A DNA stretch of 41,709 nucleotides from Tsukamurella sp. 8F (GTDB lineage Bacteria > Actinomycetota > Actinomycetes > Mycobacteriales > Mycobacteriaceae): the NCBI RefSeq assembly GCF_029167375.1, contig NZ_JARFTP010000011.1, positions 1-41,709 on the forward strand, given 5' to 3'. A program made the translations under genes and the position numbers. Below, one piece after another: positions 1 through 41,709 of this stretch (the stretch's first letter is position 1; every line of letters begins with the position of its first letter). The notes beneath the pieces were generated by a model. It was not told the origin of the DNA, did not search any database, and saw only the letters and a program-made list of their open reading frames with translations.

Positions 1-21
1 CCCCCCCCCCCCCCCGGGGGG
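1..21. repeat. C15-G6 homopolymer junction at window edge
   Basis: The window opens with fifteen C followed directly by six G, 12 bases beyond the stop codon of the GH15 gene. It could be a GC-only terminator hairpin, but a homopolymer run at the very edge of a sequence is more often a contig-end artefact. I cannot tell which from here. Confidence 0.5.
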
Positions 22-33
22 TTTCTGCTTTCG

Positions 34-2094
34 CTAGGGCGTGGGATGCGCCGGGAGGAACGTCGATGCGTGGTGCGACTCCTCGGCGCGGATGACGTGC
101 ACGACCGCATTGATCAGCGCCAGATGGGTGAACGCCTGTGGGAAGTTTCCCAGGTGCTTACCGCTCTTGGGATCGATCTCCTCGGCGTACAGCTTCAGCG
201 GGCTGGAGTACGACAGCAGGCGCTCGCACAGGGAACGCGCACGGTTCACCTCACCGATCTCCACCAGGGCAGACACCAGCCAGAACGAACAGATCGTGAA
301 CGCTCCCTCCTCGCCGCTGAGCCCGTCGTCGGTCTCCTCGACGCGGTACCTCAGTACGAGGCCGTCCTCCGTGAGTTCGTCGGCGATGGCGAGCACCGTC
401 GCCCGGACCCGTGGATCGTCGGACGGCAGGAACCGCAGCAGCGGAACGAGGAGCAGTGACGCGTCGAGGGCGTTGGAGCCGTAGCGCTGCGTGAACACAC
501 CGCGGTGGTCGACACCGTGCTCGAGGATGTCCGCCTTGATGACATCGGCCTCGTCTGACCACTGCTGAGCGTAGTCGTCCTCGCCGTGCAGCGCGGCCAG
601 CTTGGACCCGCGGTCCAGGGCGATCCAACACATGACCTTGGACGAGGTGAAGTGCTGCGGGTCGCCGCGCACCTCCCAGATGCCGCGGTCCGGCTGGCGC
701 CAGTGCTTGAGCGTCTCCTCGACCTGCGCCTTGAGCACCGGCCACAGGGTCTCGGGGATGCGCTCGCTGGACTTGGTGTTGAGGTACACCGAGTCCAGCA
801 TCGTGCCCCAGATGTCGTGCTGGCGCTGGTTGTACGCGCCGTTCCCGATACGCACGGGGCGGGCGCCGTCGTAGCCGGACAGGTGGGTGAGCTCCTCCTC
901 GACGAGCGTGCGCTCGCCGCCGACGCCGTACATCACCTGTAGCGGGTTCTGCTCGCCGTTGTTGGCGCCCGACACGTCGGCGATGAACGAGAAGAAGTCC
1001 TCGGCCTCGCGGTCCAGGCCCAGCGTGTACAGGCCCCACAGAGCGAACGTGGAGTCGCGCACCCACGCGTATCGGTAGTCCCAGTTGCGGACACCCTTGG
1101 GCGTCTCGGGCAGCGACGTCGTCGACGCGGCGAGCAGGGCGCCGGTCGGGGAGTAGGTCAGACCCTTCAGGGTGAGGGCCGAGCGTTGCAGATAAGAGCG
1201 CCACGGGTGGTCCGGGAAATGGCCGACGTTGATCCATTGCCGCCACGACTCCGCGGTGGCCCACATCTTCTGCGCCGCCTCCTCGAAGGTCTGCGGCACG
1301 GGGTGCTTGCTCCAGGAGAGCGCGACGAACACCTGGTCGCCCTCGCTCAGCCGGGTGTGGGCGCGTGCCTCGCGGCCCTCCAGGCCCAGACGCATGTCCG
1401 TCGTGATCTTGAGGGTGGGGAAGTCGTCGGCGTCGGCGGTTCGCGGCCGGGCCTCGGCCTCGCCGTAACCGTCGGCCGAGTACTCCCACTTCGCACCCGC
1501 GCGGTTGTAGTCGAACGCCGGCTCGCAGTTCATCTGCAACTCGACGGTGCCCGAAACGCAGCGCGCGGTGCGCAGCAGGATGTGCTCGGCATCCCAGTCG
1601 GTGGGCGTCCGGCGGTGCGTCCGCGACCGCGTCTGCGTGTCGTGCCAAGGGCCCATCACCAACGCGTCACGGACGATGAGCCAGCCCGTCGACGTCTGCC
1701 ACGTCGTCTCGAGCATCAGGCTGCCGGGTAGGTAGCGGCGGTCCGACGGGACTCGCACCCCGTAAGGCGCGAGTCGGAACGAGCCGGCGCCCCGGTCCAG
1801 GATCGCCCCGAAGATGCTCGGGGAATCGGGGCGTGGCACGCACATCCACTCGACGGTGCCGTCGCGGGCGACGAGGCACGTGTTCTCGCAGTCCGACAGG
1901 AACGCGTAGTCGTGGATGGGTGGGAACGCGCTCTCGCTGTAGGGGTCCGACGAGGGTGCGGACGCGGGCACCGGTGCGGGGTCGGCGCTGGCATCGGCGT
2001 TCTTGTGTCGGGTCTTCGACCCGTTGGCCGATCCGTTGGTGGTGACGTCAGGGGCGTCCGTGGGCGCGGAGGTGGCGGCGTTCTTGGATGGCAT
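34..2094 (-). CDS. GH15 family glycoside hydrolase (trehalase/glucoamylase-like)
   Basis: Likely cytoplasmic (alpha/alpha)6-barrel hydrolase of family GH15, which in mycobacteria includes trehalases (Rv2402-like). Residues 1-55 are a Ser/Ala/Pro-rich tail without homology features. From about 57 comes the usual N-terminal domain opening (PPIHDYAFLSDCE, then DGTVEWMCVPRPDSPSIF). The catalytic domain is marked by NWDYRYAWVRDSTFAL in the middle, EGAFTICSFWLVSALVEIG, and LYAEEIDPKSGKHLGNFPQAF near the C-terminus, where the family has its second catalytic glutamate. The length of 686 aa is normal given the extra tail. It diverges from the small membrane protein at 2157. A CATGAT hexamer seven bases before the ATG could be a leaderless -10 box. 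Substrate (trehalose or other alpha-glucan) is not settled by sequence. Confidence 0.88.
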   Translation of the reverse strand: MPSKNAATSAPTDAPDVTTNGSANGSKTRHKNADASADPAPVPASAPSSDPYSESAFPPIHDYAFLSDCENTCLVARDGTVEWMCVPRPDSPSIFGAILDRGAGSFRLAPYGVRVPSDRRYLPGSLMLETTWQTSTGWLIVRDALVMGPWHDTQTRSRTHRRTPTDWDAEHILLRTARCVSGTVELQMNCEPAFDYNRAGAKWEYSADGYGEAEARPRTADADDFPTLKITTDMRLGLEGREARAHTRLSEGDQVFVALSWSKHPVPQTFEEAAQKMWATAESWRQWINVGHFPDHPWRSYLQRSALTLKGLTYSPTGALLAASTTSLPETPKGVRNWDYRYAWVRDSTFALWGLYTLGLDREAEDFFSFIADVSGANNGEQNPLQVMYGVGGERTLVEEELTHLSGYDGARPVRIGNGAYNQRQHDIWGTMLDSVYLNTKSSERIPETLWPVLKAQVEETLKHWRQPDRGIWEVRGDPQHFTSSKVMCWIALDRGSKLAALHGEDDYAQQWSDEADVIKADILEHGVDHRGVFTQRYGSNALDASLLLVPLLRFLPSDDPRVRATVLAIADELTEDGLVLRYRVEETDDGLSGEEGAFTICSFWLVSALVEIGEVNRARSLCERLLSYSSPLKLYAEEIDPKSGKHLGNFPQAFTHLALINAVVHVIRAEESHHASTFLPAHPTP

Positions 2095-2120
2095 GTGTTA
2101 CATCATGAACCACCGACGAC

Positions 2121-2148
2121 TCGACTGCGCACCGGTTGGCGATAGGCT
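2121..2148 (+). promoter_or_regulatory. putative leaderless promoter of the small membrane protein
   Basis: TCGACT (2121-2126), a 16-base spacer and TAGGCT (2143-2148) stand eight bases before the ATG at 2157. This fits a sigma-A type -35/-10 pair with transcription starting at or next to the start codon. It is inferred from spacing only. Confidence 0.35.
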
Positions 2149-2156
2149 CGGTGGCG

Positions 2157-2507
2157 ATGCACGCCATAGCCCACTGGTGGGACACATTCGAGTTGTGGAT
2201 CTCGAGCCTGCCGTACGTACCCCAGGTGGCGCTGGTGCTGATTGTGCTCACGCTGACCGCAATACTCATCGTCCGCGTCCTCACGGTGCTGATCGACCGC
2301 TTGGCCGGCCTCCGCGAATCCGCGCAGCCCGGCGGAAAGGACGAACAGGACGGAGAAATCGCAGGTCAGCGTCCTGAGGAAGGAACAGTGACGACTGTGG
2401 CGGGTAATGACGGAGGACGACGGCTGTGGCTGCCGCAGTCGAAGGTGACCTGGGCGCTCATCGCTTTGCTGGTGCTGCTCGTGGTGGCGTGGGCGGTGAC
2501 CCACTAG
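2157..2507 (+). CDS. small membrane protein of unknown function (Rv2401A-like position)
   Basis: A 116-residue protein with a hydrophobic segment at about 23-45 (QVALVLIVLTLTAILIVRVL) and a second at about 93-114 (WALIALLVLLVVAWAV). The segments are joined by a polar loop rich in Glu, Gly and Gln, so both ends probably face the same side of the membrane. The ATG at 2157 was preferred to a TTG at 2136 and a GTG at 2151, because a TAGGCT box lies just upstream and no Shine-Dalgarno serves the earlier codons. It sits ahead of subI as a small membrane protein does in M. tuberculosis, so a link to sulfate uptake is possible but unproven. No catalytic motif is visible. Confidence 0.6.
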   Translation: MHAIAHWWDTFELWISSLPYVPQVALVLIVLTLTAILIVRVLTVLIDRLAGLRESAQPGGKDEQDGEIAGQRPEEGTVTTVAGNDGGRRLWLPQSKVTWALIALLVLLVVAWAVTH

Positions 2508-2584
2508 CCGGGCGCCTACGATTCCGGCGTACCCCGGCCCGACCGGGTAGCCCGATCGACACGAAGAACGGTCCGAAGACACCC

Positions 2585-3718
2585 ATGCCCAGACGACCCC
2601 GACGCCGTAGCGTCGCGAGACGGTACCGACGCGGCGGTGTCGCGAGCGTGCTCGCTCTGCTGCTCGCCGCCGTCCTCGCCGCATGTGGCGGCTCCACCGA
2701 CGAGCCCGGCGGGATCGACATCTCGAGCGGCAGCCGCCATCTGAACCTCGTGGCGTTCTCCGCAGCGAAGCCCGCGTTCGACCAGCTGATCCCGCTCTTC
2801 CGCAAGGAGCACCCGGATATCGGCTTCTCCCAGTCCTACGGCGCGTCGGGCGACCAGTCCCGCAAGGTCGTGCGCCACGTCCCCGTCGACGTGGTGAACT
2901 TCTCGGTCGAGCCGGACGTCACCCGCGACGTCAAGGCCGGCCTGATCGACGACGACTGGGACACCGTGCATCCCAACCACGGCGTGCCGTTCACGTCCGC
3001 CGTCGTGATGGTGGTGCGACAGGGCAATCCGAAGGGGATCCACGACTGGTCGGATCTCCTCAAACCGGGCGTCGACGTCGTAACGCCCAATCCAGCGAGC
3101 TCGGGCTCGGCCAAGTGGAATCTGATGGCGCCGTACGCGTGGGCGTCCGACGGTGGCCGGAACCCACAGGCCGGCGTCGACTTCGTGAAGAAGCTGATCA
3201 AGCAGCACACGCATGTCAGCCCGAACTCGGGTCGTGACGCGACCACCGCGTTCCAGGCCGGGCAGGGCGACGTCCTGCTCAGCTACGAGAGCGAGGCCGT
3301 GATGCTGCAGAAGCAGAACAAGGCCGCAGGCCTGAAGCCCGTCGAGTACTTCATTCCGCCGCAGTCCTTCCGGATCGACCTCGCTGTGGCCACGGTGAAC
3401 ACGAGTACGGACGCCGCCGCCGCGAAGGACTTCGTGACCTTCCTGTACAGCGACGCGGCGCAGCGGGCGCTACCGACCGCCGGTTTCCGCCCCGTCGTCC
3501 CCGCGGTCGTGGCGCAGACGGCGGGACAGTTCACCGCCCAGCCGCAGAAGCTGTGGACCACCGACGAGCTGGGCGCCGAGCTCGGTAGGGGCACCGCCGG
3601 CAAGACGGTGTCGGGGAAGAAGCTCACCAAGGACCTGAAGGGCTGGCCGGCCGTCGACGCCGCGCTGTTCGGCGACAAGGGGTCCATCTCGAAGATCTAC
3701 ACGTCGGGAGGGAAGTAG
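2585..3718 (+). CDS. subI: sulfate-binding lipoprotein SubI
   Basis: Extracytoplasmic solute-binding component of the CysTWA importer, binding sulfate (and probably thiosulfate) and delivering it to the permease. The 377-aa product starts with an Arg-rich n-region, a hydrophobic core (VASVLALLLAAVL) and a lipobox LAAC with the acylated Cys at 34. The mature part carries Sbp-family segments such as FRKEHPDIGFSQSYGASGDQSRKV, DVVNFSVEPDVTRDV and PASSGSAKWNLMAPYAW. The reading frame is open from 2426, but the ATG at 2585 gives a proper signal peptide. The stop is directly followed by the GTG of cysT with no gap. A weak GGTGAC-N16-TACGAT promoter (2495-2522) lies upstream. Confidence 0.93.
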   Translation: MPRRPRRRSVARRYRRGGVASVLALLLAAVLAACGGSTDEPGGIDISSGSRHLNLVAFSAAKPAFDQLIPLFRKEHPDIGFSQSYGASGDQSRKVVRHVPVDVVNFSVEPDVTRDVKAGLIDDDWDTVHPNHGVPFTSAVVMVVRQGNPKGIHDWSDLLKPGVDVVTPNPASSGSAKWNLMAPYAWASDGGRNPQAGVDFVKKLIKQHTHVSPNSGRDATTAFQAGQGDVLLSYESEAVMLQKQNKAAGLKPVEYFIPPQSFRIDLAVATVNTSTDAAAAKDFVTFLYSDAAQRALPTAGFRPVVPAVVAQTAGQFTAQPQKLWTTDELGAELGRGTAGKTVSGKKLTKDLKGWPAVDAALFGDKGSISKIYTSGGK

Positions 3719-4522
3719 GTGAGCACGCGTAGCAGGCTGGCGGTCGATCCGCTGCGGATCGGTGTCGCATGGGTCTGGATCTCCGTCATCGTGTTGCTGC
3801 CGATCGCGGCGATCGTCACGAAGTCCTTCGACCGTGGTCTGAGCGGCTTCTGGGACGCGCTGACCGCCGAGGGGGCCGTGGACACCCTCGTGGTCACCGT
3901 GTGGGTCTCCGTCATCGTGACGATCGTGAACGTGGTGATGGGCACGCTCATCGCGTGGGTGCTGGTGCGCGACGACTTCCCGGGCAAGGGCGTGGTCAAC
4001 GCGATCATCGACCTGCCGTTCGCGCTCCCCACGATCGTCGCGTCGATCGTGCTGCTGTCGTTGTACGGCCCGGACAGCCCGGTCGGTCTGCACCTCAACG
4101 CGACGCAGCCTGCGCTGGTCATCGCTCTCGCTTTCGTGACGCTGCCGTTCGTGGTTCGGCAGGTCCAGCCGGTGCTCCTCGAGCTGGATCACGAGGTCGA
4201 GGAGGCGGCTGCGTCACTCGGAGCGAGCAATCGCCTGATCCTGACCAAGGTCGTGTTGCCCACGCTGGCGCCCGCGATCCTGTCGGGCGCGGGTCTCGCG
4301 TTCACGAGGGCGATCGGCGAGTTCGGCTCGGTCGTGCTCGTCGGCGGCAACATTCCGGGCAAGACACAGGTGGCGTCGCAGTACATCCAGCAGCAGATCG
4401 AGGTCGACGACAATACGTCGGCGTCGGTGGTGTCGGTGGTTCTGCTGCTCATCGCGTTCGTGCTGCTGTTCGTCATGCGCTACTTCGGGTCGCGCGCCGC
4501 CAAGCGGGAGGAGAACTCGTGA
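3719..4522 (+). CDS. cysT: sulfate ABC transporter permease CysT
   Basis: Inner-membrane permease, 267 aa, forming the sulfate channel with CysW. It starts with GTG directly at the subI stop. About six hydrophobic segments are visible. The cytoplasmic EAA loop that docks on the ATPase reads EEAAASLGASNRLILTKVVLPTLAPAI, followed by ARA/FTRAIGEFGSVVLVGGN, characteristic of sulfate permeases. Its TGA overlaps the cysW GTG by 4 bases, implying translational coupling. Confidence 0.95.
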   Translation: MSTRSRLAVDPLRIGVAWVWISVIVLLPIAAIVTKSFDRGLSGFWDALTAEGAVDTLVVTVWVSVIVTIVNVVMGTLIAWVLVRDDFPGKGVVNAIIDLPFALPTIVASIVLLSLYGPDSPVGLHLNATQPALVIALAFVTLPFVVRQVQPVLLELDHEVEEAAASLGASNRLILTKVVLPTLAPAILSGAGLAFTRAIGEFGSVVLVGGNIPGKTQVASQYIQQQIEVDDNTSASVVSVVLLLIAFVLLFVMRYFGSRAAKREENS

Positions 4523-5337
4523 AGCTGAAGAAGGGCACCGTGCTCGGGCTGCGCGGCCTGGCACTCCTGTATCTGCTCGTGCTGCTGGTGCTGCCGATCG
4601 TGATCATCCTCTACCGATCGTTCCAGCACGGGCTGGGCCGGTTCTGGGACTGGATCACCACGCCCGCCGCGATCTCCGCACTCGAGATATCGCTGATCAT
4701 CCTCGTCATAGTGGTGCCGTTGAACGTGATCTTCGGCGTGTTGACCGCGATCGCCCTGGCGCGCGGCCGGTTCCGCGGGAAGGGGCTGCTGCAGGCCGCA
4801 GTCGATCTCCCGTTCGCCGTCTCCCCGGTGGTCGTGGGCGTCGCGCTGATCATGCTATGGGGCGTCGGCGGGTGGTTCGGGGGCATAGAGTCGCTGGGCT
4901 TCAAGGTGATCTTCGGGCTGCCGGGCATGGTGCTCGCGACGACGTTCGTGACGCTGCCGTTCGTAGTGCGCGAGGTCGAGCCGGTGCTGCACGAGATCGG
5001 CACCGAGCAGGAGGAGGCGGCAGCGACGCTCGGCGCGGGCGGCTGGCAGACCTTCTGGCGGATCACGCTCCCTGCGATCCGCTGGGGCCTGACCTACGGC
5101 GTTGTCCTCACCATCGCCCGCGCGCTCGGCGAGTACGGCGCGGTGACGATGGTGTCGTCCGGCTTCCCCGGGATCTCGCAGACCTTGACGCTGCTCGTGT
5201 CGTCCCGTTTCACGGACGACTACAACACCTTCGGCGCGTACGCCGCCGCCACACTGCTGATGCTGCTGGCGCTCGTCGCGCTGGTGGTCATGACCCTCCT
5301 CGAAGCGACGCGACGGAAGAACAACGATGACGACTGA
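4519..5337 (+). CDS. cysW: sulfate ABC transporter permease CysW
   Basis: Second permease subunit, 272 aa. The GTG at 4519 is chosen because it forms a GTGA overlap with the cysT stop and yields [19 protein letters not shown], a normal cytoplasmic N-terminus before the first membrane helix; the open frame upstream is only a shadow of cysT. The EAA loop is [23 protein letters not shown], and [20 protein letters not shown] matches CysW proteins. The last 11 bases overlap cysA. Confidence 0.95.
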
Positions 5338-6346
5338 CAACGAGCAGGCCGTGACCATCAGTGTCCGCGGCGCCAACAAGCACTATGGCGACTTCGCCGC
5401 CCTGGACGACGTGTCCCTGGACATCCCCGACGGCTCCCTCACCGCGCTGCTCGGCCCGTCCGGGTCGGGTAAGTCGACGCTGCTGCGGTCCATCGCGGGC
5501 CTCGACCACCTCGACTCCGGCTCCGTGTTCATCAACGGCGAAGACGTGAGCGGTGCGTCCCCACAGCAGCGCGACATCGGTTTCGTCTTCCAGCACTACG
5601 CCGCGTTCAAACATATGACGGTGCGGGAGAACGTCGCGTTCGGGCTGAAGATCCGCAAGCGTCCCGCCGCCGAGATCAGGTCCAAGGTCGACGAGCTGCT
5701 CGAGGTCGTCGGGCTCACCGGCTTCCAGACCAGGTATCCGGCTCAGCTGTCGGGCGGCCAGCGGCAGCGCATGGCACTCGCGCGGGCGCTCGCCGTCGAC
5801 CCCCAGGTCCTGCTGCTGGACGAGCCCTTCGGCGCGCTCGACGCGAAGGTGCGTGAGGAACTTCGCGCATGGTTGCGACGGCTGCACGACGAGGTCCACG
5901 TGACGACGGTGATCGTCACCCACGACCAGGAGGAGGCGCTCGACATCGCCGATCGGATCGCCGTGCTGAACCGCGGGCGGATCGAGCAGGTGGGTTCGCC
6001 GGAGGACGTCTACGACCGGCCCGAGACGCCGTTCGTCATGTCGTTCCTCGGGTCCGTGGCCAAGCTGAACGGGGTGCTGGTGCGCCCCCACGACATCCGC
6101 GTGGGGCGGACCCCCGAGATGGCGCGTGCGGGCAGCGTCACGGCGGAGGAGGCCGGAGTCACGCGCGCCACGGTGGAGCGGATCGTCTACCTGGGCTTCG
6201 AGGTGCGCGTGGAGCTCGTCAACGGCGCGACCGGCGAGCGCTTCCACGCACAGGTCACCCGTGGCGACGCGGCCGCCCTGGACCTTTCGGACGGCGAGGA
6301 TGTGTACGTGCGCGCGACCCACGTGCCGGCGATAGCGGCGTCCTGA
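5327..6346 (+). CDS. cysA: sulfate ABC transporter ATP-binding protein CysA
   Basis: ATPase that powers sulfate import, 339 aa, cytoplasmic and bound to CysT/CysW. Walker A is GPSGSGKST at 43-51, the signature is [16 protein letters not shown], Walker B with D-loop is [12 protein letters not shown], and the switch histidine lies in [10 protein letters not shown]. The C-terminal third (from about 245, [15 protein letters not shown]) is the TOBE-like regulatory domain of CysA/PotA proteins. It is the last gene of the importer operon and overlaps cysW by 11 bases. Confidence 0.96.
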
Positions 6347-6347
6347 C

Positions 6348-6375
6348 GGTGCGCATCCCTGCGGCGCGGCGCACC
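6348..6375 (+). terminator. hairpin after cysA
   Basis: GGTGCGC (6348-6354) pairs perfectly with GCGCACC (6369-6375) around a 14-base loop, starting two bases after the cysA stop. There is no U-run, as is common for actinobacterial terminators. It ends eight bases before the mgtC-like ATG. Confidence 0.45.
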
Positions 6376-6383
6376 ATGGGGCG

Positions 6384-7100
6384 ATGACGACTCTCGCTGC
6401 GGACTGGATAAGCGCCGGCCAGGGCTGGCGGCAGATCGAGGAGTTGGTTCTCGCGTTCTGCCTGTCTGCGGTCGTCGGCGTGGAGCGCGAGGTCCGGGGC
6501 AAGAGCGCCGGGCTGCGCACGCAGGCCATCGTCGGGACGACCGCGGCGTTGTTCATGTTGGTCAGCAAATACGGCTTCGCCGATGTGCTTGCGCCGGGCG
6601 CTGTGGTCCTGGACCCGTCGCGCGTGGCGGCCCAGGTGGTCTCCGGCATCGGCTTCCTCGGTGCCGGGCTGATCATCACCCGGCGAGGTGCGATCCGCGG
6701 CCTCACGACTGCGGCGGCCGTATGGGAGACCGCGGCGATCGGCATGGCTGCCGGGGCGGGCCTCGAGGTGCTCGCCGTGGTGGTGACCGTGCTGCACTTC
6801 GTGGCGGTGCTCGGATTCACCCCGCTCGGCCGCTTCCTGGGCTCCCGCGGGACGGCGGAGCGCGGATTCACCGTGACCTACGAGGACGGGCGCGGCGTGC
6901 TGCGATCCCTGCTCGCGGAGTGCTCGCGCCGGGGCTGGACGGTCGCGTCGCTCGCCGTGCTGGACGGACACAGCAAGGGAGGCGATCCCGAAGTGACCGT
7001 CTCGCTGTCCCTCGTGGGGCGCGGGGTCGCCGAGGCCGCCGGAGCGCTCTCCGCCGTCGACGGCATCCTCCGTGTCGACCGCGGCGCCGACGAGGATTGA
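6384..7100 (+). CDS. MgtC/SapB family membrane protein
   Basis: A 238-aa membrane protein of the MgtC family, whose members are linked to growth at low magnesium and survival in phagocytes. Family hallmarks are LSAVVGVEREVRGKSAGLRTQAIVGTTAALFMLVS near the N-terminus and AAQVVSGIGFLGAGLIITRRGAIRGLTTAAAVW in the middle, the latter the most conserved MgtC stretch. Four to five hydrophobic segments fill residues 1-150. Residues about 160-238 form a soluble ACT-like C-terminal domain (VTYEDGRGVLRSLLAECSRRGWTV). The MgtC upstream regulatory RNA of enterobacteria is not present; only 37 bases separate it from cysA. Confidence 0.87.
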   Translation: MTTLAADWISAGQGWRQIEELVLAFCLSAVVGVEREVRGKSAGLRTQAIVGTTAALFMLVSKYGFADVLAPGAVVLDPSRVAAQVVSGIGFLGAGLIITRRGAIRGLTTAAAVWETAAIGMAAGAGLEVLAVVVTVLHFVAVLGFTPLGRFLGSRGTAERGFTVTYEDGRGVLRSLLAECSRRGWTVASLAVLDGHSKGGDPEVTVSLSLVGRGVAEAAGALSAVDGILRVDRGADED

Positions 7101-7126
7101 CGGTGATAACCGGTTGCGGTGCGCGG

Positions 7127-7132
7127 TAGCGT
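7127..7132 (+). promoter_or_regulatory. leaderless -10 box of the eis-like gene
   Basis: TAGCGT lies exactly six bases before the GTG start at 7139, which would place the transcription start on the start codon. No Shine-Dalgarno sequence precedes the GTG. No convincing -35 is seen at 17 bases. Confidence 0.45.
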
Positions 7133-7138
7133 CGGACC

Positions 7139-8383
7139 GTGAAGAATGGTAACGAGATCCGGTTCGAGCGGGTCCGCACGGGCGAACGGCTGCGCGAGTT
7201 CCGCGAGACCGTCGCCGTCGGCTTCCTCGGCGGCACCATCGCACCCGAGGTATGGGCCGATGCGTTCCGCCCCCGTATCGACATGGACGCCTTCGACGTC
7301 GCGGTCGACGGGCGCGACATCGTCGGGACCTTCTGGGCGTTCGACCAGACGATGACGGCGGTAGGGGGAGCGGACGTGCCCACGCGGGGCGTCAGCTCCG
7401 TAGTCGTGCTCCCCACGCACCGCCGTCGCGGGATCCTCACCCGGTTCATGCGCGACTGCCTCCGTGACGCCGCGGAGGCGGGCTGTGCGGCGGCGACGCT
7501 GGTGGCGGCCGAGTACGGCATCTACGGCCGGTTCGGCTTCGGGCCGGCGTCCCGGGCAGCCGGGTTCACCGTCGACGTCGGTGCGGCTGATCTGGGCGAT
7601 GTGGGCGGCGCCGACCTCCGGTTCGCCTCCGGCGCCGAGTACCTGGCCGCGTCAGAACTGGTGCACGACGCCGTGCGCATACCCGGCAAGGTGTCCCGGC
7701 CGCCCCGGCGGGGCGAGCGGCTCGCGGGCCTCGCCCTGCGGGACGGGCCCGACACCCGTCGCCGCGTCGTGCTGCACCGCGGCGACGGGCCGGCCGGGGT
7801 GGTCGCGTACCGCGCCGAGGAGAAGTGGGAGGGCAATCTGCCGCGCGCCGAGGCGACCGTCGAGGAGTTGCTCGGCGTGGACGCCGACGCCGAACGCACG
7901 CTGTGGCGGTTCGTGGCGAGCGTCGACTGGGTCACGACCGTGCACACCGGCCCCCGGCCCGTCGACGATCCCCTGCAGGACTGGGCGTCGAACCCGCGCG
8001 GCGTCGTGATGCGGGACCTGTCCGATCACGTCTGGCTGCGTCCGCTCGATCTGCCGGCGCTGTTCGCCGCGCGGACCTACGCGTCGGCCGGGCGAGTCGT
8101 CCTCGACGTGACGGATCCCGGCTGGGGAGACGGTCCGGGCCCCGCGCACGGGCGCTTCGCGTTCGAGTCCGACGGCCGCACCGGTCGCTGCGTACCGTCC
8201 GACGAACCCGCGGCCGATCTGGCCCTCGATGTCACCGTGCTCCCGCGGCTCTGGCTGTCCGACGACACCCTCGGGCGGCGGGTCACCGTCGGCGACGTGC
8301 GTGAGCTGACCCCGGGTGCCGCCGCGCGCGCCGACGCGATGCTGCAGCAGTCGCGCCGCCCGTGGGCGGTCGAGGGCTTCTGA
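7139..8383 (+). CDS. eis: Eis-like GNAT N-acetyltransferase
   Basis: Acetyl-CoA dependent N-acetyltransferase of the Eis family, which acetylates amines of aminoglycosides, polyamines or protein lysines. At 414 aa it matches the family length (two GNAT domains plus a sterol-carrier-like C-terminal domain). The acetyl-CoA loop is VVVLPTHRRRGIL (about 88-100). The general-acid tyrosine of Eis lies in IYGRFGFGPA (Tyr129 here). The protein ends in Phe414, as expected because the C-terminal carboxylate acts in catalysis in M. tuberculosis Eis. It is convergent with cysN, with 16 bases between the stops. Substrate is unknown. Confidence 0.88.
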   Translation: MKNGNEIRFERVRTGERLREFRETVAVGFLGGTIAPEVWADAFRPRIDMDAFDVAVDGRDIVGTFWAFDQTMTAVGGADVPTRGVSSVVVLPTHRRRGILTRFMRDCLRDAAEAGCAAATLVAAEYGIYGRFGFGPASRAAGFTVDVGAADLGDVGGADLRFASGAEYLAASELVHDAVRIPGKVSRPPRRGERLAGLALRDGPDTRRRVVLHRGDGPAGVVAYRAEEKWEGNLPRAEATVEELLGVDADAERTLWRFVASVDWVTTVHTGPRPVDDPLQDWASNPRGVVMRDLSDHVWLRPLDLPALFAARTYASAGRVVLDVTDPGWGDGPGPAHGRFAFESDGRTGRCVPSDEPAADLALDVTVLPRLWLSDDTLGRRVTVGDVRELTPGAAARADAMLQQSRRPWAVEGF

Positions 8384-8399
8384 CGCTGCGGGAGGCGTC

Positions 8400-9674
8400 T
8401 CAGACGACGTGCGTGAGCGCGTTGCCGACGAGGCCCGCTGCGAGCGTGTTGCCGGACTGCGGCTCGATGAGCAGGAACGAGCCCATCTCGCGATTCACGT
8501 CGTAGTCGTCCGCGACGATCGGCTCGGCGGTGGTCACCGAGATCGAGCCGATCTGGTTCAGTTCGAGTGATTCACCGTCGGCGATGGTCAGTGCCTGCTC
8601 GTCGAAGACGGAGTCCACCGAGCCGACGATCGCCGGCGTGGTACGCGTGCCGTGCTTGAGCAGCAGCCGCGAGCCGACGCGTAGCGGCTTGTCCGCGAGC
8701 CAGCACACCGTCGCGGTGAACTGCTGGCGCGGCTCGGGCGCGTCCTGTGCTGCCACCAGCACGTCCCCGCGCGAGGCGTCGACCTCGTCGGCGAGCACCA
8801 GCGTCACGCTGCGACCCGTGTGCGCAGACTCCAGTTCGCCGTCCGCGGTGTCGATACGCGCAACGGTGGTGCGGGTGCCTGCGGGGAGGACGACGACGTC
8901 GTCGCCGACCGCGATCGTGCCCGCCGCGACCTGGCCCGCGTAGCCGCGGTAGTCCGGGTACTCGGGTGTCCGGGGACGGATCACGTACTGCACCGGGAAA
9001 CGGAAACCGATGGGCGCGGTGTCGGGGTCGGTCGGCACGTTCTCGAGGTACTCGAGCAGTGAGGGACCGTCATAATACGGCGTGTTCACGGAGCGGGTGG
9101 CCACGTTGTCGCCGTGCAGCGCCGACACTGGGATGGCGTGGACCTCGGCGTCCGACCAGCCGAGCGAGCGCATCAGCGTGTGGAACTCGCCGGAGATCCG
9201 GCCGAACACCGCTTCCTGATCGTCCACGAGGTCGATCTTGTTGACCGCCAGAACGACTCGTGGCACCCCGAGGAGTCGGATGACGGCGGCGTGTCGCCGG
9301 GTCTGCTCCACGACGCCCTTGCGTGCGTCGGTGAGCAGTACGACCACCTGGGCTGTGGAGGCGCCGGAGACGGTGTTCCGCGTGTACTGCACGTGGCCGG
9401 GGGTGTCGGCGAGCACGAACGACCGGTTGGGCGTTGCGAAGTAGCGGTAGGCGACGTCGATGGTGATGCCCTGCTCGCGCTCGGCGCGCAGGCCGTCGAC
9501 GAGCAGCGAGAGGTCGGGAGTGTCCAGGCCGCGATCGACAGACGCCCGCGTGACCGCGTCTATCTGGTCCGCGAGAACGGATTTCGTGTCGAACAGCAGG
9601 CGACCGACGAGGGTGGACTTGCCGTCGTCGACGGAGCCCGCAGTGGCGAGCCGGAGAAGCTCGGGGGAGCGCAT
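8400..9674 (-). CDS. cysN: sulfate adenylyltransferase GTPase subunit CysN
   Basis: GTPase that drives APS synthesis from ATP and sulfate together with CysD. The 424-aa protein has G1 GSVDDGKST (13-21), G3 DTPGH (90-94) and G4 NKID (145-148), then two beta-barrel domains. It stops where stand-alone CysN proteins stop: there is no C-terminal APS kinase such as the CysC half of mycobacterial CysNC. Start and cysD stop overlap by one base (TGATG), so it is the last gene of the sir-cysH-cysD-cysN operon. Confidence 0.96.
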   Translation of the reverse strand: MRSPELLRLATAGSVDDGKSTLVGRLLFDTKSVLADQIDAVTRASVDRGLDTPDLSLLVDGLRAEREQGITIDVAYRYFATPNRSFVLADTPGHVQYTRNTVSGASTAQVVVLLTDARKGVVEQTRRHAAVIRLLGVPRVVLAVNKIDLVDDQEAVFGRISGEFHTLMRSLGWSDAEVHAIPVSALHGDNVATRSVNTPYYDGPSLLEYLENVPTDPDTAPIGFRFPVQYVIRPRTPEYPDYRGYAGQVAAGTIAVGDDVVVLPAGTRTTVARIDTADGELESAHTGRSVTLVLADEVDASRGDVLVAAQDAPEPRQQFTATVCWLADKPLRVGSRLLLKHGTRTTPAIVGSVDSVFDEQALTIADGESLELNQIGSISVTTAEPIVADDYDVNREMGSFLLIEPQSGNTLAAGLVGNALTHVV

Positions 9675-10594
9675 CAGAAGTACCCTTCCTTCTTCCGGTC
9701 CTCCATGGCCGCCTCGGACACGCGGTCGTCGCCGCGCGTCGCGCCGCGCTCGGTGAGCCGCGACGCCGCGACCTCGGCCAGGATCGCCTCGTTGTCGGCG
9801 GCCTCGGAGAGGATCGCGCCCGTGGTGGAGCCGTCACCGACGGTGCGGTACCGCACCGAGAGTCGCTGCAGCTCTTCGCCATCGCGCGGACCGCCCCATA
9901 CGCCGGGGGTCATCCACATGCCGTCGCGCTGGTAGACGTCGCGCTGGTGAGCGTAGTAGATCGACGCGAGCGGGATGTTCTCGCGGGCGATGTACCGCCA
10001 CACGTCGAGCTCCGTGAAGTTGCTCAGCGGGAACACGCGCACGTGCTCGCCCGGCGCGTGCCGGCCGTTGTACAGGTTCCACAGCTCGGGGCGCTGGCGC
10101 TTGGGGTCCCACTGCCCGAACGCGTTGCGCAGGCTGAAGATCCGCTCCTTGGCGCGTGCGCGCTCCTCATCGCGGCGACCGCCGCCGAACACGGCGTCGA
10201 AACGGTTCTCGGAGATCGCGTCCAGTAGCGGCACCGTCTGCAGGGGGTTGCGGATGCCGTCGGGCCGCTCCGCGAGCCGGCCGTCGGCGATGTAGTCCTC
10301 GACCGAGGCGACGTGCAGGCGCAGGTTGTGCCGCTCGACCACCTCGTCGCGGAATCGCAGCACCTCGGGCAGGTTGTGGCCGGTATCGACGTGCAGCAGC
10401 GCGAACGGCAGCGGCGCGGGCCAGAACGCCTTCACTGCGAGGTGTAGCAGCACCGTCGAGTCCTTGCCGCCGGAGAACAGGATGACCGGCCGCTCGAACT
10501 CGCCGGCGACCTCGCGGAAGATGTGGATCGCCTCGGATTCCAGGGCGTCCAGGGTGGAGAACGCCGTGCCCGGCTGTGTCGTGGTCTCTGTCAT
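9674..10594 (-). CDS. cysD: sulfate adenylyltransferase subunit CysD
   Basis: Catalytic subunit of ATP sulfurylase, 306 aa. The PP-loop is SGGKDST at 41-47; GGRRDEERARAKERIFS and FPLSNFTELDVWRYI are typical CysD stretches, and the C-terminus (VSEAAMEDRKKEGYF) ends in the usual KxGYF. The frame is open far upstream through cysH, but the ATG at 10594 gives the family N-terminus and forms an ATGA overlap with the cysH stop. Confidence 0.97.
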   Translation of the reverse strand: MTETTTQPGTAFSTLDALESEAIHIFREVAGEFERPVILFSGGKDSTVLLHLAVKAFWPAPLPFALLHVDTGHNLPEVLRFRDEVVERHNLRLHVASVEDYIADGRLAERPDGIRNPLQTVPLLDAISENRFDAVFGGGRRDEERARAKERIFSLRNAFGQWDPKRQRPELWNLYNGRHAPGEHVRVFPLSNFTELDVWRYIARENIPLASIYYAHQRDVYQRDGMWMTPGVWGGPRDGEELQRLSVRYRTVGDGSTTGAILSEAADNEAILAEVAASRLTERGATRGDDRVSEAAMEDRKKEGYF

Positions 10595-11304
10595 GACGTG
10601 TGGAGTCCGCATTCTGTCTTGGCGTTGCCGGCCCAGCGGCCGCTGCGCGGGTCGGAGCCGGGGGCCGGCTTGGTGGTGCACGGTGCGCAGCCGATCGAGG
10701 GGTAGCCCTCGTCCACCAGCGGGTTCACCAGGATGCCGTGCGCATCGATGTAGTCCTGCATCTGCTCGTCGGACCAGGCCACGATCGGGTTGATCTTGAC
10801 CAGTCCGAAGCCCTCGTCGAACGAGATGGCCGGGGCGTGCGCGCGGGTGGGCGCCTCGACCCGGCGGATTCCTGTCACCCACGCGGGGTAGTGGGCGAGA
10901 GTGGTGCGCAGCGGGACGACCTTGCGCAGGCGGCAGCACTCGCCGGGATCGCGCGCGAACAGGTCCTTGCCGAGAGCCGAGTCCTGCTCCGCGACGGTCT
11001 GCTCGGGGGTCACGTTGAGGATCTCGACGTCGTAGACGGCCTCGGCGGCATCCCGCATGCCGATCGTCTCGGGGAAGTGGTAACCGGTATCGAGGAACAG
11101 CACCTTGGGGCGTTCCTGGACCTGCTTCGCGAGGTGCACGAGCACGCCGTCCTGCATGTTCGATGCGACCAGGTAGTCGTCGCCGAAGGTGTCGGCCGTC
11201 CAGCGCAGGAGCGTAAGCGGATCTGCGTCGCCCAGCTCGGCCGCCCCGCGGTCGGCGATCGCACGCAGTTCCTCGGAGGTGGCGGTGCGGGTCGGTGCGC
11301 TCAT
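10591..11304 (-). CDS. cysH: APS reductase CysH (4Fe-4S type)
   Basis: Reduces adenosine 5'-phosphosulfate to sulfite using thioredoxin-like donors. The 237-aa protein has the four cluster ligands of APS reductases, Cys123-Cys124 (PGECCRLRKVVPL) and Cys206/Cys209 (IGCAPCT), and the catalytic Cys232 in the C-terminal ECGLH. The double-Cys/CxxC set separates it from PAPS reductases, which lack the cluster, and fits the absence of APS kinase in this operon. The ATG at 11304 overlaps the sir stop by 4 bases. Confidence 0.96.
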   Translation of the reverse strand: MSAPTRTATSEELRAIADRGAAELGDADPLTLLRWTADTFGDDYLVASNMQDGVLVHLAKQVQERPKVLFLDTGYHFPETIGMRDAAEAVYDVEILNVTPEQTVAEQDSALGKDLFARDPGECCRLRKVVPLRTTLAHYPAWVTGIRRVEAPTRAHAPAISFDEGFGLVKINPIVAWSDEQMQDYIDAHGILVNPLVDEGYPSIGCAPCTTKPAPGSDPRSGRWAGNAKTECGLHTS

Positions 11305-13136
11305 CTCAGGTCCTCCTCGGCGGCCCGGACGGCCCACTGCGCGAAGCGCTCGCCTTCCTCGCGCTGCGCCGCGAACCGCCGTACCACTCGCTCGATGTAG
11401 TCCCCGAGCTCCGTGGACAGCACCTTGTGCTGGCGCAGCTTGCGGCCGAATCCGCTGTCGAGCCCGAGGCTTCCACCAAGATGAACCTGGTAGCCCTCGA
11501 CTTGATTCCCCTCGTGATCGTCCACGAGCTGGCCCTTGAAGCCGATGTCTGCGATCTGCGAGCGTCCGCACGAGTTGGGGCAGCCGTTGATGTTGACGGT
11601 GACCGGAACGTCGAGCTCTGCGTTGAGGTCGGCCAAGCGCCGCTCCAACTCGGGGACCAGCACCTGAGATCGCTTGCGCGTCTCGACGAAGGACAGCTTG
11701 CAGAACTCGATGCCGCTGCATGCGATGAGATTCCGACGCCACAGCGAGGGGCGGCCCTGCAGGCCGAGTGTCGCGAGCTCGTCGATCAGCGCATCGACGC
11801 GATCGTCGGGGACGTCCAGGACGATGAGCTTCTGGTAGGGCGTGAACGACGCGCGGTTCGAACCAGCGCGCTCCATCGCGTCCGCAACGCCGCTGAGGAC
11901 GGTGCCCGAGACCCGGCCTGCGATGGGGGTGAAGCCGACGGCGTTGAGCCCGTTGCGGAGCTTCTGCACGCCGATGTGATCGATGGGGCGGGCGGGCTGC
12001 TCCGGTGCGGGGCCGTCGATCAGCTTCCGGCCCAGGTACTCGTCCTCGAGGACCTGGCGGAACTTCTCGATCCCCCAGTCCTTGATGAGGAACTTCAGCC
12101 GGGCCTTGTTGCGCAGGCGGCGGTAACCGTAGTCGCGGAAGACCGAGACCACGCCTTCCCAGACGTCGGGCACCTCGTCGAGCGGTACCCACGCGCCGAC
12201 GCGCTGCGCCAGCATCGGATTGGTCGACAGACCGCCGCCCACCCAGAGATCGAGCCCCGGGCCGTGCTCCGGATGCACGACACCGACGAACGCCACGTCG
12301 TTGATCTCGTGGACCACGTCCTGCTGGCCCGAGATGGCGGTCTTGAACTTGCGTGGCAGGTTGGAGTACTTCGGGTCGCCGATGTACCGGCGGACGATCT
12401 CGTCGATCGCGGGTGACGGGTCGAGCACCTCGTCGAGCGACTCCCCGGCCAGCGGCGAACCGAGGACCACGCGGGGGCAGTCGCCGCACGCCTCAGTCGT
12501 CTTCAGGCCGACGGCCTCTAGACGCTTCCATATCTCGGGGACGTTCTCGATCTCGATCCAGTGGAACTGCACGTTCTCCCGGTCGGAGAGGTCGGCCGTG
12601 TCCCGGCCGAACTGTGTCGAGACCTCGCCGAGAGTGCGCACCTGAGCCGCGTCGAGCTTCCCGCCGTCGCATCGCACGCGCATCATGAAGTACGGCGCTT
12701 CGAGGAGATCGATGTTCTCGTCCCCCGTGTATGTGCCGTCGTATCCCTGAGCGCGCTGGGTGTACAGACCCCACCAGCGCATCCGGCCGCGCAGGTCGGC
12801 CTTGTCGATCGAGTCGAACCCACCCTTGCTGTAGATGTTCTCGATGCGGGCACGTACGTTGAGCGGGTTGTCGTCCTTCTTGGACTGTTCGTTGGCGTTG
12901 AGCGGTTCGCGGTAGCCGAGAGCCCACTGGCCTTCGGACTTGCGTCGCGTCGGGCGCGCTCTGCGGGCGGGTGCCCCCTCCCTCGCGGGGCGTCCCTCGC
13001 CGGTGGCGCGGGCGGGCCCGCCCTCGCGGGGAGCGCGCGGAGTCCGTGCGGTCCCGGCCGAGCCGGTTCCGTTCTCGTGAGCCGTCGGCGACGCTGAGTC
13101 CGTGTCAGCGGGAACGGCGTCAGCTGTGGACGTCAT
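11301..13136 (-). CDS. sir: ferredoxin-dependent sulfite reductase
   Basis: Siroheme/4Fe-4S enzyme that reduces sulfite to sulfide with six electrons; M. tuberculosis NirA is the characterised relative. Cluster ligands are Cys473 and Cys479 (ACSGIEFC) and Cys519 and Cys523 (NGCPNSCGR). They sit at a constant offset of 56 from those I recall for M. tuberculosis NirA. The same offset puts Tyr125 (GLYTQR) and Cys217 (EACGD) at the Tyr-Cys crosslink next to the siroheme, so this is a sulfite rather than a nitrite reductase. The ATG at 13136 is chosen (611 aa) because AGGAG lies nine bases upstream; an earlier in-frame codon would run into the attenuator. Residues 1-68 are a low-complexity Ala/Pro/Arg/Gly tail. 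First structural gene of the operon. Confidence 0.95.
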   Translation of the reverse strand: MTSTADAVPADTDSASPTAHENGTGSAGTARTPRAPREGGPARATGEGRPAREGAPARRARPTRRKSEGQWALGYREPLNANEQSKKDDNPLNVRARIENIYSKGGFDSIDKADLRGRMRWWGLYTQRAQGYDGTYTGDENIDLLEAPYFMMRVRCDGGKLDAAQVRTLGEVSTQFGRDTADLSDRENVQFHWIEIENVPEIWKRLEAVGLKTTEACGDCPRVVLGSPLAGESLDEVLDPSPAIDEIVRRYIGDPKYSNLPRKFKTAISGQQDVVHEINDVAFVGVVHPEHGPGLDLWVGGGLSTNPMLAQRVGAWVPLDEVPDVWEGVVSVFRDYGYRRLRNKARLKFLIKDWGIEKFRQVLEDEYLGRKLIDGPAPEQPARPIDHIGVQKLRNGLNAVGFTPIAGRVSGTVLSGVADAMERAGSNRASFTPYQKLIVLDVPDDRVDALIDELATLGLQGRPSLWRRNLIACSGIEFCKLSFVETRKRSQVLVPELERRLADLNAELDVPVTVNINGCPNSCGRSQIADIGFKGQLVDDHEGNQVEGYQVHLGGSLGLDSGFGRKLRQHKVLSTELGDYIERVVRRFAAQREEGERFAQWAVRAAEEDLR

Positions 13137-13145
13137 AGGGGTGTG

Positions 13146-13150
13146 CTCCT
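13146..13150 (-). promoter_or_regulatory. ribosome binding site of sir
   Basis: AGGAG on the minus strand, nine bases before the ATG at 13136, decides the start of sir. The upstream stretch UUCCU could pair with it, so the site may be partly masked in the leader RNA. Confidence 0.6.
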
Positions 13151-13165
13151 GGAATCGGGGTGAGG

Positions 13166-13202
13166 AAAAGCGTGGCGCGGGGCTGAGGTGCGCGGGCACG
13201 CT
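13166..13202 (-). terminator. attenuator-type hairpin between leader peptide and sir
   Basis: On the transcript, AGCGUG (13202-13197) pairs with CACGCU (13174-13169). Inside the stem GCGC (13193-13190) pairs with GCGC (13178-13175) after a bulge of three C, around an 11-base loop. Four U follow (13169-13166). It starts 15 bases after the leader stop codon and ends before the sir ribosome binding site, the place expected of a transcription attenuator. Confidence 0.55.
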
Positions 13203-13217
13203 GAGTCGGCGGGACGC

Positions 13218-13292
13218 CTAACAGCTGCAGCTGTTGACCCGCAGGAAATCGATGTGCCGGCGCGAAGCCAGCAGTGCACCCTGTCCGTTCAT
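13218..13292 (-). CDS. cysteine-containing leader peptide of the sulfur operon
   Basis: A 24-codon ORF, ATG at 13292 and TAG at 13218, too short for usual gene calling. Its product contains SRRHIDFLRVNSCSC and ends right after the second Cys. The core SRRHIDxxRVxS is the pattern of the short actinobacterial leader peptides annotated upstream of sulfur genes, and in mycobacteria Cys-rich short ORFs act as cysteine-responsive attenuators. No Shine-Dalgarno is near; a CACAAT hexamer eight bases upstream suggests a leaderless mRNA. Likely role: when Cys-tRNA is scarce, ribosomes stall at Cys22/Cys24 and change folding of the downstream RNA so that sir-cysH-cysD-cysN is expressed. Confidence 0.78.
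   Translation of the reverse strand: MNGQGALLASRRHIDFLRVNSCSC
13220..13235. repeat. perfect 16-bp palindrome over the leader Cys codons
   Basis: AACAGCTGCAGCTGTT is its own reverse complement and covers the last four sense codons plus the first base of the stop codon of the leader ORF. In RNA it can fold as a six-pair stem with a UGCA loop; in DNA it could be a dimer site. Confidence 0.75.
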
Positions 13293-13352
13293 CGGGTGCC
13301 ATTGTGCCACCTGTGGTGCCCGAGACAGGAATCGGGCTGAGACACTGGTGCC

Positions 13353-14561
13353 GTGACCTCGGTGAACGTTCCTATCGTCGTGCCCGGTGCCGGCGCGGAC
13401 AGCGCGGCGGCGGTGTCGGCGGCCGGCCCTGCGGCGGAACCGTTCGGGCTGTACCTACACGTGCCCTTCTGCGCGACCCGCTGCGGTTACTGCGACTTCA
13501 ACACGTACACGGCCGGTGAACTGGGCGGATCGTCGTCGCCGCAGGCGTGGGCGCGGGCCGTCGACGGTGAGCTCGCCGCTGCCGCCGCGGTGACCGGGGA
13601 CGTCGAGGTTTCGACGATCTTCGTCGGCGGCGGGACTCCGTCGCTACTGGGCGGCGAGGGTCTGGCGGCCCTCCTGGGAAGCGTGCGGCAGCACTTCAGG
13701 CTCGCGCCCGAGGCTGAGATCACCACTGAGTCGAATCCCGAATCGGTGTCGCCGGAGTTCTTCGACACACTGTTGGGCGCAGGCTTCACGCGCATCTCGC
13801 TGGGGATGCAGTCCGCGGCCGAACACGTGCTGCGCGTGCTGGACCGCACGCACACGCCGGGGCGGGCGGTGGCAGCGGCGCGCGAGGCGCTGGCCGCGGG
13901 TTTCACGCATGTCAACCTGGACTTGATCTACGGCACGCCGGGGGAGACCGACGACGACCTGCGTCGTTCCCTAGACGCGGTGCTGGGCGCGGGCGTCGAT
14001 CACGTGTCCGCGTACGCGCTGATCGTCGAGGACGGCACGGCTCTGGCCCGGCGCATCCGGCGCGGCGAGGTCGCGCCGGTCGACGACGATGTTCTCGCCG
14101 ACCGGTACGAGATGGTCGACGGCGCGCTGCGGGGCGCGGGGATGGACTGGTACGAGGTGTCCAACTGGGCGCGCGGCGCGGAGGCGCGGTGTAGGCACAA
14201 CGAGCTGTACTGGGAGGGCGCCGACTGGTGGGGCGTAGGACCTGGGGCGCACAGCCACCTCCGTGGCACGCGTTTCTGGAACGTCAAGCACCCTGCGCGC
14301 TACGCCGACGCCGTCGCGGCCGGCCGGCTGCCGGTCGTGGGGCACGAGGTGCTCACCGAGGAGGACCGGCACCTGGAGGACTTGATGCTCCGGATCCGGA
14401 TGCGTTCCGGCCTGCCCGCGGGCGTGCTGGGGTCCGTCGAGGAGATGAACGCCGAGTACGAGGTCGCCGCCGGCAACCTCGTGTCGACGTCCGGCACCTA
14501 TGTCCTCACCGATGCCGGGCGTCTGGTCGCCGACGGCGTCGTGCGCCGCATCCTGGGCTGA
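13353..14561 (+). CDS. hemW: HemW-type radical SAM protein
   Basis: Radical SAM protein of the HemN/HemW family, 402 aa. The SAM cluster ligands are Cys40, Cys44 and Cys47 (CATRCGYC), preceded by GLYLHVPF, with GGGTPSLL and the NPE motif in ESNPESVSPEF following. HemW proteins bind heme and are thought to act in heme transfer rather than as coproporphyrinogen oxidase; the missing N-terminal Cys of HemN favours HemW. A GACACT hexamer six bases before the GTG fits a leaderless promoter. Only 60 bases separate it from the divergent leader peptide of the sulfur operon. Residues 1-28 are an Ala-rich extension. Confidence 0.92.
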   Translation: MTSVNVPIVVPGAGADSAAAVSAAGPAAEPFGLYLHVPFCATRCGYCDFNTYTAGELGGSSSPQAWARAVDGELAAAAAVTGDVEVSTIFVGGGTPSLLGGEGLAALLGSVRQHFRLAPEAEITTESNPESVSPEFFDTLLGAGFTRISLGMQSAAEHVLRVLDRTHTPGRAVAAAREALAAGFTHVNLDLIYGTPGETDDDLRRSLDAVLGAGVDHVSAYALIVEDGTALARRIRRGEVAPVDDDVLADRYEMVDGALRGAGMDWYEVSNWARGAEARCRHNELYWEGADWWGVGPGAHSHLRGTRFWNVKHPARYADAVAAGRLPVVGHEVLTEEDRHLEDLMLRIRMRSGLPAGVLGSVEEMNAEYEVAAGNLVSTSGTYVLTDAGRLVADGVVRRILG

Positions 14562-14587
14562 CTCACGGTCCGCCTCTCGGCTGATCC

Positions 14588-14620
14588 GGCCGGGCATCGC
14601 TGTCACAGCGGCGCCCGGCC
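14588..14620. terminator. bidirectional hairpin between hemW and the DUF559-like gene
   Basis: GGCCGGGC (14588-14595) pairs with GCCCGGCC (14613-14620), and inside it GCTG (14599-14602) pairs with CAGC (14606-14609). It lies between two convergent genes, so it may end transcription from both sides. Confidence 0.6.
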
Positions 14621-14643
14621 CCAGGCACCGCGAACTGGACCAC

Positions 14644-15492
14644 CTATTCGGCCAGCCTCCGGCCGAGATGGTCGCCGCGTCGCACCATCGCGAGGATCCG
14701 GGCCTCGACCTGCGGCCACCGGAACATCACGTCCTCCCAGGTCAGCCTGATCGGGTCGTATCCGGCCGCGCGTGCGATCTGGTCCCGCGTCCGGTCCTTC
14801 TGGTAGTTCTCGCCTCCGTGGTGCGCGCGGCTGTCGACCTCGATCAGCAGAGACCGGCCGACCAGGAGGTCGACCCTGCCGACCCCGGGCACGATCACTT
14901 GGATCTCGACCTTGATGTTGCGGCGTCGCAGTCTCACCCGTACCAGCGATTCGGTGCCGGATTCCGCTCGTCGGTCGACCTGGTCGAGGAGCCGGAGCAC
15001 GCGCCGTGGCGCGCCTTCCAACGCTTCTCGCAGGTCGGAGACGGCCAGTTCGGGATGGCGGTGCAACACCGAGTCGCAGATCGCGACGAACTCGTCGGGC
15101 GCGGTACATCGGGCGGAGCAGGCGAACGCGATCAGCAGCGGGTCCACCGCTACTCGCGGTGCGGAGAGCTCCCGATAGGCGGAACAGTACTCGCCGCTGC
15201 GCTTACCGCGACTGTGATGCTCCGATGCTCGGCGATGAGTCTTCTTCTGGCCCAGGGGTATCCATATATCATGGTGTGCCAGAGCTGTTACGCACGTGAC
15301 CGCGGCGCACGCTTTCACGACCGCCACTAGAGCGGGATCGGCAGTAGGTGTGGCGAACCAACCCGGACGGATCCGCTTCAGGTGGCCCCTGCGAACCATG
15401 CGGCGGATCGTTGCGGCGTCCCATCCGCAGCGTTCCAACTCTCGCTTCGTCACGACCCCGCCCGCCACCCGCGGCGCTTCGCGATACCCCAT
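14644..15492 (-). CDS. AbiEi/DUF559-like protein with a Vsr-type nuclease fold
   Basis: A 282-aa protein of a type frequent in actinobacteria. Residues about 10-70 look like the winged-helix domain of AbiEi-like proteins (VVTKRELERCGWDAATIRRMVRRGHLKRIRPGWF). Residues about 185-275 look like a DUF559/Vsr-related PD-(D/E)xK domain, with acidic residues in VDLLVGRSLLIEVDSRAHH and QKDRTRDQIARAAGYD. The ATG at 15492 has AGGA eight bases upstream; a GTG at 15579 would add 29 residues but has no such site. Base composition is visibly lower in GC around 15180-15290 than in its neighbours, a hint of transfer. No partner gene is present, so a toxin-antitoxin or defence role is not supported. Confidence 0.7.
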   Translation of the reverse strand: MGYREAPRVAGGVVTKRELERCGWDAATIRRMVRRGHLKRIRPGWFATPTADPALVAVVKACAAVTCVTALAHHDIWIPLGQKKTHRRASEHHSRGKRSGEYCSAYRELSAPRVAVDPLLIAFACSARCTAPDEFVAICDSVLHRHPELAVSDLREALEGAPRRVLRLLDQVDRRAESGTESLVRVRLRRRNIKVEIQVIVPGVGRVDLLVGRSLLIEVDSRAHHGGENYQKDRTRDQIARAAGYDPIRLTWEDVMFRWPQVEARILAMVRRGDHLGRRLAE

Positions 15493-15660
15493 GAAGTCGA
15501 TCCTGGGACACGTCGTCGCCGCCAACCCCCGGCGCGGGCGGTTGGAAGCGCCAGCTGTGGACGGAGCAGATCCATCCACAGGGTCGGTTCTCTGCGGGTG
15601 GGGAGGGGCAGGCTCGCATGTACGATGCCCGCGCTGTGCGGCCGAGAAACGAGCCGGCGA

Positions 15661-16380
15661 CTACTTCAGGCGCCACTTCACCGTGACGGATACGCGGACG
15701 GTCTGCTGCCCCGGTTCGATCGGGACGGAGGCGGCACGGGGGGCGGCGTAGGCGGTCGGGGTCGGAGCGGACTGATCGGTGGACTCGCTCACCGATATCA
15801 CCTCGCCCAATGACGCCCCGGCGAGCTTGGCGTACTGATCGGCCTGCGACTTCGCGTCGGCGAAGGCCTTGGCGCGTGCGGAGGACTGCAGTCGGGCATC
15901 GTCGATCGGGTCGAAGCCGACGGACGTCACACGAGTCGCGTCCCCACCCGCGGCGGCCGCATCGCCGATCACCTTCGACGCCTTGGTCAGATCCTTGACC
16001 CGGACCGTGAGCGACTGCGTCGCCTGATACCCGATGATGCTGCTGGAACCGCCGCTCACGGAGTCGCCGTACCGCGGGCTGACCTGTAGGTTCGCCGTGG
16101 TGACGTCGGCCCGCGTGACACCCGCGGCGACGACGGCGTCGATCACCTTCTGCGACAGGTCGCCGGCCTGGTCGAGCGCGCCGCTGACGTCAGCCGCCTG
16201 CACCTGCACGCCCAGCTTCGCGGTGAGTGCGGTGGGAGTCCCCTCGACGTCGCCGACACCGACCGATGTCACCTCACGCGCGGCTGCGTCGTCGTTGGAG
16301 TGCCGGTCCGACGAGCACCCGGCTACGAGCAGCGGAGTGGCCACCAATGCAGCCAGGGCAGAAGTCCGGAATCGGCGCAT
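15661..16380 (-). CDS. SIMPL (DUF541) domain lipoprotein
   Basis: Secreted lipoprotein of 239 aa: RFR n-region, hydrophobic core, lipobox LVAGC. The mature part is a SIMPL/DUF541 domain, seen in REVTSVGVGDVEGTPTALTAKLGVQVQAADVSGALDQAG, YQATQSLTVRVKDLTKASKVIGDAAAAGGD and AFADAKSQADQYAKLAGASLGEVISVSE. Function of the family is poorly known (periplasmic or envelope stress proteins in other bacteria). The ATG at 16380 is preferred over an upstream frame extension because it gives a signal peptide; CACGAT lies six bases before it, fitting a leaderless start. Confidence 0.85.
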   Translation of the reverse strand: MRRFRTSALAALVATPLLVAGCSSDRHSNDDAAAREVTSVGVGDVEGTPTALTAKLGVQVQAADVSGALDQAGDLSQKVIDAVVAAGVTRADVTTANLQVSPRYGDSVSGGSSSIIGYQATQSLTVRVKDLTKASKVIGDAAAAGGDATRVTSVGFDPIDDARLQSSARAKAFADAKSQADQYAKLAGASLGEVISVSESTDQSAPTPTAYAAPRAASVPIEPGQQTVRVSVTVKWRLK

Positions 16381-16455
16381 TTCCCCATCGTGCCAGTGAT
16401 CGACACAGATCGTGCGCAAACCTCAATACAGGAAACGCTGGTTTCGGTGCGCGGC

Positions 16456-17016
16456 TCAATGGCCGCGCCGCGGCCGCGCGGCGTGCCTGCCGTAGTTCTC
16501 GGCGTCCGGCCCGGGGGTGGGGCCGGACGGTGGCCCGGCGTGCGTCGGGCCCGAGGCCGGTCCGGAAGTCATCGCTCCCGATGTGGGCCCCGCGGGCGTG
16601 CGTCCGGACCTGGGGCCGAGCGGCACAGGTCCCGCGGGGATCGGCCCGGAAGGCGGAACGGAGAGAGTCGCGAGGGGTGATCGCGGCGGGGCCTCGCCGG
16701 GCCCGGGAGCGGGCGGCAGCGGCGTGTCGTATTCGTACACACGGCAGTGCAGGATGGTCCGGTTACGCAGTGCGGAGCGGACGGCGCGGTGCAGTCCGTC
16801 CTCGAGGTACATGTCGCCACGCCACGACACGGCGTGCGGGAACAGGTCTCCGAAGAACGTCGAGTCCTCGGACAGCAGCCGATCGAGCGCCAGGACAGTG
16901 GTCGTCGTGACCAGCTCGGACAGCCGCACCTGCCGCGGCGGGATGCGCGACCAGTCTCGCGGGCTGAGGCCGTGCTCCGGGTACGGCTTGCCGTCCAACA
17001 CGCCCTTGAAGATCAC
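16456..17016 (-). CDS. conserved protein (Rv2375-like) with Gly/Pro-rich tail
   Basis: 186 aa in two parts. Residues 1-97 are a compact conserved domain (MIFKGVLDGKPYPEHGL, then PPRQVRLSELVTTTTVLALDRLL and DLFPHAVSWRGDMYLEDGLH) that recalls the M. tuberculosis protein encoded next to hrcA. Residues 98-186 are a degenerate repeat of SGPxxxGP units ending in a basic tail, which I do not recall in the mycobacterial form. No enzyme motif is recognised. Start is GTG at 17016 with TAGAGT six bases upstream, so a leaderless mRNA is likely. It diverges from hrcA, with 67 bases between them. Confidence 0.75.
   Translation of the reverse strand: MIFKGVLDGKPYPEHGLSPRDWSRIPPRQVRLSELVTTTTVLALDRLLSEDSTFFGDLFPHAVSWRGDMYLEDGLHRAVRSALRNRTILHCRVYEYDTPLPPAPGPGEAPPRSPLATLSVPPSGPIPAGPVPLGPRSGRTPAGPTSGAMTSGPASGPTHAGPPSGPTPGPDAENYGRHAARPRRGH
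16480..16725 (-). repeat. Gly/Pro-rich coding repeat
   Basis: Degenerate GGTCCC/GGGCCC-type units encode about ten SGP or AGP blocks in the tail of the conserved protein. Unit length is irregular (roughly 5-9 codons). Confidence 0.6.
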
Positions 17017-17022
17017 CCGCCG

Positions 17023-17028
17023 ACTCTA
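17023..17028 (-). promoter_or_regulatory. leaderless -10 box of the Rv2375-like gene
   Basis: TAGAGT on the minus strand, exactly six bases before the GTG at 17016, with no Shine-Dalgarno in between. Confidence 0.5.
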
Positions 17029-17083
17029 ACCCGCGTAAGCTGGACGTTCGAGTAGAGCGCGGATATGGAGGTGGACAGCCACG

Positions 17084-18118
17084 ATGTCGAGCACCGACGA
17101 CCGCCGCTTCGAGGTGCTTCGCGCGATCGTCGCGGATTACGTCGCGACCCATGAGCCGGTGGGTTCGAAGGCCCTCGTGGACCGGCATCGGCTGGGCGTC
17201 TCATCGGCCACCGTGCGCAACGACATGGCGGTCCTGGAGGCCGAGGGCTACATCGCCCAGCCGCATACGAGCTCCGGCCGCATTCCCACGGACAAGGGGT
17301 ACCGGCAGTTCGTCGACCGCATCGCGGCGGTGAAGCCCCTGTCGGCCGCGGAGCGCCGGGCGATCGTCCAGTTCCTCGACTCGGGTGTCGACCTCGACGA
17401 CGTCCTGCAACGTTCGGTCCGCCTGCTGGCGCAGCTCACCCGCCAGGTCGCGGTGATCCAGTACCCGGTCCTCACGTCGGCACGCATCCGCCACCTCGAG
17501 GTCGTCGCTCTCGCCCCCCTGCGGCTGCTGCTGGTCCTGATCGTGGACAACGGGCGCGTGGAGCAGCGGCTCATCGAGCTGGGTGGGGCGCTGTCCGACG
17601 ACGAGGTGTCGCGCCTACGAGACCTGTTCTCCGCGGCGGTCAACGGGCAGCGCATCCCGGATGCGTCGGTCGCGGTCGCGGACCTCGCACCGTTGGCGCC
17701 TGCGGACCTACGCGACGCAGTGATCAGGTGCTCGACGGTCCTGGTGGAGACGTTGGTAGAGCGGCAGGACGACCGCCTCGTCCTCGGCGGCACCGCCAAC
17801 CTCACCCGCAACGCCGCCGACTTCGAGGGATTCTCCGGGTCGCTGCGCAGCGTACTGGAGACCCTGGAGGAGCAGGTCGTGGTGCTCAAGCTGCTCGCAT
17901 CGACGCAGGATCCGGGCACGGTATCCGTCGCGATCGGATCCGAGACACAGGAGGAGAACCTGCGCGGCGCATCGGTCGTCTCGACCGGATACGGCACCGC
18001 GGGAGCGGTGTTCGGAGGCGTCGGGGTGCTGGGGCCGACGCGCATGGACTACCCCGGGACCATCGCCGCCGTCGCGGCCGTGGCGCGCTACGTGGGCGAG
18101 GTGCTCGGCGGCCGCTGA
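17084..18118 (+). CDS. hrcA: heat-inducible transcription repressor HrcA
   Basis: 344-aa repressor that binds CIRCE operators and is stabilised by GroEL. The N-terminal winged helix (about 1-75) reads [29 protein letters not shown] and [37 protein letters not shown], the family signature. The dimerisation/insert domain ends with [26 protein letters not shown] at 17084 is supported by GGAGG eleven bases upstream. I see no CIRCE inverted repeat (TTAGCACTC/GAGTGCTAA) before hrcA or dnaJ, so its targets should lie elsewhere, for instance groES/groEL. Confidence 0.96.
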
Positions 18119-18171
18119 GGGCACGGATTTCGGGTACGCCCGGATCGCGCGCCATAATGGGCTATTGGAGA

Positions 18172-18197
18172 TCCGCCCGGGTATTCGGCCGGGCGGA
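18172..18197 (+). terminator. hairpin between hrcA and dnaJ
   Basis: TCCGCCCGG (18172-18180) and CCGGGCGGA (18189-18197) form a perfect nine-pair stem with an eight-base loop. It is followed by GAATTT rather than a U-run. It could terminate part of the hrcA message or protect a processed 5' end of the dnaJ message. A CATAAT hexamer (18153-18158) just before it could be a -10 box. Confidence 0.5.
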
Positions 18198-18219
18198 GAA
18201 TTTGTACGCAGACTTGAAG

Positions 18220-18233
18220 GATGAGCGTTCATC
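18220..18233 (+). promoter_or_regulatory. small hairpin abutting the dnaJ start codon
   Basis: GATGA (18220-18224), loop GCGT, TCATC (18229-18233) ends on the base before the GTG and overlaps the end of the AAGG ribosome binding site. A five-pair stem there could slow initiation at low temperature. This is inference only. Confidence 0.3.
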
Positions 18234-19394
18234 GTGGCTCGTGACTACTACCGGATCCTCGGGGTCGACTCCAAGGCGACCGACCAGGAGATCAAGCGCG
18301 CGTACCGCAAGCTGGCGCGTGAGCTGCACCCCGACATCAACCCGGACGAGGCGGCACAGGAGCGGTTCCGCGACGTGTCCGACGCGTACGAGGTGCTGAG
18401 CGACCCGGATAAGCGCCGCGTCGTCGACATGGGCGGGGATCCGCTCGACAGCTCGCCCGGCGGCTTCGGCGGGGGGTTCGGCGGCGGCGCCGGCTTCTCG
18501 GGCGGCCTGGGCGACGTGTTCGAGGCGTTCTTCGGCGGCGCGGCGGGCGGCGGCGGCCGGGGCCCGCGCGGCCGCGTGCGCCCAGGCAACGACGCGCTGA
18601 TCCGTATGCAACTCGACCTCGAAGAGTGTGCCTCGGGGGTCAGCAAGGAGATCACCGTCGATACCGCCGTGCTCTGCGATCTCTGCCACGGTTCGGGCAC
18701 CAACGGAGATTCCAAGCCGGAGACGTGCGCCACCTGCCGCGGTGCAGGCGAGGTGCAGTCGGTACAGCGTTCGTTCCTGGGTCAGGTCATGACCTCCCGC
18801 CCGTGCCCCACGTGCGGCGGCGTGGGCGAGGTCATCCCGGACCCGTGCACCCGGTGCGGCGGCGACGGTCGTGTCCAGAAGCGCCGGACCATGACTGTCA
18901 AGATCCCGGCGGGCGTCGGCGACGGTATGCGTGTCCGCCTGTCGGGCCAGGGCGAGGTCGGTCCCGGCGGCGGCCCGGCGGGCGACCTGTACGTCGAGGT
19001 CGCCGAGCGGGAGCACGAGGTCCTCGTCCGGGACGGCACCACGCTGCACGTCACCGTCGAGGTCCCGATGTTCGATGCCGCGCTCGGCGGCTCGGTCTCG
19101 GTCCCCACCGTGCTCGACGGCGAACTGGACGTCGAGATCCCCGCGGGCACGCAGCCCGCTGACACCAAGACGGTGCGCGGTCACGGTATGCCGCAGGTCA
19201 ACACCGGTGTCCGGGGCAACCTCGTCGTCCACTTCGACGTGCGCGTGCCCAACAAGCTGGACAGGAAGCAGACGGAGAAGCTGCGCGCGTTCAAGGCGCT
19301 GTTCCCCGAGGCGGAGCCGACGGTGGCACGGCGTGGTTCCGATCACCACGAGAGCGTCTTCTCCCGGCTGCGTAACAGCTTCGTCGGCCGGTAG
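18234..19394 (+). CDS. dnaJ: chaperone DnaJ (DnaJ2 type)
   Basis: Hsp40 co-chaperone of DnaK, 386 aa with all class-A parts: J domain 1-68 with HPD at 32-34, Gly/Phe-rich linker ([27 protein letters not shown]), four zinc-finger CxxCxGxG repeats ([32 protein letters not shown]) and the C-terminal substrate-binding beta domains. The pairing with hrcA and rsmE marks it as the dnaJ2 paralogue rather than the dnaK-operon copy. GTG start. rsmE begins four bases after its stop. Confidence 0.96.
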
Positions 19395-19398
19395 GCGC

Positions 19399-20148
19399 GT
19401 GGCGGCGACGGTCTTCCTGGCGCCGGACGTGCCGGAGCCCGGCGCCACCTACGTCCTGGGCGGCGATGAGGGCCGGCATGCGGCGGCCGTTCGGCGAATG
19501 CGCGTCGGCGAGCGACTCGTGCTCTCCGATGGTGCGGGGCGGATGGCCGCCTGCGCGGTGACGGCGACGACGAAGCAGGACGTCACCGTCGTCTGCGAGC
19601 GTGCCTGGGACGTACCGCGGCCCCGTCCGTGGGTGACCGTCGTGCAGGCGATCCCGAAGTCGGACCGCGCCGAACTGGCCGTGGAACTCGCGACGGAGGC
19701 AGGCGCGGACGCCATCGTTCCGTGGCAGGCCGCGCGCTGCATTGCCAGATGGGATGGCAAGGCGGACAAGGCCGTAGCGCGATGGCGCGCGGTCGCAAGA
19801 TCGGCGGCCAAGCAGGCGCGCAGAGCATGGGTTCCCGAGGTGTACGGCCTGCACTCCACAGCGGGCCTTCTCGCGCTACTCACCAGTATGCATGCGAAAG
19901 TGGTTGTCCTTCACGAGGGTTCGAACCTCTCACTGAGAGATGGTGACTTCGCAGTAGCTTCCGACGTGGTTATCGTTGTGGGGCCGGAGGGCGGAATCAG
20001 CCCCGAGGAGCTAGACGCCCTGGTCGCGATCGGTGCGCAGCCCGCGTTGCTGGGGCCCACAGTATTGCGGACCTCGACCGCGGCAGCGGTCGCCCTGGGC
20101 GCCCTGGGTGTCTTGACGCATAGGTGGGAGGGGTCGCCCCCTTCTTGA
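19399..20148 (+). CDS. rsmE: 16S rRNA m3U1498 methyltransferase RsmE
   Basis: SPOUT-fold methyltransferase acting on U1498 of 16S rRNA, 249 aa. N-terminal PUA-like part (VLGGDEGRHAAAVRRMRVGERLVLSDGAG), then QAIPKSDRAELAVELATEAGADAIVPW and the knot region VVGPEGGISPEELDAL and LRTSTAAAVALGAL. The frame is open far upstream inside dnaJ; the GTG at 19399 gives the normal N-terminus four bases after dnaJ. Codons at 19885-19980 are noticeably less GC-rich than the rest, although the protein motifs there are intact. Confidence 0.93.
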   Translation: MAATVFLAPDVPEPGATYVLGGDEGRHAAAVRRMRVGERLVLSDGAGRMAACAVTATTKQDVTVVCERAWDVPRPRPWVTVVQAIPKSDRAELAVELATEAGADAIVPWQAARCIARWDGKADKAVARWRAVARSAAKQARRAWVPEVYGLHSTAGLLALLTSMHAKVVVLHEGSNLSLRDGDFAVASDVVIVVGPEGGISPEELDALVAIGAQPALLGPTVLRTSTAAAVALGALGVLTHRWEGSPPS

Positions 20149-20158
20149 GGAGGAGCAC

Positions 20159-20884
20159 ATGCCGCGACGGATGTTCTACGGCAACGAGGACTCGCAGCAC
20201 GGGCACTGGTACCCGGGCGACGCGGACAAGCCCGTCGTGACGCTCGTCCACGGCGGCTACTGGCGGAACCTCTACACGATGTCCATGGAGACGGCGGTCG
20301 CCAAGGACCTCAACCAGCGCGGCTATCCGGTGTGGAACATCGAGTACCGGCGCGTCGGCGAGCCGGGTGTGCGGTGGCCGATCCTGGGCGAGGACGTACT
20401 CGCGGCGATCGACTACGCCGACGCCAAGCTCGCGAAGGCGGGCCAGATCGTGGTGTCGCACAGCGCCGGCTCGACGCTCGGTGTGTGGGCCGCCGCGCAG
20501 CGCGAGAACCTACTCGGTGCGGTCTCTCGAGCCGGTGTCCTCGACCTGATCGAGCGCGGCGACGGCGACCAGTCGATGAGACTCCTCTTCGATCTCGCGC
20601 CGAACGCCAACCTGCGCCTGGTCAAGCGCACCTTCGCCGAGGCCAGCCCGGTGGGGCGGATGCCGTTCAAGACCCCGGTACGGGTGCTGCACGGGCGCAA
20701 GGACGAGACGGTGCCATGGCAGCTCGCCCAGTGGTTCTGCGACAACGCGCAGAAGAACCACATGGACGTGACCATGCAGATCATCGAGAACGAGGGGCAC
20801 GACGACTTCCTGGAGCCGACGTCGAGATCGCATGCGGCCACGGTCGCGGCTATCGACGAGCTTTCCACTCGCACGTCGGACTAA
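20159..20884 (+). CDS. alpha/beta hydrolase, arylformamidase-like
   Basis: 241-aa alpha/beta hydrolase. HGGYW at 31-35 is the oxyanion-hole motif of kynurenine formamidases and related carboxylesterases. The nucleophile elbow is S-H-S-A-G (100-104, Ser102), where the first Gly of the usual GxSxG is Ser. Asp182 (GRKDETVPW) and His214 (NEGHDDF) complete the triad. A strong AGGAGG stands before the ATG, ten bases after the rsmE stop. Substrate is unknown; no tryptophan catabolic gene is nearby. Confidence 0.82.
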   Translation: MPRRMFYGNEDSQHGHWYPGDADKPVVTLVHGGYWRNLYTMSMETAVAKDLNQRGYPVWNIEYRRVGEPGVRWPILGEDVLAAIDYADAKLAKAGQIVVSHSAGSTLGVWAAAQRENLLGAVSRAGVLDLIERGDGDQSMRLLFDLAPNANLRLVKRTFAEASPVGRMPFKTPVRVLHGRKDETVPWQLAQWFCDNAQKNHMDVTMQIIENEGHDDFLEPTSRSHAATVAAIDELSTRTSD

Positions 20885-20887
20885 ACT
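20882..20887 (+). promoter_or_regulatory. possible -10 box for phoH
   Basis: TAAACT overlaps the stop codon of the hydrolase gene and lies 60 bases before the phoH start, so the phoH-ybeY-era group may have its own promoter. The -35 match is poor. Confidence 0.3.
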
Positions 20888-20947
20888 GGGCGTCGACAAC
20901 CTGCGGCCGCCGGCCGCGGCACGGCGAGCGAAGGATCCGACCACCCC

Positions 20948-21958
20948 TTGAGTGAACCCGAACAGGCCCGTTCCACCCTCGAGATCCCGATCGAGTTGAG
21001 TTTCGCTCTTCTGGGAGCTGCGGACGCCAATCTCCGCGCCCTCGAAGCGGCCCTGGACGCGGACATCCATGCCCGTGGCAACGTACTCACGCTGTCCGGT
21101 CCGCCGGCGGATGTCGCGCTCGCCGAACGTGTGGTCGCCGAGCTTCTCGCCGCCGTGCGCAGCGGCGTCTCCGTGAGTCCGGAGGAGGTCCGGCGCTCCG
21201 TCGCGATGATGACCGACGGTTCGGGGGAGTCCCCCGCGGACGTCCTCACGCTGGATATCATCTCGCGACGTGGGAAGACGGTGCGGCCCAAGACCGTCAA
21301 CCAGAAGAAGTACGTCGATGCGATCGACGAGCACACCATCGTGTTCGGCGTGGGGCCGGCCGGCACCGGCAAGACGTACCTCGCGATGGCCAAGGCCGTA
21401 CAGGCGCTGCAGACGAAGCAGGTCAGCCGCATCATTCTCACGCGCCCCGCGGTGGAGGCGGGGGAGCGGCTGGGCTTCCTGCCCGGCACCCTGAGCGACA
21501 AGATCGACCCGTACCTGCGTCCGCTGCACGACGCGCTGCACGACATGATGGATCCCGAGGCGATCCCGAAGCTCATGGCAGCCGGCGTGATCGAGGTCGC
21601 GCCGCTCGCGTACATGCGCGGCAGGAGCCTCAATGATGCCTTCATCATCCTCGACGAGGCCCAGAACACCACCGCCGAGCAGATGAAGATGTTCCTCACC
21701 AGGCTCGGCTTCGGCTCCAAGATCGTGGTCACGGGCGACATGTCGCAGGTCGACCTACCCGGCGGCGCGACCAGCGGGCTGCGAGCCGCCACCGGCATCC
21801 TGGGCGGCATCGACGACATCCACGTCGCCGAGCTGACCAGTGTCGATGTCGTCCGGCACCGCCTGGTCGCCGAGATCGTCGACGCGTACGCCGAGTTCGA
21901 GGCCCGGCTCAGTCGCAACCGGCCGCATCCGCTCTCCGACCGACGAGGCCGCCGATGA
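20948..21958 (+). CDS. phoH: PhoH family ATPase
   Basis: 336-aa PhoH-like P-loop ATPase, thought to act in RNA metabolism. Walker A is GPAGTGKT (136-143), Walker B is [10 protein letters not shown], followed by [21 protein letters not shown]. An N-terminal KH-like segment (about 11-75) precedes the ATPase, as in the phoH genes coupled to ybeY. It starts at TTG, with no in-frame ATG or GTG near. Its stop overlaps ybeY by 4 bases. Confidence 0.93.
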
Positions 21959-22494
21959 GTATCGAGTTCGCCAACGAGTCCGGCATGGATATCGACGAGG
22001 CGCAGCTCGTCGCCGTGGCGGCGTTCGCCATCGACGCGATGGACGTGCACCCGGCGGCCGAGTTGAACATGCTCGCCGTCGACCTCGACACGATGGCCGA
22101 CCTGCACGTGAAGTGGATGGACCTGCCCGGTCCGACCGACGTGATGAGCTTCCCGATGGACGAACTGACGCCCGGCGGGCGCCCGGATGCCGTCGACCCC
22201 GGCCCTGCGACGCTCGGCGACATCGTGTTGTGCCCGCAGTTCGCGGCGGATCAGGCCGAGTCCGCCGGTCATGCGACGGAGCACGAGCTCAACGTCCTCA
22301 CCGTGCACGGCGTGCTGCACCTCCTCGGATTCGATCACGCCGAACCCGACGAGGAGCGCGAGATGTTCGCATTGCAGGACCGCATCGTCGCCGACTTCTA
22401 CGCGACCCGCCAGGACAGGGCCCGTAAGCAGCGGATGGCCGCGCGGGACGAGAAGTTGCTCGGCCGCACGGGTTTCCTGGGACGGCGGGACTGA
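21955..22494 (+). CDS. ybeY: endoribonuclease YbeY
   Basis: Zinc-dependent endoribonuclease in 16S rRNA maturation and ribosome quality control, 179 aa. The metal site is [11 protein letters not shown] (His118, His122, His128), preceded by [11 protein letters not shown] and [11 protein letters not shown]. Coupling to phoH by ATGA and closeness to era is the common bacterial arrangement. Confidence 0.96.
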
Positions 22495-22501
22495 CGCGCC
22501 G

Positions 22502-23854
22502 GTGAGCTCCACACTCCTCGGCCCCGTGCTGGCGATCGCGGCCGTGCTGTTCCTCGTCCTGTTCGGCGGTCTGTTCGCGGCGGTCGACGCCGCCCTCGTC
22601 ACCGTCTCGATCGCGCGAGTCGACGACCTGGTCGAGCAGGGACGCCCGGGCGCGAAGCGCCTGCGCCGCCTGCTCGTGAACCGGCCGCTGTTCGTCAACC
22701 TCGCGGTTCTCCTGCGCACGTTCTGCGAGATCGTCGCAACCGTGGCGGTGTTCGCGGGTCTCGAGCCGCACCTGCCGATGCCCGCGACCGTCGCGGTCAC
22801 TGCAGCGGCGATGATCGTCATCAGCTACGTGTTCATCGGCGTCGGCCCACGCACTCTGGGGCGGCAGCACGCGTACACCCTGGGCTGTGCGACGGCGCTT
22901 CTGATGCAGGGCGTCTCGGTGCTGATGGGGCCCGTCACGCGGCTGCTCATCCTGCTCGGCAATGCCGTGACGCCGGGGCGCGGATTCCGCAACGGCCCGT
23001 TCGCGTCCGAGGTCGAGCTGCGCGAGCTGGTCGACCTGGCGCAGGGCACGGGCGTCGTCGACGCGGGCGAGCGCCGCATGATCCAGTCCGTGTTCGAGCT
23101 CGGCGATACCGCTGCGCGTGAGGTCATGGTGCCGCGCCCGGAGATGGTGTGGATCGAGGCCGACAAGTCCGTGCGGCAGGCGATCCGGCTCGCTGTCCGG
23201 TCCGGACACTCTCGTATGCCCGTGATCGGGGAGAACGCTGACGACGTCGTCGGTGTCGTGTACCTGAAGGACCTCGTGGCACTGCCCGAGTCCGCGGAGG
23301 TCGGGACGATCACGGTCGGCAGCATGGCGCGGCAGGCGCGCTTCGTCCCCGACTCCAAACCCGTCGACGCGCTTCTGCGGGACATGCAGCGCACCAACAA
23401 CCACATGGCCGTCCTGGTCAACGAGTACGGCTCGATCGCGGGGCTGGTCACCATCGAGGATGTGCTCGAGGAGATCGTGGGAGAGATCACCGACGAGTAC
23501 GACGCCGGTGAGATCGCACCGGTCGAGGATATCGGCGACGGCGACTACCGCGTTTCCGCGCGCCTCGACCTGGGCGACCTGGGTGAGCTGTTCGGTCTCG
23601 AGATCGAGGAGGACGAGGTGGACACCGTCGGTGGGTTGCTGGGTCTGGCGCTCGGCCGCGTGCCGCTACCCGGTGCCGAGGTGACGACACACGGCCTGCA
23701 CCTCACAGCCGAGGGCGGCACCGACCGCCGGGGGCGGATGCGCATCAGTACGGTGGTCGTGCGGCGCGAGGCCGAGCCCGGCGACGAGGACCCGGCATCG
23801 GTGGCCGACCGCGAGGCCACGGCCACGGCCCGGCAGGAGGAGGAGTCCAGATGA
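22502..23854 (+). CDS. CNNM/CorC-type membrane protein with CBS domains
   Basis: 450-aa protein of the hemolysin-C/CorC family (Rv2366c-like). Residues 1-180 form the DUF21 membrane domain, with the opening [31 protein letters not shown]. Two CBS domains follow ([85 protein letters not shown]), then the CorC/HlyC C-terminal domain. Family members affect magnesium or cobalt efflux. GTG at 22502, seven bases after ybeY, is chosen; the frame upstream is a shadow of ybeY. Confidence 0.9.
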
Positions 23855-24180
23855 GTGTGGAGCTGTCCGACGAGGACGCCAAGCTGGTGACGCTGGCGCG
23901 CGGTGCGATGGGTCGGGCGGGCACGGCGCACGGTGCCGCTGTGCGGGATCTCGACGGCCGCACCTACGCCGGTGCCCCCGTCGCTCTCGCAGCCCTGAAG
24001 CTGACGGGCCTGCAGGTGGCGGTGGCGACCGCGGTCGGGTCCGGCGCGGAGGGGTTCGAAGCGGCCGTCGTGGTGGGCGCCGACGGTGCCGCCGATCCGG
24101 GTGTCGATGCGGCCCGCGAGGTGAGCGCGGGCGTCGTCGTGCACCTGCTGGACCGGAGCGGCACGGAGTCGACCTCATGA
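23851..24180 (+). CDS. cytidine deaminase-fold protein lacking catalytic residues
   Basis: 109 aa (Rv2365c-like). The pattern [65 protein letters not shown] follows the start of cytidine deaminases, but the HAE/CAE proton-transfer motif and the PCxxC zinc ligands are absent; no Cys occurs at all. It overlaps both neighbours by four bases (corC-like stop, era start), so it is translated with era. A non-enzymatic role tied to Era or ribosome assembly is inference. Confidence 0.75.
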
Positions 24181-25100
24181 CCGAGTTCCGTTCGGGCTTC
24201 GTGTGTTTCGTCGGCCGCCCGAATACCGGGAAGTCGACGCTCACCAACGCGATGGTCGGCACGAAGGTGGCGATCACGAGTTCCCGCCCGCAGACCACGC
24301 GGTCGACTATTCGGGGCATGGTCAACCGCCCGGACCTGCAGCTCGTGCTCGTCGACACCCCCGGACTGCACCGCCCGCGGACCCTGCTGGGCCAGCGGCT
24401 CAACGATCTCGTGCGCGACACGTATTCCGAGGTCGACGTGATCTGTCTGACGATCCCCGCCGACGAGCGGATCGGCCCCGGTGACCGGTACATCCTCGAG
24501 CAGGTGCGGCACATGGCGCCCAAGACGCCGCTGCTCGGGGTCGTGACCAAGATCGACAAGGTCGGCAAGCAGCAGGTCGCCGAGCAACTGCTCGCGGTGT
24601 CCGAGTTCCTCGGGTCCGACGCCGACGTGATCCCCGTGTCTGCTCGGTCCGGCGCGCAGGTCGAGGACCTCGTCCAACTGCTCGGCAGCCGCATGCAGCC
24701 CGGCCCGGCGTTCTATCCCGACGACGAGATCACCGACACCGACGACGACACGATGATGGCCGAGCTCATCCGCGAGGCCGCGCTGGAGGGCGTGCGCGAC
24801 GAGCTGCCGCACTCGCTCGCCGTCGTCATCGAAGAGGTCATCGAACGGGATCGGACGGACGCCCAGGAGAAGGCGGGCCGGCCGCCGACGCTCGAGGTGC
24901 ATGCCCTGCTCTATGTGGAGCGGCCTTCGCAGAAGGCGATCGTCATCGGCAAGGGCGGCGGCCGTCTCAAGGAGGTCGGCACCAACGCACGCCAGGAGAT
25001 CGAGAAGCTGTTGGGCCGCAAGATCTTCCTCTCCCTGCACGTCAAGGTCGCGAAGGACTGGCAGCGCGACCCCAAGCAACTCGGCCGCCTGGGGTTCTAG
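24177..25100 (+). CDS. era: GTPase Era
   Basis: Ribosome-assembly GTPase that binds 16S rRNA near its 3' end, 307 aa. G1 is GRPNTGKST (13-21), G3 DTPGL, G4 TKID. The C-terminal KH domain is marked by QKAIVIGKGGGRLKEVGTNAR and ends with WQRDPKQLGRLGF. It closes the phoH-ybeY-corC-cda-era group. Confidence 0.97.
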   Translation: MTEFRSGFVCFVGRPNTGKSTLTNAMVGTKVAITSSRPQTTRSTIRGMVNRPDLQLVLVDTPGLHRPRTLLGQRLNDLVRDTYSEVDVICLTIPADERIGPGDRYILEQVRHMAPKTPLLGVVTKIDKVGKQQVAEQLLAVSEFLGSDADVIPVSARSGAQVEDLVQLLGSRMQPGPAFYPDDEITDTDDDTMMAELIREAALEGVRDELPHSLAVVIEEVIERDRTDAQEKAGRPPTLEVHALLYVERPSQKAIVIGKGGGRLKEVGTNARQEIEKLLGRKIFLSLHVKVAKDWQRDPKQLGRLGF

Positions 25101-25154
25101 GCGACCGGCCCGACCTGTGCGGCGCGGCGGTGAGGCGGAGTGCCGGCGGAGTGG

Positions 25155-25160
25155 GAGAAT
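25155..25160 (+). promoter_or_regulatory. possible leaderless -10 box of recO
   Basis: GAGAAT ends eight bases before the ATG at 25169; no Shine-Dalgarno is present. Confidence 0.35.
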
Positions 25161-25168
25161 AGATCCTC

Positions 25169-25963
25169 ATGAGGTCGTACCGGGACAGCGCTGTCGTGCT
25201 GCGCCAACACAAGCTGGGCGAGGCCGACTACATCCTCACGCTGTTGACCCGCGAGAACGGCCTGGTCCGGGCGGTCGCGAAGGGTGTGCGCCGCACGCGG
25301 TCGAAGTTCGGCGCGAGTCTCGAGTTGTTCGCGCACGTCGACCTGCAGCTGTACCCGGGGCGCAATCTGGACACCATCACGCAGGTGCACTCCATCGCGG
25401 CGTACTCGGGTGACCTGGCTCGCGATTACGGGAAGTACACCACGGCCTGCGCGGTCATCGAGACCGCCGAGCGGCTGGCGGGCGAGGAGCGGGTGCCCGT
25501 GCCTGAGCTGCACCGGCTCACCGTCGGAGCACTGCGGGCGATCGCGTCCGGCGGCCGCGATCGCGAGCTGGTCCTGATCTCTTATCTACTGCGCGCGATG
25601 GACGTCGCCGGATGGGCCCCGTCGCTGACACTGTGCGCACGCTGCGGCGGCGAGGGTGTGCTCCGGGCGTTCCACGTCGCGGTCGGAGGGGCGGTGTGCG
25701 TGCACTGCCGCCCGCCTGGTGCGGCGGTCCCCGCGCCGGGGGTGCTGGACCTGATGACGGCGCTCGCCCGTGGTGACTGGGTGTTCGCAGAGACCACCAC
25801 GAGCCGGGTGCGCGGGCAGGCGAGTGGCCTCGCTGCGGCCCACCTACAGTGGCACGTGGGACGGCAGCTGAGGTCGCTGCCGATGATCGAGCGGCACGCG
25901 CCGCACAGCGCGCTCCGCGAGCGCACGAGGGAGGTCGACGGTGCCGGGTCTGCGGCGGGGTAG
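25169..25963 (+). CDS. recO: DNA repair protein RecO
   Basis: Recombination mediator that loads RecA with RecR, 264 aa. The N-terminal OB fold reads [45 protein letters not shown]. The zinc site is CARCGG plus CVHC (about 154-177). The last 23 bases overlap uppS. Confidence 0.95.
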
Positions 25964-26786
25964 GAGCACGGCGCCGGCGCCGGGAGCACAGCGAGTGGGA
26001 CGAGGCGCCGCGGCCCAGCAGAAGACGATCCGCCCGCCCGATCCGCACCCGTCGGGTGCGACGCCTCCCGAGATCCCCGCCGAACTGGTGCCGAAGCACA
26101 TCGCGCTGGTGATGGACGGCAACGGCCGCTGGGCGCAGGAGCGCGGGTTGCCACGGACCGCGGGGCACGAGCGTGGCGAGGCGGTGCTGATGGACACCGT
26201 ATGCGGCTGCATAGAGATGGGCGTGAGTCACCTCTCGGCGTATGCCTTCTCGACGGAGAACTGGGCGCGGAGTCCCGAGGAGGTGCGCTTCCTCATGGGA
26301 TTCAACCGCGACGTGATCCGCCGCCGCCGCGACGAGATGAACGAGATGGGTGTCCGTGTCCGCTGGGCCGGACGCCGACCGCGCCTGTGGCGCAGCGTGA
26401 TCAAGGAGCTCGAGGTCGCCGAGGAATTGACCCGGGACAACACCGTCATGACCCTGACCATGTGTGTCAACTACGGGGGGCGCGCCGAGATCGCCGACGC
26501 CGCAAGGGAGATCGCGCGGCTCGCCGCTGCTGGACAGCTGGACCCCGAGAAGGTGAGCGAGAAGACGTTCGCGCGCTACCTCGATGAGCCCGACATGCCG
26601 GATGTCGACATGTTCCTGCGGCCGTCGGGGGAACTGCGCAGCTCCAACTTCCTGATCTGGCAGAGCGCCTACGCGGAGTTCGTCTTCCAGAAGACCCTCT
26701 TTCCGGACTTCGACCGCCGCGACCTGTGGGCCGCCTGCCTCGAATTCGCCCGGCGGGACCGCCGTTTCGGCGGGGTGAAGTCGTGA
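25941..26786 (+). CDS. uppS: long-chain (Z)-isoprenyl diphosphate synthase
   Basis: Cis-prenyltransferase making the polyprenyl phosphate carrier of cell-wall synthesis; the mycobacterial relative (Rv2361c) makes decaprenyl diphosphate. 281 aa, catalytic Asp59 in [22 protein letters not shown], and the pyrophosphate-binding [20 protein letters not shown] near the C-terminus. A Pro/Arg/Ala-rich extension of about 45 residues precedes the core, as in mycobacteria. GTG start with GGAGG five bases upstream, inside recO. Confidence 0.95.
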
Positions 26787-27187
26787 CCGCGGGGGACGTG
26801 CTCGAGCAGCATCGCACGCGACTGGAGGATGCACTCGCTGCGACGATGACGGTGCGCCGCGACGCACAGTCGGCGGTGATGATCGAGTTCGGCGACACGC
26901 CGGGGTCTGTGCAGGCCTTCGAACTCGCACCCGGTCTCGAGGTGTACTCCCTGACCCAGGTGATCGCGTGGGACCTGCCGCTCACCGACGAACTGCGCGG
27001 CGACGTCGAGTCCTCGCGGGAGCGCGTGCAGTTCGGGACGCTCAAGCTGATCGAGCGCGACGTGTCGGCGGACCTGGTACTGCACTACTCCTTTCCCGCG
27101 GGCACGCTCGACGGCGAGCCGCTGCGCGAATTCGTATTGTTCGTCCTGGCACAGGGATTCGATGCACGCAACAGGTTGGTCGGCTGA
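26783..27187 (+). CDS. conserved protein of unknown function (Rv2360c-like position)
   Basis: 134-aa acidic protein ([67 protein letters not shown]). The alternation of strands and helices could fit a YbjN or secretion-chaperone-like fold, but I do not recognise it firmly. The GTG overlaps the uppS stop by four bases, so the two are translated together. Its position matches the conserved gene after uppS in mycobacteria. Confidence 0.65.
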
Positions 27188-27216
27188 CCGGATTGCCGCA
27201 TGAGGCTCCGCCCCTC

Positions 27217-27245
27217 TTGCCGCGACGGCGTTGCGGGCGTACCGT
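27217..27245 (+). promoter_or_regulatory. leaderless promoter of the SRPBCC gene
   Basis: TTGCCG (27217-27222), 17 bases, TACCGT (27240-27245), six bases, GTG. This is the best complete -35/-10 pair with leaderless geometry in the window. Confidence 0.55.
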
Positions 27246-27251
27246 CGGCCC

Positions 27252-27689
27252 GTGACTAAGGTGACCCTAACCACGGTGCTTCCGCTCCCGGTCGAGCGTG
27301 CGCGGGAGCTCGCGTTGCGTCCCGCGACGATGCGCTTCGTCCTGGCTCCGGTCGTGGGCCTCGCCGAGGAGGTGGACGAACCGGAGGTCATCGAGGAGGG
27401 TACCGAGGCCTCGGCACGGATATCACTGTTCGGCATCCCGGCCTGGCGCCACACCATCCGCGTCGTGCGACTCGCGCCGGACGAGATCTACACCAACGAG
27501 CGGGGCGGCCCCGTGCACACCTGGAACCACCGCCTCACTTTCGCACCACTGCCGGGCGGGCGCTGTAAGTACACGGACGAGATCGAGATCGAGGACGGCG
27601 CGCGCGGCTGGCCGGTGCGGCTGTTCATCGAGCTGATGTTCCGGCATCGGCACCGCCGTTGGCAGCTGCTCGCCGCCGCTGCCGGTTGA
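27252..27689 (+). CDS. SRPBCC family protein
   Basis: 145-aa lipid- or ligand-binding fold protein (START/Bet v1-like). VTKVTLTTVLPLPVERARELALRPATM is the opening strand and helix, and NHRLTFAPLPGGRCKYTDEIEIEDG followed by a long C-terminal helix fits the fold. The GTG at 27252 is chosen for the promoter geometry. Ligand and role are unknown; it stands alone between the uppS group and the accessory block. Confidence 0.65.
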   Translation: MTKVTLTTVLPLPVERARELALRPATMRFVLAPVVGLAEEVDEPEVIEEGTEASARISLFGIPAWRHTIRVVRLAPDEIYTNERGGPVHTWNHRLTFAPLPGGRCKYTDEIEIEDGARGWPVRLFIELMFRHRHRRWQLLAAAAG

Positions 27690-27735
27690 GTCTCTGCTCG
27701 CGTGCTCGCCGGAGGCGCGGGCCCACGATCAGGGG

Positions 27736-28821
27736 TCAGGGGGTCTCGCGGGCGATCGCCTCGACGAAGGCGTCGACGTCCTCCTCCGTCGTGTCGAAAC
27801 CGCACATCCAGCGGACCTCGCCGCGCGCAGCGTCCCAGTCGTAGAAGCGGAACGACCCCCTGAGGCGGTCGGCGACGCCGGGGGGTAGCGTCGCGAAGAC
27901 CGCGTTCACGTCGGTCGCCTGGCTGAACGAGACGCCCGTGATGGACCCGTCCGCCTGCCGCTGCTCGATCCCGGCGCGTAGGCGTGCTGCCATGGCGTTG
28001 GCGTGAGCGGCGTTGCGCAGGAACAGGTCGCCTCCGTAGAGGGCGAGTAACTGCGCCGACACGAATCGCATCTTCGATGCCAGCTGCATGTTCGCCTTCC
28101 GCAGATACGTGAGTCCCTCGGAGGCTGCGGGGTCGAGGACCACTATCGCCTCGGCGGCCAGAGCACCGTTCTTCGTCCCGCCCAGGCTCAGCACGTCGAC
28201 GCCCACGTCCCTGGTCATCGCTTGAAGTGAGACTCCAAGGGCTGCAGCCGCGTTCGCGATCCGGGCCCCGTCGACGTGGACACGCATGCCGAGTGCATGG
28301 GCGTGCGCGCAGACGGCGGCGAGCTCGTCGCGGGAGTAGACGGTGCCGACCTCCGTCGACTGCGCGAGGGAGATCGCGAGCGGCTGGGCCCGGTGCTGGT
28401 CGCCCCAGCCCCACGCCTGGCGGTCGATGAGTTCGGGTGTCAGCTTGCCGTCGGGGCAGGGGACGGTCAGCAGCTTGATCCCGCCGACGCGTTCCGGAGC
28501 GCCCTGCTCGTCGACGTTGATATGCGCCGATTCCGCGGCGACGACCGCGCCCCACCGCGGCAGCATCGACTGCAGCGCAGTGACGTTCGCTCCTGTGCCG
28601 TTGAAGACCGGGAACACGGACACCGGGCCCCCGAACCGGGCGGCGAGCACCTCGTTCAGGCGCGCTGTGTACGCGTCCTCGCCGTATGCGACCTCGTGGC
28701 CGCCGTTCGCAGTGGCGATCGCCGCCAGTACCTCGGGGTGCACGCCGGCGTAGTTGTCGGAGGCGAATCCGCGTAGCGCGGGATCGTGCAGTCCCGTGCC
28801 GAGATCGACGACCCTGGTCAT
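27736..28821 (-). CDS. low-specificity L-threonine aldolase-like PLP enzyme
   Basis: 361-aa fold-type I PLP enzyme that would split L-threonine (or allo-threonine, phenylserine) to glycine and an aldehyde. Signs: GFASDNYAGVHPEVLAAI, YGEDAYTARLNEVLAARFG, VFNGTGANVTALQSML, HVDGARIANAAAALGVS with the PLP-binding Asp, and SLGGTKNGAL with Lys217 for the Schiff base. The ATG at 28821 overlaps the stop of the upstream gene by four bases, so the two are co-translated. Beta-eliminating lyases of the same family are an alternative. Confidence 0.87.
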   Translation of the reverse strand: MTRVVDLGTGLHDPALRGFASDNYAGVHPEVLAAIATANGGHEVAYGEDAYTARLNEVLAARFGGPVSVFPVFNGTGANVTALQSMLPRWGAVVAAESAHINVDEQGAPERVGGIKLLTVPCPDGKLTPELIDRQAWGWGDQHRAQPLAISLAQSTEVGTVYSRDELAAVCAHAHALGMRVHVDGARIANAAAALGVSLQAMTRDVGVDVLSLGGTKNGALAAEAIVVLDPAASEGLTYLRKANMQLASKMRFVSAQLLALYGGDLFLRNAAHANAMAARLRAGIEQRQADGSITGVSFSQATDVNAVFATLPPGVADRLRGSFRFYDWDAARGEVRWMCGFDTTEEDVDAFVEAIARETP

Positions 28822-30221
28822 GCGGCCGTCCCTCGGATACCTGCCGTGGACGCGATAACCGGTCGCATCCGGCGTTCGAGCGCCTCGTAGAACATCGACA
28901 GCGGGAACTCGTCGTCCAGCACGGCGTCGGTGAAGCCCCGCGGGGGCCCCGACAGCACTTCGTCCGGAAGGCCACGCGCCCAGCGCGATGCCGGGTGCGG
29001 CGTGAGAACCGATCGGAGCAGGTCGTACGCGTCGAGCCAGTGCGCCGCCTTGGGCCGGTCGATCGAGCGCCAGTAGAGCCCGTCGATCGCTTCGCCGAGC
29101 GCCGCCATCGCTCCAGGAACACCCGACCAGTCGAATCGCAGCGCGGTGTCGGTCCAATGCAGGACGCCGTGCTGGTGCAGCCACGCGAACACCAGCTGGC
29201 CACCGAGCGCGTCGTAGTTGCGCACGCGCGTCCCCGTGATGGCGAACCGGAAGATCCGGTCGAAGACCACGGCATACTGCACCATCCGCGCGTGCTCGAC
29301 GGTCGCGAGATCGACCGCGTCCGGAACCGGCAACGCCGCGAGCCGACGGCGTACGGCCGCCGCCTCGCGGAACGCGGTGAGATCACATCGCAGCTCCTCC
29401 AGCGCGTAGAGGAAGTAGGGCATGCGCTGCCGGATCATGAACGGATCGAACGGCAGGTCCCCGCGCATGTGGGTGCGATCGTGGATGATGTCCCACATCG
29501 CGAAGGTCCGCTCGGTGAGCCCCTGATCGTCGAGCATCCGCGCCGCGGCATCGGGAAGTTCGAGCCTGGTGGATTCCGCTGCCGCCCGCACCACACGGCG
29601 GTACCGCGCCGCCTCCCGGTCCGAGAAGATCGCCCCCCAGGTCGCTGGCGGAGCGGCCGCCGCCGACACCGTCTCCGGGAACAGCACCGCCGAGTTGCTG
29701 TCGTAACCCGCCGTGAAGTCGATCAGCCGCAGGCTCACGAACTGAGGATTCGCGTAGGCCGCCGCCTCGAGCCGGGCCACGAAGTCCGGCCAGATCACCT
29801 CCACTATCAGTGCCTCCAGCCGCCTGTCCGGCGAACCGTTCTGCGTGTACATCGGGAATACGACGAGATGGCGCAGCCGGTCCACGCGCTGGTGCTGCGG
29901 CGCGAAAGCGGCGAGCGAGGCGGAGAAGTCCGGCACACCGAAGGCTTCCGCCGACCAGCGTTCGAGGTCGTCCACGAGGGCGGCGAGGTAGTCGTCGTCG
30001 TGGGGGAACGACGGTGTCAGGACCTGCACGGCACGCACCATGCGCCGGATCTGGGCGCGGGCGTCGGCGTGCTCCGCTGGGTCGGGGACCGAACCGTCGG
30101 GGGCCTGCCATGCCTGGATCGCCGTGGCAGCCTCCTTGATGTCCTGCCAGGCCCGCGAGTCCTCGACGACCTCGGGCTCGCCGATGACCGACTCGATGAC
30201 GTGAACGTCGTGTGAGGACAT
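28818..30221 (-). CDS. DUF6421-like conserved protein
   Basis: 467 aa, no signal peptide or membrane segment. Conserved-looking stretches are PMYTQNGSPDRRLEALIVEVIWPDF, the His/Asp-rich IIHDRTHMRGDLPFDPFMIRQRMPYFLYALEELRCDLTAF, and FDRIFRFAITGTRVRNYDALGGQLVFAWLHQHGVLHW. The first reads like Streptomyces proteins named DUF6421; that match is from memory. The H-D-x-x-H-M-x-G-D cluster and following E-E-L-x-C-D could bind a metal, which is inference. AAGGAGG seven bases before the ATG gives a strong start. Coupled to the threonine aldolase gene by an ATGA overlap. Confidence 0.72.
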   Translation of the reverse strand: MSSHDVHVIESVIGEPEVVEDSRAWQDIKEAATAIQAWQAPDGSVPDPAEHADARAQIRRMVRAVQVLTPSFPHDDDYLAALVDDLERWSAEAFGVPDFSASLAAFAPQHQRVDRLRHLVVFPMYTQNGSPDRRLEALIVEVIWPDFVARLEAAAYANPQFVSLRLIDFTAGYDSNSAVLFPETVSAAAAPPATWGAIFSDREAARYRRVVRAAAESTRLELPDAAARMLDDQGLTERTFAMWDIIHDRTHMRGDLPFDPFMIRQRMPYFLYALEELRCDLTAFREAAAVRRRLAALPVPDAVDLATVEHARMVQYAVVFDRIFRFAITGTRVRNYDALGGQLVFAWLHQHGVLHWTDTALRFDWSGVPGAMAALGEAIDGLYWRSIDRPKAAHWLDAYDLLRSVLTPHPASRWARGLPDEVLSGPPRGFTDAVLDDEFPLSMFYEALERRMRPVIASTAGIRGTAA

Positions 30222-30389
30222 GGGGAACCTCCTTGCCGAGGCTCGGGCCGCCGGCGCGACGGCGGGCGTTCCGGGGTATCCGTCCGGTCCGTCGAGGTTA
30301 CGCCCGATCGATGCGGCTCGCCTGCGACGCCGGCGGCATGGCGCTCCGCAGCATGATTACGCGGCGCGTATTTACAGATCAACGAACAA

Positions 30390-30409
30390 TGTCAAATTTC
30401 CTCTTGACA
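30390..30409. promoter_or_regulatory. inverted repeat on the alkB -35 box (candidate operator)
   Basis: TGTCAA (30390-30395), eight bases, TTGACA (30404-30409): a perfect six-base inverted repeat whose right half is the -35 hexamer. Centre-to-centre spacing of 14 is odd for a TetR site but its place would let a bound dimer block RNA polymerase. The surrounding 30350-30435 is AT-richer than anything near it. Confidence 0.5.
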
Positions 30410-30433
30410 CTTGGCATCAATCTGTCCAATACT
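30404..30433 (+). promoter_or_regulatory. alkB promoter
   Basis: Consensus TTGACA (30404-30409), 18-base spacer and AATACT (30428-30433), which keeps the key A and T of the -10. The start would fall near 30440, giving a 5' leader of about 64 bases with an AAAGGAG site (30491-30497) before the GTG. Upstream 30222-30389 shows no other gene. Confidence 0.6.
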
Positions 30434-30503
30434 GGTCTCATCAACGTGGCGCCTGTCACAAGCCGGCTAGCCGGTCAGCCCTCGGAAGACAAAGGAGTTC
30501 ACC

Positions 30504-31757
30504 GTGAAGGGACTGCAGTACATCGATGCGGACGGCAATCCTGCCGTCTGGGTCGATCACAAGAAGCGGATGTGGTTGTGGGGCCTGTTCGTCCCCACCG
30601 CGCTGTTCTACGCAGTGGCGCTGATGTGGCTGCTCGGTCTCGGGCACACGCCGCTGATGTACCTCGCTCCGGTGTTGTGGTGGATCGGCCCGCTACTCCT
30701 CTACGTGATCCTCCCGATCGTCGACATCAGGGCGGGCGACGACGGTGAGAATCCGCCCGAAGAGGTGATGGAGGCGCTGGAGGAGTCGATGTACTACCGC
30801 TGGCTGACCTACATCTTCCTGCCCTTCCAGCTCGCCTCGCTGGTGGCCATGTGCTACTTCCTCACCGCGGATGACCTCACCTGGCTGGGCGGGATCTACT
30901 CCCACGGCGGCGGACTCAGCCTGATCAGCAAGATCGGCCTGACCTTGAGCCTGGGCGTCGTCGCCGGCATCGGCATCAACACCGGCCACGAGCTCGGGCA
31001 TAAGAAGCCCGAGAACGAGCGCTGGATCGCCAAGCTCACCTTGGCGCCCGCCATGTACGGCCACTTCTTCATCGAGCACAACCGCGGTCACCACGTCCGT
31101 GTCGCCACCCCCGAGGATCCGGCGAGCGGCCGCTTCGGCGAGACCTTCTGGGAGTTCCTGCCGCGCAGCGTCTGGGGCAGCCTCAAGTCCTCGTGGCAGC
31201 TCGAGAAGACCCGTCTGCACCGCCTCGGCAAGAGCCCGTGGACCCTGAAGAACGACGTGCTCAACGCCTGGCTCATGACCGTCGTCCTGTTCGGCGCGCT
31301 CACCATCGGCTTCGGCTGGGAGGTCCTGCCGTTCCTCATCATCCAGGGCATCTACGGATTCAGCCTGCTGGAGTCCGTGAACTACCTGGAGCACTACGGC
31401 CTGCTGCGCCAGAAGACCGCTTCGGGCCGCTACGAGCGCTGCGCACCGCGCCATTCGTGGAACTCGGACCGCATCATCACCAACGTCTTCCTGTACCACC
31501 TGCAGCGCCACAGTGACCACCATGCGAACCCCACGCGCCGGTACCAGACCCTGAGGTCGTTCGAGGAGGCGCCGTCGCTGCCCCAGGGCTACGCGACCTT
31601 GATCGGCGTGACCTACTTCCCGCCCCTGTGGCGCAAGATCATGGACCACCGTGTGCTGGAGCACTACAACGGTGACATCACGAAGGTGAACATCCAGCCC
31701 CGCGTCCGCGACAAGGTGTTCGCGAAGTACGGAGTGACAGGAGAGAAGGCCGCATGA
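30504..31757 (+). CDS. alkB: alkane 1-monooxygenase AlkB
   Basis: Membrane non-heme diiron enzyme that hydroxylates n-alkanes at the terminal carbon, 417 aa. All His motifs are intact: HELGH (162-166), EHNRGHH (191-197), NYLEHYG (293-299) and LQRHSDHH (333-340). About six hydrophobic segments precede and separate them. GTG start with AAAGGAG six bases upstream. The stop overlaps the first rubredoxin by four bases. AlkB needs electrons from rubredoxin and rubredoxin reductase, both encoded next. Confidence 0.97.
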   Translation: MKGLQYIDADGNPAVWVDHKKRMWLWGLFVPTALFYAVALMWLLGLGHTPLMYLAPVLWWIGPLLLYVILPIVDIRAGDDGENPPEEVMEALEESMYYRWLTYIFLPFQLASLVAMCYFLTADDLTWLGGIYSHGGGLSLISKIGLTLSLGVVAGIGINTGHELGHKKPENERWIAKLTLAPAMYGHFFIEHNRGHHVRVATPEDPASGRFGETFWEFLPRSVWGSLKSSWQLEKTRLHRLGKSPWTLKNDVLNAWLMTVVLFGALTIGFGWEVLPFLIIQGIYGFSLLESVNYLEHYGLLRQKTASGRYERCAPRHSWNSDRIITNVFLYHLQRHSDHHANPTRRYQTLRSFEEAPSLPQGYATLIGVTYFPPLWRKIMDHRVLEHYNGDITKVNIQPRVRDKVFAKYGVTGEKAA

Positions 31758-31915
31758 GCGCATTCAAATGCCCGGTCTGCGACTTCGTCTACGACGAGGA
31801 CCAGGGAGCTCCCCGGGAGGGATGGCCCGCCGGTACCGCATGGTCGCAGATCCCGGACGAGTGGAACTGCCCGGACTGCGGGGTCCGCGACAAGATCGAC
31901 TTCGAGCCGGTCTGA
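31754..31915 (+). CDS. rubA: rubredoxin, AlkG1-like
   Basis: 53-aa iron protein with CPVC (6-9) and CPDC (39-42). The sequence AFKCPVCDFVYDEDQGAP resembles the first rubredoxin of Rhodococcus and Gordonia alk clusters; in published complementation work AlkG1-type rubredoxins could not replace P. putida AlkG, unlike AlkG2 types. The ATG at 31754 overlaps the alkB stop by four bases. Confidence 0.93.
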   Translation: MSAFKCPVCDFVYDEDQGAPREGWPAGTAWSQIPDEWNCPDCGVRDKIDFEPV

Positions 31916-31968
31916 GGACCGCCTGAACCAACCTGAATCACAGACCACGAATCCTCAAGGGAGGCATC

Positions 31969-32166
31969 ATGTCCAACAGCACCACCACCGCGTACAAGCT
32001 GTATCGTTGCATGCAGTGCGGCTTCGAGTACGACGAGGCCGAGGGCTGGCCGGAGGACGGTATCGAGCCTGGCACCCGCTGGGACGACATCCCCGACGAC
32101 TGGTCCTGCCCCGACTGTGGGGCGGCCAAATCGGACTTCGAGATGGTAGAGGTGGATCGGGGATGA
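31969..32166 (+). CDS. rubA2: rubredoxin, AlkG2-like
   Basis: 65-aa rubredoxin with CMQC (14-17) and CPDC (47-50), and the AlkG2-type pattern [20 protein letters not shown] and [14 protein letters not shown]. It is the likely electron carrier to AlkB. AAGGGAGG is seen before the ATG, and the stop overlaps the reductase gene by four bases. A 53-base gap separates it from the first rubredoxin. Confidence 0.95.
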
Positions 32167-33332
32167 CCGCGGGTGTCGTGATCGTCGGGACCGGAGTCGC
32201 GGGTGCTGGCGCCGCTCTGGCGCTCCGCAAGGAGGGCTACCGCGGCGGCATCACCGTCGTCGGGCGCGAACCGCTCCTGCCATACCGCCGTCCGGTCCTG
32301 TCCAAGGAGATTCTCACGGCCGCAATGCCGATCGAGAAGGCGCTGATCAAGCCCGACGCCCACTGGGCCGAGCAGGACGTGACGCTCCGCACCGGGGTCA
32401 CCGTCGACGGCGGCGATCCGGCGGCGCACACCGTCGCCCTCTCGGACGGCACGACACTCGAGTACGACACCCTCCTGCTCACCACAGGCAGTCGCTCACG
32501 GCATCTTCCAGACCTTCCACCCGGTGACCGGGTCGCCTATCTCCGCGACCACGAAGACGCCGTTGCGCTTCGCGACCGGCTCGCGGGGTCGGATGCCGTC
32601 ACGATCCTCGGATCCGGACTGATCGGATCCGAGATCGCCTCAGCCGCAGAGGCTCTGGGTGTACAGGCAACTATCGTCGAAGCAGCCGCACTGCCGCTGG
32701 CCCGCGTCGTCCCGCCCGTCCTCGGGGAACGTCTCGCCAAGCTGCAGCGCGACCACGGCGTCGATCTCCTGCTCGGTCGGGCGCCCGACGATGTGGTCGT
32801 GGACACCGACGGTGTGACAGTCACCGTCGGGGACCGCTCACTGCGCTCGGACCTCCTAGTAGTCGCCGTGGGCACCGTGCCCGATACCGTGCTGGCCGAG
32901 AAGCTCGGCGCCGCAACGGATAACGGTATCGTCGTCGACGACCGGTTCCGCACCGACCTACCCGACGTGTACGCGGCGGGCGACGCCGCCTCGCTACCGC
33001 ATCCGCTGTTCGGCGGCCAGTACCGCGCCGAGAACTGGACCGCAGCGCAGGATCAGGGAGGCGCGGCCGCGAAGGCGATCCTCGGCGGCCTTCCGGCGCC
33101 GACGGTCCCGTGGGGTTGGTCCAAGCAGTTCGGGGTGCTCGTCCAGTTCGCCGGCTGGCCGTCGTCGGACTGCGAGATCGACATCGCCGGATCGGTCGAC
33201 GAGGGGAAGTTCGTGGCGCGCTGCATGCGCGGGGGAGAACTGGTCGGTGCCGTCGCCCTCGATGACGCCCGCGGCCTCACCGCCGCCCGGCAGGAGCTCG
33301 GAGCGCGGGTCGTGCCCGCGCCGCAGTCATGA
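32163..33332 (+). CDS. rubB: rubredoxin reductase
   Basis: 389-aa FAD protein passing electrons from NAD(P)H to rubredoxin. FAD site [11 protein letters not shown] (9-19), the active segment [15 protein letters not shown] site [19 protein letters not shown] in the middle, and the second FAD motif [15 protein letters not shown]. The ATG at 32163 overlaps the rubredoxin stop; the open frame upstream is a shadow. Its stop overlaps the regulator gene. Confidence 0.93.
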
Positions 33333-33940
33333 GTATCGCGCCGGAGCGCCGGCCGCGACCCACGCGGCAGACGCGCTCCGGTACCGCAGACGCCGCCCTG
33401 GATGCGGTCGCGCTGTTCCTTGCCGACCACGAATGGTCGCAGGTGACGATGGCGGCCGTGGCCCGGCAGGCGGGCGTGAGCCGGCAGACGCTGTACAACG
33501 AGTTCGGTAACCGGCAGGGCCTCGCGATCGCGTACGTCACCCGGTTCATCGATGGGCTACTGCTGGTGGTCGAGCATCGGCTCGATGAGCATCCGGGCGA
33601 TATCGCCGGCGCGATGCAGGCGGCACTCGCGGACGTCTTCACGATCGGCTTCGAGGATCCGCTGGTGCGGGGGATCGTCGGGCCCAACCCGCACCGCGAC
33701 CTGCTGGCAACAGTCACTGTCGACGGCACGCCCGCACTGCACCACGCCGCAGTGGAACTCGCCGATGTCCTGGTGAACAGCTGGGCGATGCCGGAGCGCG
33801 CCGAGGCCGCGGTTGCTGCGTCGACACTGGTCCGGCTCGTGTTCAGTCACCTCACGCTGCAGCTGGGCGAGCCGGCGGACTCGGCACGCGAGATCGTGCT
33901 GGCGATCGGCCCGTTCCTAGAGCGCGCAGTACGGGGCTGA
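33329..33940 (+). CDS. TetR family regulator of the alk operon
   Basis: 203 aa. N-terminal helix-turn-helix ATMAAVARQAGVSRQTLYNEFGNRQGLAIAY-type region at about 38-68 (seen as VTMAAVARQAGVSRQTLYNEFGNRQ), followed by an all-helical ligand domain. Coupled by ATGA to rubB, as alkU/alkX regulators are in related actinobacteria, where AlkX represses alkB and is released by fatty acids. Its own control through the operon promoter at 30404 would give autoregulation; that part is inference. Confidence 0.9.
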   Translation: MSIAPERRPRPTRQTRSGTADAALDAVALFLADHEWSQVTMAAVARQAGVSRQTLYNEFGNRQGLAIAYVTRFIDGLLLVVEHRLDEHPGDIAGAMQAALADVFTIGFEDPLVRGIVGPNPHRDLLATVTVDGTPALHHAAVELADVLVNSWAMPERAEAAVAASTLVRLVFSHLTLQLGEPADSAREIVLAIGPFLERAVRG

Positions 33941-33947
33941 GTTCCCG

Positions 33948-33980
33948 AGCGCCGGTCCGTTTCCCGAGTCGTTCGGCGCT
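33948..33980 (+). terminator. hairpin after the TetR gene
   Basis: AGCGCCG (33948-33954) and CGGCGCT (33974-33980) form a perfect seven-pair stem with a 19-base loop, seven bases after the stop. The direct repeat TTCCCGAG (33942-33949, 33961-33968) lies on its left side. There is no U-run. The remaining gap to 34141 holds only an imperfect repeat TACCG/CGGTA (34015-34044). Confidence 0.45.
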
Positions 33981-34141
33981 GATCCCAACGCGCAGCCTGG
34001 AGTCCACGTCTTCTTACCGTCAAGTAGCATCCGAGCCACCGGTACGTAAAGCAGTGCCCGCTCACCCTCCGGTTGCTGCTGCCCGACCCAACCGACGCCG
34101 CCCGCCCGGGCCGCGTCGGTACTAGAGACGAGGACTACACG

Positions 34142-35800
34142 TTGGAGATCACGGATCTTCTGCCCGCCCGGGTGTCCCGCACCGTGGGCGACGCCGTCGA
34201 GACGGCACGGGCCTACCTCCTTCTACAGACCAGTGGCTTCATCGACCTGCGCAACCCCGCGCGGGTGCTGCGCGCGGTGAAGGGGAACCGGACGATCGGG
34301 CCGGCCACGACGATGATCAAGAAGTCGGCCGAGCAGTGGCCGGACTCGCCCGCCGTCACCGACGAGCGCGGCACCTTCACCTTCCGGGAGCTCGACGATG
34401 CCTCCGACCGCCTCGCGAACGCGCTTCTCGCGAGTGGACTGAAGGAGGGCGACGTCGTCGGCATGCTGGCGCGCGACCACCGCGGCCTGGTGCTCACGAT
34501 CGCCGCCGCGGGCAAGGCGGGCCTGCGCCTGGCGATGATGAACACAGGCTTCGCCAAGCCTCAGTTCGGCGAGGTCGCGAAGCGCGAGCGCGTGCAGGCG
34601 ATGCTGCACGACAGCGAGTTCGTAGGCCTGCTCGATGCCTTGCCTGCCGATATGCCGCGTTTCCTGACGTGGGTCGACGAGGGCGACGAGCTGCCCGAGG
34701 GCAGCGTCACCATCGAGGAGCTGATCGAGCGCGGCGCGGCGACCCCGCCCCCGACACCGGCGAAGGCCGGTGGCTTCATCATCCTCACGTCCGGGACGAC
34801 GGGGCTGCCCAAGGGAGCCCCGCGCACCAAGGTGGACCCGACGACGAGCGCGGTGTTCCTGGACCGGCTGCCCATCCCGACGCACAGCACCGTGGCCGTC
34901 GCGTCCCCGCTGTTCCACGCCACGGGCTTCGCCCTGTGGACCGTCGCGACATCGATGGGCAACGAGACCGTCACGATGCGTCGCTTCGACCCGGAGAACA
35001 CCCTTCGGTTGATCGACGAGCACCGCGTGGAGCTGCTGGTCGCAGTGCCGACGATGCTGTCGCGGATCCTGGCGCTCGGGCCCGAGACCATCGGCCGGTA
35101 CGACACGTCGTCGCTGAACGGCATCGTCGTCGCCGGTTCGGCACTCGCTCCCGAGCTGGCCGAACGCGTGCAGGACACCTTCGGCGACGTGCTCTACAAC
35201 CTGTACGGGTCGACGGAGGTCGCGGTCGCCGCTGTCGCCAAGCCCGACGAGCTGCGCCGGGCCCCCGGCACCGTCGGCCGCCCTCCGATCACGAGTCACG
35301 TGGCGCTGTTCGACGCCGACGGCCACCGCATCACCGAGCCCGAGACCAAGGGGCGTGTGTTCGTGCGGGCCGGCGCGGCGTTCGAGGGGTACACCGACGG
35401 CCGTACCAAAGAGGTGCTCGACGGTTACATGTCCAGTGGCGACATGGGCCACTTCGACGCCGAGGGGCTGCTGTTCATCGACGGGCGCGACGACGACATG
35501 ATCGTCTCGGGCGGTGAGAACGTCTACCCGCTCGAGGTCGAGAACCTGTTGGCGGCGCACCCGGAGGTGCTCGATGTCGCGGTGATCGGCGTCGAGGATC
35601 CCGAGTTCGGGGCCCGGCTGCGGGCGCTCGTCGTACGCACGGACGGATCCGGGCTGGACCGGGACGCCGTCCGGGAGCACGTGCGCGAGAACCTCGCTCG
35701 GTACAAGGTGCCACGCGACGTGGTCTTCGTCGACGAGTTGCCCCGCAACCCCACCGGAAAGCTCATCCGCAAGCAGCTGCACGAGATCGAGGCCGACTGA
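34142..35800 (+). CDS. fatty acyl-CoA synthetase (FadD family)
   Basis: ANL-superfamily ligase, 552 aa, activating a fatty acid or related carboxylate through an acyl-AMP. Motifs: IILTSGTTGLPKGAPRTK (P-loop A3), LYNLYGSTEVAVAAVAKP (A5), YMSSGDMGHFDAEGLLFIDGRDDDMIVSGGENVYPLEVE (A7-A8) and the catalytic Lys in NPTGKLIRK. The start is uncertain: TTG at 34142 has AGGA seven bases upstream and no earlier codon has a site; a TTG at 34073 would add 23 residues. Downstream of the alk operon it could feed alkane-derived acids into beta-oxidation, though the hairpin at 33948 suggests a separate transcript. Confidence 0.9.
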   Translation: MEITDLLPARVSRTVGDAVETARAYLLLQTSGFIDLRNPARVLRAVKGNRTIGPATTMIKKSAEQWPDSPAVTDERGTFTFRELDDASDRLANALLASGLKEGDVVGMLARDHRGLVLTIAAAGKAGLRLAMMNTGFAKPQFGEVAKRERVQAMLHDSEFVGLLDALPADMPRFLTWVDEGDELPEGSVTIEELIERGAATPPPTPAKAGGFIILTSGTTGLPKGAPRTKVDPTTSAVFLDRLPIPTHSTVAVASPLFHATGFALWTVATSMGNETVTMRRFDPENTLRLIDEHRVELLVAVPTMLSRILALGPETIGRYDTSSLNGIVVAGSALAPELAERVQDTFGDVLYNLYGSTEVAVAAVAKPDELRRAPGTVGRPPITSHVALFDADGHRITEPETKGRVFVRAGAAFEGYTDGRTKEVLDGYMSSGDMGHFDAEGLLFIDGRDDDMIVSGGENVYPLEVENLLAAHPEVLDVAVIGVEDPEFGARLRALVVRTDGSGLDRDAVREHVRENLARYKVPRDVVFVDELPRNPTGKLIRKQLHEIEAD

Positions 35801-35801
35801 C

Positions 35802-36242
35802 ATGCCGACTGTTTCCCACACCGCCGTCGCCCGCACGTCGGTCCACGACGCGTTCGAGTACGTCTCGGACTACCGCACGGTCCCGAACTGGTTCTTCGGC
35901 ATCACTCGATTCGTCCCCAAAGGTGAGCTGGATCACGGTCTCGGGGCGGTCTACGATTCGGCGGTCAAGGTTGGTCCGAAGACGCTCGACTCGGTCGTGA
36001 AGGTCACCGAGTTCGAGCAGGACGAGCTCGTGACCCTGACCTCGATCGAGGGCTTCTCGACCAACTCGCGATGGGAGTTCGCGCCCACCGATGACGGTCA
36101 GACGCGTTTGTCGGTGGACTTCACGTACGACCTGCCCGGCGGTATCGCGGGCAAGATGCTCGGTAAGCTGCTCGAGCCGTTCGCGGTGCAGGCCGTGAAA
36201 TACATCGACACCACGCTGCGGCGCCAGCTCGAACAGGGCTAG
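35802..36242 (+). CDS. SRPBCC family protein
   Basis: 146-aa polyketide-cyclase-like ligand-binding protein (VSHTAVARTSVHDAFEYVSDYRTVPNWFFGI; SRWEFAPTDDGQTRLSVDFTYDLPG; long C-terminal helix from KMLGKLLEPF). One base separates it from the acyl-CoA synthetase stop, so they form an operon. Its TAG and the zur TAG share the palindrome CTAG on opposite strands. Confidence 0.8.
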   Translation: MPTVSHTAVARTSVHDAFEYVSDYRTVPNWFFGITRFVPKGELDHGLGAVYDSAVKVGPKTLDSVVKVTEFEQDELVTLTSIEGFSTNSRWEFAPTDDGQTRLSVDFTYDLPGGIAGKMLGKLLEPFAVQAVKYIDTTLRRQLEQG

Positions 36243-36652
36243 CCGCGCGCGCAGGCGGTGCAACGACCGAAGATCTCCAGGGTGTGCGTGACGTCCGTGA
36301 AGCCGTGCGCCGCAGCGGTCTTCGCGGACCATGTCTCGACATCGCGGTCGGTGACCTCGACGGTGAGCCCGCACTCGCGGCACACCAGATGATGGTGGTG
36401 CTCGCCGGAGCAGCGGCGGAACAGGGCCTCGCCGGTGTCGGTGCGGAGTGTGTCCACGGCGCCGGCGTCGGCCATGGCCTGCAGGTTCCGATACACCGTC
36501 GTGAGGCCGATCGACTCACCCGATGCGCGTAGCTGCTCATGCAACTCTTGGGCGGACTTGAACTCCGCGACCGACGCCAGGACCTGCTCGATCGCGCCGC
36601 GCTGCTTGGTCGCGCGGACGCCGGTCGACTTCGCGCGCTCGGTGCCCGTCAC
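36239..36652 (-). CDS. zur: zinc uptake regulator Zur (FurB)
   Basis: Fur-family zinc sensor, 137 aa. The winged helix occupies about 10-75 (KQRGAIEQVLASVAEFKSAQELHEQLRASGESIGLTTVYRNLQ). Structural zinc ligands Cys91, Cys94, Cys131 and Cys134 (CREC, CTAC), with Cys81 and the HHHH run at 85-88 for the sensing site, fit Zur rather than Fur or PerR. The GTG at 36652 overlaps the smtB stop by four bases, as in the smtB-furB pair of mycobacteria. Confidence 0.95.
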   Translation of the reverse strand: MTGTERAKSTGVRATKQRGAIEQVLASVAEFKSAQELHEQLRASGESIGLTTVYRNLQAMADAGAVDTLRTDTGEALFRRCSGEHHHHLVCRECGLTVEVTDRDVETWSAKTAAAHGFTDVTHTLEIFGRCTACARG

Positions 36653-37083
36653 GAGTGCTCGCTCGCGTGCGCCACAGCGTCGAGGACGATGTGGGCCAGG
36701 TGCGCGTCGACGAGGCGATAGGTGATCTCGCGTCCGTTGCGCTCGCCTTTCACGACTCCCGCGGTCTTGAGCACCCGCAGGTGCTGGGACACCAGCGGCT
36801 GCGTGACGCCCAGCTCGCTTACGAGCTGGTGCACGCACTGTTCGGATCGCATGAGCGCCAACACGATCGAGATACGGACCGGCGCTGCGAGTGCACGCAG
36901 CAGGTCGCCAGCGGCGATCAGCTCGTCGCCGGTGGGATCGGGGACATCGCGCGTCGCGGCGTCGGCGGCGCATTCGGAGCCGACCGGGACGGTGCAGTCG
37001 GGGTCGACGGGGCACTCGGCGACGGGGATCGGTGCGAGTTCGGTGGGAATGGGAAACCTCCATCTGTCGGTAACGATTTTCAT
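36649..37083 (-). CDS. smtB: ArsR/SmtB family zinc-responsive repressor
   Basis: Winged-helix repressor (CVHQLVSELGVTQPLVSQHLRVLKTAGVVKGERNGREITYRL) that in mycobacteria represses the smtB-zur pair when zinc is low. The alpha-5 metal site is DAHLAHIVLDAVAHASEH. The N-terminal tail holds three Cys (AECPVDPDCTVPVGSEC) that may add ligands. ATG at 37083 gives 144 aa; GTG at 37089 is also possible, and the promoter geometry even argues for a start further inside (see findings). First gene of the pair. Confidence 0.88.
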   Translation of the reverse strand: MKIVTDRWRFPIPTELAPIPVAECPVDPDCTVPVGSECAADAATRDVPDPTGDELIAAGDLLRALAAPVRISIVLALMRSEQCVHQLVSELGVTQPLVSQHLRVLKTAGVVKGERNGREITYRLVDAHLAHIVLDAVAHASEHS

Positions 37084-37105
37084 ATGCACCTATCGCTATG
37101 TCAAG
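37071..37105 (-). promoter_or_regulatory. smtB-zur promoter region
   Basis: On the minus strand TTGACA (37104-37099), 17 bases, GAAAAT (37081-37076) make a good promoter, but its -10 lies on the first codons of smtB. The AT-rich ATGAAAATCGTTACC beside it is where a Zur or SmtB operator would be expected; no clean palindrome is visible. Confidence 0.4.
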
Positions 37106-37136
37106 CCGCGACGGAGTTCGGCGGTCGGGCGGTCTG

Positions 37137-37142
37137 TAGAGT
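37137..37142 (+). promoter_or_regulatory. -10 box of glyS
   Basis: TAGAGT, 45 bases before the GTG of glyS. The purine-rich GAAGAAGAGAAGAAG before the start may serve as ribosome binding site. No clear -35. Confidence 0.35.
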
Positions 37143-37187
37143 CAGGGCCGTCCCAAGCCCCCCGAAGAAGAGAAGAAGAATCTCGCC

Positions 37188-38591
37188 GTGGCCAAAGCAA
37201 CAAGAGTGGAGACCGTCGCCAACCTGTGCAAGCGCAGGGGGCTCGTCTACCCGAGCGGTGAGATCTACGGAGGTACGAAGTCCGCCTGGGACTACGGCCC
37301 CCTCGGTGCGGAGTTGAAGGACAACATCAAGCGCCAGTGGTGGCGCAGCATGGTCACCGGCCGCGACGACGTCGTGGGTCTCGACAGCTCCGTGATCCTG
37401 CCGCGCCAGGTGTGGGTCGCGTCCGGCCACGTGGCCGTGTTCAACGACCCGCTCGTCGAATGCCTGAACTGCCACAAGCGGCACCGCCAGGACCACCTGC
37501 AGGAGGCGTACGCCGAGAAGAAGGCGGCCAAGGGCGAGACGATCGAGCCCGACGACGTCCCGATGACGGAGATCGTCTGTCCCGACTGCGGCACCAAGGG
37601 GCGGTGGACGGAGCCCCGCGACTTCAACATGATGCTGAAGACGTACCTCGGTCCCATCGAGTCCGAGGACGGCCTGCACTATCTGCGCCCCGAGACCGCG
37701 CAGGGCATCTTCGTCAACTTCAAGAACGTGATGACCACGGCGCGCAAGAAGCCGCCCTTCGGCATCGGCCAGATCGGTAAGAGCTTCCGCAACGAGATCA
37801 CGCCTGGCAACTTCATCTTCCGCACGCGCGAATTCGAGCAGATGGAGATGGAGTTCTTCGTCAAGCCGGGCGACGACGAGGAGTGGCATCAGTACTGGAT
37901 CGACACCCGCTTCCAGTGGTACGTCGACCTGGGCATCGACCCCGAGAACCTGCGTTTGTACGAGCATCCGGCCGAGAAGCTCAGTCACTACAGCAAGCGC
38001 ACCGTCGACATCGAGTACCGCTTCGGGTTCACCGGCAGCGAGTTCGGTGAGCTCGAGGGCGTCGCCAACCGCACGGACTTCGACCTCGGCACGCACACCG
38101 AGCATTCGGGAGAAGCGCTCGAGTACTTCGACCAGCAGTCGGGTGAGCGGTACACACCGTACGTGATCGAGCCCGCGGCCGGCCTGACCCGTTCGTTCAT
38201 GGCCTTCCTCGTCGACGCCTACACCGAGGAGGAGGTCCCGAAGGCGAACGGCGGCACCGACACTCGCGTCGTGCTCAAGCTCGACCGGCGCCTGGCGCCG
38301 GTCAAGGTCGCGGTGCTTCCACTGTCCCGCGACGAGAAGCTCTCGCCCAAGGCACGTGAACTCGCGGCGAAGCTGCGGCAGTACTGGAACGTCGAATTCG
38401 ACGATGCGCAGGGCATCGGCAAGCGCTACCGCCGCCAGGACGAGATCGGCACGCCGTTCTGCATCACCGTGGACTTCGACACGCTGGACGACGACGCCGT
38501 GACCGTGCGTGAGCGGGACACGATGGCGCAGGAGCGCGTCCCGCTGACGACGGTGCACGAGTACCTCGCCGCACGCCTCGTCGGCTGCTGA
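37188..38591 (+). CDS. glyS: glycyl-tRNA synthetase
   Basis: Class II synthetase of the dimeric alpha2 type, 467 aa. Motif 1 region [33 protein letters not shown], motif 2 [25 protein letters not shown], motif 3 within [17 protein letters not shown], and a C-terminal anticodon-binding domain ([23 protein letters not shown] to the end). Diverges from smtB, as in mycobacteria. GTG start. Confidence 0.97.
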
Positions 38592-38600
38592 GCGTGGGCT

Positions 38601-39020
38601 CTACTTGCAGGTGATCTCTATGGAGAACGACTTGCTGCCCGTGACTCCCTGCGCGGTTCCGGAGATGCTGTAGCGGTCGCCGCTCTTGGTCACCTTCGCG
38701 GATCCGAGCTTCACTCCGAGCGCGTTCGTCACGGTGACCGGGTTGCCGCCGACCATGATCCCGAGCGTGTTGACGGTGGGCGGGTTGCCGTCGGTGATGT
38801 TCGCGAACACGCCCTTGAAGTGCTGGACGCTGCCCGAGCCCACGGTCACGTTGTTCCCCGCACGGTTGCAGCCCGCGTTCTGGAACTCGGCACCGTCGAG
38901 CTTCTTCCCCTCGACCTGGACGACGGTCGACGAGTCGGTGTTCGGCGTGGAGCAGGCCGCCGTGGCGGCCACGAGCCCGCACGCGGCGAGCGCGGCGAGA
39001 GCGATCCGGCTGATGGTCAT
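38601..39020 (-). CDS. LpqH-like (19-kDa antigen family) lipoprotein
   Basis: 139-aa exported lipoprotein: signal peptide with lipobox ATAAC, then a domain resembling mycobacterial LpqH (CNRAGNNVTVGSGSV, FANITDGNPPTVNTLGIMVGG, YSISGTAQGVTGSKSFSIEITCK), with two Cys (NAGC, ITCK) that probably form a disulfide. Surface antigen family of unknown function in mycolic-acid bacteria. TATTTT lies six bases before the ATG, so a leaderless mRNA is likely. Convergent with glyS, nine bases apart. Confidence 0.85.
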   Translation of the reverse strand: MTISRIALAALAACGLVAATAACSTPNTDSSTVVQVEGKKLDGAEFQNAGCNRAGNNVTVGSGSVQHFKGVFANITDGNPPTVNTLGIMVGGNPVTVTNALGVKLGSAKVTKSGDRYSISGTAQGVTGSKSFSIEITCK

Positions 39021-39026
39021 GCCTGC

Positions 39027-39032
39027 AAAATA
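39027..39032 (-). promoter_or_regulatory. leaderless -10 box of the LpqH-like gene
   Basis: TATTTT on the minus strand, six bases before the ATG at 39020; no ribosome binding site in between. Confidence 0.5.
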
Positions 39033-39110
39033 CCCGAGCGGTCTACGGTTCCGCGGTGCGCGACGGTGCTTGGTCCCGCGGTGCTGGGCGGGCGTGGGAT
39101 ACTACGAACC

Positions 39111-39569
39111 ATGGTGAACGGCAAGGTGGTCTACTTCGACTCGCAGCGCGGCTTCGGTTTCCTCTCCCCGGAGGCCGGCGGCGACGACGTGTTCCTGCAC
39201 GTCAACGACATCGACTTCGACGAGGCGTTGCTGCGGCCCGATGTGGCGGTCACCTTCGACGTGATCGACGCGGAGAAGGGCAAGAAGGCGGTCAACGTGG
39301 CGGTCGAGGGCGCGCCCGCCGGGGGCGCGCCGAAGCGGGAGCGGCACGATCGCGGCGGCCGTGACCACGGCGACCGAGGCGGCCGGGACCACGGCCGCCG
39401 CGAACACCGTCCGCGCGGCGGCGAGGGCGCGATGGACATGCAGGCATTCCTCGATGAGATCACCGAGCTGCTGTTGGACTCGTCGGACGACCTGACCGCG
39501 GGCCAGATCATCGCTGTTCGGCAGCGCTTCACCGATTTCGCATACGGCCGCGGCTGGGTGACGGAGTAG
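39111..39569 (+). CDS. cold-shock-domain protein with RGG-like linker
   Basis: 152 aa in three parts. Residues 1-66 are a cold-shock domain with RNP1 RGFGFL (13-18) and RNP2 DVFLH (26-30). Residues 75-104 are a basic Arg/Gly/Asp/His repeat ([15 protein letters not shown]). Residues 108-152 form an extra C-terminal helical domain ([20 protein letters not shown]) unlike single-domain Csp proteins. ATG at 39111 has GATACT seven bases upstream, fitting a leaderless start; the frame is open further upstream but without support. dgt follows after seven bases. Confidence 0.87.
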
Positions 39570-39576
39570 CCGCGGG

Positions 39577-40917
39577 GTGTCGGACTTCGTCGCGGCGTAC
39601 GGCCCCGCCGACGTCGAGCGGCGCGTGGTCGAGTCGCCGAAGACGGCCGCCCTGGTGGGTGAGCCGGAGTGGGGCCTGTTCGACGATCCGCGCTGGGTCG
39701 CGCCTCGCTGGGAGGGACACAGCTCTCAGTTCGCGCGCGACCGCGCGCGCGTGCTGCACAGCGCCGCGTTGCGCCGTCTGGCCGACAAGACACAGGTCGT
39801 GGGCCCGCGCGAGGGTGACACCCCGCGGACCCGCCTGACCCATTCGTTGGAGGTCAGCCAGATCGGCCGAGGCATCGCGATCGGCCTGGGCGCCGACCCC
39901 GATCTCGTTGATCTGGCGGGCCTCGCGCATGACATAGGCCACCCGCCGTACGGTCACAACGGTGAGCGCGCTCTCGACGAGATCTGCACCCACATAGGCG
40001 GATTCGAGGGTAATGCCCAGAATCTGCGTATCCTCACCCGGCTCGAGCCCAAGGTACTGGACACGGAGGGGCGCTCCGTCGGTCTCAACCTGACGCGGGC
40101 CGCGCTCGACGCGACCACGAAGTATCCGTGGCTGCGCCGGAGTCCCGGCGGCAAGTTCGGCGTGTACGACGACGATGCTGCCGTCCTCGACTGGGTGCGG
40201 GGCGGTGAGCACGGCCCGCATGGTGCCCGGCAGTGCCTCGAATCCCAGGTCATGGACTGGTCCGACGATGTGGCGTACTCGGTCCACGACGTGGAGGACG
40301 GCGTCATCGCGGGGCGTATCGACCTTCGGGCCTTGTCGGCGCGCGGCGAGGCGCAGGATCTGGCGGGCTTCGGCGCGCGGGAGTTCAGGGGCGTCGAGGC
40401 CGCCGAGCTGGAGGCTGCAGCCGAGCGCATCGCGGGCCTCGAGATCGTGGTGGAGGCATCCAAGTACGACGGCGGGCTCGCGGGCTCCGTCGCGCTCAAG
40501 CGGATGACCAGCGAGCTGGTCGGCCGGTTCGCTTCGGCAGCCACGGAGGGTACGCGCGCGGAGGTGGGGGAGCGGCCCGTCAATCGATACCAGGCCGACC
40601 TGGTGGTGCCGCCGCGCGTGAAGGCAGAGGTCGTGCTCCTGAAGACCGTGGCACTGCACTACATCTACACGAGCGACGCGCATCGGGAGACTCAGGTCCG
40701 CCAGCGCGAGCGTATCCATCGCGTCGCCGACGCGCTGCTCGCGGGCGCCCCGGGGGCTCTGGACCGGCTCTTCGCGCCGCAGTTCGAGGCTGCACCAGAC
40801 GACGACGCCCGGCTGCGGGTGATCATCGACCAGATCGCTTCCATGACCGAGTCACGCCTGGAGCGCCTCGACGCTGCTGTCGCGGGCTCCGCGGGTGCTC
40901 CCACCATCCGTCAGTAG
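39577..40917 (+). CDS. dgt: deoxyguanosinetriphosphate triphosphohydrolase-like protein
   Basis: HD-domain dNTPase cleaving dGTP (or other dNTPs) to nucleoside and triphosphate, 446 aa. HD metal residues: His89 ([14 protein letters not shown]) and His118-Asp119 ([13 protein letters not shown]), with a third Asp expected in [19 protein letters not shown] start. Placed before dnaG as in mycobacteria. Confidence 0.94.
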
Positions 40918-40920
40918 ACT
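40915..40920 (+). promoter_or_regulatory. leaderless -10 box of dnaG within the dgt stop
   Basis: TAGACT contains the stop codon of dgt and lies seven bases before the GTG of dnaG, so primase may have its own leaderless transcript. Confidence 0.45.
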
Positions 40921-40927
40921 CCAACCC

Positions 40928-41709
40928 GTGGTCGGCAGAATCCCGGAGCGTGACATCGCGGAGATCCGCGACCGCGCGCGCATCGAGGAGATCGTCGGCG
41001 ACTACGTCACACTGCGCCCCGCGGGCCCGGGATCGATGAAGGGGCTCTGCCCGTTCCACAGTGAGAACACGCCGTCGTTCCATGTCCGGCCGAGCCACGG
41101 CTACTTCCACTGCTTCGGGTGTGGCGAGGGTGGCGACGTCATCTCGTTCCTGCAGAAGTACGAGCACATCCCGTTCGTGGAGGCCGTGCAGCAGCTGGCC
41201 GACCGGGTGGGCTACACCATCAACTTCGAGGGCGGTGCCCCCGGTCCGCACGTCGATCGCGGCACCCGCATGCGGCTGGTCGCCGCGAACGCGGCCGCGC
41301 AGCGCTTCTACGCTGAACAGCTCCAGTCCCCGGACGCGGAGGCGGCGCGGAAGTACCTCGCGGACAGGGACTTCGACGCGGCGGCCGCCCAGCTGTACGG
41401 GTGCGGGTACGCGCCGTCGGGCTGGGACACGATGACGAAAGCCCTGCTGCGCCAAGGTTTCGAATTCAAGGAGTTGGAGGCCGCAGGCCTGTCCCGGATG
41501 GGACAGCGCGGGCCGATCGACCGCTTCCACCGCCGGCTGTTGTGGCCCATCCGCAACCTGGCCGGCGAGGTGATCGGGTTCGGCGCGCGCAAGCTGTACG
41601 ACGACGACAACCTCGGCAAGTACATGAACACGCCGGAGACCATGCTGTACAAGAAGTCTCAGGTCTTGTTCGGCGTCGACCAGGCGAAGAAGCACATCGC
41701 GCGCGGGCA
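40928..41709 (+). CDS. dnaG: DNA primase DnaG (3' end outside window)
   Basis: First 260 residues of primase. The CHC2 zinc domain has Cys41, His44, Cys62 and Cys65 (LCPFHSENTPSFHV, YFHCFGCGEGGDVISF). The start of the catalytic core follows (RFHRRLLWPIRNLAGEVIGFGARKL, KYMNTPETMLYKKSQVLFGVDQAKKHI). The Toprim acidic motifs lie beyond the window end. GTG at 40928 gives VVGRIPERDIAEIRDRARIEEIVGDYV, the normal N-terminus. Confidence 0.96.
   Translation, partial: MVGRIPERDIAEIRDRARIEEIVGDYVTLRPAGPGSMKGLCPFHSENTPSFHVRPSHGYFHCFGCGEGGDVISFLQKYEHIPFVEAVQQLADRVGYTINFEGGAPGPHVDRGTRMRLVAANAAAQRFYAEQLQSPDAEAARKYLADRDFDAAAAQLYGCGYAPSGWDTMTKALLRQGFEFKELEAAGLSRMGQRGPIDRFHRRLLWPIRNLAGEVIGFGARKLYDDDNLGKYMNTPETMLYKKSQVLFGVDQAKKHIARG

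Follow-up and report, generated by a model that had tools for sequence, protein, structure and literature searches.

The sir-cysH-cysD-cysN row and the short ORF before it

The window, that is the whole stretch of 41,709 nucleotides analysed here from Tsukamurella sp. 8F (contig NZ_JARFTP010000011.1), carries on its minus strand a close-packed row of four genes, sir-cysH-cysD-cysN, named by family matches; when compared with the NCBIfam equivalog models, the sir product scored below their cut-offs. Directly 5' of this sulfur-assimilation operon and on the same strand lies a short ORF with terminal cysteine codons. The features are listed below, where counts out of 88 refer to the unique leader-to-sir segments described in the next section and L022 is the handle of another locus of the genus.

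8400..9674, minus strand: cysN, sulfate adenylyltransferase large subunit (TIGR02034, above cut-off)
9674..10618, minus strand: cysD, sulfate adenylyltransferase small subunit (TIGR02039, above cut-off)
10591..11304, minus strand: cysH, APS/PAPS reductase (NCBIfam NF002537 and TIGR02055, above cut-off)
11301..13136, minus strand: sir, a ferredoxin-type sulfite reductase gene that opens the presumed operon (Pfam PF01077 and PF03460)
13146..13156, minus strand: GATTCCAGGAG, which contains the Shine-Dalgarno sequence and is pairable with leader TTCCTG-c-GGGTC (13247-13236)
13151..13217, minus strand: C-rich, G-poor untranslated spacer of 67 nt from the leader stop to the Shine-Dalgarno sequence
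13166..13202, minus strand: stem AGCGTG/CACGCT followed by a few T, unlikely to be a conserved terminator (present in two of 16 genus genomes, the window's and L022)
13218..13292, minus strand: leader ORF MNGQGALLASRRHIDFLRVNSCSC-stop, 24 codons, from ATG at 13292 to TAG at 13218 (16/16 genus genomes; NF042936 E 2.1e-6, below cut-off)
13220..13235, minus strand: palindrome AACAGC-TGCA-GCTGTT across the Cys codons, a possible 6-bp hairpin
13221..13223, minus strand: fixed Cys codon TGT, last sense codon of the leader (TGT in 88/88)
13236..13262, minus strand: RRHIDFLRV codons, the peptide core (R, R, H, D, R and V invariant in 88/88)
13301..13306, minus strand: -10 box CACAAT of the leader promoter, 8 nt 5' of the leader ATG (position kept in relatives)

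The sequence-only reading from which this analysis started had described a 24-codon ORF ending in Cys-Ser-Cys-stop before sir, with the sir ribosome binding site downstream of it, and both are present on the minus strand, the former at 13292-13218 and the latter as AGGAG at 13150-13146, followed by the sir ATG at 13136. The same reading had placed a hairpin with a U-run 15 nt after the leader stop. The stem indeed exists, its AGCGTG arm (13202-13197) starting 15 nt past the stop and its complement CACGCT (13174-13169) being followed by TTT at 13168-13166, or by four T if the last stem base is counted; its role as a terminator was not confirmed, the stem being found in two of the 16 genus genomes.

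Conservation of the leader, its promoter and its peptide core

The leader ORF stands upstream of sir in all 16 Tsukamurella genomes, the window's own included, and at 78 of the 80 nearest sir loci (the best 80 named loci among the matches listed), the two loci without it being contigs that begin at sir. These 80 loci were retrieved with the sir protein as query and belong to Tsukamurella, Gordonia, Nocardia, Rhodococcus, Prescottella and Aldersonia. Because of these two counts the ORF is beyond chance, and its conservation in related genomes, which had been set beforehand as a refutation test, was thus borne out. For the comparisons below 96 sir loci were collected, from which two without upstream DNA (L061 and L085) were removed, and the remaining 94 gave 88 unique leader-to-sir segments, with some species present twice from two collections; the sir starts of L022, L064, L070 and L090 were set by a pattern rule and that of L099 by its own rule.

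A promoter-like element is placed similarly throughout this set. In 74 of the 88 loci the best -10 hexamer, CACAAT or similar, is separated from the leader start by 7 nt, in the window by 8 nt; a four-of-six -10 match with A2 and T6 no more than 16 nt from the start was found at 84/88 loci, compared with 1.8% of random sites, and a hexamer having A2 and T6 near the leader start at 87/88. A scan for consensus promoters and terminators found none. Since the -10 box is located 8 nt before the ATG and is similarly placed in relatives, the sir mRNA is predicted to be leaderless, starting at or next to the leader ATG.

The best-kept part of the 88 leaders is the peptide core and not the cysteine run. 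The pattern L..RRH(V/I)D..RV is kept in all of them, the V/I exchange being the sole variation, and on the sir-protein tree the seven invariant codons (L, R, R, H, D, R, V) underwent five first-position, no second-position and 81 third-position changes; the third positions of invariant sir codons change at about the same frequency as those of the core (10.6 per site). As the changes are almost all third-position and the amino acids are invariant, the core is conserved as a peptide, with its codons free to change. The number of Cys codons per leader ranges from one to seven, two being found in 32/88 and one in 2/88. The window's two cysteines, previously presented as an unusual arrangement, are therefore ordinary. 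The first Cys of the run is replaced by Asn in 3/88 leaders, the window among them, and those in the middle are variable.

In the comparison with NCBIfam families the window leader reached 27.2 bits (E 2.1e-6) with NF042936, the "Ms4527A family Cys-rich leader peptide", whose cut-off is 45, and 20.1 bits with NF042934, "putative leader peptide", whose cut-off is 27. At E up to 0.01 NF042936 has matches in 89 of 101 order genomes and in none of 14 controls, and only 7/101 order genomes reach its cut-off. The ten best NF042936 loci, with leaders such as LVARRHVDFKRVCTCCCLP, lie upstream of a sir-like frame as judged by eye; some of them are probably mycobacterial, because of their peptide, and Ms4527A itself is presumably a mycobacterial leader before sir. 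The window leader, though under both NCBIfam cut-offs, belongs to the known cysteine-leader type and occupies the place that the Cys-rich leader has before sir in mycobacteria. The earlier recognition of the RRHIDxxRV core as a cysteine-type leader peptide before sir-cysH-cysD-cysN, of a kind known in mycobacteria, is supported by both the family matches and the literature.

Leaders of this type precede other sulfur genes as well. Among ten chosen neighbours the Pfam search found rhodanese, APS kinase, TauE, TauD (in divergent orientation) and siroheme-synthase-like domains, together with luciferase-type, solute-binding, FAD-binding and two regulator domains. A second leader of the window genome, MLTRRRAVDLCRVAGCCCLG (L001; G000:C45:122281-122337, minus strand), stands before a rhodanese-type sulfurtransferase gene and its fixed Cys codon is likewise TGT. 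Another short ORF, MVAERLFGRRYVDLMRDRSAICCR (L003; G000:C34:169199-169249, plus strand), is found before a LysR-type regulator gene and diverges from a TauD-type dioxygenase gene; its family score is weak, yet TGT occupies the fixed place. In other families of the order single-Cys leaders (L130-L135, L171 and others) are located upstream of sir-like frames.

As a separate observation on the window sir gene, its first approximately 50 residues (about 12890-13136, minus strand) are uncovered by most sister-species matches, and the window leader and spacer resemble those of L022, but the sir body is nearer to other species (up to 92% versus 80% identity), so recombination at the 5' end of this sir gene is possible.

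The fixed UGU codon

All 88 leaders have a cysteine 13 codons past the first R of RRH, and it is encoded by TGT in every one of them. On the sir tree this codon never changes, compared with 13 third-base changes in the first Cys codon. The sir genes of the same loci contain 602 TGC versus 12 TGT, and the six invariant Cys columns of sir are TGC in 84 to 88 of the 88 genes. The fixed codon is followed by C in 86/88 leaders of the sir set and in 91/111 of the best listed HMM-found leaders; the window has the T of its stop codon there.

The HMM-found leaders, many of which precede other operons, gave 100 TGT, 11 TGC and one GGG among 112 unique sequences (best matches listed); the peptide profile that selected them is biased towards Cys at this position but is blind to the codon used. 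The first batch included 46 loci, of which L140, L155 and L157 had no leader by the pattern, and the 43 remaining rows gave 40 TGT, one TGC and two others; one of these two, L161, was mis-anchored and reads TGT. From the 80 loci of the second batch L165, L194 and L198 were unanchored, and the 77 rows gave 65 TGT and 12 TGC, nine of these 12 exceptions being from one family, f14. The final tally uses 119 of 123 rows, which yield the 112 unique leaders, and leaves out L154 (TGC) and three unanchored rows; a stricter anchor pattern (73 TGT of 80) was set aside as it drops eight TGC cases and mis-anchors one row. Outside the sir set UGU is thus not absolute, with 11/112 UGC plus L154. Single-Cys leaders make up 70 of the 112 unique HMM-found ones (best matches listed) and carry TGT in 60 of the 70, and the genes downstream of the 77 leaders of the second batch contain 183 TGC versus 10 TGT.

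Several causes of this constancy were considered and rejected. The window palindrome is perfect over 16 bases, the AAC that replaces the first Cys codon turning a G-U into an A-U pair so that the stem gains a pair, and all five inner pairs are possible in 34 of 40 distinct sir-set cores, in 7/112 HMM-found leaders and in 0/70 single-Cys leaders. RNA pairing with codons 9 and 10, possible in these 34/40 cores, does not account for UGU, because C would pair with the usual G too; the hairpin fails in the same role, as none of the 70 single-Cys leaders can form it and yet 60 of them have UGU. A general preference of leaders for UGU is insufficient alone, since the other leader Cys codons are mixed (99 UGC, 75 UGU) or mostly UGC (18 versus 2). 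For a second tRNA-Cys one pattern search, non-exhaustive as the other, found nothing, and the other found one gene, with anticodon GCA. We know of no mechanism that demands UGU; as a guess, the codon might be read more slowly, by wobble, by the single tRNA-Cys found (anticodon GCA). In the consulted parts of the literature on such leaders no mention was found of a peptide core with synonymous changes or of a fixed UGU, and Canestrari et al. 2020 may already cover parts of this.

Proposed attenuation and its relation to known cysteine leaders

The ORF, its conservation, the promoter-like element, the selection at the peptide level and the constancy of UGU are seen directly in the compared genomes. 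In our opinion the leader is quite probably a cysteine-responsive, ribosome-mediated attenuator of sir-cysH-cysD-cysN. According to this proposal the leaderless mRNA would begin at or next to the leader ATG and a ribosome would translate the leader; with ample Cys-tRNA it would read to the stop and leave, and sir expression would stay low. With scarce Cys-tRNA the ribosome would pause on the Cys codons near the end, chiefly on the fixed UGU, while RRHIDxxRV would occupy a set position in the exit tunnel, and the paused ribosome would relieve the repression of sir-cysH-cysD-cysN, either by release of the sir ribosome-binding site or by blocking of Rho on the C-rich spacer. We infer the ribosome pause, its dependence on cysteine and its link to sir. 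The distance between the core and UGU is fixed and is mostly kept even in single-Cys leaders, which suggests a peptide-assisted arrest or pause at this one specific codon. A chance ORF or a remnant without regulation is hardly credible as an explanation of the leader, being opposed by the peptide-level conservation and by the near-universal synteny.

Concerning the main output step of this attenuator, the chances are evenly balanced for translational attenuation, in which leader TTCCTG-c-GGGTC pairs with the Shine-Dalgarno segment listed above and hides the sir ribosome binding site as long as the leader arm is not masked by a ribosome at the Cys codons. That arm lies directly before the Cys codons, the predicted probability of pairing between the Shine-Dalgarno sequence and the leader is 0.89 in the window, and PMC13236596, in the part consulted, explains translation attenuation by a Shine-Dalgarno sequence that is occluded until a ribosome stalls, and assigns M. 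smegmatis cysteine genes to this control. As a conserved switch this pairing was rejected, since it exceeds 0.5 with any part of the leader in 11/88 RNAs (with the RRH..V part in 3/88) and the window value is not beyond shuffles, 19 of 150 spacer shuffles reaching it. Blocking of the Cys region frees the window Shine-Dalgarno sequence only from 0.08 to 0.21; over the 88 RNAs its unpaired probability is 0.33 when free versus 0.35 when a ribosome occupies the Cys codons, and the real spacers do not hide it more than shuffled ones do (0.324 versus 0.297; 44 of 88 RNAs). An Rfam scan of 701 bases around the leader gave one match, with E 10 and off the leader. A Rho-dependent, tna-like step is possible but rather doubtful as the main one: here the paused ribosome would mask a C-rich stretch for Rho loading, and once it had gone Rho would terminate transcription before sir. 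The spacer is C-rich and therefore would suit Rho, its C-G skew being +0.35 in the window (Shine-Dalgarno sequence counted in) and 0.22 on average over 88 loci, compared with a mean of -0.013 (sd 0.108) for 22 five-prime intergenic stretches taken from the window, all of them at or below 0.2; this control comes from one genome, and one of its stretches is the leader region, entered with a wrong sir start. Such composition is only suggestive of Rho, and the first 150 nt of sir are C-rich too (0.13), as is slightly the stretch before the leader (0.055). Rho was proposed for mycobacterial cys operons in 2005 (PMC1262725), in a passage where the authors call the prediction rather weak, but the M. 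smegmatis work is cited as translational control in the consulted parts of PMC13236596 and PMC9031893.

The least likely of the three output models is the intrinsic terminator, where the AGCGTG/CACGCT stem and its U-run would halt transcription unless a stalled ribosome let an antiterminator form; we regard it as very improbable as the main output step. The stem does form in the predicted fold of the leader and recurs with a shorter U-run in L022, but this is one of the 15 other genus genomes, the stem with U-run being missing from 14 of the 16, so that the conserved GC-rich hairpin and U-run of the classical trp-type arrangement were found in 2/16. The U-run is just four bases long, the folding z-score of the whole leader is -0.27, and the consensus scan yielded no terminator. 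Terminator-like sites with loops up to 12 occur in 5/88 leader-to-sir regions versus 7.15 in shuffles, and when loops of up to 30 are allowed, in a looser scan that catches the window's stem, the count is 25/88 versus 27.8. With 14 of the 16 genus genomes lacking the stem and no excess over shuffles in the 88 regions, the earlier suggestion of transcription attenuation by a terminator-like stem is not upheld.

The proposed ribosome-mediated attenuator extends a known cysteine-control system to Tsukamurella and relatives. Seliverstov et al. 2005 (PMC1262725) listed candidate leader peptides of cys operons without terminators in Actinobacteria, and these likewise are, in the text consulted, short ORFs whose Cys codons lie close to the stop, without a conserved terminator and with Rho suggested; that text speaks of runs of Cys codons and mentions no RRH(V/I)D core and no single fixed UGU. 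Ribosome occupancy in M. smegmatis was shown in 2015 for a small leaderless ORF, conserved and with terminal Cys codons, that lies before cysA2 (PMC4633059), and in the same paper, as far as consulted, other Cys-rich small ORFs were noted and attenuation was proposed. The consulted passages of PMC13236596 and PMC9031893 cite Canestrari et al. 2020 for M. smegmatis cysteine genes under translation attenuation via sORFs with cysteine codons. Like these mycobacterial polycysteine leaderless sORFs, the leader described here is located directly before sir, with a -10 box 7-8 nt from its start in the sir set and with terminal Cys codons, and the LVxRRH(V/I)DxxRVC.. core is also found in the best NF042936 hits. 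Unlike them, the window leader has two Cys, Asn in place of the first, a stop right after the fixed Cys and a score below the cut-off. The NF042934 leaders share the same general pattern and their matches precede sulfur genes among others, the window leader being under this cut-off as well. The literature nearest to the UGU and RRHVD point, in the part consulted, is PMC8632094, where uORFC-8-2 before cysS of Rhodobacterales is also a cysteine-codon uORF thought to act by ribosome stalling; it differs in its tandem Cys, dominant UGC and intrinsic terminator, and no RRHVD core is named in that part.

A further reading is plausible, though we place it somewhat short of an even chance: the leaders may be nascent-chain arrest peptides and not plain counters of Cys codons, the core priming the ribosome and the single UGU acting as a sensor that is codon-specific and common to the cysteine network of many operons in Actinobacteria. 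If this is true, the single-Cys leaders, 70 among the 112 unique HMM-found ones of the best matches listed, gain an explanation, and if the constraints on codon and peptide hold, the question shifts from the number of Cys codons to the reason for which a single rare synonymous codon keeps a fixed register with a peptide motif. In arrest peptides of the tnaC type a fixed peptide motif stands at a set distance before the pause site, a C-rich stretch follows the stop and Rho provides the output. The leader resembles this type in the spacing between motif and pause site and in the C-rich stretch, while arrest and direct sensing of a ligand, known for the tnaC type, are putative for the leader described here.
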